Position numbers and translations under genes: made by a program | The notes under the pieces: model-generated | Database searches by the model: none | What the model saw: the letters and a program-made list of their open reading frames with translations, nothing else | What the model was told of the DNA's origin: nothing | Shown here: positions 1-64,000 of the stretch, one piece after another | Position numbering within the stretch: the first letter of the stretch is position 1 | Layout: each line of letters opens with the position of its first letter | NCBI RefSeq assembly: GCF_000298075.1 | Contig: NZ_JH815593.1 | Location: forward strand, 339,519-403,518 | From: Staphylococcus massiliensis CCUG 55927 | Lineage (GTDB): Bacteria > Bacillota > Bacilli > Staphylococcales > Staphylococcaceae | Direction of reading: 5' to 3' | DNA: 64,000 nt

Positions 1-76
1 GATAGGAATCACGTCTCGTGCCGATAGCGTTAAGAACAAGTATTTAACCGCTATTCTCACTTTAAAAGCCATTTAA
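1..76 (+). CDS. ptb: Phosphate butyryltransferase, C-terminal end (partial)
   Basis: Only the last 24 codons are inside the window, read in the frame that begins at base 2 and ends with TAA at 74-76. The tail contains ITSRADS followed by KNKYLTAILTLKAI, which resembles the conserved C-terminus of phosphate acetyl/butyryltransferases (TSRADS..NK). Its place directly before butyrate kinase fits Ptb, which converts branched-chain acyl-CoA to acyl phosphate for Buk. The call rests on a short fragment plus context. Confidence 0.65.
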   Translation, partial: IGITSRADSVKNKYLTAILTLKAI

Positions 77-192
77 ATCAGTTACGTTTGTCGAATTGTA
101 ACTTAAATGATTGCACTCATTTACGAATACGTATAATTTTAAATTGGAAAACATATCATAGTATAATAAAAAACGGAAAGAGATTATTGCTT

Positions 193-1254
193 ATGGAAAC
201 GAAAATTTTAGTTTTAAATTTAGGAAGTACATCTTCAAAAATTGCAATTAATTTTGATAATCAATGTGTCTTTTACGAAAACTTAAAACATGATATGGCG
301 TTAACATCCTTGCCTTTATCCGAACAAGAAGGGAAACGTCTTGAAGAAATTCATGCACGCATACGTACAGAAGGCTATGATTTACATCACTTTGATGGTA
401 TAGCTTGTCGAGGCGGTCTTGTAAAACCGATTGAAGGCGGGGTGTATCATGTCACGAAAGAAATGGTTGCAGACCTTTCATCTTTTAAATATGGTTCCCA
501 CGCATCAAATTTAAGTGCCATGACTGGTTACACGTTAGGTAATATGTACGGTGTACCTGTTTATACACTTGATCCACCTGTAACTGATGAATTTATACCA
601 ATCTCACGTGTTACAGGTATTAAAGGTGTAGCCCGTAAAAGTGTTTATCATGCCTTAAACCAAAAGGCTGTAGCACGTATGTATGCGAAGTCCGTTAATC
701 GACCATATGATGAGATTAATGTGATCGTTGCGCATATGGGCGGTGGCACAACAGTTGGTGCCCATCTTAAAGGCAAAGTTGTCGATGTGAACGATGGTTT
801 ACTAGGAGAAGGTCCAATGAGTCCAGAACGTGCAGGTTCAGTACCTAACGACGCGCTCTATCAATACGGCTTTGAACGACAGATGTCACCTAAGGACTTC
901 AATCATTTCTTAAGCCGTAAGACAGGCTTCATATCACTTTGTGGTTCTAATGATGTTGAGTCTATATGTCGTGAGATGGATCAAAACGCTGAATATAAGT
1001 TAGCCGTAGACAGTTGTATTTATCAAGTTTCAAAGGCAATTGGTGAACGTTCAATTTCTTTAAAAGGACAGGTTGACCAAATTATTTTGACAGGTGGACT
1101 TGCTTATAACACTTATATAACAGACGAAATCAAACGTTACGTTGATTGGATAGCACCTGTTACGATTTACGCAGGTGAAAAAGAAATGGATGCTTTAGCC
1201 ACACGTGTATATGATTTATTTATTGATCATGAAGAAGCTAAAGACTATCGTTAG
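193..1254 (+). CDS. buk: Butyrate kinase (branched-chain fatty acid kinase)
   Basis: 353 residues, the normal length for this acetokinase-family enzyme, which makes ATP from butyryl or branched-chain acyl phosphate. Visible family motifs are the N-terminal phosphate loop NLGSTSSK, the GGGTTVGAH segment and the C-terminal LTGGLAYN nucleotide-binding segment. An upstream in-frame extension to base 88 is possible, but METKILVLNLG is the family N-terminus and an AAAGAG ribosome site lies before this ATG. It begins the visible part of the buk-lpdA-bkd operon, 10 bases before lpdA, and probably links branched-chain amino acid breakdown to substrate-level phosphorylation. Confidence 0.9.
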   Translation: METKILVLNLGSTSSKIAINFDNQCVFYENLKHDMALTSLPLSEQEGKRLEEIHARIRTEGYDLHHFDGIACRGGLVKPIEGGVYHVTKEMVADLSSFKYGSHASNLSAMTGYTLGNMYGVPVYTLDPPVTDEFIPISRVTGIKGVARKSVYHALNQKAVARMYAKSVNRPYDEINVIVAHMGGGTTVGAHLKGKVVDVNDGLLGEGPMSPERAGSVPNDALYQYGFERQMSPKDFNHFLSRKTGFISLCGSNDVESICREMDQNAEYKLAVDSCIYQVSKAIGERSISLKGQVDQIILTGGLAYNTYITDEIKRYVDWIAPVTIYAGEKEMDALATRVYDLFIDHEEAKDYR

Positions 1255-1264
1255 GAGTTGAACA

Positions 1265-2683
1265 ATGTCTAAAGAACAATACGATTTAGTCGTTATTGGC
1301 GGCGGTACGGCAGGTTATGCTGCTGCAATCCGTGCAAGTCAATTAAAAAAGTCCGTTGCACTTGTTGAAGAACATCAACTTGGTGGAACGTGTTTACATA
1401 GAGGATGTATTCCTACGAAAGCATTACTTAAATCAGCTAAAGTTTTAGATACGATTAAACATGCAAGTGAATTCGGTATCGAAACTGAAGCTTTTAAATT
1501 AAATGTCGACCAAATATTTGGCCGAAAAGATACAGTTGTGAACCAAATGTATCAAGGCGTCAAACATCTTATGAAGCAGAATAAAATTGACGTTTACCAC
1601 GGACGTGGGCGCTTACTAGGTTCATCGATATTCTCACCTCAAAGTGGCACGGTATCTGTTGAATATGAAGATGGTGAATCAGAATTATTACCGAACCACC
1701 ATGTATTGATTACTACAGGTTCTAAACCAATGTCACTACCTTTCTTACCATTTGACCATAAACAAATTTTATCGAGTGATGATTTATTACAAATGACGTC
1801 ATTCCCTGATTCTATTGCGATTATCGGTGGTGGCGTGATAGGTATCGAATTTGCATCAATGCTTAATGACTTTGGTGTAGACGTACATATAATAGAAGGT
1901 AGCTCCTCGATTCTACCGAATGAGAGTCCGAGAATCGTTACGCAGTTGCGTAGGGCTTTTCAAGAGAAGGGCATTCATATTTATGAAAATGTCATGTTTG
2001 ATGAAGACGCGATTAAACAAGGCGATACAGTTTCCATTCAATTACAAGACCAAACGATTGAGGTTGAGAAAGTGCTCGTTGCGATTGGTCGTGCACCTTT
2101 AACGGATGATCTAGGGCTTAATAATACGAAAGTTCAACTGGATGACCGTAACTTTATCCAAGTAAGTGACTACATGCAAACGGACGATAGTCATATTTAT
2201 GCGGCAGGCGATTGCATTGGTCAACTTCAACTTGCGCATGTGGGTTCTAAGGAAGGTATCACGGCTGTTGAACATATGTTTGACCAACGTCCAATTGAAA
2301 TCGATTATAACAAGATGCCTAAATGTATTTATGCGCAACCTGAGATTGCATCAATTGGTATGACCTTTGAAGCAGCGAAGTCTCAAGGCTTTAAGGCGAA
2401 GAAGCACAAAGTGCCTTTTCAAGCGAATAGCAAAGCAGTCATTGAAAGTCTCACGCCACAGGACGGTATGTGTGAAATGGTTGTTGAAGAAGGGTCTAAT
2501 GAGATACTCGGTTTAAGTATGATTGGTCCTAACGTAACTGAACTGATTAATGAAGTTTCACTGCTTCAATTTATGAATGGTTCAACGTTAGAACTTGGTT
2601 TAACTACGCATGCACATCCATCAATCGGTGAAGTGCTTATGGAGATGGGTTTAAAAACAGAGAATAGCGCGATTCATGTCTAA
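1265..2683 (+). CDS. lpdA: Dihydrolipoyl dehydrogenase, E3 of the branched-chain 2-oxoacid dehydrogenase
   Basis: 472 residues, full length. The FAD-binding glycine motif GGGTAGYAA is at residues 12-20, the redox-active disulfide GGTCLHRGCIP has cysteines 43 and 48, a second NAD-binding motif GGGVIGIEFAS sits mid-protein, and the C-terminal dimerisation part carries the HAHPSIGE active-site histidine motif. It reoxidises the dihydrolipoyl arm of the E2 subunit encoded downstream. A GGAG site lies just before the ATG. The gene sits inside the bkd operon, which argues for the branched-chain complex rather than pyruvate dehydrogenase. Confidence 0.92.
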   Translation: MSKEQYDLVVIGGGTAGYAAAIRASQLKKSVALVEEHQLGGTCLHRGCIPTKALLKSAKVLDTIKHASEFGIETEAFKLNVDQIFGRKDTVVNQMYQGVKHLMKQNKIDVYHGRGRLLGSSIFSPQSGTVSVEYEDGESELLPNHHVLITTGSKPMSLPFLPFDHKQILSSDDLLQMTSFPDSIAIIGGGVIGIEFASMLNDFGVDVHIIEGSSSILPNESPRIVTQLRRAFQEKGIHIYENVMFDEDAIKQGDTVSIQLQDQTIEVEKVLVAIGRAPLTDDLGLNNTKVQLDDRNFIQVSDYMQTDDSHIYAAGDCIGQLQLAHVGSKEGITAVEHMFDQRPIEIDYNKMPKCIYAQPEIASIGMTFEAAKSQGFKAKKHKVPFQANSKAVIESLTPQDGMCEMVVEEGSNEILGLSMIGPNVTELINEVSLLQFMNGSTLELGLTTHAHPSIGEVLMEMGLKTENSAIHV

Positions 2684-2698
2684 TAAGGAGGCAAATTG

Positions 2699-3697
2699 AT
2701 GATAGATTATAAAGAAGTGGGTTTGACTGAATCAGATTTAAAGAAAATGTATGAATGGATGGATCTAGGTCGTAAGCTAGATGAAAGAATGTGGCTCTTG
2801 AACCGCGCCGGTAAGATTCCGTTTGTAATTAGTTGCCAAGGCCAAGAGGCAGCGCAAATTGGTATGGCATATGCGATGGAACAAGGCGATATTACGTCTC
2901 CTTATTATCGTGATTTAGCACTTGTGACGGCACTTGGTATGCCTGTTCTTGATACGATGATGTCGACGTTTGGTAAACGTGACGATGTCAGTTCGGGTGG
3001 TAAACAGATGCCATCACATTTCAGTCGTAAAGAAAGTGGTATTATTTCACAAGGTTCAACTGTCGCAACTCAAGTACTTCACGGTGTAGGTGCTGCGCTT
3101 GCGATGAAGATGGATGGTAAAGAGAACATCGCGTTAACGACTTTAGGTGAAGGTTCATCCAGTCAAGGTGACTTTCACGAAGGTTTAAACTTCGCTGGTG
3201 TTCATAAGCTACCTTTAATTTGCGTTATCGAAAATAATAAATACGCCATTTCAGTACCACAAAACTTACAATATGCGTCTGAGAAACTATCAGACCGTGC
3301 AATAGGGTACGGCATGCATGGTGAACAAGTCGACGGTAATGATCCTATCGCGATGTATAAAGTTATGAAAGAAGCCCGTGCACGTGCATTAGCTGGTGAA
3401 GGTCCATCGTTAATTGAAGCGATGTGTTCAAGATTAACACCGCATTCATCAGACGATGATGATTCGTACCGTACAACGGATGAGAAAGATGAAGACAAGC
3501 GTTTAGATTGTAACGTACGCTTTAAGCATTACCTCTTAGATAACGGTGTGTGCGATGAAGCTTGGTTCGACGAAGTTGATCAAAAGCACAAAGATATCGT
3601 TAATAAAGCGACGAAAGATGCGGAGAAATCAAGTTATCCATCTATCGAGGAAACGTATACGCATGTTTATGAAGAAGGGAGCTTCCAAAATGGCTAA
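2699..3697 (+). CDS. bkdA1: Branched-chain 2-oxoacid dehydrogenase E1 alpha subunit
   Basis: 332 residues from the ATG at 2699, which has an ideal AAGGAGG site six bases upstream; a TTG three bases... earlier at 2696 is also in frame but less well placed. The thiamine diphosphate-binding region is visible as LGEGSSSQGDFHEGLNFA followed by the IENNKYAIS segment, typical of E1 alpha chains. Together with BkdA2 it decarboxylates the 2-oxo acids of valine, leucine and isoleucine and acylates the lipoyl group of BkdB; the products are primers for branched-chain fatty acids in staphylococci. The stop overlaps bkdA2 by 8 bases, suggesting translational coupling. Confidence 0.9.
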   Translation: MIDYKEVGLTESDLKKMYEWMDLGRKLDERMWLLNRAGKIPFVISCQGQEAAQIGMAYAMEQGDITSPYYRDLALVTALGMPVLDTMMSTFGKRDDVSSGGKQMPSHFSRKESGIISQGSTVATQVLHGVGAALAMKMDGKENIALTTLGEGSSSQGDFHEGLNFAGVHKLPLICVIENNKYAISVPQNLQYASEKLSDRAIGYGMHGEQVDGNDPIAMYKVMKEARARALAGEGPSLIEAMCSRLTPHSSDDDDSYRTTDEKDEDKRLDCNVRFKHYLLDNGVCDEAWFDEVDQKHKDIVNKATKDAEKSSYPSIEETYTHVYEEGSFQNG

Positions 3698-4673
3698 AAT
3701 TTCATATTTAGATGCGATTCACCAAGCACTTGATCAAGCTATGGCTAAAGACGACCAGGTTTACTTACTAGGTGAAGATATCGGTAAGAAAGGCGGTGTA
3801 TTCGGCGTAACGAAAGGCTTACAAGATAAATACGGTTTATACCGTGTGCTTGATACGCCGCTCGCTGAATCTAATATCGTCGGTACTGCGATCGGTTCCT
3901 CTATGGTAGGTAAACGACCAGTTGCGGAGATACAGTTTGCTGAGTATATTTTACCTGCGACCAATCAAATTATGAGTGAAGCGGCTAAGATTCGTTACCG
4001 TTCGAATAACGATTGGAACTGCCCACTTACGATTCGTGCGCCATTTGGTGGCGGTATTCATGGTGCTTTATATCACTCACAAAGTATCGAAAGTGTCTTT
4101 GCATCAACGCCTGGTCTCACAGTTGTTATCCCTTCATCACCATATGACGCGAAAGGCTTATTGCTTGCTTCAATTGAGTCCAATGACCCTGTCTTATACT
4201 TCGAACATAAGAAAGCTTATCGCTTATTAAAAGAAGAAGTGCCTGAAGATTATTACACAGTGCCTTTAGGTAAGGCAGATGTAAAACGTGAAGGTAGCGA
4301 TTTAACCGTCTTTACATATGGTTTATGCGTCAATTACTGCCTTCAAGCTGCCGATATGCTTAAAGAAAAAGGTATTGAAGTAGAGGTTGTCGACCTTCGT
4401 ACCGTGTATCCGCTTGATAAAGAGACAATTATCGAACGCGCGAAAAAGACAGGTAAGAACTTACTTGTTACCGAAGATAATCTTGAAGGTAGCGTCATGT
4501 CAGAGGTTGCTGCAATCATCGCTGAAAATTGTTTATTCGACTTAGATGCACCGATTATGCGTCTAGCGGGTCCTGACGTGCCTGCGATGCCGTTCGCGCC
4601 GCCACTTGAAGATGAGTTTATGATGAACCCTGAAAAGATTAAAGCTAAAATGAAAGAGCTTGCGGAATTTTAA
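3690..4673 (+). CDS. bkdA2: Branched-chain 2-oxoacid dehydrogenase E1 beta subunit
   Basis: 327 residues from ATG 3690, preceded by GAAGGGAG inside the end of bkdA1. An in-frame extension to 3546 lies wholly within bkdA1 and is rejected. Family features include the LGEDIGKKGGVFGVTKGL segment, TPLAESNIVGTAIGSSM, the EIQFAEYILPA region and a C-terminal GPDVPAMPFAPPLE motif. It forms the alpha2-beta2 E1 heterotetramer with BkdA1 and contributes to the thiamine diphosphate site. Twelve bases separate it from bkdB. Confidence 0.9.
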   Translation: MAKISYLDAIHQALDQAMAKDDQVYLLGEDIGKKGGVFGVTKGLQDKYGLYRVLDTPLAESNIVGTAIGSSMVGKRPVAEIQFAEYILPATNQIMSEAAKIRYRSNNDWNCPLTIRAPFGGGIHGALYHSQSIESVFASTPGLTVVIPSSPYDAKGLLLASIESNDPVLYFEHKKAYRLLKEEVPEDYYTVPLGKADVKREGSDLTVFTYGLCVNYCLQAADMLKEKGIEVEVVDLRTVYPLDKETIIERAKKTGKNLLVTEDNLEGSVMSEVAAIIAENCLFDLDAPIMRLAGPDVPAMPFAPPLEDEFMMNPEKIKAKMKELAEF

Positions 4674-4685
4674 GGAGGGCCTACG

Positions 4686-5981
4686 ATGGAAATTAAAATG
4701 CCTAAATTAGGTGAAAGTGTGCACGAAGGGACAATTGAACAATGGTTAGTTAAAGAAGGCGACACAGTTGAAGAATATGATCCGCTTTGTGAAGTTATCA
4801 CAGATAAAGTTACAGCCGAAGTGCCATCTTCATACGCGGGTACGATTACTGAAATTATCGCAATTGAAGGAGAAACCATCGAAGTTGGAACAGTCATTTG
4901 TAAGATGGTGGTAGAAGGTGATGATAGTGCGGACAATGAGCCAACGTCTGATGCCGAGGATGCACAATCTGAAAGTCCGTCTCAAGACACTTCCTCTTCT
5001 GAAAAGCCAAATAAAGATAATCAGGCGCAAACGTCTAAACCTGCTTCAAATCAACCTAAGAACAATGGTCGTTATTCACCAGTTGTCTTTAGATTAGCGT
5101 CAGAACATAATATTAACTTAGCCGATGTTGAAGGTACAGGTAACTTAGGACGTGTTACTAAGAAAGATATCGAACGTGTTATTCAAGAAGGCCCAAGTAC
5201 AGCTATTGATCAAACGAGCGCTGAGCCATCATCTCAAGCACCACAAAGCACACCTACAACAGCTTCAAGCGATGACCATGCCAATGCTTCAAGTATTCCA
5301 GTAGATGGTGTTCGTCGTCAAATCGCGAACAAGATGGTACAAAGTGTTACAGAAATTCCACACGCATGGATGAAAGTAGAAGTCGATGCGACAGAGCTTG
5401 TTAAAACAAGAAACCATTACAAGAAAGACTTTAAAAAGAACGAAGGCTATAACTTAACGTTCTTCGCCTTTTTCGTAAAAGCAGTCGCAGAAGCCTTAAA
5501 ACAATTCCCAATGCTTAACAGTAGTTGGCAGGGTAGCGAAATTAAAGTCCACAAAGACATCAATATTTCTATTGCGGTCGCTTCAGAAAACAAGCTTTTC
5601 GTGCCTGTGATAAAGCACGCCGATGAAAAGTCCATTAAAGGTATCGCGCGTGAAATCGACAGTTTAGCTCATAAAGCACGCAATAACCAATTAACACAAG
5701 CCGATATGGAAGGTGGTACCTTCACTGTGAATAACACAGGTTCATTCGGTTCAGTCTCTTCAATGGGTATTATCAATCACCCTCAAGCGGCTATCTTACA
5801 AGTCGAATCAATCATTAAACGCCCAATGGTCATTAACGATATGATTGGTATTCGTGATATGGTGAACTTATGTATCTCAATTGACCATCGTATCTTAGAC
5901 GGTTTAATGGCCGGTCAATTTATCAACTATGTTAAAGACCGTATTGAGTCATATACCATTGAACATACGCAAATCTTTTAA
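4686..5981 (+). CDS. bkdB: Lipoamide acyltransferase E2 of branched-chain 2-oxoacid dehydrogenase
   Basis: 431 residues with the standard E2 order: one lipoyl domain (residues 1-76, lipoylated lysine K41 in EVITDKVTAEVPS), a long Ser/Gln/Pro-rich linker, a peripheral subunit-binding domain (about 122-158, YSPVVFRLA...LGRVTKKDI), a second flexible linker, and the catalytic domain from about 205 to the end. The acyltransferase motif DHRILDG is near residue 404. It forms the core of the complex and moves the acyl group to CoA. AAGGAGG precedes the ATG. It is the last gene of the operon; a separate promoter follows. Confidence 0.92.
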   Translation: MEIKMPKLGESVHEGTIEQWLVKEGDTVEEYDPLCEVITDKVTAEVPSSYAGTITEIIAIEGETIEVGTVICKMVVEGDDSADNEPTSDAEDAQSESPSQDTSSSEKPNKDNQAQTSKPASNQPKNNGRYSPVVFRLASEHNINLADVEGTGNLGRVTKKDIERVIQEGPSTAIDQTSAEPSSQAPQSTPTTASSDDHANASSIPVDGVRRQIANKMVQSVTEIPHAWMKVEVDATELVKTRNHYKKDFKKNEGYNLTFFAFFVKAVAEALKQFPMLNSSWQGSEIKVHKDINISIAVASENKLFVPVIKHADEKSIKGIAREIDSLAHKARNNQLTQADMEGGTFTVNNTGSFGSVSSMGIINHPQAAILQVESIIKRPMVINDMIGIRDMVNLCISIDHRILDGLMAGQFINYVKDRIESYTIEHTQIF

Positions 5982-5990
5982 TTTGGCTAA

Positions 5991-6019
5991 TTGAATAATG
6001 CCCTTCAATCTAGTAAAAT
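5991..6019 (+). promoter_or_regulatory. Probable sigma-A promoter of the bacilliredoxin gene
   Basis: TTGAAT (5991-5996) and TAAAAT (6014-6019) are separated by exactly 17 bases and lie 37 bases before the next start codon. This separates the bacilliredoxin gene from the bkd operon. No factor-independent terminator is obvious after bkdB, so read-through is also possible. Confidence 0.55.
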
Positions 6020-6055
6020 TAAATTAACACTAACAGTAATAGAGAGGGGTTTACC

Positions 6056-6493
6056 ATGGATTTAAATTTTGATTTATATATGAATAACGTGGTTGAACAA
6101 GCACGTAATGAAATAGAAGCAGCTGGCTACGAACAGCTTACAACAAGCGAGGAAGTCGACAAAGTCTTATCACAAGACGGTACAACGCTTGTAATGGTTA
6201 ACTCAGTTTGTGGTTGTGCTGGCGGTATCGCACGCCCAGCAGCGCAACACGCATTACACTATGATGCATTACCAGATCGATTAGTAACTGTATTCGCTGG
6301 TCAAGATAAAGAAGCAACTCAAAAAGCACGTGAATACTTTGAAGGCTTCCCACCATCAAGTCCATCATTTGCACTTGTTAAAGATGGTAAAGTTCAAGAG
6401 ATGGTAGAACGTCATCAAATCGAAGGCCACGAAATTATGGATGTTATCAACCAACTTCAAGCCTTATTCGATAAATATTGTGAAACGAAATAA
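6056..6493 (+). CDS. Bacilliredoxin, BrxA/BrxB (YphP/YqiW) family
   Basis: 145 residues, the usual length of the family. The active-site CGC motif is at residues 52-54 (SVCGCAGG), placed as in BrxA and BrxB. These thioredoxin-fold proteins remove bacillithiol from S-bacillithiolated proteins in the cytoplasm. The same window encodes bshA (bacillithiol synthesis) and ypdA (bacillithiol disulfide reductase), so most of one redox pathway is represented here. An AGAGAGGGG ribosome site precedes the ATG. Whether it corresponds to brxA or brxB cannot be decided by eye. Confidence 0.88.
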
Positions 6494-6507
6494 TAAGGAG
6501 TATCGCC

Positions 6508-7491
6508 ATGTTACGTTTAAATCCATATCGCATTGGATTTAGGACCATTAAAACGGCGATCGGTATGGCACTAGGCGTCATAATTGCTAAACTTATAGGT
6601 TTAGATAATTTTGCATCTAGTGCCATTTTAGTTGTACTGTGTATTAAAGATACGAAAGTACATTCATTAAACGCCATCGTTTCACGTTTTATATCTTGTC
6701 TAATTGCGATATTACTCGGCTTTTTAATCTTTCAGCTACTTGGTCAGTCCGCCATTGTACTCGGACTCATTGTCTTAATTTTTATTCCATTGACCGTTTC
6801 TTTAAAAGTCCAAGAAGGCGTCGTAACGAGTATCGTTATCTTATTACACATCTTTAACGCGAAGACACTCGACTTTAATCTTATAATCAACGAAGTGTTA
6901 TTACTCTTTGTAGGTCTTGGTATCGCATTCTTAATGAACTTAATTATGCCGAGCTTAGACCGTAAGTTAAAGGACTATAAAAATCGTATTGAATCAAGTT
7001 TTACAGAAATTCTCATGCAGTTTGGTGAGCATTGTAAGCACCCAAACACATCGCCAAACTTCTCATTCAATACAGTTGAAACGAATATAAAGAAAGCGAA
7101 ATCATACGCTTTCCGAGATGTTAAAAACCATTACGTACGTAATGAAAACTCATATTACAATTACTTTAATATGCGTGAAGAACAGTTAGATGTACTTAAA
7201 CGTATACAAGCCTTAATCGGCGAAATTAGCACTGATGATCCAATACATCAGGATATTGCGCAGCTTTTCCAAGAGATCGCACTGAACGTGAATAGTAATA
7301 ACTACACGTTATTACGTTTACACTCGCTATATGAAATCAAACTCAACCTTGAAAAACACGATTTACCTAAAACACATGCTGAGCTAAAATCTCGCGCGAG
7401 CATCATACAGATCTTGAATGAAATGGAAGTTTACTTAAAACTTAAATCAGAATTTGGGTCACTGAAACATCATAATCAAGTCATCGTATAA
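6508..7491 (+). CDS. Aromatic acid exporter family (FUSC-like) membrane protein
   Basis: 327 residues. The N-terminal half (about 10-155) has four to five hydrophobic helices; the start RIGFRTIKTAIGMALGVIIA is typical of the YqjA/DUF939 type of the aromatic acid exporter family. The C-terminal half is polar and helical and probably cytoplasmic. It lies 14 bases after the bacilliredoxin gene with an AAGGAG site, so the two are probably co-transcribed. The substrate is not known from sequence. Confidence 0.75.
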   Translation: MLRLNPYRIGFRTIKTAIGMALGVIIAKLIGLDNFASSAILVVLCIKDTKVHSLNAIVSRFISCLIAILLGFLIFQLLGQSAIVLGLIVLIFIPLTVSLKVQEGVVTSIVILLHIFNAKTLDFNLIINEVLLLFVGLGIAFLMNLIMPSLDRKLKDYKNRIESSFTEILMQFGEHCKHPNTSPNFSFNTVETNIKKAKSYAFRDVKNHYVRNENSYYNYFNMREEQLDVLKRIQALIGEISTDDPIHQDIAQLFQEIALNVNSNNYTLLRLHSLYEIKLNLEKHDLPKTHAELKSRASIIQILNEMEVYLKLKSEFGSLKHHNQVIV

Positions 7492-7508
7492 AGATAGGAG
7501 TGAAGGAC

Positions 7509-7757
7509 ATGTACTTTCCGAAATTCAATAAGATACAATGGGTAGGATTAGTTTTATTAATTATTGCATTAATAATTCTAATCATTCAAAACGTTATGTT
7601 TTTAACTGGAGCTACAAATGATTCTTCCTTTTTATTTACTATAGGCCTTATTTTAGGAGGATTACCGTTATTCATTAAATCAGATAAAATTTCTATTGTT
7701 TTAAACTTATTAGCATGCATTTTTATGGTTGCTCATATCATTTTACTTTTTATGTGA
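7509..7757 (+). CDS. Small three-helix membrane protein, paralogue 1
   Basis: 82 residues from ATG 7509; an in-frame GTG at 7500 overlaps the GGAGTG ribosome site and is less likely. The protein is almost entirely hydrophobic with about three membrane helices and the pattern NDSSFLFTIGLILGG...IKSDKISIVLN. It is the first of four related proteins (7509, 7769, 8053, 9091), all about 80 residues and sharing a (N/E)xNxLLT-type segment, then a short basic turn (S-[DE]-[KR]-[IL]-x-I), then a last helix. I do not recognise a named family. It follows the exporter gene by 17 bases. Confidence 0.7.
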   Translation: MYFPKFNKIQWVGLVLLIIALIILIIQNVMFLTGATNDSSFLFTIGLILGGLPLFIKSDKISIVLNLLACIFMVAHIILLFM

Positions 7758-7768
7758 GGGTGATAGAA

Positions 7769-8008
7769 GTGGCATTTAAGGAATTTGACAAATACCTATG
7801 GATAGCATTCATTTTGTATACGATTATGATTGTCCTTAGCGTAGTCCACGATGTGATGGCTACGTTTGGACTAGCCAAAGATCCTAATTATTTTCTAACA
7901 TTGGGCTTTATCTTTATAGGTGCCTCTATGATAATTAAAAACCGTAAGATTTCTTTCACTTTGGGATTAATCTCATGTGGATTCATGGTTATAAATATGA
8001 TGATTTAG
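7769..8008 (+). CDS. Small three-helix membrane protein, paralogue 2
   Basis: 79 residues from a GTG at 7769 with GAGGGTG upstream. The longer ATG reading from 7715 runs through the end of paralogue 1 in another frame and would add a non-hydrophobic unrelated leader, so it is rejected. Sequence shows KDPNYFLTLGFIFIGA followed by IKNRKISFTLGLIS, matching the other members. The gap to paralogue 1 is 11 bases, so these are in one transcription unit. No function can be assigned. Confidence 0.7.
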   Translation: MAFKEFDKYLWIAFILYTIMIVLSVVHDVMATFGLAKDPNYFLTLGFIFIGASMIIKNRKISFTLGLISCGFMVINMMI

Positions 8009-8052
8009 TCTTAAAAAATCGATCCCGTAGATAAAGAGAAGGGAGTTCATTT

Positions 8053-8298
8053 ATGAGAGAACTAAATAAAAAAGAGAAAGTTTTATATGGATTAACGACG
8101 CTTGTAATAATAGCTGGAGTTGTGAAAGGAATTCTAAGGTTATTCGGCGTAGTTAATGAATCAAACTTACTCGTTACGGTTACTTTAACTTGCATGTTAA
8201 TTGCTCAGGTCGCTAAATCTGAAAGAATTTCCATTATATTTAACGTATTAATGATTATATCAGGTATATCATTGTTTATATGGGGCGATATCATTTAA
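8053..8298 (+). CDS. Small three-helix membrane protein, paralogue 3
   Basis: 81 residues with AGAAGGGAG before the ATG. A short charged N-terminus (RELNKKEK) is followed by three hydrophobic segments; the family core is NESNLLVTVTLTC then AKSERISIIFNVLM. It is followed at once by a strong terminator and a 41-bp repeat array, an arrangement repeated after paralogue 4. Confidence 0.7.
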   Translation: MRELNKKEKVLYGLTTLVIIAGVVKGILRLFGVVNESNLLVTVTLTCMLIAQVAKSERISIIFNVLMIISGISLFIWGDII

Positions 8299-8311
8299 TG
8301 AATGAAAAGGC

Positions 8312-8348
8312 GAAGCGTCTGGGGTTTGAGCTCCAGACGCTTCTTTAT
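8312..8348 (+). terminator. Rho-independent terminator after paralogue 3
   Basis: Perfect 11-bp stem GAAGCGTCTGG / CCAGACGCTTC with a 10-base loop, followed by TTTATTA. A close copy of this hairpin follows paralogue 4 at 9342. Confidence 0.75.
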
Positions 8349-8383
8349 TAAAAGAGGGAAAAGATTGATTAAGATTTGAATTG

Positions 8384-8506
8384 AAACTTGATGGTGAAAC
8401 TCTAATCAAGTCTCATGCTCTTTCAAACTTGATGACGAAACTCTAATCAAGTCTCAGACCCTCTGGAACTTGATGAGCAATTCCTAATCAAGTCTCATTA
8501 TAGAAT
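8384..8506. repeat. 41-bp tandem array, family 1, copy a (3 units)
   Basis: Units start at 8384, 8425 and 8466, exactly 41 bases apart. Each has ACTTGAT, a linker containing GAAAC (or GCAATTC in the third unit), then ATCAAGT and a C-rich stretch. ATCAAGT of one unit and ACTTGAT of the next are perfect 7-base inverted arms around a 15-base loop. It lies between the terminator of paralogue 3 and the convergent gene at 8540. It is related unit by unit to the array at 9411. Confidence 0.9.
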
Positions 8507-8539
8507 ATGTCATTAAGTTTTTATTCTTATGCGTATACT

Positions 8540-8899
8540 TTAATGAATCAACCCTATTTCTTGTATTTCATAATCCCACGAAAAAGGGGATTGATCGAAT
8601 TTAACTTGAATCTCGGCTGGTTCGCCGTTTAAATCAATGCGGTAATAACCAATATCATCACTACCTTGATTGTCGCTATTTAAATGAAGGTTTACATGAT
8701 CAGCTTTATTAAGTAAACGAGCTGTAGTTTTATCATTGCTCATTTGGCTTAAATGAGTGTTATCGTGTTTTTCAACATACGAATTAATTTGTGTCTCACT
8801 GGATTTAATCACCCAATAGTCGTAGAAAAAGAAAGCAAGAAGTAAGTATAAAATAATGAGTAGTAGGATAGTACCGCTAATATAAGATAAAGTTTTCAT
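8540..8899 (-). CDS. Hypothetical membrane-anchored protein
   Basis: 119 residues. One hydrophobic segment (about residues 7-27, TILLLIILYLLLAFFFY) is followed by a polar domain with many Asn, Asp and Gln, so an N-terminal anchor with an exported domain is likely. The C-terminal part (GYYRIDLNGEPAEIQVKFD) looks like beta strands, but I do not recognise a family. An AGGTG site lies before the ATG. It points toward the paralogue 3 operon and is flanked on both sides by the small membrane protein genes. Confidence 0.6.
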   Translation of the reverse strand: MKTLSYISGTILLLIILYLLLAFFFYDYWVIKSSETQINSYVEKHDNTHLSQMSNDKTTARLLNKADHVNLHLNSDNQGSDDIGYYRIDLNGEPAEIQVKFDQSPFSWDYEIQEIGLIH

Positions 8900-9090
8900 A
8901 AGTTGTCACCTGAATTTAAAATATTTATTATACTTCATTGTAGATTTTATTTAAGTACTATTTCAATTAATAAAATTTAGATTATTTCGTAACATTATTT
9001 AGCCAGCCATTATATTAAGTCTATAATTTTTAGAAAAACTATGTTAATTTATAAATACCTTATACATTATTTCTCACAAGGAGTATCTCT

Positions 9091-9333
9091 ATGGATGAGT
9101 ATGCAAAAGAGCATAAAGTTTTAACAACACTTTTAGGATTAGTCGTTATAGGCATGTTAGTATTAGATATACTTAATACCGTTGGGATTATTCACGGTGA
9201 AGCAAACTACTTACTAACTTTCAATACAATATTTGTCTTCTTAGCCTATATCGTTGAAAGCAGAAAGCTACAAATCATTTTTAGTACAATAGCATTAATA
9301 TTTATAATAGTTCATATCATTATTACTCATTAA
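9091..9333 (+). CDS. Small three-helix membrane protein, paralogue 4
   Basis: 80 residues with AAGGAG before the ATG. It has the family core GEANYLLTFNTIFVF then VESRKLQIIFSTIALIF and a charged N-terminus (DEYAKEHK) like paralogue 3. It stands alone, about 790 bases from the other three, but carries a terminator and repeat array like those after paralogue 3, so the whole block (gene, hairpin, array) was probably duplicated. Function unknown. Confidence 0.7.
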   Translation: MDEYAKEHKVLTTLLGLVVIGMLVLDILNTVGIIHGEANYLLTFNTIFVFLAYIVESRKLQIIFSTIALIFIIVHIIITH

Positions 9334-9341
9334 ATATTGTT

Positions 9342-9376
9342 GCGTCTAGGGTTTGGTACTCCAGACGCTTCTTTAT
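9342..9376 (+). terminator. Rho-independent terminator after paralogue 4
   Basis: Stem GCGTCT / AGACGC, extended through GG and CC around a short loop and followed by TTCTTTATTATT. Clearly homologous to the hairpin at 8312. Confidence 0.65.
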
Positions 9377-9410
9377 TATTAAGGGAAACGATTGATTATG
9401 ATTTTATTTG

Positions 9411-9610
9411 AGACTTGATGGTGAAACTCTCATCAAGTCTCAGGCCCTTTGAAACTTGATGACGAAACTGTAATCAAGTCTCAACCCCTTCCAAACTTGA
9501 TGGCGAAACTCTAATCAAGTCTCAGACCCTTCCAAACTTGATGAGCAACTCCTAATCAAGTCTCAGGCCCATCCAAACTTGATGGCGAAACTCTAATCAA
9601 GTTTCGCTAC
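9411..9610. repeat. 41-bp tandem array, family 1, copy b (5 units)
   Basis: Units start at 9411, 9452, 9493, 9534 and 9575, all exactly 41 bases apart, with the same arms ACTTGAT / ATCAAGT as the array at 8384. The unit at 9534 carries the variant linker GAGCAACTCCTA, matching the third unit of the other array, which shows common descent. Nothing in it looks coding. Confidence 0.92.
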
Positions 9611-9652
9611 GGCACGTAACCTCCATTTTCAAGAAAATCCCTCAAACCAATC

Positions 9653-9699
9653 AAAAAAGCGACAACTGATCTAGCCTTAACACTAGAACAAGTTGTCGC
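9653..9699 (-). terminator. Terminator of the Prli42-like gene
   Basis: On the minus strand GCGACAACT ... AGTTGTCGC forms a 9-bp stem followed by TTTTTT. A smaller CTAG/CTAG pair lies inside the loop. Confidence 0.75.
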
Positions 9700-9729
9700 G
9701 TCGCTCATTTTATATTATGATTTCTTAAT

Positions 9730-9828
9730 TTATCCCATCATTGGCGCTAAGCTGGATAATAATAGCGCTACTACTACTGCGATTAACATCACAATAACTA
9801 CGATTCTACGTATGTTTCCGTTTCTCAT
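9730..9828 (-). CDS. Prli42-like small membrane protein
   Basis: 32 codons, too short for usual gene calling. The start is well set by GGAGGT, seven bases before the ATG. A basic head (MRNGNIRRI) is followed by one hydrophobic helix (about residues 9-29) and a short tail LAPMMG. This size and layout match Prli42, a conserved Firmicutes protein described in Listeria as a membrane anchor of the stressosome; the family assignment is from remembered pattern, not a search. It has its own terminator at 9653 and sits alone between the repeat array and the M20 peptidase gene. Confidence 0.7.
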   Translation of the reverse strand: MRNGNIRRIVVIVMLIAVVVALLLSSLAPMMG

Positions 9829-9850
9829 ATTTGAACCTCCAAAATATTAT

Positions 9851-9870
9851 CTTGGTATTATTATACCGAG
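9851..9870. promoter_or_regulatory. Inverted repeat over the likely promoter of the Prli42-like gene
   Basis: CTTGGTATTATTATACCGAG is a near-perfect dyad (arms CTTGGTAT / ATACCGAG with one mismatch). On the minus strand it includes TATAAT, placed about 30 bases before the small gene, so a regulator bound here would cover the -10 box. No specific regulator is implied. Confidence 0.35.
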
Positions 9871-9963
9871 ATTAATTCATGAATTCTAGTACATTTCGTG
9901 AAACCGTCGTGTTAAGATATATGCGTATGCAACCATAAGACGAATAGAGATAAGGATGAAAAT

Positions 9964-11073
9964 ATGAACAAAGCGCGTCTACGTAAAACTTTCATGGAAC
10001 TCGTTCAAATCGATTCTGTATCAGGTCACGAAGGTCAGCTACAACGTTATTTAAAGCAAGCATTTGCCGAATTAGACTTTGAAGTACAAGAAGATGACGC
10101 CATGAACGACACGGGTTTCGGTGCGAACAACCTCATTTATACGCTTGAAGCGAATGCACCGTATCAGCACGCGATGTTGTTTACGAGCCACATGGACACG
10201 GTTCAACCAGGTCAGAACGTGAAACCTATCATTCAAGACGGTTACATATATTCAGAGGGCGAGACGATACTGGGTGCTGATGATAAAGCAGGCATCGCAG
10301 TACTCCTCGAAACATTTAAAACGATTCAAGAAGACGCACTCCCGCATGGTAAGATTCAAATCCTGCTCACAATTGGCGAAGAGTCAGGGCTTCTCGGAAT
10401 CAAAGCGCTAGACCCTGACATGATTAAGAGTGATATGGGATTCACGCTTGATGCTACGAAACCAGTAGGCGAAACCGTTATCGGCGGACCTGCACGCACG
10501 CATTTTAAAGTGGCGATTATTGCTCCCCCTGGAAAAGCCCAACTCAGTGCCACTCAAATCGCAAGCAGGGTCATCCAACAACTTGAACTTGGAACAATCG
10601 ACGAACAAACGAAAGTAACGCTCATGAAAATGGGCGGTGAACCGTTCGCTAAAAGCGACGCGGTACGACTTGAATTTGAACTTAAGTCCTTCTCAAATGA
10701 AACTATTAGACAAGTCGCACGAACAATGAAGCAAACGATTGAAGAAACTACTTCGATGCTAAATGCGAAAGCACTGATGGAAATAATCGAACTCTATCCA
10801 GCCTTCAAAGTTCAGGAAGATACGAATGTCGTGACCATCGCTGAAGAAAGTGCTAAGCGTATAGGACTTGAACCAGAAACATCTACCGTACTAAGCGGGT
10901 CAGATGGTACAATTCTAAACCAATACGGGCTTGAAACGGTTATCCTTGGTGTCGGCTTTGAAGACATTCATACGACATCTGAAAGAATCGCGATACAAAG
11001 CCTAGAGGATTTAACGAGGCAAACGCTTGAAATAATTGCGCTAGGGCTTTTCAAAGAGAGTGAATTAATATGA
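9964..11073 (+). CDS. M20 family metallopeptidase, tripeptidase T-like
   Basis: 369 residues. Zinc-site motifs of M20 peptidases are visible: SHMDTVQPG near residue 75, LGADDKAGIAVLLE near 103-116, and the catalytic glutamates in IGEESGLLG near 138. The dimerisation domain lies between, and the C-terminus has SGSDGTILNQYG and VGFEDIHTTSE with the last zinc histidine. Cytosolic release of N-terminal residues from tripeptides is the likely activity. The homologue sits in the same place before gnd in staphylococci. There is no clear terminator between it and gnd. It could equally be called PepT2-like. Confidence 0.85.
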   Translation: MNKARLRKTFMELVQIDSVSGHEGQLQRYLKQAFAELDFEVQEDDAMNDTGFGANNLIYTLEANAPYQHAMLFTSHMDTVQPGQNVKPIIQDGYIYSEGETILGADDKAGIAVLLETFKTIQEDALPHGKIQILLTIGEESGLLGIKALDPDMIKSDMGFTLDATKPVGETVIGGPARTHFKVAIIAPPGKAQLSATQIASRVIQQLELGTIDEQTKVTLMKMGGEPFAKSDAVRLEFELKSFSNETIRQVARTMKQTIEETTSMLNAKALMEIIELYPAFKVQEDTNVVTIAEESAKRIGLEPETSTVLSGSDGTILNQYGLETVILGVGFEDIHTTSERIAIQSLEDLTRQTLEIIALGLFKESELI

Positions 11074-11132
11074 AAGTTGTGTTCGAAATATGGTACAATC
11101 AATTTGAATTTATAATAAGAGAGGTATGACAA

Positions 11133-12539
11133 ATGACACAAGATATTGGTGTAATCGGATTAGCAGTAATGGGTAAAAACCTTGCGTGGAACATCGAATC
11201 ACGCGGCAATACTGTATCTGTATATAATCGTTCTAGAGAAAAAACTGACGAAATGATTCAAGAATCAGAAGGGAAGAACATTGTTCCAACGTATTCTCTT
11301 GAAGAATTTGTGCAATCGTTAGAAAAGCCTCGTAAAATTTTATTAATGGTAAAAGCAGGCCAAGCTACTGATGCGACAATCGATCAATTATTACCTTTAT
11401 TAGATTATGATGACATCTTAATCGACGGTGGTAACACGAACTATAACGACACGATCCGTCGTAACAAAGCTTTAGCTGAAAGTGGTATCAACTTCATCGG
11501 TACAGGCGTTTCAGGTGGTGAAATTGGTGCGTTAACTGGACCTTCGATAATGCCTGGTGGTCAAAAGGAAGCGTATCTTAAAGTGAAAGATATCTTAGAA
11601 TCAATCGCTGCGAAAGCTGAAGACGGTGAACCATGTGTAAACTACATCGGTCCTAATGGCGCCGGTCACTATGTGAAGATGGTGCATAATGGTATTGAGT
11701 ATGCGGATATGCAGCTAATTGCAGAAAGTTATATCTTAATGAAAGATTTATTAGGTATGACGCACACTGAGATCTCAAATACGTTCAAAGAGTGGAATCA
11801 AGGTGAGCTTGAAAGTTACCTAATTGAAATCACTGGCGATATCTTTAGTAAAGTTGACGATGACGGTAAAGTGCTCGTTGAACAAATTATGGATAAAGCT
11901 GGTCAGAAAGGTACTGGTAAGTGGACGTCTATCAATGCATTAGAACTTGGCGTACCTTTAACAATCATCACTGAATCTGTATTCGCGCGTTTCATTTCTT
12001 CATTAAAGGATGAGCGTACAAATGCTTCAAAAGCCCTTCACGGTCCTAAAGCAAACTTTGAAGGCGATAAAGCAGACTTCTTAGAAAAGATTCGTAAAGC
12101 CTTATACATGAGTAAAATTTGTTCATACGCTCAAGGTTTCCACCAAATGGCTGAAGCAAGTAAAGCTTACGAGTGGAACTTACAACTTGGCGAATTAGCG
12201 ATGATCTGGCGTGAAGGTTGTATTATCCGTGCGCAATTCTTACAAAAGATTAAAGACGCATATGACAACAATGCAGAACTTGAAAACTTATTATTAGACG
12301 ATTACTTCAAAGACATCGTGACAACATACCAAGATAGCTTACGTGACGTTGTGGCAGAAGGTGTTAAGAACGGTGTAGCAACACCTGGTTTCTCAGCAAG
12401 TATTAACTACTATGACAGCTATCGTACAGAGAACCTACCAGCTAACCTTATCCAAGCACAACGTGACTACTTCGGTGCACATACGTACGAACGTAAGGAT
12501 AAAGAAGGCGTCTTCCATACAGAATGGAACAAAGGATAA
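11133..12539 (+). CDS. gnd: 6-phosphogluconate dehydrogenase (decarboxylating)
   Basis: 468 residues, full length. The NADP-binding motif GLAVMGKN is at residues 9-16; [19 protein letters not shown], and the catalytic lysine/asparagine region [17 protein letters not shown] follow. The C-terminal tail binding the neighbouring subunit is intact. It catalyses the third oxidative step of the pentose phosphate pathway, giving ribulose 5-phosphate and NADPH; zwf, the first step, is 11 kb away on the other strand. Two terminators in a row close this transcript. Confidence 0.95.
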
Positions 12540-12555
12540 ATTAATATTAATTTTT

Positions 12556-12590
12556 GAAAATCGGGGCGACACGTCGCTCCGAATTTTTTT
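12556..12590 (+). terminator. gnd terminator 1
   Basis: GAAAATCGGGGCGAC and GTCGCTCCGAATTTTTTT form a long stem with a 2-base AC centre, one mismatch and a run of seven T. Confidence 0.8.
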
Positions 12591-12600
12591 ATATCTAAGT

Positions 12601-12632
12601 CCCGAACTTCATATTGAAGTTCAGGGCTTTTT
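12601..12632 (+). terminator. gnd terminator 2
   Basis: CCCGAACTTC / GAAGTTCAGGG stem with a single bulge and ATATT loop, followed by CTTTTTAT. It stands immediately before the restriction-modification operon. Confidence 0.6.
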
Positions 12633-12820
12633 ATATACCTATTAATTATCAAGCTTCAAGCTACTTTATATACTATCTGCATAAATTCATTTAAATTCTA
12701 AGAAGCTTTATATTTTTATATAAACTTAAACACAATTTAGCTATACTGAATATAAATATAAATATAATTGTCGTAAATGTAAGATTTATGATTTTAACTT
12801 TTATTTTATGGGGTGGCGGT

Positions 12821-15598
12821 ATGGCATATCAAAGCGAATTACAACTTGAAAATGATGTATTACAGCGTTTGAGTGAAATCGGCTATGAACGCGTGAACAT
12901 CCATAATAAACAAACTTTAGAAGCTAATTTTCGTCAAATTATTAATGATAGACACCGTGATAAACTCGATGGTAAACCTTTATCTGACAAAGAATTTGAA
13001 CGATTAATGCTTGATATAAACGGTAAAAGTGTATTCGATAGTGCATTGATTTTGCGAGACAAGTACGTCTTAAAGCGTGACGATGAATCTATCGTTTACC
13101 TCGACTTCTTAAATAAACAGAAGTGGTGCAAGAACACGTTTCAAGTCGCAAACCAAGTGAACGATCGCAAAGACTATCGCAGTCGCTATGACGTGACAAT
13201 CCTGATTAATGGTCTACCGCTCGTGCAAATTGAGCTTAAACGTAGTGGTGTTGCTATTACTGAAGCGTTTAACCAAGTGAAGCGATACCACAAACAAAGT
13301 TTCACAGGTTTATTCCGATACATACAACTCTTCGTCATTAGTAATAAAATGAAAACGCGTTACTTTGCAAATAGTGATAAAGAACTTCTTAAAGGTTTTA
13401 TGTTTTATTGGAGTGACGAAGCCAATAAACGTATTAATCACTTAAAAGATTTCATAGATGCTTTCTTATCGCCATGTAAGCTCGCTAAAATGATAAGTCG
13501 TTACATGATCGTTAACGAAGCTGATCGTATACTGATGGCACTTCGTCCGTATCAAGTTTATGCAGTTGAGGCATTGATTAATCAAGCGCTTGAAACAAAC
13601 AACAATGGTTATATTTGGCATACAACTGGGAGCGGTAAAACACTAACGTCTTTTAAATCAAGCCAAGTACTTGCTGAAGAACCAGATATTAAGAAAGTCA
13701 TCTTTTTAGTCGACCGTAATGATTTAGATGACCAAACATTAAGAGAATTTAATAAGTTTCAAGCTGATTCGGTAGACGATACTGAGAATACGAAGAAATT
13801 ACTCGAGCAATTAGCAAATCCGTCTCAAAAATTGCTTATCAATACGATTCAAAAAATATCACATGCGATTAAAAGCGGTGACGATATTCTAAAACGCTAT
13901 GAAAACGATAAAGTGATATTCATTATAGACGAATGCCATCGTTCTCAATTCGGTGAGATGCATCGCTTAATACGTAAACAATTTAAGAATGCGCAATACT
14001 TCGGGTTTACAGGTACTCCGCGATTTGAAGAGAATAAGAGTAATGACGGGCGTGCAACGTCAGATATATTTGGACGCTGCTTGCATACGTACTTAATCAA
14101 GGATGCGATTCGAGATGGTAACGTATTAGGTTTCTCTATAGATTACATGAATACACTTGACGTTAAGGATGAACTCGATGAGAGCGAAACTGCAGATAAG
14201 ATCAATACAGAAGAAGTTTGGATGGCTGATGAACGTTTGAGTCAAATTATGCGTCATATTGTAGATCATTATGACAATAAAACTGTAAACCGAAAGTATA
14301 CAAGTATCTTAGCGGTCCAAAGTATCCCTATGGCGTTAAAATACTATAATCTTTTTAGTCAAGCTAAGGCGCAAGGGTTACATGATTTAAATGTTACAAC
14401 GATATTTTCATTAAGACCAAATGAGGATGTTAAAGAAGACGACCGAGAAGCAACACGTGATGCTTTAGAAAGGGTCATGCAGGACTACAACCTCATCTTC
14501 GATACGAATCACTCGACAGAGAATACGGATAGTTACTTTAAAGATGTATCGAAACGCATGCGAGAAGTAATCCCTGGTCAAAAAATTGATATCCTTATCG
14601 TCGTTAACATGTTTTTAACTGGCTTCGATAGTCGTAAACTCAATACCCTTTATGTAGATAAAAAACTTCAATTCCATGAGCTTATTCAAGCTTATTCACG
14701 TATAAATCGGGTCGAAAAGGAAACGAAGCCTTATGGCAATATCGTATGTTATCGAAACTTAAAGGCGCGTACGGACGAAGCTATTGAAATCTTTTCACAA
14801 ACCGATAATACGGATTTAGTTCTTGAACCTCAATATCAAGATGTTTTAAACGAGTTTAAAGACTTAGTTGATCAATTAAACTTAATTGCGCCGACACCAG
14901 AGTCCGTTGACTTACTAGAAGGTGAGGAAGAACAAAAGGACTTTGTCTTAACTTATAGAAGAATGCTAGGTTTGCTTGAGCGACTTAAGATGAGAGATGA
15001 CTACCAGGCTCGTGATCTAGGTATTTCAGAACAAGACATTCAAGATTATAAAGGTAAGTATCAACATATTTACGACCGCGTGATCAAGCGCCGAGATTCA
15101 GATGCGGTATCTATACTTGAAGACATTGATTTCAAGATAGAGATGTTACACAACGACGTCATAAATGTTCAGTACATACTCGACCTCATTCAAGATATTA
15201 ATTTAAGGGATATAGTCGAGCGCGATGAACAGCGTAAGCAAATTCATAACATGCTTAAGAAAGCAATCGATGATCAAGTTCGCCTTAAGGCTGACTTAAT
15301 TCGAGAGTTTATAGATGAAGTTGTCCCTCAACTTGAAGTTGGAACAGATATGAATGAAGCTTACCTTAACTTTGAAGAGCAAGCTAAAGTTCAAGAAATT
15401 CACGACTTCGCAACGGACACAGATTTCTCACAACGTGAACTGACGTCGCTATTAGACGAGTACGAATTTAGCGGTAACATCAACCGTAATCAAGTTGATT
15501 CAAAGCTTAAAGGAAGTTTTATTAAACGCAGAAAGAAGATTGATAAAATAACGAACTTCATTAAAGAAGTCGCAATTAAATATGGATTAAGTGGTTAG
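12821..15598 (+). CDS. hsdR: Type I restriction enzyme R subunit (HsdR)
   Basis: 925 residues from ATG 12821 (MAYQSE), which is preceded by GGGGTGG; an in-frame ATG at 12788 adds an atypical hydrophobic leader. The N-terminal nuclease domain shows [20 protein letters not shown], with the acidic and E-x-K residues of the PD-(D/E)XK site. The translocase has Walker [14 protein letters not shown] near residue 267, the DECH box IIDECHRSQ near 370, FGFTGTP, and motif [12 protein letters not shown]-terminal helical domain binds the methylase. It cuts DNA unmodified at the site chosen by HsdS. The layout resembles the staphylococcal Sau1 enzymes, but with hsdR directly before hsdM. Confidence 0.95.
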
Positions 15599-15656
15599 AA
15601 GATAGCTTTTATTACTATCACTTTATGAAAAGCATTATTAAGAAGTGAACAATGAA

Positions 15657-15698
15657 CCCGTTAGAGACATAGAAAACACGGCTTCGTCGTTCAACGGG
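15657..15698 (+). promoter_or_regulatory. Inverted repeat overlapping the hsdM ribosome binding site
   Basis: CCCGTT (15657-15662) pairs with AACGGG (15693-15698), and the last three G are the first bases of the hsdM site GGGAGG. A small ACG/CGT hairpin lies inside. The structure could limit hsdM translation. It is only a 6-bp stem, so this is tentative. Confidence 0.3.
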
Positions 15699-15709
15699 AG
15701 GAAATACAG

Positions 15710-17275
15710 GTGTCTATAACTGAAAAACAACGCATGCAACAGGCAGAACTTCAGAAGAAATTATGGAGTATCGCGAATGATCTGCGTGGGAACATGGATG
15801 CAAGTGAATTTAGAAACTATATCTTAGGATTAATCTTCTATCGTTACCTTTCTGAGAAAACGGAACGACAAGTGGAACGCATGTTAAACGATGATGAAGA
15901 CGATGGTATCTCTTACGAAGAAGCGTGGGAGAACCCTGAGTATCGAGAGGCAATCGAAGAAGAACTCATCAAACGTATTGGCTTCGTTGTAGAGCCTCAA
16001 GACTTATTTGGTCATTTAATTACAAAGATCGAACACCAAACTTTCGAAATAGAAGATCTTCACCGTGCAGTAAATAAGATAGAGGAGTCAACTAAAGGTG
16101 AAGAAAGTGAAGAAGACTTCTATCATTTATTCGAAGATATGGACTTAAATTCTACGCGCTTAGGTAATACTAACGCCACACGCACGAAGCTTATTTCTAA
16201 AGTTATGATGAATTTATCAACATTACCGTTTAATGATGGCGATGTAGAAATTGATATGTTAGGCGATGCTTATGAGTACTTAATCGGTCAATTTGCGGCA
16301 AACGCTGGTAAGAAAGCTGGCGAATTCTATACACCACAACAAGTGTCTAAAATTTTATCTAAAATTGTAACGACTGATAAAACGGATTTACGTCATGTTT
16401 ACGACCCTACGTGTGGTTCAGCATCATTATTATTACGCATAGGTCGTGAAGCAAATGTACGTGAATATTACGGTCAAGAATACAATAATACGACATATAA
16501 CTTAGCACGTATGAATATGTTACTGCACGATGTGAACTATACACGCTTCTCTATAGAGAATGGAGATACACTTGAACAACCGGCATTTGAAGGTAAGAAG
16601 TTTGAAGCGGTTGTCGCAAACCCACCATACAGTGCCAAGTGGAGTGCTGATTCTAAATTCCTAGATGATGAACGTTTCAGTAATTATAGCAAACTCGCGC
16701 CAAAATCTAAGGCTGACTTTGCGTTCATTCAACATATGATTCATTACCTTGATGATAATGGCACAATGGCTGTTGTTTTACCTCATGGTGTCTTATTCCG
16801 TGGGGCAGCAGAAGGAACTATTCGTCGTTATATGATTGAACAGAAAAACTATTTAGATGCGGTAATCGGATTACCTGCGAACCTTTTTTACGGTACGAGT
16901 ATTCCTACATGTATCTTAGTATTTAAAAAATGTCGTAAATCAGAAGATGATGTATTATTTATTGATGCCTCTCAGTCGTTCGAGAAGGGCAAAAATCAAA
17001 ACCACATTACTGATGAAGATGTCGATAAAATAGTTGACACATATCGCAATAGAGAAGCTATCGATAAATTTAGTTACAACGCCACTTTACAAGAAATCGA
17101 AGAAAACGACTTCAACTTAAATATACCACGCTATGTTGATACATTCGAAGAAGAAGAACCAGTGGATCTCAATAAAGTTCAACAAGAACTTAAAGATATT
17201 GAAAAAGAAATCGCTGAAGTCGAGAAAGAAATACAAGGTTACTTAAAAGAATTAGGAGTCGCTAACCATGACTAA
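15710..17275 (+). CDS. hsdM: Type I DNA adenine methyltransferase M subunit (HsdM)
   Basis: 521 residues from a GTG start with GGGAGG nine bases upstream. The N-terminal helical domain (LRGNMDASEFRNYILGL) is followed by the methylase fold: the S-adenosylmethionine motif YDPTCGSASLLL near residue 231 and the catalytic NPPY near 303-306. The C-terminal coiled coil (KDIEKEIAEVEKEIQGY) would contact HsdS. It methylates adenine in the HsdS target and forms the M2S core. The last 8 bases overlap hsdS, so the two are translationally coupled. A 111-base gap separates it from hsdR. Confidence 0.95.
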   Translation: MSITEKQRMQQAELQKKLWSIANDLRGNMDASEFRNYILGLIFYRYLSEKTERQVERMLNDDEDDGISYEEAWENPEYREAIEEELIKRIGFVVEPQDLFGHLITKIEHQTFEIEDLHRAVNKIEESTKGEESEEDFYHLFEDMDLNSTRLGNTNATRTKLISKVMMNLSTLPFNDGDVEIDMLGDAYEYLIGQFAANAGKKAGEFYTPQQVSKILSKIVTTDKTDLRHVYDPTCGSASLLLRIGREANVREYYGQEYNNTTYNLARMNMLLHDVNYTRFSIENGDTLEQPAFEGKKFEAVVANPPYSAKWSADSKFLDDERFSNYSKLAPKSKADFAFIQHMIHYLDDNGTMAVVLPHGVLFRGAAEGTIRRYMIEQKNYLDAVIGLPANLFYGTSIPTCILVFKKCRKSEDDVLFIDASQSFEKGKNQNHITDEDVDKIVDTYRNREAIDKFSYNATLQEIEENDFNLNIPRYVDTFEEEEPVDLNKVQQELKDIEKEIAEVEKEIQGYLKELGVANHD

Positions 17276-18500
17276 CGATAAAAGAAAAGTTCCAGAACTA
17301 CGATTTCCAGGATTTAAAAATGAATGGGAAGAGGGTTTAGTAGGTGACAATTTTACTTTTAAAAATGGGATTAATAAAGGTAAGGAATATTTTGGACATG
17401 GTATACCAATAATAAACTTTAAAGACGTATATAATAATAGAGCTATCTATTTCGATAATTTAGAGGGAAGGGTAGAAGCTAGTTTATCTGAAATCAAAAA
17501 CTTTTCTGTTAGACAAGGTGATGTTTTTTTTACTAGAACAAGTGAAGTTATAGAAGAAATAGGTCTGCCAGCTGTAGCAATGTCAGACATGGGTAGTACG
17601 GTTTTTAGTGGATTTGTATTGAGAGCTAGACCAAAAGATAATTGCAATCTATCCAGTGATTTATTTAAAAAATATGTTTTTATTACGAACTTGTTTAGAA
17701 AAGAAATGATGATAAAAAGTTCTATGACTACGAGAGCATTAACTTCTGGACAAGCTATAAGTAATATGAAATACATGTATCCTAAACAACATAAAGAACA
17801 ACATATACTTGGTAATTTTTTTAGCAAACTCGACCACTTAATCGAACTTGAAGAGAAAAAACTTGAGTTACTTGAACTACAGAAGAAAGGGTACATGCAA
17901 CAAATCTTCTCCCAAAAGCTACGATTTAAAGATGAAAATGGGAATGATTATCCTGAGTGGGAAGAGAAGAAATTAAGCGATGTAGCATTGACATATAGTG
18001 GAGGAACCCCAAGTTCTATAAACAAAAGTTTCTATAATGGTACAATTCCATTCATTAGATCTGGAGAAATTGGTGAAATTTCAACTGAACTTAAAATAAG
18101 TGAAAAAGCATTACAAAATTCTTCGGCTAAAATGATAAAAGAAGGCGATATTTTATACGCATTATATGGAGCTACCAGTGGGGAAGTGGCGATAAGTAAA
18201 ATCGATGGTGCAATTAACCAAGCAATCTTATGCATACGAACTGATGAATACCCTTCTTATTTATACTACTATTTGAAATACAAAAAAAATCATATTATCA
18301 AGACTTTTTTACAGGGTGGACAAGGAAATTTATCAGCAAAAATTATTAAAAGTATCCTAATAATATTGCCGTCACTAGAGGAACAAGCTTATATTGGTAA
18401 TCTTCTAAGCAAAGTAGATAATCTAATCAATCTTAAAGAAAAAAAAGTTAATTTACTTAGACAACAAAAACAAGGTCTTTTGCAAAAAATGTTTATTTAA
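17268..18500 (+). CDS. hsdS: Type I restriction-modification specificity subunit (HsdS)
   Basis: 410 residues with the classical duplicated layout: target recognition domain 1 (about 10-170), a helical spacer (FFSKLDHLIELEEKKLELL...), target recognition domain 2 (about 225-370), and a second helical repeat at the C-terminus (LLSKVDNLINLKEKKVNLL). Each half opens with a related start (PELRFPGFKNEWEE and DENGNDYPEWEEKKL). The recognition domains are richer in A and T than the conserved helices and the flanking hsdM, as expected from domain exchange. The DNA target cannot be predicted by reading. No inverted second hsdS is present, so no phase-switching cassette is seen here. Confidence 0.93.
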   Translation: MTNDKRKVPELRFPGFKNEWEEGLVGDNFTFKNGINKGKEYFGHGIPIINFKDVYNNRAIYFDNLEGRVEASLSEIKNFSVRQGDVFFTRTSEVIEEIGLPAVAMSDMGSTVFSGFVLRARPKDNCNLSSDLFKKYVFITNLFRKEMMIKSSMTTRALTSGQAISNMKYMYPKQHKEQHILGNFFSKLDHLIELEEKKLELLELQKKGYMQQIFSQKLRFKDENGNDYPEWEEKKLSDVALTYSGGTPSSINKSFYNGTIPFIRSGEIGEISTELKISEKALQNSSAKMIKEGDILYALYGATSGEVAISKIDGAINQAILCIRTDEYPSYLYYYLKYKKNHIIKTFLQGGQGNLSAKIIKSILIILPSLEEQAYIGNLLSKVDNLINLKEKKVNLLRQQKQGLLQKMFI

Positions 18501-18564
18501 TAATCATTATATGATTAAATAAATACAATGCTATACAAATTTAATCTTTTAAAGAAGTGAAAAT

Positions 18565-19755
18565 ATGACAGAAAAAGAAATATCATTACTAAAGTTTATG
18601 AAAGATATCGCTATTTTAGACAACTTAAACCACTATACGAAAAACTTTAATGCATTTTAGGTATTAGGTGTAGTAAATACGGAGATTCGTCACAGTAACG
18701 TGCTTGCTTGGTTATTTAGTCCATACGAAAATCACAATCTACGGGATTCGTTTATGAAGAAATTTCTGCATATATATGTAGACATTACATTGAATGAACT
18801 AGATAATTTTAACTATTTAGAACTACTAATAGCTGATAATAGTGACTTAAAGGTTAGAAGAGAATGGGAACACATTGATTTATTGCTTATATCAGAGACC
18901 AATAAGATCATTGTTGCTATCGAGAATAAAGTTTATAGTACCGAATCTGAAGGTCAATTAGAACGTTATACTCAAGTACTTAACCATGAATTTGAGAATT
19001 ATCAAGTATTTAAGGTTTATCTTACACCTGAGGGTGATTTAAGTTCTATCCCCGATGAATGGGTAAATATGTCTTATGCCGATATTATACATGCTATTGA
19101 TAGTATTCTTCAAAACGATCTTTCACTTGATTCAAAGGTTAAAGACTTTTTATCTCAGTACTTAGATATTTTAAGGAGGCATATTTTGACTGATACGAAA
19201 CTTGAAAAAATATGTAGAGAAATCTATTTTAAACATAAAGATGCTTTAGATTTAATATATGAATATAAGCCTGATATAAATAGTGATATCAATCACGAAC
19301 TCACTGAAATTATCAAAGAAAATGAACATATCATAATGGATGATTGCAATAAATCATATATTAGATTTACTACAAATACGTTAGATGATTTATTAAAGGA
19401 ATATCAAACTGTGCAAAGATGGACATCAACTCAGCGCCCATTATTATTTGAGATTAAAAATTTTCCTAATAGAGTAAGTTTACATTTAGAATTAGGTCCT
19501 GGAGAAACTGAATTAAGAGAAAAAATACATCATATCACAAGTGAGAATTCACGTATTTTTAGAAATCAACGTAAATTATCCCAATCTTTTACAAATTTAT
19601 ATACTAAAAATTTAGCAACTAATAATGAACTTAATGGTGAAGACCATCACAACCTTATAAGTTTTGTGACGGATAAATTTGTTAAATTTATTGAGAATGA
19701 ACTTCCTAGGATTGAAGAGAAAATTATTAATGGGTTTAAAGATGACACGCTATAG
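18565..19755 (+). pseudogene. PD-(D/E)XK nuclease family gene with an in-frame amber codon
   Basis: An ATG at 18565 with AAAGAAGTG upstream opens a frame of 31 codons that ends in TAG at 18658-18660; the same frame then continues to 19755. The residues across the stop (NFNAF-stop-VLGVVNTEIRHSNVLAWLF) form the usual N-terminus of the PDDEXK_4-type nuclease family, with TAG probably replacing GAG. The nuclease core is intact: EWEHIDLLLI, then VAIENKVYSTES (E-x-K site) and GQLERY. A GTG at 18700 could start a shortened protein of 351 residues. It follows hsdS by 64 bases and is probably a defence-linked gene that has been broken, or is read at low level through the amber codon. Confidence 0.75.
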
Positions 19756-19767
19756 GAGTTAATTCAC

Positions 19768-20090
19768 ATGGGGGATATTAAAGAACTCTATGACAGACTT
19801 ATGCAAAATTTAATGTCATTGGACGATGATGTCCGACTAAAAGAATTAAAATTCTATAATGCCTTCAAACTTATTAAAAACTTTGTGAGCGTTTAGGTCT
19901 TTCTAAAAAAAGCGTTTTAGCTTTATATTTAAAAGTTAAGTTAGACAGTGCTGAGTTTATAGAGGTTTTTAGTAGTGACGTGACAGATATAGGGCATTAA
20001 GGAACAGGTAATTTTGAGATTAGAATTAGTAATGATAATGAACTTGAAAAAGCCAAAGTTTATATTGAGGAAAGCTATGAATCAAGTTAA
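19768..20090 (+). pseudogene. Remnant of a DUF5655-type gene
   Basis: A 42-codon frame (19768-19896) reads IKELYDRLMQNLMSLDDDV...FYNAFKLIKNFVSV and stops; the protein then continues one frame over from 19899 as LSKKSVLALYLKVKLD...EVFSSDVTDIGH, is cut by TAA at 19998-20000, and goes on as GTGNFEIRISND...KVYIEESYE. This matches the DUF5655 pattern (KxYxAYKxxxNFV, LxLYL, DVxxxGHxGTGxxE, IxxSY) with at least one frameshift and one stop. The part normally N-terminal to DUF5655 is missing. It has a good GGAG site 12 bases after the nuclease gene, so the two were once co-transcribed. Confidence 0.7.
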
Positions 20091-20212
20091 AGTTATAGTT
20101 ATGACACAAGATTGATTTAAAGTAATACTACTTATAAGGTTAAAACCATGACAGTTCTAAATAATAAACTAATTTAATAAAAAATTATAAGTCTGAATTA
20201 AGTTATGATTTA
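20091..20212. other. Decayed AT-rich stretch
   Basis: The 120 bases after the DUF5655 remnant have no open frame of use and no clear signals before the shared terminator; probably more of the decayed gene's downstream sequence. Confidence 0.4.
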
Positions 20213-20242
20213 AGCCCTACAACTAATTAAGGTTGTAGGGCT
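20213..20242. terminator. Bidirectional terminator between convergent units
   Basis: Perfect 11-bp stem AGCCCTACAAC / GTTGTAGGGCT with an 8-base loop; T-rich on the plus side, weaker on the minus side. It separates the defence gene remnants from the toxin gene. Confidence 0.75.
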
Positions 20243-20248
20243 TTATAT

Positions 20249-20644
20249 TTAGAAGAGCGTTTTACTAAATTTATGATATTTTTGTTCTATTATAAGATAA
20301 GTTTGGTAGTCTAATAATCTTAAATTACAGATAACCTTATTATGTACGTCTCGACTGTTAATTGTTGTAGGTTTATGAGTTCGTATAAAAGAAAGGTTAT
20401 TTTTTAAGTTATACTTTCTACAATCTTTAGAACTTATCTCATAATCGAATTCAAGACTAATTTTAGATTTATCTGAAATCGAAGAAAGGGGCAAGACAGT
20501 AAAATCACATGGTAAAGTTTTTAATTCAGCACCAATAATTAAAACTGGTCTAGCTTTATATGCTATTTTTTTATCTTTAATGTTGTAGTATGGTAATCGC
20601 GTTATGGCGATAATACCTATATAATCTGAAGCATCATTCCACAC
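20249..20644 (-). CDS. PemK/MazF-like toxin paired with a Panacea antitoxin
   Basis: 131 residues if it starts at the GTG at 20644, which has GAGGAA seven bases upstream; ATG codons at 20662 and 20680 would overlap the antitoxin further. The fold signature of PemK/MazF-like endoribonucleases is present: an opening GIIAITRLPYY strand, RPVLIIGAE, and DFTVLPLSS. The C-terminal part (ICNLRLLDYQTYLIIEQKY) resembles the end of this family. Such toxins cut RNA; here the target is unknown. It overlaps the end of the DUF4065 gene by 11 bases, the tight coupling typical of toxin-antitoxin pairs. Confidence 0.7.
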   Translation of the reverse strand: MWNDASDYIGIIAITRLPYYNIKDKKIAYKARPVLIIGAELKTLPCDFTVLPLSSISDKSKISLEFDYEISSKDCRKYNLKNNLSFIRTHKPTTINSRDVHNKVICNLRLLDYQTYLIIEQKYHKFSKTLF

Positions 20645-21149
20645 ATCTAAATTCCTCTTCATCAATATCGTCAAACTCATCTAAATACATATCGTATAAA
20701 TGATCATAAATTCTCATATTTTCAGCGTCTTTTCTTATATCATCTATTTTGAGTGAGTAATACCCACGTTGGTTGGTTCTCATACCTTTCCTGCTATTCT
20801 TCCATGATAATTCTTCATGAGACATTTTGCTTAGCGTATAAGAATCGTATTTACCATATGTGTGAACGGTGTTATCAATAATGTATGTTTCTGTAGCATT
20901 TAATTTAAAATCACTAAACTCTTCCTCTTTAAAATGCTTAAATATATTTCTAAGTGAAGGTAATACAGGACCGTAAACCCATCCTTCAAACTTCTCGTTA
21001 AATAGTGTTTCACCAGTCAATACTAATGATGTTTTTTGGGCGAAATACATAAGTTTGTGGGCTTTCATTTCATCACCGATTAAACTTTCACCGGTTATAC
21101 GTTCATGTGCTTTAACGAGTGCTTGTAAAATTTCATAAGTGCGTTCCAT
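20634..21149 (-). CDS. Panacea-domain (DUF4065) antitoxin
   Basis: 171 residues with GAGGAGGG before the ATG. The DUF4065/SocA-like core is plain: KAHKLMYFAQKTSLVLTG followed by LFNEKFEGWVYGPVLPSL, close to the family pattern (KLxKLxYYAQ...LTGxPLF.E.IEAWxxGPVxPxL). Panacea domains are known as general antitoxins found beside many unrelated toxin types; here the partner is PemK-like. A very acidic C-terminus (DEFDDIDEEE) could be the part that contacts the toxin. The gene is first in the two-gene unit, as is usual for an antitoxin. Confidence 0.8.
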   Translation of the reverse strand: MERTYEILQALVKAHERITGESLIGDEMKAHKLMYFAQKTSLVLTGETLFNEKFEGWVYGPVLPSLRNIFKHFKEEEFSDFKLNATETYIIDNTVHTYGKYDSYTLSKMSHEELSWKNSRKGMRTNQRGYYSLKIDDIRKDAENMRIYDHLYDMYLDEFDDIDEEEFRCVE

Positions 21150-21177
21150 GCATATCCCTCCTCAACTATATAATACA

Positions 21178-21195
21178 ATATAACACGTACAATAT
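21178..21195. promoter_or_regulatory. Quasi-palindrome upstream of the toxin-antitoxin pair
   Basis: ATATAACACGTACAATAT has symmetric ATAT ends and a central ACGT, placed 29 bases before the antitoxin start, where an autoregulatory operator would be. The symmetry is incomplete, so this is only a candidate. Confidence 0.3.
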
Positions 21196-21509
21196 GATAA
21201 AAAATCTATTAAAAAACTTAATAAATTTTAATCGTAAAAAAATAGCCATTATGCAGCAACATAATGACTAAATAGTTGTTGGTAAACATATCAGCGAATT
21301 TCACGGTTCCATATGTTCTAAACTCTAACACCTAGATCAAGGTCAAAGAGACTAGGTGTTTTATATAAATGAATTATATTACATATCACTACTAAAAATC
21401 AACTCAAAGCTAATTAAATTTCCTAACTTTTAAATATTATTTTATACTTTTAACATTATTTCCATGCTCAATAGGGTATTGTACTATAAAAGACATAGGA
21501 AGTGTTAAA
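21196..21509. other. Intergenic region between the toxin-antitoxin pair and tspO
   Basis: Very AT-rich. It holds a CATTATG/CATAATG hairpin near 21250 and a plus-strand terminator-like hairpin at 21327-21364 (AACACCTAG / CTAGGTGTT then TTATAT), with no recognisable gene before it. That lone terminator may mark a lost gene or a small RNA; I see no promoter to support the latter. Confidence 0.4.
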
Positions 21510-21998
21510 ATGAAGATCGTTAAAGATCTAGTTAGGTTATTTCTACCATTTGTAGGTGGTAATATCATAGGTAAAGTTATCGCTAATGAAACGAAACAAG
21601 ACTATGAAGATTTTAAGAAGCCTCCCTTTGCGCCACCTAAAATCGCATTTCCAATCGTATGGTCGATACTTTATCTCATTATGGGTTTCGTGTATATGGC
21701 TATTCGCAAGAAAGATAAGGACTCACTTGATGTAATGGTCACACATTGCACACAACTTATTCTTAATTTCTCATGGACGTTACTTTACTTCAAATGGAAG
21801 TTAAGATTTACAGCCTTAATCGATAGTTTCCTACTATTAATAGCGGTAGTTGTTCAAACTGTCGTAGTCATTAAAAAGCGACCAATCATTGGCATGTTGC
21901 TATTACCATACGTTGTATGGAGTGCGTACGCAAGTTACCTTACAACAGGTAATTGGATCTTAAACAAAGACAATCCTAACTATAGTAACGATATCTAA
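21510..21998 (+). CDS. tspO: TspO/MBR family tryptophan-rich sensory protein
   Basis: 162 residues, close to the usual 150-160. The family motifs are present: KPPFAPPKIAFPIVWSILY near residues 33-51, LNFSWTLLYFKWK near 86, and LPYVVWSAYASYLTTGNW in the last helix. Five membrane helices fit. TspO proteins bind porphyrins and other hydrophobic ligands; the bacterial role is unsettled. AGGAAGTG precedes the ATG. It is a single-gene unit. Confidence 0.88.
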   Translation: MKIVKDLVRLFLPFVGGNIIGKVIANETKQDYEDFKKPPFAPPKIAFPIVWSILYLIMGFVYMAIRKKDKDSLDVMVTHCTQLILNFSWTLLYFKWKLRFTALIDSFLLLIAVVVQTVVVIKKRPIIGMLLLPYVVWSAYASYLTTGNWILNKDNPNYSNDI

Positions 21999-22001
21999 AG
22001 A

Positions 22002-22033
22002 AAACGCCTTACTACACATGTAGTAGGGCGTTT
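22002..22033. terminator. Bidirectional terminator tspO / AraC gene
   Basis: Stem AAACGCC-ACTAC / GTAGT-GGCGTTT with ACAT loop, lying between convergent genes. Confidence 0.7.
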
Positions 22034-22054
22034 CACATTTAATAATCCTTCTAT

Positions 22055-22942
22055 TTAAATAATATCCTCATCCATACCTAAATTGTCCTTTTGAATTGGT
22101 ACCCATAATTGGGCTTTGGTGTAAGGGTGGTCGAATGATAGATCAAGTGGGTAGACTTCGACATATAAGCTATCACGTTCGTAAGGTAAATTAAGCTCTA
22201 ATCGTGTCTCGATATAATGCCATGCTTCAGTGGTCACGTAATCAATTTCACCTTCTAAATTGAACATCGCATAGTGTCGCTCTGGAAGTAGACGACTTTC
22301 TAAATGATCGGGATAGCGTTCACTAGGTACGCCAATAAATAATTCTAAACCATTATCTAATGGGCAACTGACAACGAACAACTCGTGCGGGCTACAATCG
22401 TTATATTTAATAATGTCGTCTAAATCACCGCTCAAACTTAAGTCTTCGAGAAAGTCAGGAATCAAAAAGTGCTGACTTAAATCATCAGTAGGGACGAATC
22501 TCGATTGACCTACAAGTGAGATATCGCTTAAGTTTTCAAGTTTATAGCGGTAGGGTTTCTTTTCAGTTGCAGATAATTTAATATATAAACGTTTCTGTAT
22601 ATTTAATCGGTCTTGTTTGGTTTTAACTTGGATTGGTGAAATGTCATGATGTGAACTAAAGTCATGCGCGAATTGGTTCATATCTGGGTAACCAAAGCGT
22701 TTAGCTAAATCAATTAATCTACCACTTGTATGTAAAATTTCGTGTGCTGCTACAGTCATTTTTCGAGCGTAATGATAATCCTTAGGTGATAGCCCGAGTA
22801 TCATTTTAAATGCTTGTTCTAAGTGATAGGGTGAAAGACCAACGTAATCACTGAGTTCTTGTAAATCGAAAGGCTCTAACAAACGATCTTCAATATACAC
22901 AATCGCTTGCTGAAGTTGATTGATAACGTTCAAAATGTTCAC
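22055..22942 (-). CDS. AraC-family regulator with GyrI-like effector domain
   Basis: 295 residues. The N-terminal 105 residues carry the two helix-turn-helix motifs of AraC regulators (LQELSDYVGLSPYHLEQAFK and LIDLAKRFGYPDMNQFAHDF). From about 125 to the end is a GyrI-like small-molecule-binding domain, with the ending EVYPLDLSFDHPYTKAQLWVPI typical of this class (SAV/BltR/Rob type). Such proteins often sense drugs or other ligands. No obvious target gene sits next to it except the small membrane protein gene at 23269, which is divergent. A start at 22942 has GGAGTG upstream. Confidence 0.85.
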   Translation of the reverse strand: MNILNVINQLQQAIVYIEDRLLEPFDLQELSDYVGLSPYHLEQAFKMILGLSPKDYHYARKMTVAAHEILHTSGRLIDLAKRFGYPDMNQFAHDFSSHHDISPIQVKTKQDRLNIQKRLYIKLSATEKKPYRYKLENLSDISLVGQSRFVPTDDLSQHFLIPDFLEDLSLSGDLDDIIKYNDCSPHELFVVSCPLDNGLELFIGVPSERYPDHLESRLLPERHYAMFNLEGEIDYVTTEAWHYIETRLELNLPYERDSLYVEVYPLDLSFDHPYTKAQLWVPIQKDNLGMDEDII

Positions 22943-23268
22943 TCCTAAAATCTAACTCGCATTAAGTTTACACTAAATTGATTTGAATTACACGTTGAAT
23001 GGTTCTCGTTCAATTCATATATTTGGAAAGTATATATAAAAGCGTTTCATAAGTCAAAAATTATCGGTTGTTCGTTTCATTGCTTCTTCCTCTCTGAAAA
23101 GCCCTTTAAATATACACATGTTTCTTGAGTCGTTTTTATAGTAATACTATCGAACACTAAGGGTACTAAATACGACACTTAAGAACTTTTGAAAAATTTT
23201 AATCATTCATATGGTAATTTGATAGTGTAGATTTATTAACCTAAACGCTCTGAAGGGAGTGAAGAAGC
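22943..23268. other. Divergent intergenic region, AraC gene / small membrane gene
   Basis: About 325 bases without a gene. It contains one copy of TGAAAAGCCCT (23095-23105), the overrepresented 11-mer of this window, and AT-rich sequence likely to hold promoters on both sides, but no promoter that I could call with confidence. Confidence 0.4.
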
Positions 23269-23445
23269 TTGAATACGACGTTTTTAACGATGTTAATCGT
23301 AGTTATTAGTGTTCTAATTAGTTTCTATGTTACGAAGGGCTTTTTCAAAAGCAATAAAAGATTCTGGCTTCAAGTACTTGTGGCTGGGTTATTAGGTGGC
23401 CTGTTAACATTAGTACTGTATATGCTCTTTATACCACCTCAATGA
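23269..23445 (+). CDS. Hypothetical 58-residue membrane protein
   Basis: TTG start at 23269 with GAAGGGAGTG about nine bases upstream; no ATG start gives a better frame. Two hydrophobic helices (residues about 3-20 and 34-55) are joined by a basic turn FKSNKRFW, so a hairpin-type small membrane protein is likely. A terminator follows within 30 bases, which supports a real single-gene unit. Family not recognised. Confidence 0.6.
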   Translation: MNTTFLTMLIVVISVLISFYVTKGFFKSNKRFWLQVLVAGLLGGLLTLVLYMLFIPPQ

Positions 23446-23473
23446 CGCATTACAATTGAGCAAATAGTTAACT

Positions 23474-23505
23474 GACCGTGTCTTGATAAGGGCACGGCCT
23501 TTTTA
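23474..23505 (+). terminator. Terminator of the 58-residue protein gene
   Basis: CCGTGTC / GGCACGG stem (one G-U pair) with TTGATAAG loop, followed by CCTTTTTAA. Confidence 0.6.
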
Positions 23506-23514
23506 ATGCGTGCA

Positions 23515-23553
23515 TAAAAAACTGGCGATTGTAGTCGTATACAATCAGCCAGC
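23515..23553 (-). terminator. zwf terminator
   Basis: On the minus strand CTGGCTGATTGTA / TACAATCGCCAG forms a long stem with one mismatch, followed by TTTTTT. Confidence 0.8.
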
Positions 23554-23582
23554 GTTTATAAAATCTAATATTATATTGATGT

Positions 23583-25067
23583 TTATTGAATGTCGTCCCA
23601 CCATTGGAACCCATCACGGCTTAGGAGTAGGTCACTTTCAAGTGGGCCGTTTGAACCTGCTTCGTAGTTAGGGAATTCAGGTTCTGTGTGTTCCCATTCT
23701 TCTTGAATGATATCAATGAATTTCCATGTTGCTTTTAATTCTTCCCAATGCGTAAAGTTTGTCGCATCGCCTTTAAGGCAGTCGAACAATAAGTTTTCAT
23801 ACGCATCTACAGTATTCATCTTATCATGAGCACTCATTGAGTAAGAAAGTTGTACTGGTTCTGTTTCGATACCTTGAACGTATTTCTTACCGTTTAGGTG
23901 GAATGACACACCTTCATTTGGTTGGATATTAATCACAAGTAGATTGGAATCTAAATGTTTATCACGTTCGTAATATAAGTTCATTGGTACTTCTTTATAT
24001 TCTACGACAACTTGAATCGACTTACGTTTCATGCGTTTACCTGTACGGATGTAAAACGGTACGCCAGCCCATCTGAAGTTATCGATCATTACTTTACCTG
24101 AAACGAACGTAGGTGTCTTAGAGTTTTCGTCGACACGGTCTTCGTCACGATAGCCTTTGACTTCTTGGCCTTGAATCTTACCTTTATCATATTGTCCACG
24201 TACGAAGTTACGTTGTACGTCTTCTGGTTTTAGAAGGTGAAGTGACTTAAGGACTTTGACCTTTTCAGAACGAATATCTTCACTTTCTAGGCTAATAGGT
24301 GGCTCCATTGCGAGTAGTGCAACCATTTGAAGCATATGGTTTTGGACCATGTCTTTTAAAGCACCGCTTGATTCGTAGTAACCACCACGATCTTCAACGC
24401 CGAGTACTTCTGAAGAGGTTACTTGAATGTTTGAGATGTATTTATTATTCCATAAAGGTTCAAACATGGCGTTACTAAAACGTAGAACCTCGATGTTTTG
24501 TACCATATCTTTACCTAAGTAGTGGTCGATACGGTAGATTTCTTCTTCTTGGAAGGAACGTCTAATTTGTTCGTTTAACTCTTCTGCAGATGCTAAATCA
24601 CTGCCGAAGGGCTTTTCAATGACGAGACGCTTAAAGCCTTTCGTTTCAGTTAAACCTGAAGACTTTAAGAAATCTGTAACGGTTCCAAAGAACTGAGGTG
24701 CCATCGCTAAATAAAACATACGATTGCCTTCAAGTTCGAATTCATGATCGAGCTTTAAACTTAACTCAAGTAAGTTCTCGTAGCTTTCTTCATCATTCAC
24801 GTCATGAGGTTGATAAAACACGTGTAACATAAATTTGTCTAAGTGTTTTGTATCTGCGACATGGGCTTGAATTGATTCTTTTACTTGAGTACGAAATTCA
24901 TCGTTTGTTAATGATCTTCTTCCGATTCCGATAATGGCAACGTGGCTGTCTAAATTATCTTGTTGGAATAAATGGAATAAAGATGGAAAAAGCTTTCTAT
25001 GACTTAAATCACCAGTCGCACCAAAAATGGTAATCAAACATGGAATTTGCTTATCAATTTTATTCAA
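23583..25067 (-). CDS. zwf: Glucose-6-phosphate 1-dehydrogenase
   Basis: 494 residues, full length. NADP-binding GATGDLSHRKLFPSLF is at residues 15-30, the EKPFG motif near 151, and the substrate-binding RIDHYLGKD motif near 180. It starts the oxidative pentose phosphate pathway, with gnd elsewhere in the window supplying a later step. It is transcribed away from rnz, with a shared upstream region at 25068-25216. Its coding strand has TGAAAAGCCCT at the EKP codons, one of the nine copies of that 11-mer. Confidence 0.95.
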   Translation of the reverse strand: MNKIDKQIPCLITIFGATGDLSHRKLFPSLFHLFQQDNLDSHVAIIGIGRRSLTNDEFRTQVKESIQAHVADTKHLDKFMLHVFYQPHDVNDEESYENLLELSLKLDHEFELEGNRMFYLAMAPQFFGTVTDFLKSSGLTETKGFKRLVIEKPFGSDLASAEELNEQIRRSFQEEEIYRIDHYLGKDMVQNIEVLRFSNAMFEPLWNNKYISNIQVTSSEVLGVEDRGGYYESSGALKDMVQNHMLQMVALLAMEPPISLESEDIRSEKVKVLKSLHLLKPEDVQRNFVRGQYDKGKIQGQEVKGYRDEDRVDENSKTPTFVSGKVMIDNFRWAGVPFYIRTGKRMKRKSIQVVVEYKEVPMNLYYERDKHLDSNLLVINIQPNEGVSFHLNGKKYVQGIETEPVQLSYSMSAHDKMNTVDAYENLLFDCLKGDATNFTHWEELKATWKFIDIIQEEWEHTEPEFPNYEAGSNGPLESDLLLSRDGFQWWDDIQ

Positions 25068-25216
25068 GATTTAAAACCTCAATTCTAAATAAATATCTTT
25101 ACTTATTATAGAACAAGTATAGGGGATAAGCATATACTTTGCTTTAAATTTTAATCGAATTGTATTATCTTTTTAAAGTGTTGATGTGATAAGATGACGT
25201 TAAGGGAGGCACTTAC

Positions 25217-26134
25217 ATGGAATTAGTATTTTTCGGAACAAGTGCGGGATTACCAACGAAAGAGCGTAACACCCAATCTGTCGCATTAAAACTTGATCCT
25301 TACCAGTCTGATGTATGGTTATTTGATGTCGGTGAAGCAACGCAACATCAGATTCTACATCATTCGATAAAGCTCGGTAAGGTGAGTCATATCTTTATCA
25401 CGCATATGCATGGTGACCATATATTTGGATTACCTGGTGTGCTTACAAGCCGCTCGTTCCAAGGCGGTGAAGATAAGCCATTAACCATTATTGGGCCTAA
25501 AGGCATTAAATCGTTCGTCGAGATGAACTTGAAGTTATCACAGTCGCATTTAAATTATCCGATTGATGTGATTGAGCTTGATCACGAGATGGACCTTGTG
25601 ATTAATGAGTTTCAAGTTACGGCGAAGATATTGAATCATGGTATTCCATCGTACGGCTTTAGAATTGAAGCGCCTAGTACGGTAGGTAAGTTAGACGTTG
25701 AGAAATTACGTGAGATTGGTATGGAACCTGGTCCGTTGTATCAACAGGTTAAGTCAGAGGATACGTTCTCATATAATGGTGAAATTTATCATTCAAGAGA
25801 TTTCCGTGGTCCTTCGAAAAAGGGGCCGGTTATTAGTGTGCTTGGTGATACGAAACCGTGTTCGAATGAGGATGTGCTTGTAGAGAACGCGGACGTAATG
25901 GTTCATGAAGCGACGTTCTTAGATGGTGATAAAACGTTAGCGCAGAATTATCATCATAGTCATATTGATGATGTATTTGAATTAATGCAGCGCAATGATG
26001 TTAAGTACAGTTGCTTAACGCATATCAGTAATCGCTACACGATTGAAGATGTTGAAGAGATTGAAGCTGAGTTGAAGGCTGGCTTTAGTCATGATTTTAG
26101 ATTCGTAAAAGATTTCGATGCGTATACGTTTTAA
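25217..26134 (+). CDS. rnz: Ribonuclease Z
   Basis: 305 residues. The metallo-beta-lactamase metal motif [10 protein letters not shown] is near residues 61-70; further metal ligands are seen in [17 protein letters not shown], the HxxF segment VMVHEATF, and LTHISNRY. The phosphodiesterase-type layout with [11 protein letters not shown] fits RNase Z, which removes the 3' trailer from tRNA precursors. GGGAGG lies before the ATG. It is a single-gene unit closed by a terminator. Confidence 0.92.
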
Positions 26135-26191
26135 TAGAAGTCATTGTGTGGCGCTTGTTTAGGATTAGCGCGTATGAATATTTATATAATG

Positions 26192-26225
26192 ATAGCCGCG
26201 GCGAGGTTGCCACGGCTATTTTTTA
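26192..26225 (+). terminator. rnz terminator
   Basis: ATAGCCGCGGC / GCCACGGCTAT stem with GAGGTT loop, followed by TTTTTTAT. Confidence 0.75.
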
Positions 26226-26236
26226 TGTGGATAAGT

Positions 26237-26475
26237 TGGGCGGGGCTCCGGCACATCTCAAAGAACAAAGAAGACTTAGCTTCTTTGTAAGTTCAACCAA
26301 CGAATTAAAAATTCGGGTTGAGCTTTATGCGTAAGCAAATTAACAAGCTATGCAAGCCGGGGTTTATGAGCTAAGCTAGGACGACGCTGATTAAGCGCGG
26401 AACAAAGAAGCAATAGCTTCTTTGTAAGCCCAACTAACAAACTAAAGTTTGAGTTGGGCTATACAGGAAAGCATG
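26237..26475 (+). repeat. Multi-hairpin intergenic element, copy A
   Basis: Contains, in order, a CCGGC...GCCGGGG pair, ACAAAGAAG/CTTCTTTGT hairpins (twice, at 26275 and 26402), TTCAACC.../...GGGTTGA and CCCAACT.../...AGTTGGG hairpins, and ends in AGGAAAGCATGCT. It is a compound copy, as if two elements were merged. An open frame through it (26146-26334) is not a gene. Confidence 0.75.
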
Positions 26476-26543
26476 CTAACAAGCTAAGGTAACGGGATAT
26501 GTTTTAAATATAAGTTTAATGGCTCAGTTGTAACAATTCACAA

Positions 26544-26630
26544 ACAGCTGACTCCTAGGGGCGGGGCCCCGGCACAGAAATTTGCCTTGGCAAATTCTCA
26601 AGCAAAGCAAGCCGGGGTTTATAATTGAAC
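26544..26630 (+). repeat. Multi-hairpin intergenic element, copy B (partial)
   Basis: Starts with the left end AACAGCTGACTCCTAGGGG, then CCCCGGC, an AATTTGCC/GGCAAATT hairpin, and GCCGGGG. The right half (AAAGTAGC hairpin and GCATGCTG end) is missing. Confidence 0.75.
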
Positions 26631-26656
26631 TAGTGACAGCATGAATTAGCCCCAAT

Positions 26657-26689
26657 TAAAACAACCCAACTCATTCTATATGAGTTGGG
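26657..26689 (-). terminator. proC terminator
   Basis: CCCAACTCA / TGAGTTGGG stem with TTCTATA centre; on the minus strand it is followed by TTGTTTTAATT. Confidence 0.6.
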
Positions 26690-26725
26690 CCGTGTAAGAC
26701 GTTGAGAATCATCTCAACCTCAATA

Positions 26726-27538
26726 TTATTCGTCGTTATTTGATAATTCTACGCTGCGGTCTACCGCGGCTTTTAAACAATCCTCAAAGATGCCTTGAAT
26801 ATCATGGTCTGACAACGCATTTAAACCTGCTTGCGTCGTACCACCTTTAGACGTAATGTTCTTACGTAATTGTTCCATGCTTAAATCAGAACGTTCGATC
26901 ATCTTACTTGTACCGATGATTAAGTTACGGATTGATTCTTCAACTTCTGATTTCTCTAAACCTAAGTTTGTTCCAGCTTTCACATACTGTTCGAATACAT
27001 GGTATAAGAACGCTGGACCACTACCTGTAATCGCAGTAACTTGGTGAAGTGAATCTTCATTTACTTCCATAACTGAACCGAATGCGTTGATTAAGTCATG
27101 TACTTCGCCTTTTGAAGTAGGGCCAAAGTTATTTGAGAAACTTATACCTGTAACTGAGTGACCTACGTGTGCGTTTGTGTTTGGCATAATACGAGCTATT
27201 GGATTACTTGTTCCAAGTTGTTCTCTAATGTAAGAAATCGGTAATCCAGCCATAATTGAGATAAACTTATTGTTATCGTTGATATATGGTCTGATTCTGT
27301 CAGCTAAGCCATCAAAGTCGTGCGGCTTAGTACCTAAAAATACATAGTCAGCGTCTTTTAATAGCTCCTCATTATCGTAATTATAATTGACACCAAGTTC
27401 CTTGTTATACGACTTTAAGCGTTCTTCATTCGAACGATTCGTTAACAGGATATTTTCAGGTGGTACAATATTTGAGTTCACAATTCCTGTAAAAATCGCG
27501 TGTGCCATATTTCCAGCACCATAGAATACAATTTTCAT
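26726..27538 (-). CDS. proC: Pyrroline-5-carboxylate reductase
   Basis: 270 residues from the ATG at 27538 (MKIVFYGAGNMAHAI); a GTG at 27550 overlaps the AGGAAGTG ribosome site and is less likely. The NADP-binding glycine motif GAGNMAHAI and the C-terminal signature TSKGGTTQAGLNALSD are present, with the TGSGPAFLY motif mid-protein. It performs the last step of proline synthesis. It is divergent from the SDR gene. Confidence 0.92.
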   Translation of the reverse strand: MKIVFYGAGNMAHAIFTGIVNSNIVPPENILLTNRSNEERLKSYNKELGVNYNYDNEELLKDADYVFLGTKPHDFDGLADRIRPYINDNNKFISIMAGLPISYIREQLGTSNPIARIMPNTNAHVGHSVTGISFSNNFGPTSKGEVHDLINAFGSVMEVNEDSLHQVTAITGSGPAFLYHVFEQYVKAGTNLGLEKSEVEESIRNLIIGTSKMIERSDLSMEQLRKNITSKGGTTQAGLNALSDHDIQGIFEDCLKAAVDRSVELSNNDE

Positions 27539-27619
27539 ACGGTATCTCACTTCCTCAATTTAGTTTTCTACTTTATATTAACATATTTCATGAAGTAAAC
27601 TAGTCATGAGGTGATAAAT

Positions 27620-28387
27620 ATGGTTTCACAACACTTTATTGTGACCGGCGGAACGAGTGGTATCGGTCTCTCTCTCGTAAAAGCCCTTTTAAAAAAAGGT
27701 GTGAAAGTGACCTTAATCGTGCGCAATGTTGAGAAGGCGCAATGTCTTCAGGAAACGTACGGTTATTCAAAGGTGAATTATATACATTGCGATTTAAATG
27801 ATATCGAATACATTAAAGAAATTTCAGGTGAGCTCGAACAATTTGCCCCGTACGACGGTTTTATCTACAGTGCGGGTATGGGCTACTTTAAATCAATTGA
27901 AGCACATACGATAGACGAAACCGTTCAAACGTATCAATTGAATTTAGTCAGCTTTTCCGTGCTTTATAAACTTATCAAACCTTATTTAAGATTTAATGCG
28001 CATATCGTCGGCATATCAAGTATGGCGGCCTTTTCGTCTCAACCCGCTGCAGCGCATTACGGTGCAAGTAAGGCGGGGTTTTATCAACTGTTAAACACGA
28101 TTCGCTTAGAAGAACCGAATTATCACGTGCTCGTTGTGAACCCGGGTCCAGTTAAGACTGAGTTTCATGAAAAGGCCGACCCGACCTTAAACTATCAAAA
28201 GAAAGTTAAACTGATTATGTTGAATAAAGACAAGCTTGCGAAGCGTATTGTCAATGGTATTGAACATAAGAAGCGTGAGATTAATACGCCACGTTGGATG
28301 TATGTATTGCTTAAGATTTATCAATTAAATCCGGCATTTTTCGAGACTAAGTTTAAAGGGCTTTTCACATCGAAGCTGAATAAGTAG
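27620..28387 (+). CDS. Short-chain dehydrogenase/reductase
   Basis: 255 residues from ATG 27620, with GAGGTG upstream (the in-frame GTG at 27611 is within that site). The cofactor motif is GGTSGIGLSL at about residues 10-19, the catalytic serine is in GISSMAAF and the YxxxK pair in YGASKAG near residue 153. VNPGPVKTEF follows, as in classical SDRs. The substrate is unknown. It may share a short intergenic region of about 90 bases with the following nucleotidase-like gene. Confidence 0.85.
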   Translation: MVSQHFIVTGGTSGIGLSLVKALLKKGVKVTLIVRNVEKAQCLQETYGYSKVNYIHCDLNDIEYIKEISGELEQFAPYDGFIYSAGMGYFKSIEAHTIDETVQTYQLNLVSFSVLYKLIKPYLRFNAHIVGISSMAAFSSQPAAAHYGASKAGFYQLLNTIRLEEPNYHVLVVNPGPVKTEFHEKADPTLNYQKKVKLIMLNKDKLAKRIVNGIEHKKREINTPRWMYVLLKIYQLNPAFFETKFKGLFTSKLNK

Positions 28388-28475
28388 CCTTCACGACGAC
28401 TTTATTGCGACTTAACATGGTGTTTACAATGGTCAGATATACTATTCTCATAAAGAGAGAAAGAGGTGGACGTTG

Positions 28476-29501
28476 ATGCAACGTGTTATGAAAGTTATCG
28501 CGGTATGCGTGATGATGCTCAGTGTACTTAGTTTCGTGCCACAACAAGCTGACGCATCAGAGAAGTTAAAAGAGGGTGAAACATTTCATCTAACGGTATT
28601 ACATAGTAATGATTGGCACGGTCATTTGGATGATACGACGAAGCTTGAGAATGGTAAGATGCATGAGAACAATGTTGCGAAGTACGCGACGAAGATTAAG
28701 GAAGTTAAGCAACAAGAAGATAACGTGCTTGTCCTTGATGGCGGTGACTTGTTCTTACGCGGTGAGTTCGAAAGTGCTGAAGGGGACCTTGAAACGAAGC
28801 TTATGAAGAAGATGGGTTATGACGGTTTAGTAATCGGTAATAATGATTTCCGCGTACATCCTGCCGGTACAGGTGACCCAGCACAACGTGATGCATTCTT
28901 AAAGAATTATCAAAAGAACGCGAACTTCCCGTTACTACTTGGTAACGTGATTGATAAAGATACGAATGACTATATGAAGATGACTGACCCGTATCATACG
29001 TATACGTTTAAGAAAGGCGTTAAGATCGGTGTAATCGGGTTAACGTCGATGAAACCTGAGAACCGTAAGTGGAACGATGTTAAGGATTTAGATTTCATCG
29101 AGCCTACCAAAGCACTTAAGAAATTAGTGCCTGAAGTAAGTAAGAAATCTGATGCGAATATCGTGTTGTCGCATGTTGGTAATAAAGGCGACCACGACTT
29201 AGCGAAACATCCTGGTGTTTCAGCTGTACTTGGTGCCGATACGCATAAAGTGATTAAAGGCGGCGCTGAATATGAATCTAACGGTCATGAAAACGTACCG
29301 ATTACACAAGGCGGTGGCGAAGAGGAACATTACCTAGGTCGCCTGAACTTAACGTATAAAGTTAAGAACGGACAGCTAGAGCTTGTAGATTCTAAGGATA
29401 AGTTATACGATATCGAGAATGTCAAAGCTGATCCAAAGATTAAACATATGATTGATGAATATCGCGCTGATATGAAAGACGATCAAGGTCAAGCTGCGTA
29501 G
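28476..29501 (+). CDS. Secreted metallophosphatase, 5'-nucleotidase-like
   Basis: 341 residues. A signal peptide (basic start QRVMKV, hydrophobic core, cut near ADA-SEK at residue 28) indicates export. The metallophosphoesterase motifs are in order: LHSNDWHGH, VLDGGDLF, IGNNDFRV, LSHVGNKGD, LGADTHKV. The separate C-terminal substrate domain of full 5'-nucleotidases and any LPXTG anchor are missing, so it is probably a free one-domain enzyme. Start ATG 28476 has AGAGGTGG upstream. Substrate unknown, perhaps nucleotides. Confidence 0.78.
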   Translation: MQRVMKVIAVCVMMLSVLSFVPQQADASEKLKEGETFHLTVLHSNDWHGHLDDTTKLENGKMHENNVAKYATKIKEVKQQEDNVLVLDGGDLFLRGEFESAEGDLETKLMKKMGYDGLVIGNNDFRVHPAGTGDPAQRDAFLKNYQKNANFPLLLGNVIDKDTNDYMKMTDPYHTYTFKKGVKIGVIGLTSMKPENRKWNDVKDLDFIEPTKALKKLVPEVSKKSDANIVLSHVGNKGDHDLAKHPGVSAVLGADTHKVIKGGAEYESNGHENVPITQGGGEEEHYLGRLNLTYKVKNGQLELVDSKDKLYDIENVKADPKIKHMIDEYRADMKDDQGQAA

Positions 29502-29543
29502 GGTAATCTTTGGATGGTATGGCTTGCTGTGGTAAGCGGTGAA

Positions 29544-29566
29544 AAGCTGCTTGCCGCAGCTTTTTT
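29544..29566 (+). terminator. Terminator of the metallophosphatase gene
   Basis: AAGCTGC / GCAGCTT stem with a TTGCC loop and following TTTTT. Confidence 0.75.
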
Positions 29567-29640
29567 GGTTGGTGCGGGGGACGGGCGGTCGTAGGGGTTG
29601 AGAGAATAGAAGCGATTGTATGAAATAATCTCAATTTGAA

Positions 29641-30220
29641 ATTACAAGATTTTTGGAACGAGTAAATATAGCGGGTTTAAAATTACAAGACTACAGAAAC
29701 ATGTAAATCAAACGGGTCTAAATTTACAAGACTTCCGAAACGTGTAAATGAAAGGGCTTCAAATTTACAAGACTTTCGAAACGTGTAAATGAAAGGGCTT
29801 TAAATTTACAAGACTTCGAAAACGTGTAAATCAAAGGCCTCCAAATTTACAAGACTACATAAACGTGTAAATCAAAGGGCTCTTTATTTACAAGACTCCG
29901 TAAACGTGATAAACCGACGCCCTCCGTTTATCAAGAAAGATGAAACGTGATAAACCAACTGCCTCTGTTTATCAAGAATACCGAAACGTGATAAACCGAC
30001 GGCCCCCGTTTATCAAGAAAGCGGAAACGTGATAAATGAACGGCCTCTGTTTATCAAGAAAGAGAAAACGTGATAAATGAACGGCCTCCGTTTATCAAGA
30101 AAACGGAAACGTGATAAACCGACGGCCTCCGTTTATCAAGACTGCGAAAACGTGATAAACCGACGCCCTCCGTTTATCAAGAAAGATGAAACGTGATAAA
30201 CCGACGGCCCCCAAAATTAC
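29641..30220. repeat. 41-bp tandem array, families 2 and 3 (14 units)
   Basis: The ACAAG/TCAAG core recurs at 29645, 29686, 29727, 29768, 29809, 29850, 29891, 29932, 29973, 30014, 30055, 30096, 30137 and 30178, every step exactly 41 bases; a degenerate last unit is near 30220. The first seven units use arms TGTAAA / TTTACA; from 29905 the arms are TGATAAAC / GTTTATCA. The linker always ends in GAAACG (or TAAACG, AAAACG). No reading frame runs through it. It lies between convergent genes. Confidence 0.93.
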
Positions 30221-30268
30221 AAGATCCCACAATCATGCAAACCTACGACCGCCCCTCAAAGCAGTCCA

Positions 30269-30290
30269 AAGAAGCGCCGTGCTTCTTTGC
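30269..30290 (-). terminator. Possible terminator of the aldo/keto reductase gene
   Basis: AAAGAAGC / GCTTCTTT stem with a 5-base loop right after the gene; there is no good T-run, so termination is uncertain. Confidence 0.4.
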
Positions 30291-30306
30291 TCCTCATTGA
30301 ACCTGA

Positions 30307-31215
30307 TTAATCTAAGTGATTCGTATACTCTAAGTCTTTAACACGATTACGTGCAGCTAAAACTTTATCTGCCTTAACAAGGTCTTCGTATTGCTTAACG
30401 TTCTGTTCGATTTGTTCTACTGAGCTAGCGCCTGTAATGATAGAGCCCATAGCGTTGAACGATCTTAAGTAGCTGAATGACAAGCTAGATAAATTATGGT
30501 CTACCTCTTTAATAGAAGCAATTGTTTCGTCTAACGTTTCGTAATCGTAGTCGAAAATACCATCTTTAAATTTACGGTCTAGCACGTCGTTGCTTTTCTC
30601 AGTGAGAAGACCTTTAAATACAGGACCGCGTGCAAGTACTTTCACTTCATTAGCATGAACTTTGTCCATCAGTGATTCAGGGCGATTGTCGATAAGGTTG
30701 AATTGAGACATTAACGTTTCAATATCGCTATGTTCAAGGTAGTAGTTAATCACATTCGGGCGAATAGACGAAATACCATAAGCTTTCACATAGCCTTCTT
30801 GTTTCAATTCATCAAAAGCACTAATCGTTTCATCTAACGGATCGTCAATCGTACCACCGTGTAGTTGATATAAATCAAGGTGATCGAGTTGAAGACGTTT
30901 TAGAGAACCTTTAACGCTTTCTTTAATATACTTTTTAGAAGGGTCCCAAAACGTTTCGCCATTATCTTTAAGATGATTACCGACTTTCGTACCAATCACG
31001 ATATCGTCGCGGTCTTGGTACGGCTTCAACGCTTCACCGACAATTTCTTCATTAATCCCTTTATCATAAATGTCAGCGGTATCAAAATAGGTAATACCGA
31101 GTTCTAAGGCACGTTCGATAATTTCTGTAGCATATTTTTTGCCAGTACCTAAACTCATACAACCTAAGCCTAACTCAGAAATCTCAATACCGCTCTTTAA
31201 AGTATTCTTTTGCAT
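30307..31215 (-). CDS. Aldo/keto reductase
   Basis: 302 residues from the ATG at 31215 with AAGGAG eight bases upstream; the in-frame TTG at 31221 is too close to that site. The family motifs are GLGCMSLGTGKK, the catalytic FDTADIYDKG (Asp, Tyr), IGTKVG (Lys) and LYQLHGG (His). A C-terminal GASSVEQIEQNV part fits NADP binding. Substrate unknown; these enzymes reduce aldehydes and ketones in the cytoplasm. Confidence 0.88.
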   Translation of the reverse strand: MQKNTLKSGIEISELGLGCMSLGTGKKYATEIIERALELGITYFDTADIYDKGINEEIVGEALKPYQDRDDIVIGTKVGNHLKDNGETFWDPSKKYIKESVKGSLKRLQLDHLDLYQLHGGTIDDPLDETISAFDELKQEGYVKAYGISSIRPNVINYYLEHSDIETLMSQFNLIDNRPESLMDKVHANEVKVLARGPVFKGLLTEKSNDVLDRKFKDGIFDYDYETLDETIASIKEVDHNLSSLSFSYLRSFNAMGSIITGASSVEQIEQNVKQYEDLVKADKVLAARNRVKDLEYTNHLD

Positions 31216-31305
31216 GGACAAGCTCCTTTCGTTATCATTTACTTAACATGTATTCAGTTTATCATATGAAACAACTAATCTTAATTAAAAGGGAACGTGA
31301 TGTAA

Positions 31306-31848
31306 ATGTCTAACAATGAACCTACATTAAATAAAGAGGTCATTTATAATGGAAAGATTATCGATGTCGAGTTACACGAGGTCGAACTGCCTAACGGTAA
31401 CACATCAAAGCGTGAAGTCGTGTATCACAATGGCGCAGTGGCAGTATGTGCATTAAATGCGGATAACGAGGTTATTCTCGTGAAGCAATTTCGTAAACCT
31501 CTTGAAAAGCCCTTAGTCGAAATTCCTGCTGGTAAGCTTGAAAAAGGTGAAGATCGTGAAGACGCAGCGAAGCGCGAATTAAAGGAAGAAACAGGCTATG
31601 AAGCAGAATCACTAACATTAATTGCAAATTCATACGGCACACCGGGCTTTTCAAATGAATTAATCTCAATATACATGGCAGAGGGTTTAACGAAAGGTGA
31701 AGTGGATTTAGATGATGATGAGTTTGTCGAACATATCACGCTTCCAATTGATAAAGTAAAAGAAGCCTTACAAAACCAGGAGTTTGAAGACGCTAAGACA
31801 ATTATAGCTTTACAATACCTTTTATTAAATTATAATCATTATAAATAA
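31306..31848 (+). CDS. nudF: ADP-ribose pyrophosphatase, Nudix family
   Basis: 180 residues. The Nudix box is complete: GKLEKGEDREDAAKRELKEE followed by TGY, giving G-x5-E-x7-RE-x-x-EE-x-G. The proline-containing segment YGTPGFSNE after the box is typical of ADP-ribose pyrophosphatases. It is placed just before fur as in S. aureus. It would hydrolyse ADP-ribose to AMP and ribose 5-phosphate. One TGAAAAGCCCT copy falls inside it at 31503. Confidence 0.88.
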   Translation: MSNNEPTLNKEVIYNGKIIDVELHEVELPNGNTSKREVVYHNGAVAVCALNADNEVILVKQFRKPLEKPLVEIPAGKLEKGEDREDAAKRELKEETGYEAESLTLIANSYGTPGFSNELISIYMAEGLTKGEVDLDDDEFVEHITLPIDKVKEALQNQEFEDAKTIIALQYLLLNYNHYK

Positions 31849-31862
31849 AAGACAGAGATTTG

Positions 31863-31927
31863 TTGCAATAATTCTCATTAACTGGTAATTTATTAGATGT
31901 AAATTATTTAATTGAGAATCATTATAA
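31863..31927 (+). promoter_or_regulatory. Pair of Fur/PerR-type boxes upstream of fur
   Basis: TGAGAATCATTATAA (31913-31927) fits both the Fur box (TGATAATNATTATCA, two mismatches) and the PerR box. A second, weaker match, TGAGAATTATTGCAA, lies on the minus strand at 31863-31877. In S. aureus fur is known to be under PerR control, so either autoregulation or PerR regulation is possible. Confidence 0.6.
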
Positions 31928-31952
31928 ACATTAGAAGAGGAGTGAGGCTTCC

Positions 31953-32399
31953 GTGGAAGAACGTTTAGATCGCGTGAAGCAACAATTACAACAATCATCA
32001 TATAAACTCACACCACAACGTGAAGCGACTGTTACTGTATTAATTGAAAATGAGGCTGACCACTTAAGCGCTGAAGATGTTTATCTTAAAGTTAAAGATA
32101 AAGCCCCTGAAATTGGACTTGCTACAGTATATCGTACATTAGAGCTTTTAGCGGAATTAAAAGTGGTTGATAAAATTAACTTTGGTGATGGCGTCGCGAG
32201 ATTCGATTTAAGAAAAGAAGGTGCCAAGCACTTCCACCATCATTTAGTATGCATGGAATGCGGCAGCGTCGATGAAATAGAAGAAGATTTATTACCTCAA
32301 GTTGAAGACAAAGTAGAGAAAGACTTTAACTTTAAAATTATTGACCATCGTTTAACATTTCACGGCATCTGTGATTCATGTCAACAAAAAGGTAAGTAA
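31953..32399 (+). CDS. fur: Ferric uptake regulator Fur
   Basis: 148 residues from GTG 31953 with GAGGAGTGAGG upstream. The winged-helix part includes LTPQREATV and LATVYRTLELL; the metal sites show HFHHHLVCMECG and a second cysteine pair CDSC near the end, the usual structural zinc ligands. It represses iron uptake genes when iron is available. It lies 23 bases before xerD. Confidence 0.93.
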   Translation: MEERLDRVKQQLQQSSYKLTPQREATVTVLIENEADHLSAEDVYLKVKDKAPEIGLATVYRTLELLAELKVVDKINFGDGVARFDLRKEGAKHFHHHLVCMECGSVDEIEEDLLPQVEDKVEKDFNFKIIDHRLTFHGICDSCQQKGK

Positions 32400-32422
32400 C
32401 TTAGAGACGCGAGGTGCGATTC

Positions 32423-33310
32423 ATGCAAGAGATCATTTCAGAATACTTAAAGTTCATTCAATTAGAAAAAGGCCTCAGCGACAATACAATAGGCGCTTAT
32501 CGTCGAGACCTCAATAAATATCGAGAACTCCTTGAAGAAAAGAAAATCAGTCATATCGACTTTATCGACCGTAAAGTCATTCAGGACTGTTTACTCACAT
32601 TAAGAGAACAAGGTCGCCAAGACAAATCGATCGCAAGGTTTACGTCTACAATTCGTAGCTTTCATCAGTTTGCCCTGCGTGAAAAGTACGCGGCTAATGA
32701 CCCTACAGTACTTATCGAAACGCCCAAATACGAACGTAAATTACCAGACGTGTTATCGATTGATGATGTTGAAAGGCTACTTCAAGTACCAGACTTAAAT
32801 AAGAACAACGGTTATCGTGACCGTACAATGCTAGAACTCCTTTACGCTACAGGTATGCGTGTGACGGAATTGATAGAGCTCGAAATCACGAACGTCAATC
32901 TACTTATGGGCTTTGTCAAAGTCTTTGGTAAAGGTGATAAAGAACGTATCGTTCCGTTAGGCGATACCGTGATTGATTATCTCGACACGTATATCGAATA
33001 CGTGCGACCGAATTTGCTTAAGCAACATATGACGAACATTTTATTTCTCAACACGCACGGTAAGCCTTTAACACGACAAGGTATTTGGAAGATTATGAAA
33101 CAGACTGCTTTAAAAGCAGGTCTTAAGAAGAATTTAACGCCGCATACGTTAAGACATTCGTTTGCGACGCATCTCCTTGAAAATGGGGCTGACCTACGTG
33201 CTGTACAAGAAATGCTAGGTCATTCAGATATTTCAACAACACAACTTTATACGCATGTCTCTAAATCACAAATTCGTAAGATTTATAACGAATATCATCC
33301 GAGAGCATAG
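32423..33310 (+). CDS. xerD: Tyrosine recombinase XerD
   Basis: 295 residues from ATG 32423 with GAGGTG upstream. The N-terminal SAM-like domain (IQLEKGLSDNTIGAYRRDL) is followed by the catalytic domain with Arg in TGMRVTEL, HTLRHSFATHLL (His, Arg), LGHSDISTT (His) and the Tyr nucleophile in TQLYTHVS. With XerC it resolves chromosome dimers at dif. The fur-xerD-scpAB context is the normal staphylococcal one, so it is not a phage integrase. Confidence 0.93.
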   Translation: MQEIISEYLKFIQLEKGLSDNTIGAYRRDLNKYRELLEEKKISHIDFIDRKVIQDCLLTLREQGRQDKSIARFTSTIRSFHQFALREKYAANDPTVLIETPKYERKLPDVLSIDDVERLLQVPDLNKNNGYRDRTMLELLYATGMRVTELIELEITNVNLLMGFVKVFGKGDKERIVPLGDTVIDYLDTYIEYVRPNLLKQHMTNILFLNTHGKPLTRQGIWKIMKQTALKAGLKKNLTPHTLRHSFATHLLENGADLRAVQEMLGHSDISTTQLYTHVSKSQIRKIYNEYHPRA

Positions 33311-33313
33311 AAG

Positions 33314-33345
33314 AACCGAGCAATCCACGTTGCTCGGTTTTTTTA
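33314..33345. terminator. Terminator after xerD
   Basis: AACCGAGCAA / TTGCTCGGTT stem with a 6-base loop and a T-run on the plus strand; it lies between convergent genes. Confidence 0.8.
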
Positions 33346-33347
33346 TA

Positions 33348-33851
33348 TTATTTCTCCTGATGTCGTTGTCGGTAGGCTTGATCTCGAGCGTCGACAACGG
33401 GTTGACGATCTCTTTTTAAATGATGATGAACGATATAGTGATCCTCGATAGGTGTCATATTGTTCTGAAAGGATGGGTATTTCTGCATTAACAAACGTTG
33501 AAAGGTTTCTGTTAAAGGCAGACTTATCGGCGCATAAGGCTTTTGCTGATGGGAAGCTTCAATGAGATGATCGAGTGTTTCGAGATATGCATTGATATCG
33601 ATACCTAGCAGTTCTTGATCCTCAACGCCATCAATCACATGCTTAGCCTTTCTAAAAGAACGGTAAGCGCCTTTATAGTTATGTCGTCGATAATGATAAC
33701 AACCCGTCGCAAGCAGGATAAGTGACACGACAGGATCGTCTTTAGTGAAGCTTTGATTGTCTTTCCAAGCTTCCTCTAAAATATCGTGACATAAAAAATA
33801 ATGTCTTGAATGATGAAATTCGTAATAAAATTCTAATAAAGCATCTTTCAT
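33348..33851 (-). CDS. DUF309 family protein
   Basis: 167 residues from ATG 33851, with GGAGAG nine bases upstream; a longer frame to 33917 has no ribosome site. The DUF309 signature is the N-terminal YYEFHHSRHYFLCHDILEEA, an all-helical domain of unknown function found beside scpA in many Firmicutes. The C-terminal 60 residues are rich in His, Arg and Gln. It is divergent from scpA. Confidence 0.8.
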   Translation of the reverse strand: MKDALLEFYYEFHHSRHYFLCHDILEEAWKDNQSFTKDDPVVSLILLATGCYHYRRHNYKGAYRSFRKAKHVIDGVEDQELLGIDINAYLETLDHLIEASHQQKPYAPISLPLTETFQRLLMQKYPSFQNNMTPIEDHYIVHHHLKRDRQPVVDARDQAYRQRHQEK

Positions 33852-33944
33852 AAAACATTCTCTCCAAAATTTATTGTTCTTAACAAACATGCTATAATAT
33901 TTTATTGAAATATGCATTCAACTTGCAAAGATGAAGGAGAAACT

Positions 33945-34676
33945 ATGTACGAAGTTAAATTAGATGCCTTCAATGGACCACTCGATTTACTATTACATTT
34001 AATTAAAGAATTTGAAATCAATATTTATGATATCCCCATGAAATCACTTACTGAACAATATATGCAGTACATCCATGCGATGAATCGCCTTGAAATCAAT
34101 GTTGCAAGTGAATATCTCGTTGTTGCGAGCGAACTTCTCATGATTAAAAGTAAAATGTTATTACCTCAACACGACGCTGATGACCTTGAAGAAGAGGACC
34201 CGCGTGATGACTTAGTAGAACGTTTGATTGAGTATCAGAACTACAAAGAATATACGGAAATTTTAAGTCAATATAAAACAGATCGCGAACAGTATTTCTC
34301 AAAGCCACCATCTGACTTATCACACTTGGAATCACAAGAAACGTGGGATGAAAATGAGACAATCGATTTAACGGAACTTATTATCGCGTATCAGCGTATC
34401 AAAAACCGTGTCGCGCTATCTAAACCAACTACGGTTAACGTCCATAAAGAAACGTTTACCATTCAAGAAGCAACTTCTAAGTTTAATGACCGTTTAAAAG
34501 AACACGAATCTTTTAATTTCTTCCAACTTTTTACGTTTAAAGAAAGTTTAGAAGTTGTCGTCACACACTTTCTTGCCATGTTAGAATTGTCTAAATCCGG
34601 TATTATTAATATCGAACAAGAGAAGAATTTTACCGATATTGAAATCTTTAGAGGTGTAAACTATGAGCATTCCTAA
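33945..34676 (+). CDS. scpA: Segregation and condensation protein ScpA
   Basis: 243 residues from ATG 33945 with GAAGGAG upstream; the in-frame ATG at 33912 lacks a site. The kleisin N-terminus [20 protein letters not shown] and the C-terminal winged-helix [20 protein letters not shown] are typical. It bridges SMC heads with ScpB in the condensin complex. The last 14 bases overlap scpB, so the subunits are translationally coupled. Confidence 0.93.
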
Positions 34677-35211
34677 TTCAGGCATCCTAGAAGCCTTGCT
34701 GTATACGGCAGGCGACGAGGGGTTAGATACGAAACAACTATGTGAGATACTTGAAATAGATGAGCAAACATTACTTCAATTAGTCGAAGATTATAGCCGT
34801 GAAGGGCTTTTGATACAGAGATATGGGTCGAAGCTTGTCTTAACAACGTGTGAGGCTGCGAAACCCTACATTGAAAAGCTCATTGAGCGTTCTTCAAAGA
34901 TGAAATTGTCACAAGCTGCTATGGAAACGTTATCGATCATTGCGTATAATCAACCTGTTACACGAAGTGATATTGAAATGATTCGTGGTACGAATTCAGA
35001 TGGTGCCGCTAAAACGTTGATTGCTAAAGGCTTGATTGAAGCTAAATCAGAAGAACAGTCCCGAAGCCAACAATTATATACAACGGATTTATTTTTAAAT
35101 GTATTTGGTATAGAACATATAGATGAGTTGCCAACGACGGATGAAGATGAAGAAGAAATTGAATCATTTTTCAACAATCTCGTAAATCAGAAAGGAGAAC
35201 ATAATGAGTAA
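34663..35211 (+). CDS. scpB: Segregation and condensation protein ScpB
   Basis: 182 residues, with two winged-helix domains; the second shows [20 protein letters not shown] and the [11 protein letters not shown] segment. It binds the ScpA centre in the SMC-ScpAB complex. GGTGTAAACT upstream is inside scpA. It overlaps rluB by 8 bases. Confidence 0.93.
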
Positions 35212-35947
35212 CGAACTTGAAAGATTACAAAAACGTATCGCTAACAGTGGTTATACGTCACGACGTAAGGCAGAAACGCTTATTGTCGAAGGAAAGGTAC
35301 AGGTGAACGGTGAAACGGTCACAGAACTTGGTACAAAAGTAAAAGAAAGCGATGAGGTTAGCGTTGAGGGCGTGCCTTTAGAGCTTGAAGATAAAATATA
35401 TATCCTCTTTAATAAACCAACGCAAGTAATTACAAGTGTATCTGATGACCGTGGTCGTACGGTTGTGACAGACTACTTTGATGATTTAGAAACACGCATT
35501 TATCCTGTAGGTCGCCTGGATTACGATACAGGTGGCGTGTTGCTTTTAACGAATGATGGGACATTCACAAACTTAATGACGCACCCACGTTATAAGATTA
35601 AGAAGAAATATGTTGCGAAGCTTAAAGGTTATTTAATGCGTGAAGAAGTTGCCCAGCTTGAAAAGGGGATTAAACTCGATGACGGCATTACACAGCCTGC
35701 AGCAGTGAAGATCAAGCGTCAAGATAAAGAGAAGGATACCACACATGTTGAGATTACGATTTCAGAAGGGCGTAATCGCCAAGTTCGACGCATGTTTGAA
35801 TACTTTGGTCATAAAGTGTCTAAGTTAACACGTATTCAATTTGGTCCCCTCGATTTAAAAGGACTCAATGCCGGTGAAGGACGCGTATTATCACCTCACG
35901 AAGTTAAAACATTACGTCAATTAGCCGAAAATGGTAGTTTAAAATAG
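35204..35947 (+). CDS. rluB: 23S rRNA pseudouridine synthase RluB
   Basis: 247 residues. An N-terminal S4 RNA-binding domain ([20 protein letters not shown]) is followed by the RsuA/RluB catalytic motif [17 protein letters not shown] with the nucleophilic Asp. It would isomerise a uridine in domain V of 23S rRNA (the equivalent of 2605 in E. coli for this family). AGAAAGGAG precedes the ATG. The following srrA has its own upstream AT-rich region. Confidence 0.88.
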
Positions 35948-36066
35948 CGCTTACAAAGTTTGATAAATTTTTCACAAACTTGTCCTAATTTCCATTTATT
36001 AACGTTATAATATGATATAATATAATTGTAATATATGATTAGGCAGCGTTATAGGAGGATGAAATT

Positions 36067-36792
36067 ATGACTAAAGAACTTCTAGTCGTAGATGATGAAG
36101 AAAGAATTAGAAAATTATTGAAGATGTATTTAGAGAGAGAATCTTACGTCATTCACGAAGCAAGTGATGGTGAGGAAGCATACAATATGGCGCTTAAGCA
36201 TAACTACGCTTGCATTATTTTAGATTTAATGTTGCCTAAGATGGATGGTATCGATGTGGCGAAAAAACTTCGCGTAGAAAAAGATGTACCTATCGTCATG
36301 TTGACGGCTAAAGGCGAGGAGAATAACCGTGTAGAAGGGTTCGAATCAGGTGCGGATGATTATATCGTGAAGCCTTTCTCACCACGTGAAGTCGTGTTAC
36401 GTATTAAAGCATTATTAAGACGTACTGAAGATGTGACAACAGAACAAGAAGAGCCTACAACGAGAGATTTAATCGAATTTAAGCACCTTGTGATTGATAA
36501 TGATGCACACCGTGTACTTGCAGATGACAAGCCTGTTAATCTAACACCTAAAGAATATGAATTACTCATCTTCTTAGCTAAGACACCAAACAAAGTTTTC
36601 GATCGTGAACAATTACTCAAAGAAGTTTGGCACTATGAATTCTACGGTGACCTTCGAACTGTAGATACGCATGTTAAACGTTTACGTGAAAAACTTAATC
36701 GCGTCTCACATGATGCTGCAACAATGATTCAAACAGTATGGGGCGTAGGTTATAAGTTCGAGGTAGACGAAAATGATGAAACGGCTGAATAG
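36067..36792 (+). CDS. srrA: Respiratory response regulator SrrA
   Basis: 241 residues, OmpR/PhoB type. The receiver has the acidic VVDDEE cluster, phospho-acceptor D53 (LDLMLPKMDG), MLTAKGE and the conserved Lys in VKPFSPREV. The C-terminal winged helix includes LTPKEYELLIFLA and TVDTHVKRLREKL. With SrrB it responds to oxygen limitation, nitric oxide and the state of the respiratory chain in S. aureus (ResDE family). AGGAGGA upstream and TATAAT-like boxes near 36006 suggest its own promoter. It overlaps srrB by about 17-20 bases. Confidence 0.92.
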   Translation: MTKELLVVDDEERIRKLLKMYLERESYVIHEASDGEEAYNMALKHNYACIILDLMLPKMDGIDVAKKLRVEKDVPIVMLTAKGEENNRVEGFESGADDYIVKPFSPREVVLRIKALLRRTEDVTTEQEEPTTRDLIEFKHLVIDNDAHRVLADDKPVNLTPKEYELLIFLAKTPNKVFDREQLLKEVWHYEFYGDLRTVDTHVKRLREKLNRVSHDAATMIQTVWGVGYKFEVDENDETAE

Positions 36793-38542
36793 CGTCGTTG
36801 TAAAACTGTGGTTAACTATTATGTTAATAGTAACGACAGTTTTAATTTTATTAAGTGCCGCTTTAATCACATTTATTTCTTATTATTATACCAAGGAAAC
36901 AGAACAGAGTCTTTTCGTCGATGCGAAACGTGTCAGTGAGTTAATGGAATCATCAGACGATAAAGAAGCTGTTATCAAGCAAAGTCATGCTTTAATCGAA
37001 GGTCCTGAAGGGTTAATTATATTTCCTTATAAAGATACGTCGCGTTCGGACGATAAGACAGAACTTAAGCGACGCATGTTAAACGAAATCGAAGCTAATG
37101 ATGCGTATAAACGTGTCATTGATCATGATGAAACGCACATTCAACACGTGTCGATTAACTATAAAGGCAAAGAACGTACGTATGTGTTGGTAGGGTATCC
37201 ATCCCAAGACGCTCAGAATAAGAAGAGTGCCGTCTTTATTTATCAAGATTTAAAGAGTATAGAGGATACCACAAATGTGATAACAATCATTATTCTCATT
37301 ACCGCGTTATTATCATTGTTCTTAACAACAATATTCGCCTTTTTCCTATCAACGCGTATTACGAAGCCTTTACGTCAGATGCGTTCTCAGGCAAATAAGC
37401 TTGCGAAGGGTGAATACCATGAGAAGATTCATGTGAATACGAAGGACGAAATAGGCGAGCTAGCACTTACATTCAACAAGATGAGTTCTGAAATACGTTC
37501 ACACATTAGCACGATTACGTCTGCTAAGCACGTTAGAGACACGTTAATCGAATCTATGATTGAAGGTGTGCTTGGCATTAATGCGAAGAAAGATATCATT
37601 TTATCGAATAAACTCGCACATTCCATCTTACTTCAAATGACTGAAGACGATGAACGTCGATTTAATGCGCAAATCGATGACACATTTGAGTCTGAAGAAG
37701 TGACGTTTAAAGAATATGAAATGTTCCAACGTTATTATGTTGTCATTATGAGCTTCATCGAGAACATCGATCACAGCAATGAGTGCGGCATCGTAGTTAT
37801 TATTCGTGATATGACGAATGAGCATAATCTTGACCAATTGAAAAAGGACTTTATAGCTAATGTCTCACATGAGCTGCGTACCCCAATTTCATTGCTACAA
37901 GGTTATACTGAGGCCATCGTCGACGGTATTGTAAGCGAACCAAATGAAATACGTGATTCGTTATCTGTTGTGTTAGATGAGTCTAAACGACTGAATCGCT
38001 TAGTGAATGAGCTCTTAAATGTGGCGAAAATGGACGCTGAAGGGTTATCTATGGATATCACGAAACAACCAATAGATGTGCTTGCAGATAAAATCGACAT
38101 GAAGTATCAACAACAAATTGATCAACTTGGTCTTAAGATGAACATCGATATCGAAGCGAACATGGACGATTGGTATTACGATATTGATCGCATGGATCAA
38201 GTCGTGACGAACCTATTAGATAACGCGACACGTTATACAGAGCCTGGTGATACGATAACGATTACAGCCTTTGAAGATTCATCAAATTATGTACTTTCAA
38301 TTGCCGACACAGGTGCAGGTATTTCACCTGAACATTTACCGTTAGTGTTCGATCGTTTCTACAAGGTTGACGCTTCACGTAAACGTGGTAAACAAGGTAC
38401 AGGGCTAGGACTCTTTATTTGTAGAATGATTATTGAAGAACATGGTGGTCAAATTACGGCTGACAGTAAGTATGGCCAAGGTACAACATTTAAAATCATC
38501 TTGCCTAAACAACCTAAATCAATACAAAATAATCAATCATAA
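36773..38542 (+). CDS. srrB: Sensor histidine kinase SrrB
   Basis: 589 residues (588 if the second ATG at 36776 is used). It has a helix at about 11-37, an extracellular loop, a second helix at about 163-190, a HAMP domain (TRITKPLRQMRSQA), a PAS-like domain, then HisKA with H366 (NVSHELRTP) and the ATPase motifs NLLDNATRY, IADTGAGIS, FDRFYKVD and GTGLGLFI. It senses respiratory state and phosphorylates SrrA. No clear terminator follows; the next signals are repeat copy C. Confidence 0.92.
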   Translation: MMKRLNSVVVKLWLTIMLIVTTVLILLSAALITFISYYYTKETEQSLFVDAKRVSELMESSDDKEAVIKQSHALIEGPEGLIIFPYKDTSRSDDKTELKRRMLNEIEANDAYKRVIDHDETHIQHVSINYKGKERTYVLVGYPSQDAQNKKSAVFIYQDLKSIEDTTNVITIIILITALLSLFLTTIFAFFLSTRITKPLRQMRSQANKLAKGEYHEKIHVNTKDEIGELALTFNKMSSEIRSHISTITSAKHVRDTLIESMIEGVLGINAKKDIILSNKLAHSILLQMTEDDERRFNAQIDDTFESEEVTFKEYEMFQRYYVVIMSFIENIDHSNECGIVVIIRDMTNEHNLDQLKKDFIANVSHELRTPISLLQGYTEAIVDGIVSEPNEIRDSLSVVLDESKRLNRLVNELLNVAKMDAEGLSMDITKQPIDVLADKIDMKYQQQIDQLGLKMNIDIEANMDDWYYDIDRMDQVVTNLLDNATRYTEPGDTITITAFEDSSNYVLSIADTGAGISPEHLPLVFDRFYKVDASRKRGKQGTGLGLFICRMIIEEHGGQITADSKYGQGTTFKIILPKQPKSIQNNQS

Positions 38543-38700
38543 AATCATATTGTCTTTAACTAAAGATTGATTTAATATATAAAATAATAAATGCTTTATT
38601 TCGAATGTAACTAGTTTAAAGATAATAACGTTTGTCTAGGGATAATACTTGTTAATTTGTGTTATTACCTAACTTAATCTTATTTCGTAAATAATTTCCT
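38543..38700. other. Intergenic AT-rich stretch after srrB
   Basis: No gene, terminator or promoter that I can support; it leads directly into the multi-hairpin repeat at 38701. Confidence 0.4.
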
Positions 38701-38892
38701 AACAGCTGACTCCTAGGGGTGGGGTCCCCGGCAAAGAAATTTGCGTAAGCAAATTATCAAGCTATACAAGCCGGGGCTTAAGCGTGGTACAAAGTAGCAA
38801 TGCTACTTTGTAAGTCCAACTAGCAAACTGGAAGTTTGAGTTGGACTTTAGAGACTACAGGCTCAGGCCACGCCCCAGGAAAGCATGCTGTT
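38701..38892 (+). repeat. Multi-hairpin intergenic element, copy C (most complete)
   Basis: Runs from AACAGCTGACTCCTAGGGG to AGGAAAGCATGCTGTT. Internal hairpins are AATTTGC/GCAAATT, CCCCGGC/GCCGGGG enclosing it, ACAAAGTAGC/GCTACTTTGT, and TCCAACTAGCAAACT/AGTTTGAGTTGGA. The outer ends AACAGC...CCT and AGG...GCTGTT are inverted. A GGCTCAGGCCACGCC segment precedes the right end, as in the reverse copy D. Confidence 0.8.
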
Positions 38893-38941
38893 TAAGGAAA
38901 TTATTAAGAATTTTATAACTTACAACCAAATCAAATAATAA

Positions 38942-39122
38942 ATTCATCTTCGGGGTCGGGTGCAATTCCCAACCGGCAGTAAATTAAGCCTGCGACCTGC
39001 ATAATCTAATTATGTGGCTGATCTAGTGAAATTCTAGAGCCGACAGTAAAGTCTGGATGGGAGAAGATGGAGGTTATTTCGCATGCATTTTAACCTCCTA
39101 TTCTTACGAGATGAATGGGAGG
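38942..39122 (+). promoter_or_regulatory. FMN riboswitch with ribosome-site sequestering platform
   Basis: The RFN aptamer is recognisable: GGGGTCGGGTGCAATTCCC, ACCGGCAGTA, AGCCTGCGACC, GCTGAT...GTGAAATTC, and AGAGCCGACAGTAAAGTCTG, closed by a P1 helix TTCATCTTC (38942-38950) with GAAGATGGA (39063-39071). Downstream, GGAGGTTA (39069-39076) can pair with TAACCTCC (39091-39098), while CCTCCTATTC (39094-39103) can pair perfectly with GAATGGGAGG (39113-39122), which holds the ribU ribosome site. FMN binding should therefore close the ribU start. Confidence 0.9.
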
Positions 39123-39128
39123 CTAATT

Positions 39129-39686
39129 ATGGAAAAGAACCAAACACGTAAACTTATTATGATTGGCATGTTAAGTGCGATAGCGTTTGTACTCATGTTT
39201 ATTAAATTCCCGCTACCGTTCTTACCGCCTTATTTAACAATTGACTTTAGTGATGTACCAGCACTCATCGCGACATTCACTTTTGGTCCGCTTGCTGGCA
39301 TATTAGTGGAATTTATCAAAAACGTATTAAACTTTTTAATTAATATGGGTGACCCAGTTGGTCCCGTCGCAAACTTCTTGGCAGGCAGTACGTTAATCCT
39401 AGTCGCGTATCTCATATATAAAAAGAAACGCTCTATGAAGTCATTAGTATCAGGCTTAATCGTTGGTACGGTTATGATGACACTTGTATTAAGTATCTTA
39501 AATTACTTTGTATTGTTGCCATTATACGGTTACATCATGAACTTAGGCGACGTTGTAAAGAATTTAAAAGTAATTATCGCAGCTGGAATTATTCCATTTA
39601 ATTTAATTAAAGGTATACTCGTTTCACTCGTTTTCTTACTTCTATTCAAACGTTTGAAACCATTCCTTAAAAAATACGAATCATAG
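39129..39686 (+). CDS. ribU: Riboflavin ECF transporter S component
   Basis: 185 residues from ATG 39129 with GGGAGG; an in-frame start at 39057 is inside the riboswitch and is rejected. Six helices are expected. The N-terminal GMLSAIAFVLMFIKFPLPFL and YLTIDFSDVPALIATFTFGP match RibU. It binds riboflavin and docks with the ECF A, A' and T subunits encoded elsewhere. The riboswitch directly before it supports the function. Confidence 0.92.
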   Translation: MEKNQTRKLIMIGMLSAIAFVLMFIKFPLPFLPPYLTIDFSDVPALIATFTFGPLAGILVEFIKNVLNFLINMGDPVGPVANFLAGSTLILVAYLIYKKKRSMKSLVSGLIVGTVMMTLVLSILNYFVLLPLYGYIMNLGDVVKNLKVIIAAGIIPFNLIKGILVSLVFLLLFKRLKPFLKKYES

Positions 39687-39713
39687 TGGCTAGATTATAA
39701 TAAAAATTTCTCA

Positions 39714-39790
39714 AACAGCATGCTTTCCTGGGGCGTGGCCTGAGCTTGTAGTCTCAGAACGCACGCTTCTCCCCTAGAAGTCAGCTGGTT
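39714..39790 (-). repeat. Multi-hairpin intergenic element, copy D (short, reverse)
   Basis: Reads on the plus strand as AACAGCATGCTTTCCT at the left and CCCCTAGAAGTCAGCTGGTT at the right, that is, both ends of the element in reverse orientation with most inner hairpins deleted. It retains the GGGGCGTGGCCTGAGC part matching copy C. Confidence 0.75.
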
Positions 39791-39855
39791 GAGAAATTTT
39801 ACCTAAACCTAAATAATTATTTAACTTATAATCTATAAACTATGTAACATATAAC

Positions 39856-39911
39856 AAAAGAGCTAGGACGCACATAGAGAATCTCTTCCTCTAAAGCGTT
39901 CTAGCTCTTTT
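39856..39911. terminator. Bidirectional terminator ribU / fer
   Basis: AAAAGAGCTAGGACG and CGTTCTAGCTCTTTT pair over about 15 bases around a 26-base loop, with A- and T-runs at the two sides. Confidence 0.65.
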
Positions 39912-39943
39912 AATTAGGTTAATGTCGTACCGACCAATCAACC

Positions 39944-40207
<264 letters not shown>

Positions 40208-40306
40208 TTAAAAAAATGCTAAACTAACTTATAATACATATAATATTTTAGTCATTGTACTTATAATTTTCAATACTTTCGTTTCAACAGAATAAGGAGT
40301 TATATC

Positions 40307-41272
40307 ATGGAAAGAGCCGTCCAAATTTTAAAACAACGTACATTTAATTATAAGACTGAAAAAAGTATCTTTAATATTATCACAGGTAAAAAATCTCATC
40401 AAACGTTTTTCGATGCGTGTATACAAGATACACTTCCTTTATATCAAAGTATGCCGAATCTCAATAGCCAAACGTTTCTACAATTGTTACAAAGTTCTGA
40501 CAATACGTCTGACTCGCTACCGAAATTGTTTGGTCACACGTATATGAGTATGCGCGATACGTTTACAACCATTCAATTACTTGTTCAAGTTGTATCGCAA
40601 TATATTAGCGATAATGCGAAGTACTTACCCATTACGTCTAATCTTAATATCCAACAGAAGGTCAAAGGGCTTTTCAAGGAGATGAAAGAAGAGGAGACGA
40701 TATCACAACTTGAAGACGAGTTGATGACCTTATTTGAAGTTTTAGAATCTGAGCTTGAGGTACCGCTCTTGCATTATTATTTAGACGGGTATGATGAGCA
40801 TGCGTACACGAGGCAGCAGGTGAGTTTAATCACGTCCTTGTCACTTAAAGAAGTGTGGTTTCATGAACTCATAGCGCTTCATCATTTAGTTAAGGCCATT
40901 TCAAACCAGGATACGTATCCTTTATTGAGTCGTTGTGTCGAGAAGCCGACGCTCTTGCATCAAACCTTTACGACGTATCAGCAGCTATTGAAAGAACCTG
41001 ATGTGAAGATTGAGGACATGGCGGCGCGTAAAAACGTTAAACCAAACACAATTGAAGATCACATCCTCGAACTCTTTATTAAAGGTTATCTCCATGACTT
41101 TAGACCCTATGTACCGAGTGAAGGTTATGCTGATTTAAAGGCCGCTTTTTTAAAAGCCCCAAACCAACGACTTAAATATTTTAAGGAAGCATTCCCAGAC
41201 TGGTCGTACTTTCAAATTAAAATGGCATTTGTGAAAGTGAGAAAGGAGGTATATGATGCATCTCGAAAATGA
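40307..41272 (+). CDS. ypbB: YpbB-like protein with C-terminal helix-turn-helix domain
   Basis: 321 residues. The C-terminal 90 residues (IEDMAARKNVKPNTIEDHIL) form the RecQ-associated HTH_40-type domain. In Bacillus ypbB lies immediately before recS/ypbC, and the same order is kept here. The function is unknown but is probably linked to the helicase. The ending overlaps the helicase start by 17 bases. It contains one AGGGCTTTTCA copy at 40666. Confidence 0.75.
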   Translation: MERAVQILKQRTFNYKTEKSIFNIITGKKSHQTFFDACIQDTLPLYQSMPNLNSQTFLQLLQSSDNTSDSLPKLFGHTYMSMRDTFTTIQLLVQVVSQYISDNAKYLPITSNLNIQQKVKGLFKEMKEEETISQLEDELMTLFEVLESELEVPLLHYYLDGYDEHAYTRQQVSLITSLSLKEVWFHELIALHHLVKAISNQDTYPLLSRCVEKPTLLHQTFTTYQQLLKEPDVKIEDMAARKNVKPNTIEDHILELFIKGYLHDFRPYVPSEGYADLKAAFLKAPNQRLKYFKEAFPDWSYFQIKMAFVKVRKEVYDASRK

Positions 41273-42638
41273 ATTACGTCGTTACTTTGGCTTTGAACAT
41301 TTTAAGCCAGGTCAAGAAGCGATTATTGAAAATGTGATAAAGGATACGCATACGCTAGGTGTACTACCAACTGGTAGTGGTAAGAGTTTATGTTATCAGT
41401 TGCCGACGTACATCAAACAAAAACCAACGCTCATTATATCGCCATTAATTTCACTCATGGATGACCAAGTTGCGCAGATGAAGATGAACGGTGAAGAACG
41501 CGTTATTCAAATTCATTCAGGTTTATCAGAAAGTGAGCGTTACCAGCATTTAAAGCGACTACATTCGAGTCGATTTATCTACATGAGTCCTGAATTCTTG
41601 TTGCAACCTCATAATTTAAGACGTATTGAAAATATTGACTTTGGCTTAATCGTGCTTGATGAGGCGCACTGTATTTCAGAGTGGGGCTATGACTTTCGAC
41701 CGCACTATGTATTAATACAGAAGGCGATCAAACGCTTTAAAAATGCGACGATTTTAGCGCTAACTGCGACAAAGCCACCTTATTTAGCTCAAGATTTAGA
41801 GCGCGTACTTGGTCTTGAACTCAATGAAATTATGACGACGATGAACCGCGACAATATCATGTTAAGCCACCGTAATTGTTGTGACCAAGAGGAAAAGATG
41901 GAATGGTTAACAAAGCAACTTTCGGAATCAGGACCAACAATAGTTTATGTCTCGTCGAAGAAAATGTGTCATGAAATTGCGAAACGTATTTATGAAGCTG
42001 GTTACTTAACGGGTATTTACCATGCTGACTTATCCTATGAGGAACGTTTTACTGTGCAACAACAGTTTTTAGCTAACGATATTTCAATTATAGTTGCGAC
42101 AAGTGCGTTCGGTATGGGAATTAATAAGAAAGACATTCGAACAATTATTCACTTTCACTTACCAGCTAACCCTGCGAACTACTTACAAGAAATCGGTCGT
42201 ACAGGTCGTGATGGCGGTTTAAGCCAAGCAATCAGTTTATATCAACCGGACGATTACTATTTACTTGAAACGTTAATCTTTAGCGATATGATTACGTCAG
42301 CCGATATCGAGCAATTTGAGTTAGGTACACAGTTACCTGAACCTAAGCACGATCAACTTTCATTATTAAGCGAGAACTTTTCAATTAGGGAATTAAAACA
42401 TATCTTTGAGACGACTAATTTAAGAAAAGAAGAAGCTTTGATGAAAATGATGGAATATACACGTCTTAATTCTTGTCGAAGAACGTATTTACTTTCTTAC
42501 TTTAATGATCAATGTGAGCAAGCTGAGTACTGTTGTGACAACTGTGATAACATCATTCCGATACAAGCATTCAATCGCAAAAAGGTTCTCATGCAGTATA
42601 AATATAGTGACAAATTAAAAAGTCTATTTCTTAAATAG
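41256..42638 (+). CDS. recQ: RecQ family ATP-dependent DNA helicase (RecS type)
   Basis: 460 residues from ATG 41256 (AAAGGAGGT five bases upstream; the ATG at 41253 is too close). Helicase motifs are LPTGSGKSLCYQLP (Walker A), LDEAHCISEWGYDFR (DEAH and RecQ aromatic loop), ALTATK, and GRTGRDG (motif VI). The C-terminal zinc cysteines appear in CEQAEYCCDNCDN. It lacks the HRDC domain of longer RecQ proteins, as expected for the short Bacillus RecS group. Confidence 0.9.
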   Translation: MHLENELRRYFGFEHFKPGQEAIIENVIKDTHTLGVLPTGSGKSLCYQLPTYIKQKPTLIISPLISLMDDQVAQMKMNGEERVIQIHSGLSESERYQHLKRLHSSRFIYMSPEFLLQPHNLRRIENIDFGLIVLDEAHCISEWGYDFRPHYVLIQKAIKRFKNATILALTATKPPYLAQDLERVLGLELNEIMTTMNRDNIMLSHRNCCDQEEKMEWLTKQLSESGPTIVYVSSKKMCHEIAKRIYEAGYLTGIYHADLSYEERFTVQQQFLANDISIIVATSAFGMGINKKDIRTIIHFHLPANPANYLQEIGRTGRDGGLSQAISLYQPDDYYLLETLIFSDMITSADIEQFELGTQLPEPKHDQLSLLSENFSIRELKHIFETTNLRKEEALMKMMEYTRLNSCRRTYLLSYFNDQCEQAEYCCDNCDNIIPIQAFNRKKVLMQYKYSDKLKSLFLK

Positions 42639-42776
42639 CTTTTGCTTTTAATAACAATTCAAAGTGGATATAATACAGGTATCATCTTTAGTTTTTTCAA
42701 ATTTTTATATTATTTCTAATTGAACAACCATTCTTTAGGGTAAAAGACTACAAATACATATGAAAGGGTGAAACTA

Positions 42777-44114
42777 TTGTCTAGAGATAATTTCAAGGAC
42801 GATTTCGAACGCAATCGTCAAGCAATTAATCCAGAAGACACTAACCACGACTTAGATCGCGGTGAAGACAAAGGATTTAATGACTCATTTAATAACAATG
42901 AACAACCTTACCCACCACGAGGTGCACAAAGAAGACAACGCAGAAGAGATACTGCAACACGAAACAATCAAAACGACAAACAAGAATTCGAAGATGGCAG
43001 AAACGAACATCACGATGACCGTCGTGTCGAAGATAAACACTTAGATCGCGACAATCGTGACAATGAACGTTTCGATGATGACCGTCATGTGGAAGATCAT
43101 CATGATGATAAACAATCTAAAGGTAAAAAAGCAGGATTATTTGGTGGAGCTGGTGCTGTTGGAGCAGGCGCTGCAGCGAACAAAAAACATAAAGATGACT
43201 TAGAACACGATCATCCAACAGAACATAATGATAAAGCTGTTCGTCCTGACAAAGATGAAGACATCAAACATGACGATGATAAAAAACATAGTAATAAGAA
43301 AAAAGCTGCTGCCGGTGCAGGTGCCGCTGGAGCGGGCGCTGCTGGAGCTGGATTTGCAGCAAACAAAAACCGTCATGACGACCATGACCGTCACGATGAC
43401 TATGATCGCCGTGATGAGCATGATGATCGTGACTATGACGATTATGATGATGACGATAGAGATAAAGGCGGCGGTTGCCTTAAAAAATTATTACCTTTAT
43501 TATTAGCATTATTATTACTTGCAGCACTAGCTATTTGGGGTGCTACGCAATTATTTGATGGCGACGACAAGAAGAAAGAAGATAACAAAACTGAACAAAC
43601 TGATAAAAAATCTGACGAAGAAAAAGATAAAGATAAAGACAAATCTTCTGAAGAAAAATCTGACGAAGAAAAATCAGATGAGCAAAAATCTAACGAAGAT
43701 AAGTCTTCTGAAGAATCATCTAAAGACAAATCATCTGAAGAAGATTCATCAGATGAAGAAGGATCTAACGTAGGTCAACAAGCTGGAACAGCTGCTGGCG
43801 CTGGTGCAGCAGGTGCAGGTGCTGCTAATGCTGGTCAATCTGATCAAGCTAATGCAAACCAAGGTAACCAAGGCCAACAAGGTCAGCAAGGTAACCAAGG
43901 TCAACAAGCTGGCCAAGCTCAACAAGGCCAACAAGGTAACCAAGGTCAATCTGGTCAACGTGTTCACACAGTTTCAGGTAACCAAAACTTATATCGTATC
44001 GCTATCCGTTACTACGGTGAAGGTACACCTGAAAATGTTGACAAAATCCGTAGCGCTAACAACATTCAAGGTAATAACTTAAGCAACGGTCAACGTTTAG
44101 TTATTCCTGAATAA
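42777..44114 (+). CDS. ebpS: Elastin-binding protein EbpS-like LysM membrane protein
   Basis: 445 residues if it begins at the TTG at 42777 ([15 protein letters not shown]), which matches the known EbpS N-terminus and has AAAGGGTG upstream; a GTG at 42768 is within that site. It has a long charged Asp/His/Arg/Lys region, two Ala/Gly-rich runs, one membrane helix near residue 240 ([20 protein letters not shown]), an acidic Lys/Ser/Glu region, a Gly/Gln/Asn-rich region, and a C-terminal LysM domain ([18 protein letters not shown]). In S. aureus EbpS binds elastin; the ligand here is inferred. Several long open frames on other frames come only from the repetitive codons. Confidence 0.88.
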
Positions 44115-44127
44115 TAAATGTTTTATT

Positions 44128-44163
44128 GAGCTAGGGCATATCAATTGCCTTAGCTCTTTTTTT
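44128..44163 (+). terminator. ebpS terminator
   Basis: GAGCTAGGGC / GCCTTAGCTC stem with one mismatch, a 9-base loop and seven T. Confidence 0.8.
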
Positions 44164-44281
44164 ATATGCGCAAATAAATGTTTTGATATACTAATTTAAA
44201 TTATATTCAATTAAGCCAGTCTTTTTTGATTTTAAACGGGTACTGTTATAATATTAGTTGTGGTAAAAAGGAGGATATTTT

Positions 44282-45268
44282 ATGAAAACCGTTGAAAGTA
44301 TTATTATTGGCGCAGGTCCGTGTGGCTTAAGCGCAGCTATCGAGCAAAAGAAAAAGGGTATCGAAACATTAGTTATCGAAAAAGGGAATGTAGTAGATGC
44401 AATTTATAACTATCCGACACATCAAACCTTCTTTTCATCAAGCGAAAAATTAAGCATTGGTGATATACCGTTTATCGTTGAAGATAGCAAACCTAAACGT
44501 AATCAAGCACTTGTTTATTACCGTGCAGTTGTAAAACATCATCAGTTAGATGTAAACCCATATGAAGAGGTATTAACCGTTAAGAAGATGAATGATAAAT
44601 TCACTTTAACGACAACGAAAGACGTTTATCAATGTCGTTTCTTAATCGTTGCTACAGGTTATTATGGTCAACACAATTCTTTAGAAGTAGAAGGTGCGAA
44701 CTTACCTAAAGTACATCATTACTTTAAAGAAGCACATCCATTCTTTGACCAAAATGTAGTCATTATTGGTGGTAAAAACTCTGCAGTTGATGCTGCATTA
44801 GAACTTGAAAAAGCAGGTGCCCATGTAACGGTACTATATCGTGGTGCAACGTATTCTAAATCAGTAAAACCTTGGATTTTACCTAACTTTGATTCACTCG
44901 TTAAACACGACAAAATTACGATGAAGTTTAATAGTGTTGTGACTAAAATTAAAGAAGATACAGTTGAGTATGAGGAAAATGGTGAGACACACACAATTCC
45001 TAATGATACCGTATTTGCGATGATTGGTTATCATCCTGATTATGATTTCTTAAAACAAATTGGTATTGATATTAATACAAACGAATTTGGTACGGCTCCG
45101 GTTTATAATCGAGAGACTTACGAAACGAACGTACCTAATTGCTATATTGCGGGTGTCATAGCGGCAGGTAATGATGCGAATACCATCTTTATTGAAAATG
45201 GTCGCTTCCACGGTGGTGTCATTACGCAGTCAATTTTGACAAAGCGTCAAACACCACTTGAAACTTAA
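44282..45268 (+). CDS. ypdA: Bacillithiol disulfide reductase YpdA
   Basis: 328 residues, thioredoxin reductase-like fold but without the CxxC pair. FAD motif GAGPCGLSAAI is at residues 9-19 and the NADPH motif GGKNSAVDAALEL near 161. The cysteine in GPCG is conserved in YpdA. It reduces bacillithiol disulfide with NADPH, working with the bacilliredoxin at 6056 and BshA at 62607. A TATAAT at 44247-44252 may be its -10 box. AAGGAGG precedes the ATG. Confidence 0.9.
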   Translation: MKTVESIIIGAGPCGLSAAIEQKKKGIETLVIEKGNVVDAIYNYPTHQTFFSSSEKLSIGDIPFIVEDSKPKRNQALVYYRAVVKHHQLDVNPYEEVLTVKKMNDKFTLTTTKDVYQCRFLIVATGYYGQHNSLEVEGANLPKVHHYFKEAHPFFDQNVVIIGGKNSAVDAALELEKAGAHVTVLYRGATYSKSVKPWILPNFDSLVKHDKITMKFNSVVTKIKEDTVEYEENGETHTIPNDTVFAMIGYHPDYDFLKQIGIDINTNEFGTAPVYNRETYETNVPNCYIAGVIAAGNDANTIFIENGRFHGGVITQSILTKRQTPLET

Positions 45269-45325
45269 TTGATAACTACCTCGATTTGGCCGAACATAAT
45301 CGATACAATATATTTTCAAGCACGC

Positions 45326-45373
45326 AAAAAGGCTTGGGATGCACCGTGACATCACGATGTATCTCAAGCCTTT
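45326..45373. terminator. Bidirectional terminator ypdA / ansA
   Basis: AAAGGCTTGGGAT / ATCTCAAGCCTTT stem with one mismatch between convergent genes. Confidence 0.75.
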
Positions 45374-45401
45374 AATCTATTTAAGATATTCCCATTTAGA
45401 A

Positions 45402-46370
45402 TTACTCATCAAAGTAAGTGTTTAGTTGATCATGCGTATAATCATTACTTAAACCTACTAGAAGTTTCAAGCGTGCTTTGGCACCGTTTAAACCGTTCGA
45501 GAAGATAACACCTTTTTGTTGAAGTTGATAGCCACCGCCATCATACGCATATATCGCACCTACGATTCCATTAAATGAACGTGAAACAAGCACAATTGGT
45601 ATTCCTTTATCACGACAATGATCGAGACCTTCGATACAACTTGGTGGTAGGTTACCTTGACCTAGTGCTTCAATGACAATACCGTCAACTTCTTGTTCTG
45701 CATAGAAATCAAAGATATCCTTATTAATGCCCATATACGCCTTTATTAAAGGTACGTTCAAATTTGAATTGATATGATCTAAAATGGTATGTGGATATGG
45801 TCTATGGTGGAATAAAACACCACTTTTCGTCACTACACCAAGTGGTCCATGGTTTGGACTTTGGAACGTATTTGTATTAGATGTGTGCGTTTTAGTAACG
45901 TTACGTGCTGTATGAATTTCATCGTTAAAGACTACCATTACACCTTTATCGTATGAATCTTCAGCAGTCGCTACTCTAATAGCAGATATAAAATTGTATA
46001 AACCATCTGAACCAATTTCATTTGATGAACGCATTGCACCTGTTATCACGATAGGACGCTTAATACCTACATTTAAATCAAGTAAGAAAGCTGTTTCTTC
46101 AAGCGTATCTGTACCATGCGTTATCACGTAACCATCGTAGTCATTGCTTTCGTCAGCAGTTAGAATAATGCGTTGTAAAATTTCGACATGTTCAGTCGTC
46201 ATATGTGGAGAAGGAACATTGAAAGGTGTTTCTTCAACAATCTCTGCATACGATTGAATGATATCTTTGTGAGTTGTGATTGGGTTGTGTTCGTTTGTAA
46301 CTACTTTCTTCGATTCATCTTCAGACATACTAATCGTGCCACCAGTATGTAATACTAATAGTCTCTTCAT
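45402..46370 (-). CDS. ansA: L-asparaginase
   Basis: 322 residues from the ATG at 46370 (MKRLLVLHTGGTISM) with TAGGAGG upstream; the frame extends to 46394 without a site. The two catalytic motifs are HTGGTISM and ITHGTDTLEETAF. No signal peptide is seen, so it is a cytoplasmic type I asparaginase. It is divergent from cmk across about 75 bases. Confidence 0.92.
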   Translation of the reverse strand: MKRLLVLHTGGTISMSEDESKKVVTNEHNPITTHKDIIQSYAEIVEETPFNVPSPHMTTEHVEILQRIILTADESNDYDGYVITHGTDTLEETAFLLDLNVGIKRPIVITGAMRSSNEIGSDGLYNFISAIRVATAEDSYDKGVMVVFNDEIHTARNVTKTHTSNTNTFQSPNHGPLGVVTKSGVLFHHRPYPHTILDHINSNLNVPLIKAYMGINKDIFDFYAEQEVDGIVIEALGQGNLPPSCIEGLDHCRDKGIPIVLVSRSFNGIVGAIYAYDGGGYQLQQKGVIFSNGLNGAKARLKLLVGLSNDYTHDQLNTYFDE

Positions 46371-46445
46371 GAAACTTCCTCCTATTAATCGCATTCTTTT
46401 TTATGATAAAATAATCGTATTAAAACAACAAGGTAGGTTTATTAA

Positions 46446-47102
<657 letters not shown>

Positions 47103-47198
47103 AATTTGAATGTTATAAAAATTCGATTTTAATTTCTTGACAATTAGTCTGCTTTATAAGATGTTATAAGTATGTAGACGTATAAGGAGGCATTCAAG

Positions 47199-48380
47199 AT
47201 GACTGAAGAATTCAATGAATCAATGATTAAAGAAATTAAAGAAGGAGATAAGGTAACCGGTGAAGTACAACAACTCGAAGACAAACATGTTGTTGTATCT
47301 GTTAATGGTGGTAAATACAATGGTATTATCCCAATTAGCCAGCTATCAACGCACCACATCGAAAATGCGAGTGATGTAGTGAAAGTTGGAGACGAAATCG
47401 GTGCTTATGTTACAAAAATCGAAGTTGATGAGGAAAACGAAAGTGGTAGTTACATACTTTCTAAACGTCAACTTGAAGAAGAAAAATCATATGAATTTCT
47501 TAAAGAAAAACAAGATAACGACGAAACAATCGAAGCAAAAGTTACAGAAGTTGTTAAAGGTGGATTAGTTGTTGATGTTGGCCAAAGAGGTTTCATTCCT
47601 GCATCCCTCATCTCTACTGATTACATTGAAGACTTCTCTGATTATGATGGGAAAGTTCTTGAACTTAAAGTAGAGGAACTTGATCCTGAAAATAATCGTG
47701 TCATCCTAAGCCGTAAAGCTGTTGAAGCCATCGAGAATGAGAAGAAAAAAGAACAGTTACTTGATTCAATCCAAGCTGGGGATGTGCTTGAAGGTAAAGT
47801 TGCACGTTTAACTAACTTTGGTGCATTTATTGATTTAGGTGGCGTTGACGGTCTTGTTCACGTATCAGAACTTTCTCATGAACACGTTAAAACTCCAGAC
47901 GAAGTTGTAGAAATTGGTCAAACAGTTAACGTGAAAGTTCGTTCAGTAGAAAAAGACTCAGAACGCATCTCATTATCAATCAAAGACACTTTACCAAGTC
48001 CTTTTGAAACAATTAAAGAGAAATTCAACGAAGGCGATGTTGTTGAAGGTAAAGTTATGCGTTTAGCTAACTTTGGTGCGTTCGTTGAAATTGGTGCTGG
48101 CCTTCAAGGTTTAGTACACATCTCTGAAATTAGCCATAAACACATCGGTACACCTAACGAAGTCTTAGAACCAGGTGATACTGTAAACGTTAAAATCTTA
48201 GGTATTGACCAAGAGGAAGAACGTATTTCACTTTCAATCAAAGCAACTGAAGAAAAAGAAGAATCAAACGAAAGTGATGAAGAAACAACTCAATCTTATA
48301 CGACTAGCCAAGATTCAAACGAGGATAACCCAACTATCGGGGATATGTTCGGCGACAAACTTAAAGATTTAAACTTATAA
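47199..48380 (+). CDS. rpsA: 30S ribosomal protein S1
   Basis: 393 residues with four S1 RNA-binding domains, starting near residues 13, 103, 187 and 273; the last two are closely alike (GDVLEGKVARLTNFGAFIDL and GDVVEGKVMRLANFGAFVEI). This is the short Firmicutes form rather than the six-domain E. coli form. It has an acidic, Ser/Thr-rich tail. A consensus TTGACA at 47137 may belong to its own promoter, but no well-spaced -10 is clear. AAGGAGG precedes the ATG. Confidence 0.93.
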   Translation: MTEEFNESMIKEIKEGDKVTGEVQQLEDKHVVVSVNGGKYNGIIPISQLSTHHIENASDVVKVGDEIGAYVTKIEVDEENESGSYILSKRQLEEEKSYEFLKEKQDNDETIEAKVTEVVKGGLVVDVGQRGFIPASLISTDYIEDFSDYDGKVLELKVEELDPENNRVILSRKAVEAIENEKKKEQLLDSIQAGDVLEGKVARLTNFGAFIDLGGVDGLVHVSELSHEHVKTPDEVVEIGQTVNVKVRSVEKDSERISLSIKDTLPSPFETIKEKFNEGDVVEGKVMRLANFGAFVEIGAGLQGLVHISEISHKHIGTPNEVLEPGDTVNVKILGIDQEEERISLSIKATEEKEESNESDEETTQSYTTSQDSNEDNPTIGDMFGDKLKDLNL

Positions 48381-48399
48381 GTTTCATAAAATAAATGAT

Positions 48400-48468
48400 A
48401 ACGTCTATGCAATTTGATGATTACGACATGTTATGCGTCATCAATAAGTATTGTATAGACGTTTTTTA
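48400..48468 (+). terminator. rpsA terminator
   Basis: AACGTCTATGCAAT / ATTGTATAGACGTT form a long outer stem that encloses a second GATGA/TCATC pairing; TTTTTTATT follows. Confidence 0.75.
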
Positions 48469-48715
48469 TTGGTTCAATCTTTGTTTCTCTACTAGTAAAA
48501 GTCCTTTCAATACGCTATCCTTTTTCAAAAAATGACAAGTTCACCAGTCAAACTTGTGAGCGAACGTTAGAATAGGGCTGCATTCAAGAAAGTACCTGTT
48601 CTAAAGGGCTTTTCAAAAAGAAGAAACGAAACTGAGTAATGTACTGAACCTTATATTTTCTTTTTTATTCATATCCCGTATGGTAGAATAATAGAGATAT
48701 TTTAAGAGAGGGAGA
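48469..48715. other. Intergenic region rpsA / der
   Basis: Without a gene. It holds AAACTTGT/ACAAGTT partial pairings near 48535-48560 and one AGGGCTTTTCA copy (48605-48615). TAGAAT near 48684 may be the der -10 box. Confidence 0.4.
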
Positions 48716-48721
48716 ATGGTT

Positions 48722-50032
48722 ATGACAAAACCAATCGTAGCAATTGTTGGTAGACCTAACGTAGGTAAATCCACAATTTTCAACCGTATTGTTGGTGAAC
48801 GTGTCTCTATCGTTGAGGATACACCTGGTGTGACGCGTGACCGTATTTATTCAAGCGGTGAATGGCTTACAGATGAATTTAATATTATAGATACAGGCGG
48901 TATTGAAATCAGTGACGCACCTTTCCAAACGCAAATTCGTGCGCAAGCTGAAATCGCCATAGATGAAGCAGACGTTATTATCTTCATGGTTAATATTCGT
49001 GAAGGTTTAACACAAGATGATGAAATGATCGCGCAAATGCTTTACCGTTCAAATAAACCTGTCGTACTCGCGGTAAACAAAGTAGATAATCCTAAAATGC
49101 GTGCAGAAATTTATGACTTCTACGCTTTAGGATTCGGCGAACCATTCCCAATTTCAGGTTCTCATGGACTTGGTTTAGGTGACTTATTAGATGAAGTTAA
49201 AAATCATTTCAAACGTGAGGAAGAGGACCCATATGATGAAGATACAATTAAGTTATCAATCATTGGCCGTCCGAACGTTGGTAAATCAAGCTTAGTTAAT
49301 GCGATTCTCGGTGAAGAACGTGTTATCGTATCGAATGTCGCGGGAACAACGCGTGACGCGATTGATACGGAATATACGTTCGACGATCAAGACTACGTAT
49401 TAATCGATACAGCGGGGATGCGTAAGAAAGGTAAAGTATATGAGTCTACAGAGAAGTATTCTGTACTTCGTGCTTTAAAGGCCATCGAACGTTCAAACGT
49501 TGTTCTTGTCGTGATTGATGCGGAACAAGGTATTATCGAACAAGATAAGCGTGTTGCAGGTTATGCCCATGAACAAGGTAAAGCAATTGTGATTGTTGTC
49601 AATAAATGGGATACTGTAGAAAAAGAGAACAACACGATGAAGAAATTCGCGGATAAGGTCCGTAACGAATTTCAATTCTTAGATTATGCGCAGATCGCCT
49701 TCGTTTCAGCAAAACAAAAGCAACGTTTACGTACAATTTTCCCTTATATTAAAGAAGCGAGCGAAAATCATAAGAAACGTGTTAAAAGTTCTACTTTAAA
49801 CGAAGTGGTAACAGATGCCGTATCTATGAACCCAACACCTACTGATAAGGGTCGTAGACTTAACATCTTCTATGCGACTCAAGTTGCGATAGAACCACCA
49901 ACGTTTGTTATATTCGTAAATGATGTCGAATTAATGCACTTTTCATATAAACGTTACCTTGAGAATCAGATCCGACAAGCATTTGGTTTCGAAGGTACAC
50001 CTGTACATCTAATTCCTAGACGCAGAAACTAA
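48722..50032 (+). CDS. der: Ribosome-assembly GTPase Der (EngA)
   Basis: 436 residues from ATG 48722, the known staphylococcal length; an ATG at 48716 abuts the AGGGAG site. Two GTPase domains in tandem each carry GRPNVGKS (near residues 9 and 180), DTGG or DTAG, and NKxD (NKVD, NKWD). A KH-like domain forms the C-terminus. It is needed for 50S subunit assembly. Confidence 0.94.
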
Positions 50033-50046
50033 TTGGAGGGGATTCT

Positions 50047-51045
50047 ATGACAAATATTACTGTACTCGGTATGGGCAGCTTTGGTACTGCATTAGCCAAT
50101 GTCCTTGCCGAAAATGGTAGTAATGTTTTAATGTGGGGGAAATCTGAACAAAGCGTCAACGATTTAAACACTAAGCACCGTAACACGAAGTATCTTAAAG
50201 ATATCGATTTAGAGCCATCTATTAAAGCAACGTCTAACTTAGATGAAGCTGTTCGTCATGCAGATGTGTACGTTGTCGCGCTACCTACAAAAGCGATTAG
50301 ACAGGTATTAACCGATGTGAACGACAAGCTTGATTCTAAGAAGACATTTATACACGTTGCTAAAGGTATTGAGAACGATACCTTTAAACGTGTGTCTGAA
50401 ATGATCGAAGAAACGATTTCACCTGAATACTTTGAAGGTGTTGGTGTCTTATCTGGACCGAGTCACGCTGAAGAGGTTGTTGTTAAACAACCTACAACCG
50501 TTGCAGCATCATCTAAACAACACCGCATTAGTCAATTAATTCAAGATTTATTTATGAATGAATATTTACGCGTATATACAAATGACGATTTAGTCGGTGT
50601 TGAACTTGGCGGTGCCTTAAAGAATATCATTGCTTTAGCAAGTGGTATCGTGAGCGGAATCGGTTATGGCGATAACGCCAAAGCTGCTTTAATGACGCGT
50701 GGTTTGGCTGAAATTAGTCGCCTCGGTGAAAAGCTCGGTGCCGACCCTATGACATTTTTAGGTCTAGGTGGTATAGGTGACTTAATCGTGACGTGTACCT
50801 CTACGCACTCACGTAACTACACGTTGGGATATAAGCTCGGACAAGGTTTAACGTTAGAAGAAGCTTTAAATGAAATGAACATGGTTGTAGAAGGTGTATA
50901 TACAACGAATTCAGTTTATAATCTCGCTTTAAGAGAAGACGTAGAGATGCCAATTACGGAAGCTTTATACCGTGTTTTATTCGAGGATGCACCTGTTAAA
51001 GACAGTGTCAAAGCACTCATGGGTAGAACGAAGAAGTCAGAATAA
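50047..51045 (+). CDS. gpsA: Glycerol-3-phosphate dehydrogenase [NAD(P)+]
   Basis: 332 residues. Nucleotide motif [14 protein letters not shown] at residues 7-20, [10 protein letters not shown] mid-protein, catalytic Lys in [14 protein letters not shown], and [12 protein letters not shown] are characteristic. It makes sn-glycerol 3-phosphate for phospholipids and lipoteichoic acid. It lies 14 bases after der with TTGGAGGGG upstream, so co-transcription is likely. Confidence 0.94.
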
Positions 51046-51215
51046 TGTGTTATATTACAATTTTCTTGAATTTGGTAACAAATTTCTTGAAAATGTGTTC
51101 AAATCAACGTTTTTAAGCACATAAATCGTTGCAGATACTGATAACACTGTGTTAAAGTCATACCATAATGATATAACCTTATATCATTACATAACCTTCC
51201 GGGAGGTGAATTGAC

Positions 51216-51488
51216 ATGAACAAAACTGACTTAATCAACGCTGTTGCTGATCAAGCGGACTTAACTAAAAAAGAAGCTGGTCAAGCAGTTGATGCCGTTT
51301 TCGAATCAATTCAAACATCACTATCAAAAGGTGAGAAAGTACAATTAATTGGTTTCGGTAACTTTGAGGTACGTGAGCGTGCTGCACGTAAAGGACGTAA
51401 CCCTCAAACTGGTAAAGAAATTGACATTCCTGCAAGCAAAGTTCCAGCTTTCAAAGCAGGTAAAGCTCTTAAAGACGCTGTAAAATAA
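51216..51488 (+). CDS. hup: DNA-binding protein HU
   Basis: 90 residues. The HU/IHF signature [20 protein letters not shown] is at about 46-65, including the beta arm that enters the minor groove. It is a nucleoid protein binding DNA as a dimer. GGGAGGTG precedes the ATG. It is a single-gene unit with a terminator. Confidence 0.96.
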
Positions 51489-51498
51489 TAACGCATAA

Positions 51499-51526
51499 AA
51501 AGGCCCTTTTATAAGGGCTTTTTTTA
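51499..51526 (+). terminator. hup terminator
   Basis: AAGGCCCTT / AAGGGCTTT stem with a TTAT loop and a T-run of seven. Confidence 0.8.
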
Positions 51527-51574
51527 TTGGTTCTAAATCAATTACGGTTGTTTAAGGTTTAATTTAGTTTTCTT

Positions 51575-51697
51575 AACAGCTGACTCCTAGGGGTGGGGCC
51601 CACGGTACAGTTAATGAACAAAGTAGTTGTGCTACTTTGTAAGTCCAACTAACGTACTGTAAGTACGAGTTGTACTTTACAGGAAAGCATGCTGTAT
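51575..51697 (+). repeat. Multi-hairpin intergenic element, copy E
   Basis: Left end AACAGCTGACTCCTAGGGG, then ACAAAGTAG/CTACTTTGT and GTCCAACTAACGTACT/AGTACGAGTTGTAC hairpins, and right end AGGAAAGCATGCTGT. The GCAAATT and GCCGGGG modules are absent. The arm pair GTACT/AGTAC differs from copies C and F but keeps pairing. Confidence 0.78.
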
Positions 51698-51878
51698 AAG
51701 GAATTGTTCTAAATGTCCTACCTATGTCAAACAACAATCTTAAATATTAATAAACTTAATTTAAAATAAGGAATGTCATCTTAATCCAGATATTTAAACG
51801 TTTTATGAATAATTACGATTTTTAATTTCGTAACGATAATGTTATTATGGATAGTGATTATAACTTGAGGTGTGGGAC
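51698..51878. other. Intergenic region before hepS
   Basis: AT-rich, without a gene. A TTGAGGTG ribosome site ends it; the hepS promoter should lie here but no strong box pair is clear. Confidence 0.35.
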
Positions 51879-52457
51879 ATGGATTCTATAATGACATTAT
51901 TTAACAAACAAATTAAAGACGTTTTAAGTGATATTAATTACAATGAACCAATTATTGTAAACGAGCCGTTGAGTGAGGTACTAGATACATATCATCTTCC
52001 GACTGAAGCTAAACTTTCATGTCTCATGATAGATACTGCAATGAATTTGTTAGATTCAATCTCATTTGATCATACATCGAAGCACTCGATATTAATTGGG
52101 GATTTATTGAGCGCGCATTATTATACGATTTTAGCTACGTTTAACGATTTGACTTTTCAAAAGAGAATGAGCGAAGCCATCATTAAATCTAACGAATTGA
52201 AATCATATATTCACCATCACAAACTTGATACACCTACACTAATCGATACAATTATCGAAATTGAGACAATCTTTCCACAAACCGCGTTCCAGACGTTCGA
52301 CGTTGACTATAGACAAGACGTATTCTTACAACTTGCATATAAACGACTCACAGACTATCATCCAGATTATTTGAATCACTTATCTGATGAAGCCTACCAA
52401 GAACTCATTGACGTAGTTTCCAACGATTATATAAAAGTAGAGGGTAATAAATCATGA
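51879..52457 (+). CDS. hepS: Heptaprenyl diphosphate synthase component 1
   Basis: 192 residues from ATG 51879 with GAGGTG upstream. The sequence alone is weakly conserved and helical ([18 protein letters not shown] resembles the HepS/component 1 core). The identification rests mainly on its place directly before menG and hepT, the same three-gene order as in Bacillus. It forms the heterodimer with HepT that makes the menaquinone side chain. It overlaps menG by 4 bases. Confidence 0.8.
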
Positions 52458-53179
52458 CTAAAAATAAAGCGAATAAAGAACAAGTTCATACCGTATTCCA
52501 AAATATTTCAACGAAGTACGATACTTTAAATAACATTATCAGCTTCGAGCAACATAAGATCTGGCGTAAAAAGATTATGAAAGAAATGAAGGTTCAATCA
52601 GGTTCTACTGCATTAGATGTATGTTGTGGTACGGCTGATTGGACGATTGCGTTAAGTAAAGACGTTGGTCCAGACGGCGAGGTTATTGGGCTAGACTTTA
52701 GTGAGAATATGCTTGAAGTCGGCAAAGAGAAAACGGTTGATATGGCGAATATTAAGCTTATCCAAGGCGACGCGATGTCATTACCATTTGATGATAACGA
52801 ATTTGATTACGTTACGATTGGTTTCGGATTACGTAATGTGCCGGACTATAAGGCTGCTTTAGCGGAGATGTACCGCGTCTTAAAACCAGGCGGCATGGTC
52901 GTATGTCTTGAAACGAGTCAACCAACGATGCCTGTATTTAAGCAACTGTATCGATTATACTTTAAATTTGTAATGCCGATATTTGGTAAGATATTCGCTA
53001 AATCTCAAGCTGAGTATGAATGGTTGCAGCAATCAACGTTCGATTTTCCTGACAAAAAGACCTTAAAGCGTATGTTTGAAGAAGTTAACTTTAAGGATGT
53101 TAAAGTGCGTAGCTTTACAGGTGGCGTTGCTGCGATGCATTTAGGTTATAAAGAAAACAGTACTTCAAAAGGTGATTAA
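52454..53179 (+). CDS. menG: Demethylmenaquinone methyltransferase
   Basis: 241 residues. The N-terminal [20 protein letters not shown] and HKIWRKK are UbiE/MenG signatures; the S-adenosylmethionine motif is [15 protein letters not shown], and the second family signature is around [18 protein letters not shown]. It performs the last step of menaquinone synthesis. It is coupled on both sides, overlapping hepS. Confidence 0.94.
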
Positions 53180-53180
53180 T

Positions 53181-54134
53181 GTGTCAAAGATTAACATGAA
53201 CAGTGAAATTAAGAAGATTGAGAAACAACTAAAAAAAGAAGTGAGTAGTGCTGATCACACACTTAATGACACAAGTCATCACCTACTTGATTCTGGCGGT
53301 AAACGTGTACGCCCACTGTTCGTCATTCTAAGTAGCCAGTTTGGAACGAAGGTTAATGACGAAAGTTATCGTGTTGCAGTCGCGCTTGAACTGATTCATA
53401 TGGCGACTTTAGTTCATGATGACGTTATTGATAAAAGCGATAAACGTCGTGGTCGCCCGACGATCGTTAAGAAATGGGATCAACCAACTGCAATACTTAC
53501 GGGAAATTTTCTGCTCGCACGTGCTCTAGAATACATCTCTTCGATTGATAACCAAGCGATTCATACGACATTGTCTAAAGCGATTGTAGAAGTATGTCGC
53601 GGTGAGTTGTTTCAATTTGAAGATCAATTTAATGGTAAACAAACGATTACGAATTACCTCAGACGCATAAATCGTAAGACAGCGTTACTGATTCAACTTG
53701 CTACAGAACTTGGCGCTATGTCATCACATTCAACGGATGAGACCGTATATCGTTTGAAGATGATTGGTCACTATATCGGAATGAGTTTCCAAATTGTCGA
53801 TGATATTCTCGATTTCACAAGTACCGAGAAGGCATTAGGGAAGCCTGTAGGTAGCGACCTCATGAATGGTCATATCACGTTACCAGTACTGTTAGAAATG
53901 CGCAAGGATGCAAACTTTAAAGCACGTATTGAGGCGCTTCATGCGGAATCAGAACCTAAAGAGTTCGATGCGATTATTAAGCGTGTTAGACAATCAGCGT
54001 CGATTGATGAGTCTAAGGCCATTAGTCAGCGTTATTTAGACAAAGCGATTCAATTATTGAATGAGCTTGAAGATAATCACGCTAAAGTTTTAATCGAGAA
54101 ATTGATACACCGTATGGGTAAACGTACAGCTTAA
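53181..54134 (+). CDS. hepT: Heptaprenyl diphosphate synthase component 2
   Basis: 317 residues from GTG 53181 (VSKINMNSEIKKIEKQL), with AAAGGTG upstream; an earlier GTG at 53172 is within that site. The two aspartate-rich motifs of trans-prenyltransferases are LVHDDVIDKSDKRRGRPT and FQIVDDILDF. It is the catalytic subunit for the menaquinone side chain. It ends the hepS-menG-hepT operon with a terminator. Confidence 0.93.
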   Translation: MSKINMNSEIKKIEKQLKKEVSSADHTLNDTSHHLLDSGGKRVRPLFVILSSQFGTKVNDESYRVAVALELIHMATLVHDDVIDKSDKRRGRPTIVKKWDQPTAILTGNFLLARALEYISSIDNQAIHTTLSKAIVEVCRGELFQFEDQFNGKQTITNYLRRINRKTALLIQLATELGAMSSHSTDETVYRLKMIGHYIGMSFQIVDDILDFTSTEKALGKPVGSDLMNGHITLPVLLEMRKDANFKARIEALHAESEPKEFDAIIKRVRQSASIDESKAISQRYLDKAIQLLNELEDNHAKVLIEKLIHRMGKRTA

Positions 54135-54160
54135 TGTACGATCAAAGATAAATTGATGTG

Positions 54161-54195
54161 CCAGTGGGTGTCGTAACGTCCGCTGGTTTTTGTTT
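54161..54195 (+). terminator. hepT terminator
   Basis: CCAGTGG / CCGCTGG stem (one G-U pair) followed by TTTTTGTTT. Confidence 0.65.
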
Positions 54196-54394
54196 GAGTA
54201 TTTTTCTTTAAATGCGTGCGTGTTTTGAAAGGGCTTTTGCTAATGAAGATTGAAGGGTATAAAGATTCCACTTCTCATCCTTGAAAAGCCCTCTAAGCGT
54301 AGCGTTGAGATGACTTGATATTTAGAATTGAATGAATAATTAAATAATGATACTATTAATGAGAAATACATAATTGAAATAGGGGGATTTATCC
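54196..54394. other. Intergenic region hepT / ndk
   Basis: No gene. It contains AAAGGGCTTTTG at 54231 and TGAAAAGCCCT at 54282, two forms of the window's frequent motif in opposite orientation 50 bases apart. Confidence 0.4.
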
Positions 54395-54844
54395 ATGGAA
54401 CGTACGTTTCTTATGCTTAAACCAGATGCAGTTCAACGTAATTTAATCGGAGAAGTTGTATCACGCTTAGAAAAGAAAGGCTTAAAATTAGTAGGCGCTA
54501 AATTAATGACTGTACCTAAGTCTTTAGCTGAAGAGCACTACAAAGAGCTTTCTGACAAACCATTCTATGATGGATTAATTTCATTTATTACATCAGCACC
54601 TGTATTTGCGATGGTTGTTGAAGGGGAAGATGTTGTTAACGTAACACGTACAATTATCGGTAGTACAAATCCAACAGAAGCAACACCTGGTACAATTCGT
54701 GCTGACTACGGTTTAACTGTAGGCCGTAACGTGATTCACGGTTCTGACTCAAATGAATCAGCTGAACGTGAAATTAACTTATGGTTCAACGAAGATGAAT
54801 TAACGGATTACAAATCTATCCAAGAACCATGGATTTACGAATAA
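54395..54844 (+). CDS. ndk: Nucleoside diphosphate kinase
   Basis: 149 residues, the normal length. [15 protein letters not shown] at the start and the active-site motif [10 protein letters not shown] (phospho-histidine) near residue 115 are diagnostic. It balances nucleoside triphosphate pools. It is followed by a terminator. Confidence 0.95.
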
Positions 54845-54861
54845 TACGCAATTAAGTTTGG

Positions 54862-54891
54862 AAGCTAAGACGATGAGTCTTAGCTTTTTTA
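54862..54891 (+). terminator. ndk terminator
   Basis: AAGCTAAGAC / GTCTTAGCTT stem with GATGA loop and a T-run. Confidence 0.8.
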
Positions 54892-54908
54892 TAATTCATA
54901 AAATTTCT

Positions 54909-55054
54909 TAACAGCATGTTTTCATTTTAGTATGCAAAATAAAACAATTCTATCAAAAAGCAAGCTTTCCTGTATAGTCCAACTCAAACTTCAGTTTGTT
55001 AGTTGGACTTACAAAGTAGCTATGCTACTTTGTACCATGCTCAACCCCCAGCTC
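54909..55054 (-). repeat. Multi-hairpin intergenic element, copy F (reverse)
   Basis: In reverse orientation: AACAGCATG and AAGCTTTCCTGT end, then GTCCAACTCAAACT/AGTTTGTTAGTTGGAC and ACAAAGTAGC/GCTACTTTGT hairpins, ending in CCCCCAGCT. About 45 bases of unrelated AT-rich sequence interrupt the GCATG...CTTTCCT end. The left part of the element is truncated. Confidence 0.75.
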
Positions 55055-55318
55055 TATACTTAGTAATTCGCTTAAACGTGATAGGTTAAGATTTAGCGGT
55101 GCGTTCAACGTTAAGTGCGTTGTTTTCCTCGAGCTTCTACCTAACCTTTAAACGTTTGGATTGAAGTGTCATTCCTCCTGTATGATATAATACTCGTGAT
55201 TATTCGTGTCGTTACCACATTACATATGTTTTTTCTAATTTTTCAGTTAATTAAATTCAAACTCTGTGGTAGAATTTAGAAATATCTTATTAAATATTTA
55301 TAGAACGGAGTGATGAGG
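55055..55318. other. Leader region of the aroCBA operon
   Basis: No gene. A TATAAT at 55186-55191 with TTGAAG at 55161 (19-base spacing) is a possible promoter. A hairpin-like CGTTCAACGTTAAGTGCG segment lies near 55102. Confidence 0.35.
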
Positions 55319-56485
55319 ATGCGTTTTTTAACATCTGGTGAATCCCATGGACCTCAATTAACAGTTATCGTTGAAGGTGTACCTGCACACTTAGAAGTTA
55401 ATGTTGAGGATATTAATAAAGAAATGTTTAAACGTCAAGGTGGATACGGACGTGGACGCCGTATGCAAATTGAGAAGGATGCGGTAGAAATTGTTTCAGG
55501 TGTACGAAATGGTTACACACTAGGTAGCCCAATTACGTTAGTGATTACAAATGATGATTTCACGCATTGGCGAAACATTATGGGTGTACATCCAATTAGT
55601 GAAGAAGCTCAGGCAAACATGAAACGCGTAATCACTAAACCTAGACCAGGTCATGCTGATTTAGTTGGCGGTATGAAGTATCAACATCGCGACTTACGTA
55701 ATGTACTTGAACGTTCATCTGCACGTGAAACTGCAGCGCGTGTAGCGGTAGGTGCGTTGTCTAAAATTTTACTTAAGCAACTTAGTATCGATATCTTTAG
55801 TCGTGTCGTTGAAATTGGCGGTATTAAAGATACAAGTGAATTCGACCTAGACTTAATTAAATCTAAATGTGACCAAAATGATGTTCGCGTTATCGATGAC
55901 ACGATTGCGCAATCAATTCGTGATAAAATCGATCAAGCGAAAAAAGACGGCGACTCTATTGGTGGCGTCGTTCAAGTTATTGTAGATAAGATGCCTGTCG
56001 GAATAGGTAGTTATGTGCATTACGATAGAAAGCTTGATGGGCGTATTGCGCAAGGTGTTGTAAGTATTAATGCGTTTAAAGGTGTTAGCTTTGGTGATGG
56101 TTTTAGCGTTGCAGGAAAGCCTGGCAGTGAAGTTCAAGATCAAATCGCATATGATGAAACAAAAGGTTATATGCGTCTATCTAATCACTTAGGTGGTCTT
56201 GAAGGCGGTATGTCGAACGGGATGCCGTTAATTGTAAATGGTGTTATGAAACCGATTCCTACATTATATAAACCGTTAAATTCCATCGATATCGAAACGA
56301 AAGAACCGTTTAAAGCAACTATTGAACGTTCTGACAGTTGTGCGTTACCTGCAGCGAGTGTGGTATGTGAACACGTGGTGGCTTTTGAAGTTGCGAAGGC
56401 ACTTATTGAAGAATTTGAATCGAATACGATGATGCAACTAAAAGCACAGATTGAGAATCGACGTGCGACGAATCAAACGTTCTAG
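55319..56485 (+). CDS. aroC: Chorismate synthase
   Basis: 388 residues from ATG 55319 ([13 protein letters not shown]), the length known from S. aureus; earlier GTG/ATG codons at 55310 and 55313 fall within the GGAGTG site. Signatures are [30 protein letters not shown] and the [14 protein letters not shown] motif. It makes chorismate from EPSP with reduced FMN as cofactor. It leads aroC-aroB-aroA, with 12 bases before aroB. Confidence 0.95.
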
Positions 56486-56497
56486 GGAGTGAACGCA

Positions 56498-57568
56498 ATG
56501 CGTTTAGATACAACTTATGAGAGAGATAATTATCCGATTATCGTTGAAAATGGGGCGCTTAACCACCTTAAATCATATGTAGAATCGTATCATACCGTTA
56601 TTTTGTGTGTGGATGATACTGTACAAGCCTCATGGTCTGACAAAATAACATCTATCGCCGAAGAAACGGGTGCTCGGTTAAAAGTACTGCATGGTGGAGA
56701 ATCGTTGAAATATCTCAAACATTACGAAACCTTTGTGGAAGGGCTTTTAAAAGAGGGCGTTACAAGAAACACTTGTTTAGTGGCTATCGGTGGTGGCGCT
56801 ACAGGTGACTTTGTAGGATTTGTTGCGGCGACGCTCTTACGTGGCGTCGACTTTATTCAAGTACCTACGACGATACTCGCGCACGATTCGAGCGTTGGCG
56901 GCAAGGTCGGCATTAATACGAAAGCTGGGAAGAACTTAATCGGCGCCTTTCATCGACCGGAAGCCGTGTTGTACGATTTAGACTTTCTTACTACACTACC
57001 TTATAGCGAAATTTTAAGTGGCTATGGGGAAGTGTTTAAGCACGCGTTATTAAATAACGTTGATCAAGTTAACGCTTTAATGAAAGCTTATCCAAATCAA
57101 GCGCAACTTAAAGCGCTTCATGACATGGAGAAATACTTAGTGCTTGGTATCGTAACGAAATTAAAGATTGTGGTAGCTGATGAAAAGGAATCAGGTTTAC
57201 GAAAACATTTAAATCTCGGTCATACCTTTGGTCACGCGTTTGAATATTTATACCACATTCCGCACGGTCAGGCTATTCTAGTCGGCATTCTATACCAAAT
57301 GATACTGTCTAACGAGCACCTACAAGCGAACTTTGATATTCAGAAATACTACCAATACTTGCGTAGGCTTGACGTGCCTTTTCAAGAAATGGAGCAAGTG
57401 AACTTTGAATCCATCTATAAACTGATGTTAAAGGATAAGAAAAACACGCAAGCCGGCGTTCAAATGGTCTTACTTAAGGACTATGGCGAACCGATTACGA
57501 TGACTGTTGAAAAGTTAGCGCTTAAATCTGCGTTTCTTAAGCTACAGTCGCTGATAAAGGAAGTGTAA
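56498..57568 (+). CDS. aroB: 3-dehydroquinate synthase
   Basis: 356 residues from ATG 56498, with TAGGGAGTG upstream. NAD- and zinc-binding motifs are GGGATGDFVGFVAATLLRG, PTTILAHDSSVGGKVGIN and the metal histidines in LNLGHTFGHAFE. It is the second step of the shikimate pathway. It is three bases from aroA. Confidence 0.94.
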   Translation: MRLDTTYERDNYPIIVENGALNHLKSYVESYHTVILCVDDTVQASWSDKITSIAEETGARLKVLHGGESLKYLKHYETFVEGLLKEGVTRNTCLVAIGGGATGDFVGFVAATLLRGVDFIQVPTTILAHDSSVGGKVGINTKAGKNLIGAFHRPEAVLYDLDFLTTLPYSEILSGYGEVFKHALLNNVDQVNALMKAYPNQAQLKALHDMEKYLVLGIVTKLKIVVADEKESGLRKHLNLGHTFGHAFEYLYHIPHGQAILVGILYQMILSNEHLQANFDIQKYYQYLRRLDVPFQEMEQVNFESIYKLMLKDKKNTQAGVQMVLLKDYGEPITMTVEKLALKSAFLKLQSLIKEV

Positions 57569-57571
57569 CAA

Positions 57572-58861
57572 ATGGAAGCAATTCAAATTAAAGGGCCGTT
57601 AAAGGGCGACATCGAGGTGCCGGGCGATAAGTCGATTACGCATCGCGCAATTATCTTAAGTGCACTTGCTAAAGGACAAGCTACGATTTATAAACCGCTT
57701 CTCGGCGAAGATTGTTTACGCACAAAAGCTATCTTTGAATTACTTGGCGTCGATATTTCGATCGAATCTGACAAGATGTTCATCGATTCGAAAGGCTATA
57801 CATCATTTACAACGCCGCACCAAGTTTTATATACTGGTAACTCTGGAACGACAACACGCTTACTTGCGGGACTCTTCGCAGGACTCGGCATTCAAGCTGT
57901 CTTATCAGGAGACGCTTCCATCGGCAAAAGACCTATGGACCGTATTATGAAGCCGCTTCTACAAATGGGCGCACGCATTAGAGGCGTAGATGATAATTAT
58001 ACACCACTGATTATTGACACAAGCGACATTAAAGGTATTGATTATAGGATGCCTGTCGCAAGCGCTCAAGTTAAAAGTGCGATTCTCTTAGCGAGTCTCT
58101 TTAGTGAAGACGAGACGACTATTCACGAGTTAGCATTGACGCGTAATCATACAGTGACGATGTTCCGTCATTATAATATTCCATTAAATATTGACGGCAA
58201 TGAGATTCAAACTGTCTCACGCGGAATCGATCACATTCAGCAAAGGGACTTCTATGTGCCAGGTGATATTTCATCAGCTGCGTTCTTTATTGTCGCTGCA
58301 CTTATTACACAAGGTAGCGATATCACGCTTCACAATGTTGGGATGAACCATACGCGAACAGGCATTATTGATATCGTGAAACAAATGGGCGGTCGTATCG
58401 ATATCTTTAACGTGTCGGAAGGTGCTGAGCCGACCGCTTCAATTCGCGTTCAATATACAGAGAACTTGAAACCAGTTTCGATTGAAGGCAACATTATACC
58501 GAGATGCATCGATGAAATTCCGATTATAGCGTTACTCTGTACCCAAGCTACTGGAAAGAGTATGATAAAGGATGCAGGTGAATTGAAAGTTAAAGAAACA
58601 AATCGCATTGATACGACGGTTAATGAACTCAATAAACTCGGGTTTGATTTAACGTCGACTGACGACGGTATGATAATTATGCCGTCTACGATTACTCAAG
58701 TTGCAAACGTTGATAGTCATACCGACCATCGTATTGGTATGATGTTAGCCATTGCGTCACTTTTAACACCATCAACGATTCATATTGACCGATTCGATAG
58801 CGTTAATGTGTCATTTCCAGGATTCTTATCTAAACTAAAACAATTAGAAAATGAGGGATAA
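57572..58861 (+). CDS. aroA: 5-enolpyruvylshikimate-3-phosphate synthase
   Basis: 429 residues. Substrate motifs are [12 protein letters not shown] near residues 17-28, [16 protein letters not shown] near 90 and the [11 protein letters not shown] segment near 166; [10 protein letters not shown] lies in the C-terminal half. GNSGTTTR with Ala at the position after LLAG (rather than Gly) suggests a class II-type enzyme, but I would not conclude resistance from reading alone. Confidence 0.94.
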
Positions 58862-58864
58862 TGT

Positions 58865-60109
58865 ATGGAGGACATCCATAAGATTATAGATGATATCAAC
58901 CTTCAAAATTTAAAGGGCATCGATTCACGCGTTGAAAATGCGCTCACTGAAGAACAAGATGAAGGTGCGTTATTCATACTTGGTGAAACACTCTACCAAT
59001 ATGGCTTAATACCACAAGGTTTAGAAGTGTTTCGATTCCTTTACCATAAATTTCCGAACGAACCTGAACTCTTAATTTACTTTGTAGAAGGATTAATTGC
59101 GGAAGGTGAAACAGACGAAGCCTTAGAGTATCTCACTGAAGTTGAAGATACGCCTGAGAAGCTCATGTTAGAAGCAGATTTATATCAACAACTGAATATG
59201 CTTGAGGTCGCCATTGAAAAGCTCAACCAAGCCAAAATGATTCAACCAGAAGATCCGATTATCAATTTCGCGTTAGCTGAACTCTTCTACTATGATGGCC
59301 AGTGGTTACGTGCTGTTACAGAGTACGACACTGTTCTTGAGACAGGTGACTACATGATTAATGGTGTGAACTTGTTCTCACGTATCGCGGATTGTAGTCT
59401 TCAAAGTGGTAACTATGCAGACGCGATTCAAAACTACGATGAAATTAGTGATTCTGAAATGACGTCTGAAGATTATTTTAAGAAGGCCATTTCATATGAG
59501 AAGAATGAGCGTACTAAAGAAGCCATCAGCATTATGAAAGACCTATTGACGAAGGACCCAGACTTTATTCAAGGTTATTTCTACTTACAGCAACTTTATG
59601 AGCTTGAAAAGGACTATCCAAGCGCGATAGAAATTGGTAATGAAGGTCTTAAACTTAACCAATTCTATAAAGAGTTAATGTGTCAGACTGGTAGCTTAGA
59701 AATCGAACACGGCGATCAAAATGATGGTGTCGATCATTTACTTGAAAGTTTAGAAGTAGATCCAAGCTATCATGAACCAGTCCTTATCTTAAGTGAATTT
59801 TACCGAGAACAAGATGACCACGAAGCATTAATTGGGTTAATTAAGTATGTAGATGAAGAGGACATGGACCCTGTATTTATGTGGCATTTAGCCTATGCAT
59901 ACGGTGAAGAAGAACGTGATAAAGAAGCCATGCATTTCTATCAACTTGCTTATCAAACACTCAATGACCAAGCACCATTCTTAAGCGATTACTATTTCTA
60001 TCTCATAGAAATCGGTCACATCGAAGAAGCAAAGCCAATCTTACAAAAGCTTAAGGAAATTGACGCGACAAACGAAACTTGGTTTGAAGAAGAAGACAGA
60101 TTACAATAG
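58865..60109 (+). CDS. Tetratricopeptide repeat protein
   Basis: 414 residues made of about ten TPR-like helical pairs; clear examples are PIINFALAELFYYDGQWLRA, YADAIQNYDEISDSE and PVFMWHLAYAYGEEERDKEA. It is strongly acidic and without signal or membrane segments, so a cytoplasmic scaffold is likely. It lies three bases after aroA. The position between aroA and ypiB is the same in Bacillus (YpiA), which is a probable homologue; the function there is unknown. Confidence 0.82.
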   Translation: MEDIHKIIDDINLQNLKGIDSRVENALTEEQDEGALFILGETLYQYGLIPQGLEVFRFLYHKFPNEPELLIYFVEGLIAEGETDEALEYLTEVEDTPEKLMLEADLYQQLNMLEVAIEKLNQAKMIQPEDPIINFALAELFYYDGQWLRAVTEYDTVLETGDYMINGVNLFSRIADCSLQSGNYADAIQNYDEISDSEMTSEDYFKKAISYEKNERTKEAISIMKDLLTKDPDFIQGYFYLQQLYELEKDYPSAIEIGNEGLKLNQFYKELMCQTGSLEIEHGDQNDGVDHLLESLEVDPSYHEPVLILSEFYREQDDHEALIGLIKYVDEEDMDPVFMWHLAYAYGEEERDKEAMHFYQLAYQTLNDQAPFLSDYYFYLIEIGHIEEAKPILQKLKEIDATNETWFEEEDRLQ

Positions 60110-60117
60110 GTGATCGT

Positions 60118-60663
60118 ATGTCAACAACGTCTATTACGTGGGATAAACAAAATTTCATAGAATATCTATTGTTCCATTATGAATTTAAATCACGCATTAG
60201 TGTCTGGATATTAAACTACATTAAAGCTGATTTAGAGACGCTCGAACGCATGCACTTCGTCGATACTATTGTACCTTCGCATCAAACGCTAGAATTAAGT
60301 GTTAATCACGCTTATCACATTGGTGTGAAGTTAACACGTGATGGTGAAACTTATTATAAAAACAACATGATATTTAAGTTAATCGCAACGACACATGAAC
60401 CCTTTGACCTTAAGATTCATTTTGAAAAGGGTAAGCGTAATGATAGATATGATACGTTACTATTCAATCAACTCTTGGCTTCACCTTCGTATGAAGCGTA
60501 TTTACAAGACTTATACGATATTCATTTGTCACAGCCCGATCAAGAACATTTAATTCATGAATTAAAAGCTTCAATCGATCTAAGTCTTCAACTTAAGCAA
60601 GAAGACCGCTTTAAACAGTATAGTCATATCTTAAATTCGATACAGTTTCGAAATTTTAAATAA
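60118..60663 (+). CDS. ypiB: YpiB/UPF0302 family protein
   Basis: 181 residues. The opening FIEYLLFHYEFKSRISVWIL and the mid-section MHFVDTIVPSHQTLELSV match the UPF0302 (YpiB) family, whose role is unknown. It starts nine bases after the TPR gene; the YpiA-YpiB order is conserved in Firmicutes. No membrane segment. Confidence 0.78.
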   Translation: MSTTSITWDKQNFIEYLLFHYEFKSRISVWILNYIKADLETLERMHFVDTIVPSHQTLELSVNHAYHIGVKLTRDGETYYKNNMIFKLIATTHEPFDLKIHFEKGKRNDRYDTLLFNQLLASPSYEAYLQDLYDIHLSQPDQEHLIHELKASIDLSLQLKQEDRFKQYSHILNSIQFRNFK

Positions 60664-60670
60664 AGGATAC

Positions 60671-61279
60671 ATGTTTATGAATTTGATGCAAAATTGGCGC
60701 ATGCTGATTACAAATAAGTTTTTCTTATATTTTATAATTTTATGTAACTTACTAGGAACCATTTATGGCTATATTTGGTATGGCTCGCAGCTTGCTGAAA
60801 CACCTTGGTATTTTTATATCTTCGTGCCAGATAGCCCGACTGCTACACTTTTTCTAACGATTTCGTTAATTTTGTTACTTTTCAATCGGAAAAGCACAAT
60901 CATCGATACACTCGCATTTGTGACGTTAATTAAGTACGGTGTTTGGGCTGTATTTATGAATATCTTTATGTTTTATGTGGATCAAACGATTTATCCCATG
61001 GGCGTGATGCTTATCATGTCACACGGTATCATGGCAATACAAGCATTCTTGTTTATGCCATTATTTAAGTTTGATATTAAAAGTATTATCATAGCACTTA
61101 TTTGGGTATTTCATAATGATGTCATTGATTATGTATTTCATCAGTATCCGAAATACGGATCACTTGATCCTTTCGAACCAATAATTGCCTATGTCGCATT
61201 TTGGTTAACCGTTATCAGCTTTTTATGCATCTCTTTGAAAAAGCCCTTAACCGAAAATAAAATGTTTGACCAATCTTAA
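60671..61279 (+). CDS. DUF1405 membrane protein (YpjA-like)
   Basis: 202 residues with five to six hydrophobic helices. GTIYGYIWYGSQL, YFYIFVPDSPTATLFLT and FHNDVIDYVFHQYP are typical of the DUF1405/YpjA family. The start could also be the ATG at 60677 (AAAGGA upstream suits either). It is the third gene in a row with ypiA-like and ypiB-like neighbours. Function unknown. Confidence 0.78.
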   Translation: MFMNLMQNWRMLITNKFFLYFIILCNLLGTIYGYIWYGSQLAETPWYFYIFVPDSPTATLFLTISLILLLFNRKSTIIDTLAFVTLIKYGVWAVFMNIFMFYVDQTIYPMGVMLIMSHGIMAIQAFLFMPLFKFDIKSIIIALIWVFHNDVIDYVFHQYPKYGSLDPFEPIIAYVAFWLTVISFLCISLKKPLTENKMFDQS

Positions 61280-61315
61280 CGTACTAATTAAAATATAATA
61301 TGAGGAGTGAAGTGA

Positions 61316-62005
61316 ATGTTATCATACCTATTATTTCTGTTTATCGTAATGATTCTCCCAATGTACGCACAACATAAAGTTAAAAAGAACTATGAGAAAT
61401 ACTCTCAAGTGCGTTCAACTAGTGGGAAAACAGGTCGAGATGTTGCTTTAGAAATTTTACATGCGAATGGGATCTATGACGTAGAGGTTAAACAGGGACA
61501 TGGCTTCTTAACGGACCATTATGACCCTAGAAATCGAGTACTTGTATTATCACCAGCAAACTTCAATCGTCCAAGTGTTGCCGGTGCTGCAATCGCTGCT
61601 CACGAAGTTGGACACGCGATTCAACATCATCAAGGTTATTTCTTCTTAAAATTTAGAACAGCGCTCGTACCACTTGCGAACCTTGGTGGCTCATTATCTT
61701 ACATCTTTATTATGATTGGTTTTGTATGTACGATGATGCAATTCGCATTCGGTTCAACAGCTTTATGGATTGGTATTTTCCTAATGGCTTTATCTGTATT
61801 ATTCTCAATCATCACATTACCTGTTGAGTTTGATGCAAGTAAACGTGCAATGAATCAAATTCAATCTTTAAACTTAGTTAATCAAAAAGAATATAAACAT
61901 GCGCAGAAAGTGTTACAAGCTGCAGCAATGACTTACGTTGCTTCTACAGCAGTAGCAGTTGCCGAATTAGTTCGTTTAATTCATTTTACGCAATCACAAG
62001 ATTAA
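61316..62005 (+). CDS. Zinc metallopeptidase, YugP family
   Basis: 229 residues. The membrane-bound Zn_peptidase_2 family features are seen: an N-terminal helix, GLTDHYDPRNRVLVLS-like segment (GFLTDHYDPRNRVLVLS), the HExxH zinc site AAHEVGHAIQHH near residues 97-108, then two helices and a FDASKRA segment containing the third ligand region. Probable membrane protease with unknown substrate. GAGGAGTG precedes the ATG. Confidence 0.85.
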   Translation: MLSYLLFLFIVMILPMYAQHKVKKNYEKYSQVRSTSGKTGRDVALEILHANGIYDVEVKQGHGFLTDHYDPRNRVLVLSPANFNRPSVAGAAIAAHEVGHAIQHHQGYFFLKFRTALVPLANLGGSLSYIFIMIGFVCTMMQFAFGSTALWIGIFLMALSVLFSIITLPVEFDASKRAMNQIQSLNLVNQKEYKHAQKVLQAAAMTYVASTAVAVAELVRLIHFTQSQD

Positions 62006-62014
62006 TAGATATCG

Positions 62015-62049
62015 AAACTGGGACATTTTAAATGTCTCAGTTTTTTTTA
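62015..62049 (+). terminator. Terminator after the YugP-like gene
   Basis: AAACTGGGACATTT / AAATGTCTCAGTTT stem with one mismatch and a run of eight T. Confidence 0.8.
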
Positions 62050-62261
62050 GTTATGGATACAAGAGGCGTATTACGAAAAAGAAAATAGGCATTTCAGCTT
62101 CCAGTAGCTTAGAGGGCTTTTCAAAGAGGGCAAGCGTCTATGAAAGGAACGTATTTGACCTAAATTACTTAAACAAATGTGCTCGAAATTTGCCGTGTGT
62201 ATCACGAAATTGAAATTCGACGTACTCTATAATACTATATGTGATAAGGGAGGACGACGTT
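62050..62261. other. Intergenic region before mazG-like gene
   Basis: No gene. It holds AGGGCTTTTCA at 62113-62123 and TATAAT-like sequence near 62230 that may serve the next operon (CTATAATACTATATGTG). Confidence 0.4.
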
Positions 62262-62591
62262 ATGACGAAATCTATGAACGATATGCAGAAGGAAGTTGAC
62301 CAATACATAAGCCAATTTAAGACGGGCTACTTCTCGCCGCTCGCAAATCTTGCACGCTTAACAGAAGAAGTTGGCGAACTCGCAAGAGAAATTAACCATA
62401 CGCACGGAGAGAAGAAAAAGAAGGCGAGTGAAGCTGAGAACACGATTAAAGCTGAACTTGGTGACAATCTGTTTGTATTATTATGTCTCGCGAATTCTTT
62501 AGACATTGATATGACTGAGAGTTTCGATGAGACAATGGCGAAATTCAACACGCGCGATAAAGATCGCTTTGAACGAAAGTCTGACTCATAA
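62262..62591 (+). CDS. MazG-like nucleotide pyrophosphohydrolase (YpjD type)
   Basis: 109 residues from ATG 62262 with GGGAGG upstream. The metal site is ARLTEEVGELAREINH (E-x-x-E) and later KAELGDNLFVLLCLAN (E-x-x-D), the MazG dimer-helical pattern. It probably hydrolyses a modified or non-standard nucleotide. In Bacillus ypjD likewise begins the ypjD-dapB-mgsA-bshA-cca cluster, so the link to bshA and cca is conserved, without dapB and mgsA. Confidence 0.85.
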   Translation: MTKSMNDMQKEVDQYISQFKTGYFSPLANLARLTEEVGELAREINHTHGEKKKKASEAENTIKAELGDNLFVLLCLANSLDIDMTESFDETMAKFNTRDKDRFERKSDS

Positions 62592-62606
62592 AGGAGGTGC
62601 CGTTGT

Positions 62607-63746
62607 ATGAAGATTGGTATTACATGTTATCCATCTATGGGTGGATCTGGCATCATTGCGACTGAACTTGGTATTTTAATGGCTGAAAAAGGACATGATG
62701 TCCATTTTATAACGTCTAATATTCCATTTAGAATGCGTAAGCCTATCCCAAATATTACATTTCACCAAGTTGAAGTGAATCAATATGCGGTATTTCAATA
62801 TGCGCCGTATGATATCACGCTTAGTACTAAAATTGCGGATGTCATTAAGGAATATGACCTCGACATCTTGCATATGCACTATGCGATTCCTCACGCAATT
62901 TGTGGCATTCTAGCACGCGAAATGGCAGGTCGAGATGTGAAGATTATGACGACTTTACATGGTACGGATATAACGGTGCTTGGTTATGACCATGCGTTAA
63001 AAGGCGCGATTCGATTCGGCATTGAACGTAGTGACATGGTGACGAGTGTAAGTCATGCTTTAAAAGACGAAACGATGGATATCATTAAGCCGAATAAAAC
63101 GATTACGCCTATTTATAATTTCGTTAGGGAGAACGAATTCCCAACATGCTACAATCCTAAGCTTAAGGAAACGTATGGTATTGAAGATGATGAGAAGGTC
63201 ATCATTCACGTGTCGAACTTTAGACGTGTTAAACGTATTGATACGATTATTGAAACGTTCTATTATATTCGAAAAGAAATGAAAGCGAAGTTAATTTTAC
63301 TTGGAGATGGACCTGAACTGATTGATATGAAAGCGTATGCCAGACAACTGGGTTGCTTTGACGATATTTTATTCTTAGGTAAACAAGACTACGTGAGCGA
63401 ATTTTACCAAATGTCTGATTTAGTGCTATTACTCAGTAACAAAGAAAGCTTCGGTTTATCATTGCTTGAAGCGATGAAGACAGGCGTGCTTCCGATTGGT
63501 ACGCGCGCTGGCGGTATTAAAGAAGTCATCAAACATAACGAAACAGGCTTCTTAGTAGATGTAGGCGATAGTAAGAAAGCGAGTGAATATGCGCTTGATA
63601 TCTTAAATGATCCTGAGCGTTATCAATCGATGAAACAAACAATGTTGAAAGATATCGAGGAACGTTTCTACTCAGGGAAGATCGCGGATGAGTATGAATA
63701 TTATTATAGGAAGATGTTAGGTGACAATCATGAAGAAAGCCTTTAA
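62607..63746 (+). CDS. bshA: N-acetyl-alpha-D-glucosaminyl L-malate synthase BshA
   Basis: 379 residues, GT4 glycosyltransferase. The N-terminus [18 protein letters not shown] is the BshA signature; [23 protein letters not shown] and the C-terminal donor motif [11 protein letters not shown] follow. It joins GlcNAc from UDP-GlcNAc to L-malate, the first step of bacillithiol synthesis. AAGGAGG precedes the ATG. It overlaps cca by 17 bases. Confidence 0.93.
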
Positions 63747-64000
63747 TGACGCTAGACCGATACTTGATACCATCGAACAACATGGCTATGAGGCATATTT
63801 TGTTGGTGGTGCGGTCCGAGATTTCATCCTCGAGCGCCCAATTAATGATGTTGATATTACGACGAGTGCGATGCCTGATGAAATCGAAACGATATTTGAG
63901 CGTACAATTCCGATTGGTAAAGAACACGGCACGATTAATGTGTTATATGATGACGATCAGTACGAGGTGACGACGTACCGTACTGAAAGCGATTATGTCG
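63730..64000 (+). CDS. cca: CCA tRNA nucleotidyltransferase (partial, 3' part outside window)
   Basis: 90 codons are visible from ATG 63730 to the window edge. The N-terminal polymerase-beta-like head is clear: [24 protein letters not shown], with the GG and D-x-D metal motif, and GTINVLYDD. It adds CCA to tRNA ends. The overlap with bshA suggests translational coupling. A frame on the opposite strand here is not a gene. Confidence 0.9.

Follow-up and report, generated by a model that had tools for sequence, protein, structure and literature searches.

Within the window, the whole stretch of 64,000 nucleotides that was analysed from the genome of Staphylococcus massiliensis CCUG 55927, the genes of a calcineurin-like phosphoesterase and an aldo/keto reductase converge on a tandem array of 14 units, which are spaced by exactly 41 bp with zero indels when written in 41-base rows from 29635. 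The initial annotation had described these units at 29641–30220, and in-register alignment bears out their number, their exact spacing, the absence of any indel and the coordinates, while the strands of the flanking ORFs agree with the convergent intergenic setting that it proposed. A degenerate 15th unit (TTACAAGATCCCACAATCATGCAAA) stands at a spacing of 42, and with it the full extent of the array is ∼29638–30244. TRF scores for the array range from 293 to 458, and its regularity is far beyond chance. The features of the locus are given below, together with two arrays of a sister class (class C) that lie elsewhere in the window.

8384..8498, no strand assigned: sister-class C array, 41-bp period
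9413..9605, no strand assigned: second sister-class C array in the window, 41-bp period
28473..29501, forward strand: left flanking gene, calcineurin-like phosphoesterase (PF00149, Pfam)
29542..29566, forward strand: intrinsic-terminator-like hairpin of the left gene, just 5′ of the array (by eye)
29583..29595, forward strand: left member of a perfect 13-bp inverted repeat on either side of the array, GGGCGGTCGTAGG
29638..30244, core strand forward: whole array, 14 units at exactly 41 bp and a degenerate 15th at 42
29638..29880, forward strand: class A block with arms TTTA-CAAGA-N6-AAACGTG-TAAA, degenerate in its first units
29881..29921, forward strand: mixed unit (switch point), class A left arm (TTTACA) and class B right arm (TGATAAAC)
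29922..30208, forward strand: class B block, arms GTTTAT-CAAGA-N6-AAACGTG-ATAAAC
30209..30244, forward strand: degenerate terminal unit with 2 of 5 arm pairs and a left arm like that of class A
30242..30254, reverse strand: right copy of the 13-bp exact inverted repeat, CCTACGACCGCCC
30268..30288, reverse strand: terminator-like palindrome of the right convergent gene (by eye)
30307..31221, reverse strand: right flanking gene, aldo/keto reductase (PF00248, Pfam), locus conserved

Two arm classes follow each other along the array. Units 1–6 carry TTTACA/TGTAAA-type arms (imperfect in units 1 and 2), the unit at 29881 joins a TTTACA left arm to a TGATAAAC right arm, the seven units after it carry GTTTATCA/TGATAAA-type arms, and in the last unit the left arm is back to TTACA. 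The switch had been placed in this linker unit from the outset, and the mixed unit at 29881–29921 is indeed where it falls. The phosphoesterase gene was not detected at the equivalent locus in the 39 related loci tabulated, and may have arrived together with the array or near it. The SDR-AKR gap measures 63–108 bp in three relatives checked and is wider in two others (410 and 557 bp). In the 80 genomes surveyed at the syntenic fur locus, TRF found no tandem array with a period near 41; arrays of period 21–24 occur in 4 of the 80 loci.

The genome-wide search for 41-bp repeats that had been suggested as a check was run by BLASTN and returned 16 regions with window-type arrays in the S. massiliensis genome (2.37 Mb, 8 contigs; regions clustered by eye). 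Among units with at most two core mismatches, and counting spacings of 36–48, the spacing is 41 in 200 of 209 cases, 42 in three, 40 in one and 46 in five. The five 46-bp spacings are B-to-A junctions in five arrays, similar in sequence in the four inspected, which implies that whole composites have been copied; the five switches are probably one event. Neighbouring units here are only 82% identical on average, yet indels are almost absent, so that either the length of the unit is under constraint or the copying removes indels. Runs of N of several hundred bases, probably assembly gaps, lie in or near the long arrays of L002, L004, L016 and L197, where unit counts are therefore minima. Sister class C (ACTTGAT-12-ATCAAGT, 41 bp) occupies 21 places in the same genome, some of them with only one or two units. 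On contig C1, its 18 places are shifted towards the replication origin relative to a uniform distribution (p = 0.0019, in a test chosen after the positions had been seen), and its strand bias (13/18, p = 0.096) is left aside because its orientation is ambiguous. For classes A and B the distance from the origin is not significant (p = 0.051 in S. massiliensis; KS p = 0.26 in G103).

Other genomes were searched as well, as had also been suggested, with no real array match among the other genomes of the genus and with core arrays in three genomes of two other genera. When the array served as query, with up to seven candidates scored per genome, S. massiliensis alone matched among 84 genomes of the genus, a single 24-base match in G070 apart. 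Arrays with the core CAAGA-N6-AAACGTG and a 40/41-bp period are carried by 3 of the 156 other genomes of the order, a patchy distribution that amounts to 4 of 157 with S. massiliensis included. The core pattern matches 59 times in G103 (33 + 26), seven times in G096 (4 + 3) and four times in G098 (0 + 4); every other genome of the order has 0–4 core matches in all (157 genomes, S. massiliensis included), and the reversed-pattern control gives 0–3 in each of the 157. Scattered core matches fetched as a check from five genomes (L163–L167) are single and lie outside arrays. In a class sample of 398 genomes, G103, G096 and G098 not among them, the exact tandem pattern occurs in S. massiliensis only. 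The array and its core are unmatched in phages, plasmids and viral contigs, and a phage or plasmid origin was accordingly rejected. A literature search of open-licence papers returned no description of this repeat family, nor of a link between such repeats and the NERD-domain genes discussed below.

The period of about four helical turns, fixed in the window as first noted, is held at 40 or 41 across arrays (31 spacings at 41 and 33 at 40 in G103; 8/8 at 40 in genus g3). Most arrays of the other genera carry other arms, still largely complementary: in G103 ATTTAT/ATAAAT, close to class B, ATGATTG/CAATCAT, with two mismatches in L149, and TTATTAG/CAAATAA, with one fixed mismatch; in genus g3 GCCTCT/AGAGGC, perfect in one unit of L162 and imperfect in others. 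At L007 and L194, which belong to two genera, an MFS transporter gene and a 2′-5′ RNA ligase-like (LigT) gene enclose an array of the same orientation and of different arm classes, and flanks that are 62% and 63% identical make a convincing case for a shared site. The flanking proteins common to L122/L153 and to L130/L159 may likewise mark shared sites, a coincidence that could be due to chance. By mechanical ORF calls, the 36 array loci comprise 18 convergent, 15 co-directional, one divergent (a single unit) and two unresolved settings.

Whether both arms change together, as the initial annotation held, was assessed in an alignment (A1) of 44 block representatives drawn from 303 units (299 without N) of four genomes, in which single-unit blocks are excluded except L157 and L160, with L161 thus absent and L191–L195 absent too. 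Of five covariation measures, three lie above every one of 500 shuffles and every slid control, their values being inflated by the relatedness of the sequences: 82.2% of the cells at six arm pairs are paired versus 56.0% after shuffling, doubly changed paired cells number 74, where shuffles average 31.3 (sd 3.9) and slid controls never exceed 15, and the covariation score is 0.563 versus 0.156. The two remaining measures stay within the shuffled range, namely how many pairs show a double change (5 versus 4.4, with 194 of 500 shuffles reaching this value) and how many further pair types occur (15 versus 14.8, with 285 of 500 reaching it). By our own reading, there are about five independent arm types. 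Directly beside the core, the pair is U-A in 18 representatives, A-U in 15 and G-C in 9, and RNAalifold recovers the identical helix unaided. The core is near-invariant across A1, and columns 1–4 and 31–34 are variable. Several blocks (e.g. L008, L149, L152 and L158) have fixed arm mismatches, so arm pairing is not strict. Because the arms keep most of their pairing when their sequence is replaced, a plain protein-binding palindrome, one of the two readings first offered, is unlikely for the arms. The other, a row of RNA hairpins, is not favoured, since G-T/T-G combinations fill 9 and A-C/C-A combinations 10 of 1196 cells at the four inner pairs.

Which arms pair is a separate matter. The arms had been taken to pair across the C/G-rich loop and not across the GAAACG linker, a frame that fits the switch in the window itself and does not fit the ends of arrays. 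At 69 of 72 array ends, no half unit stands beyond the last whole arm-core-arm′ unit, the exceptions including one unrelated terminator sequence, and inverted units that adjoin arrays, two in L148 and one in L157, have both arms. Units are whole across the core, i.e. across the GAAACG linker, and not across the C/G-rich loop. Switch points alone do not decide the pairing frame: on our reading, the switch lies between units in seven cases (L004, L006, L009, L016, L020, L008 and L149) and within one in five, namely in L001, L002 and L014 and in the final units of L005 and L155; the window array belongs to these five.

The genes beside the arrays share one domain more often than any other. Pfam scans took in 60 proteins from the flanks of 31 of the 36 array loci, nearly all of them encoded by the ORF closest to the array; L002 and L006 were scanned on a single side, and L004, L016, L020, L027 and L195 were covered by a profile search only. 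NERD was found in 5 of the 60, covering all four array-bearing genomes, MFS and GNAT reaching three each. The five genes adjoin arrays at L005, L158, L162, L155 (a partial protein, the gene running off the start of the locus) and L191. A profile built from these five, and so from five of the very genes it matched, gave matches at array loci only among 197 sequences; its 975-kb control is one syntenic locus from 80 genomes and carries no estimate of genome-wide frequency. By this profile a sixth gene was found beside class C (L197:3045-3935), with one repeat ∼0.9 kb upstream, a TetR-like gene between them, and four repeats from 13 bp after its stop codon. In all six cases the first core or arm lies 12–37 bp after the NERD stop codon. 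The chance product for five NERD genes beside arrays, 9e-11, is a guide only, for it takes gene density as roughly one per kilobase and supposes that no further NERD-family genes exist, and the link is positional and was noticed post hoc from the flanking genes. For most arrays, the 1–1.5 kb of flank examined contains no NERD gene, and none was seen for class B alone.

All six proteins match NERD (PF08378) at 47.2–57.5 bits, the Pfam gathering cut-off being 22.1. Identity is 25–34% between genomes or classes and 59% between the two g3 species, whose NERD loci are orthologous and hence not independent; the two S. massiliensis genes group together with 97/98 support. The proteins share G-x-x-G-E, D, (E/D)-x-K, Q and CxxC...CxxC motifs. 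Residues E37, D67, K82 and Q109, which we take to be those of a PD-(D/E)XK active site, and four cysteines are invariant in five aligned proteins, and the E, D, K and Q residues are also present in the sixth. Judged by these motifs, the array-linked proteins form one divergent family of predicted PD-(D/E)XK nucleases with a zinc-ribbon-like motif. Searches of phages, plasmids and viral contigs gave no match to the array-linked protein, and the best match among solved structures (E 0.048) is unrelated. The presence of a NERD gene behind an array in four genomes suggests, from position, a previously undescribed partnership of an enzyme and its repeats.

Arrays are also oriented with respect to replication. 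G103 is a single contig with DnaA-like and DnaN-like proteins at its start (by eye) and dif at 1,410,520; nine array places before dif lie on the forward strand and six after it on the reverse strand, i.e. 15/15 run from origin to dif (p = 6.1e-5), in a count that includes one lone unit (14/14 without it, p = 1.2e-4) and that would miss arrays lacking an exact core match. On contig C1 of S. massiliensis, where dnaA and dif were located, 10 of 13 arrays, the window array among them, have this orientation (p = 0.09), three further arrays lying outside this count on C2, C4 and C5. For both genomes combined the figure is 25/28 (p = 2.7e-5); polarity is complete in G103 and a trend in S. massiliensis, which is not significant alone. 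The convergent arrays of G103 follow the direction of replication in 6/6 cases, as does L193, against both of its neighbour genes. Origin-to-dif orientation means that the core strand is mostly the lagging-strand template. Folded as DNA, single units favour the core strand in 36 of 44 representatives, with three ties and five worse, the mean folding energy being −3.35 kcal/mol versus −2.82 kcal/mol for the complement. The two representatives of the window array tie, and the whole window array folds slightly better as the complement (−82.8 versus −79.9 kcal/mol for the core strand).

Among known systems, the closest are REP/BIME elements, short extragenic imperfect palindromes that are described as dispersed and in regularly spaced clusters, with several families per genome, and whose cognate RAYT gene is flanked by its own repeats and linked to a single-strand/lagging-strand logic (PMC2817692, PMC6006769, PMC3733652); a CGTC REP superfamily is described as apparently without a dedicated transposase (PMC3733652). 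The present arrays are likewise extragenic imperfect palindromes in regularly spaced clusters, and their arrangement resembles a REPtron in that a gene adjoins its own repeats, but this gene encodes a NERD-domain protein, a predicted nuclease unrelated to RAYT, and the repeats are mostly on its 3′ side (L005, L155, L191, L158 and L162), with repeats on both sides at L197. Unlike REPs, the arrays conserve their centre and not a GTAG/CGTC foot (no conserved foot is seen in the 44 representatives of A1), and unlike REP clusters, their units all point the same way, head to tail, with the period fixed at 40/41 bp, the two inverted units of L148 and the one of L157 excepted. The Y1 transposase domain of RAYT (PF01797) has no match in G000, G103, G096 or G098, and is positive in 5 of 17 other and 5 of 14 control genomes. 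CRISPR arrays were rejected, since the spacers are not unique and are themselves repeated and similar.

STAR elements of staphylococci, a 14-bp direct repeat (TNTGTTGNGGCCC) with 40–44 bp spacers (PMC3532100; Cramton; Purves et al. 2012), are reported as intergenic, at species-specific sites, prone to expand and contract and marked by a G+C-rich motif (Purves et al. 2012, PMC3532100). The present arrays resemble them in these features; neither covarying arms nor a linked nuclease is described for STAR in the excerpts of that source at hand, and TNTGTTGNGGCCC is absent from both strands of the window, so that an identity with STAR was rejected. In the same region, L034 of Staphylococcus lugdunensis has a G+C-rich sequence at 3800–4370 that is STAR-like by eye, with no exact STAR motif, and L047 of S. 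marylandisciuri has three true STAR motifs at ∼5029–5160; it is as if the intergenic neighbourhood of the array collected species-specific repeats. As to the protein, SmdA contains a NERD-like domain and is conserved in Staphylococcaceae, its description stating that the role of NERD in bacteria had gone unstudied (PMC9040797). SmdA has an N-terminal membrane helix and a gene beside metK; the array-linked proteins are set apart by description, having a CxxC...CxxC motif and different neighbours, with no membrane helix that is obvious by eye. BREX PglW and MADS6 kinases have the NERD domain in common with them (weak NCBIfam matches, far below curated cut-offs), and unlike these kinases the array-linked proteins show no match to a kinase domain.

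The reading that we favour, and hold to be slightly more likely than not, is that these are REP-like intergenic hairpin repeats on which a NERD nuclease acts in the place of a RAYT transposase. The nuclease would recognize the folded unit while the lagging-strand template is single-stranded, and might discriminate between strands through an A·G mismatch near the base of the core; cleavage and repair at the folded unit could then copy or convert units. Arms would be free to change provided they pair, with core and unit length fixed by the protein, and arrays would survive at sites that tolerate insertion, for the most part 3′ of genes. More tentatively, and falling somewhat short of probable, the system may be a new genome parasite or chromosome-marking system, with head-to-tail hairpin arrays, replaceable paired arms, lagging-strand origin-to-terminus polarity and a dedicated NERD/PD-(D/E)XK hairpin nuclease whose divergence tracks that of its repeats; equally tentative is the part of this idea that gives each nuclease its own arm class (A/B and C in S. 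massiliensis, two in G103 and one in genus g3). REP-like repeats are common in bacteria and their known mover is the RAYT transposase, and here a different enzyme, a predicted nuclease, adjoins the repeats in four genomes of three genera. If the more tentative reading is true, the zinc-ribbon NERD protein gains a function and REP-like repeats a RAYT-independent route. A real pair would provide an explanation, open to testing, of hairpin repeats that form with no transposase, as well as a natural set of matched hairpin-nuclease pairs, and it would make visible a strand polarity tied to replication; the 41-bp array would become a member of a system rather than an isolated curiosity.

Other explanations account for parts of these data. 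A NERD or other protein might bind the duplex core on one helix face every four turns, organizing or marking the chromosome, with the hairpin incidental. The near-invariant core, the origin-to-terminus polarity, a 40/41 period held despite class-dependent arm length and the conserved C-terminal part of the NERD protein, possibly a helix-turn-helix (by eye), speak for such phased binding, but it leaves unexplained both the covarying arms outside the core and the position of arrays against the nuclease gene, and the two richest genomes have only 15–16 places of window type each; we regard it as unlikely. Selfish or neutral tandem repeats could instead spread through slippage and unequal recombination, template switching keeping the arms paired and lagging-strand slippage setting orientation, with no dedicated protein. 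Hairpin-forming repeats show orientation-dependent instability, template switching could make arms covary without selection, neighbouring units are on average 82–84% identical, and the 46-bp B-to-A spacing that recurs in five arrays indicates copied composites. Yet the core and period are conserved between genera, a NERD gene stands at an array in all four array-bearing genomes, and the distribution is patchy (4/157 in the order, S. massiliensis alone in the class sample of 398 that lacks the other three); simple slippage of one unit, named at the outset as a refuting possibility, leaves covariation between genera, polarity and NERD linkage unexplained, and slippage in general appears improbable.

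Transcription offers another angle, for the arrays might form hairpins in a regulatory RNA, an RNA sponge or a stabilizer in 3′ UTRs. The core strand is the gene strand in 12 of 15 co-directional loci, arrays lie directly 3′ of the NERD stop codon in 6/6 cases, and the RNA fold beats 20 shuffles (z −4.85), as expected of any such palindrome array; against this, G-U pairs are not in excess over A-C, replication direction is the better predictor of orientation (the six convergent G103 arrays and L193, as above) and the array has no Rfam match at the gathering threshold, which makes an RNA function very unlikely. About as improbable is an anti-invader system, with a NERD nuclease directed against foreign DNA and polar arrays that would mark the cell's own DNA or protect it. 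NERD domains do occur in defence proteins (the weak MADS6 and PglW matches), and MkoA is matched in PADLOC by 2 of 5 members (E = 0.0014), but all these matches are weak or far under curated cut-offs, those to MADS6 and PglW span the NERD domain only, and no defence genes were noted among the 60 flanking proteins scanned.

Two further features of the window lie apart from the arrays. An FMN riboswitch occupies 38942–39072, with an Rfam score well over the family cut-off, and coding-like tandem repeats of 9, 15, 27 and 45 bases lie at 43634–43959, perhaps in the gene of a repetitive surface or secreted protein.
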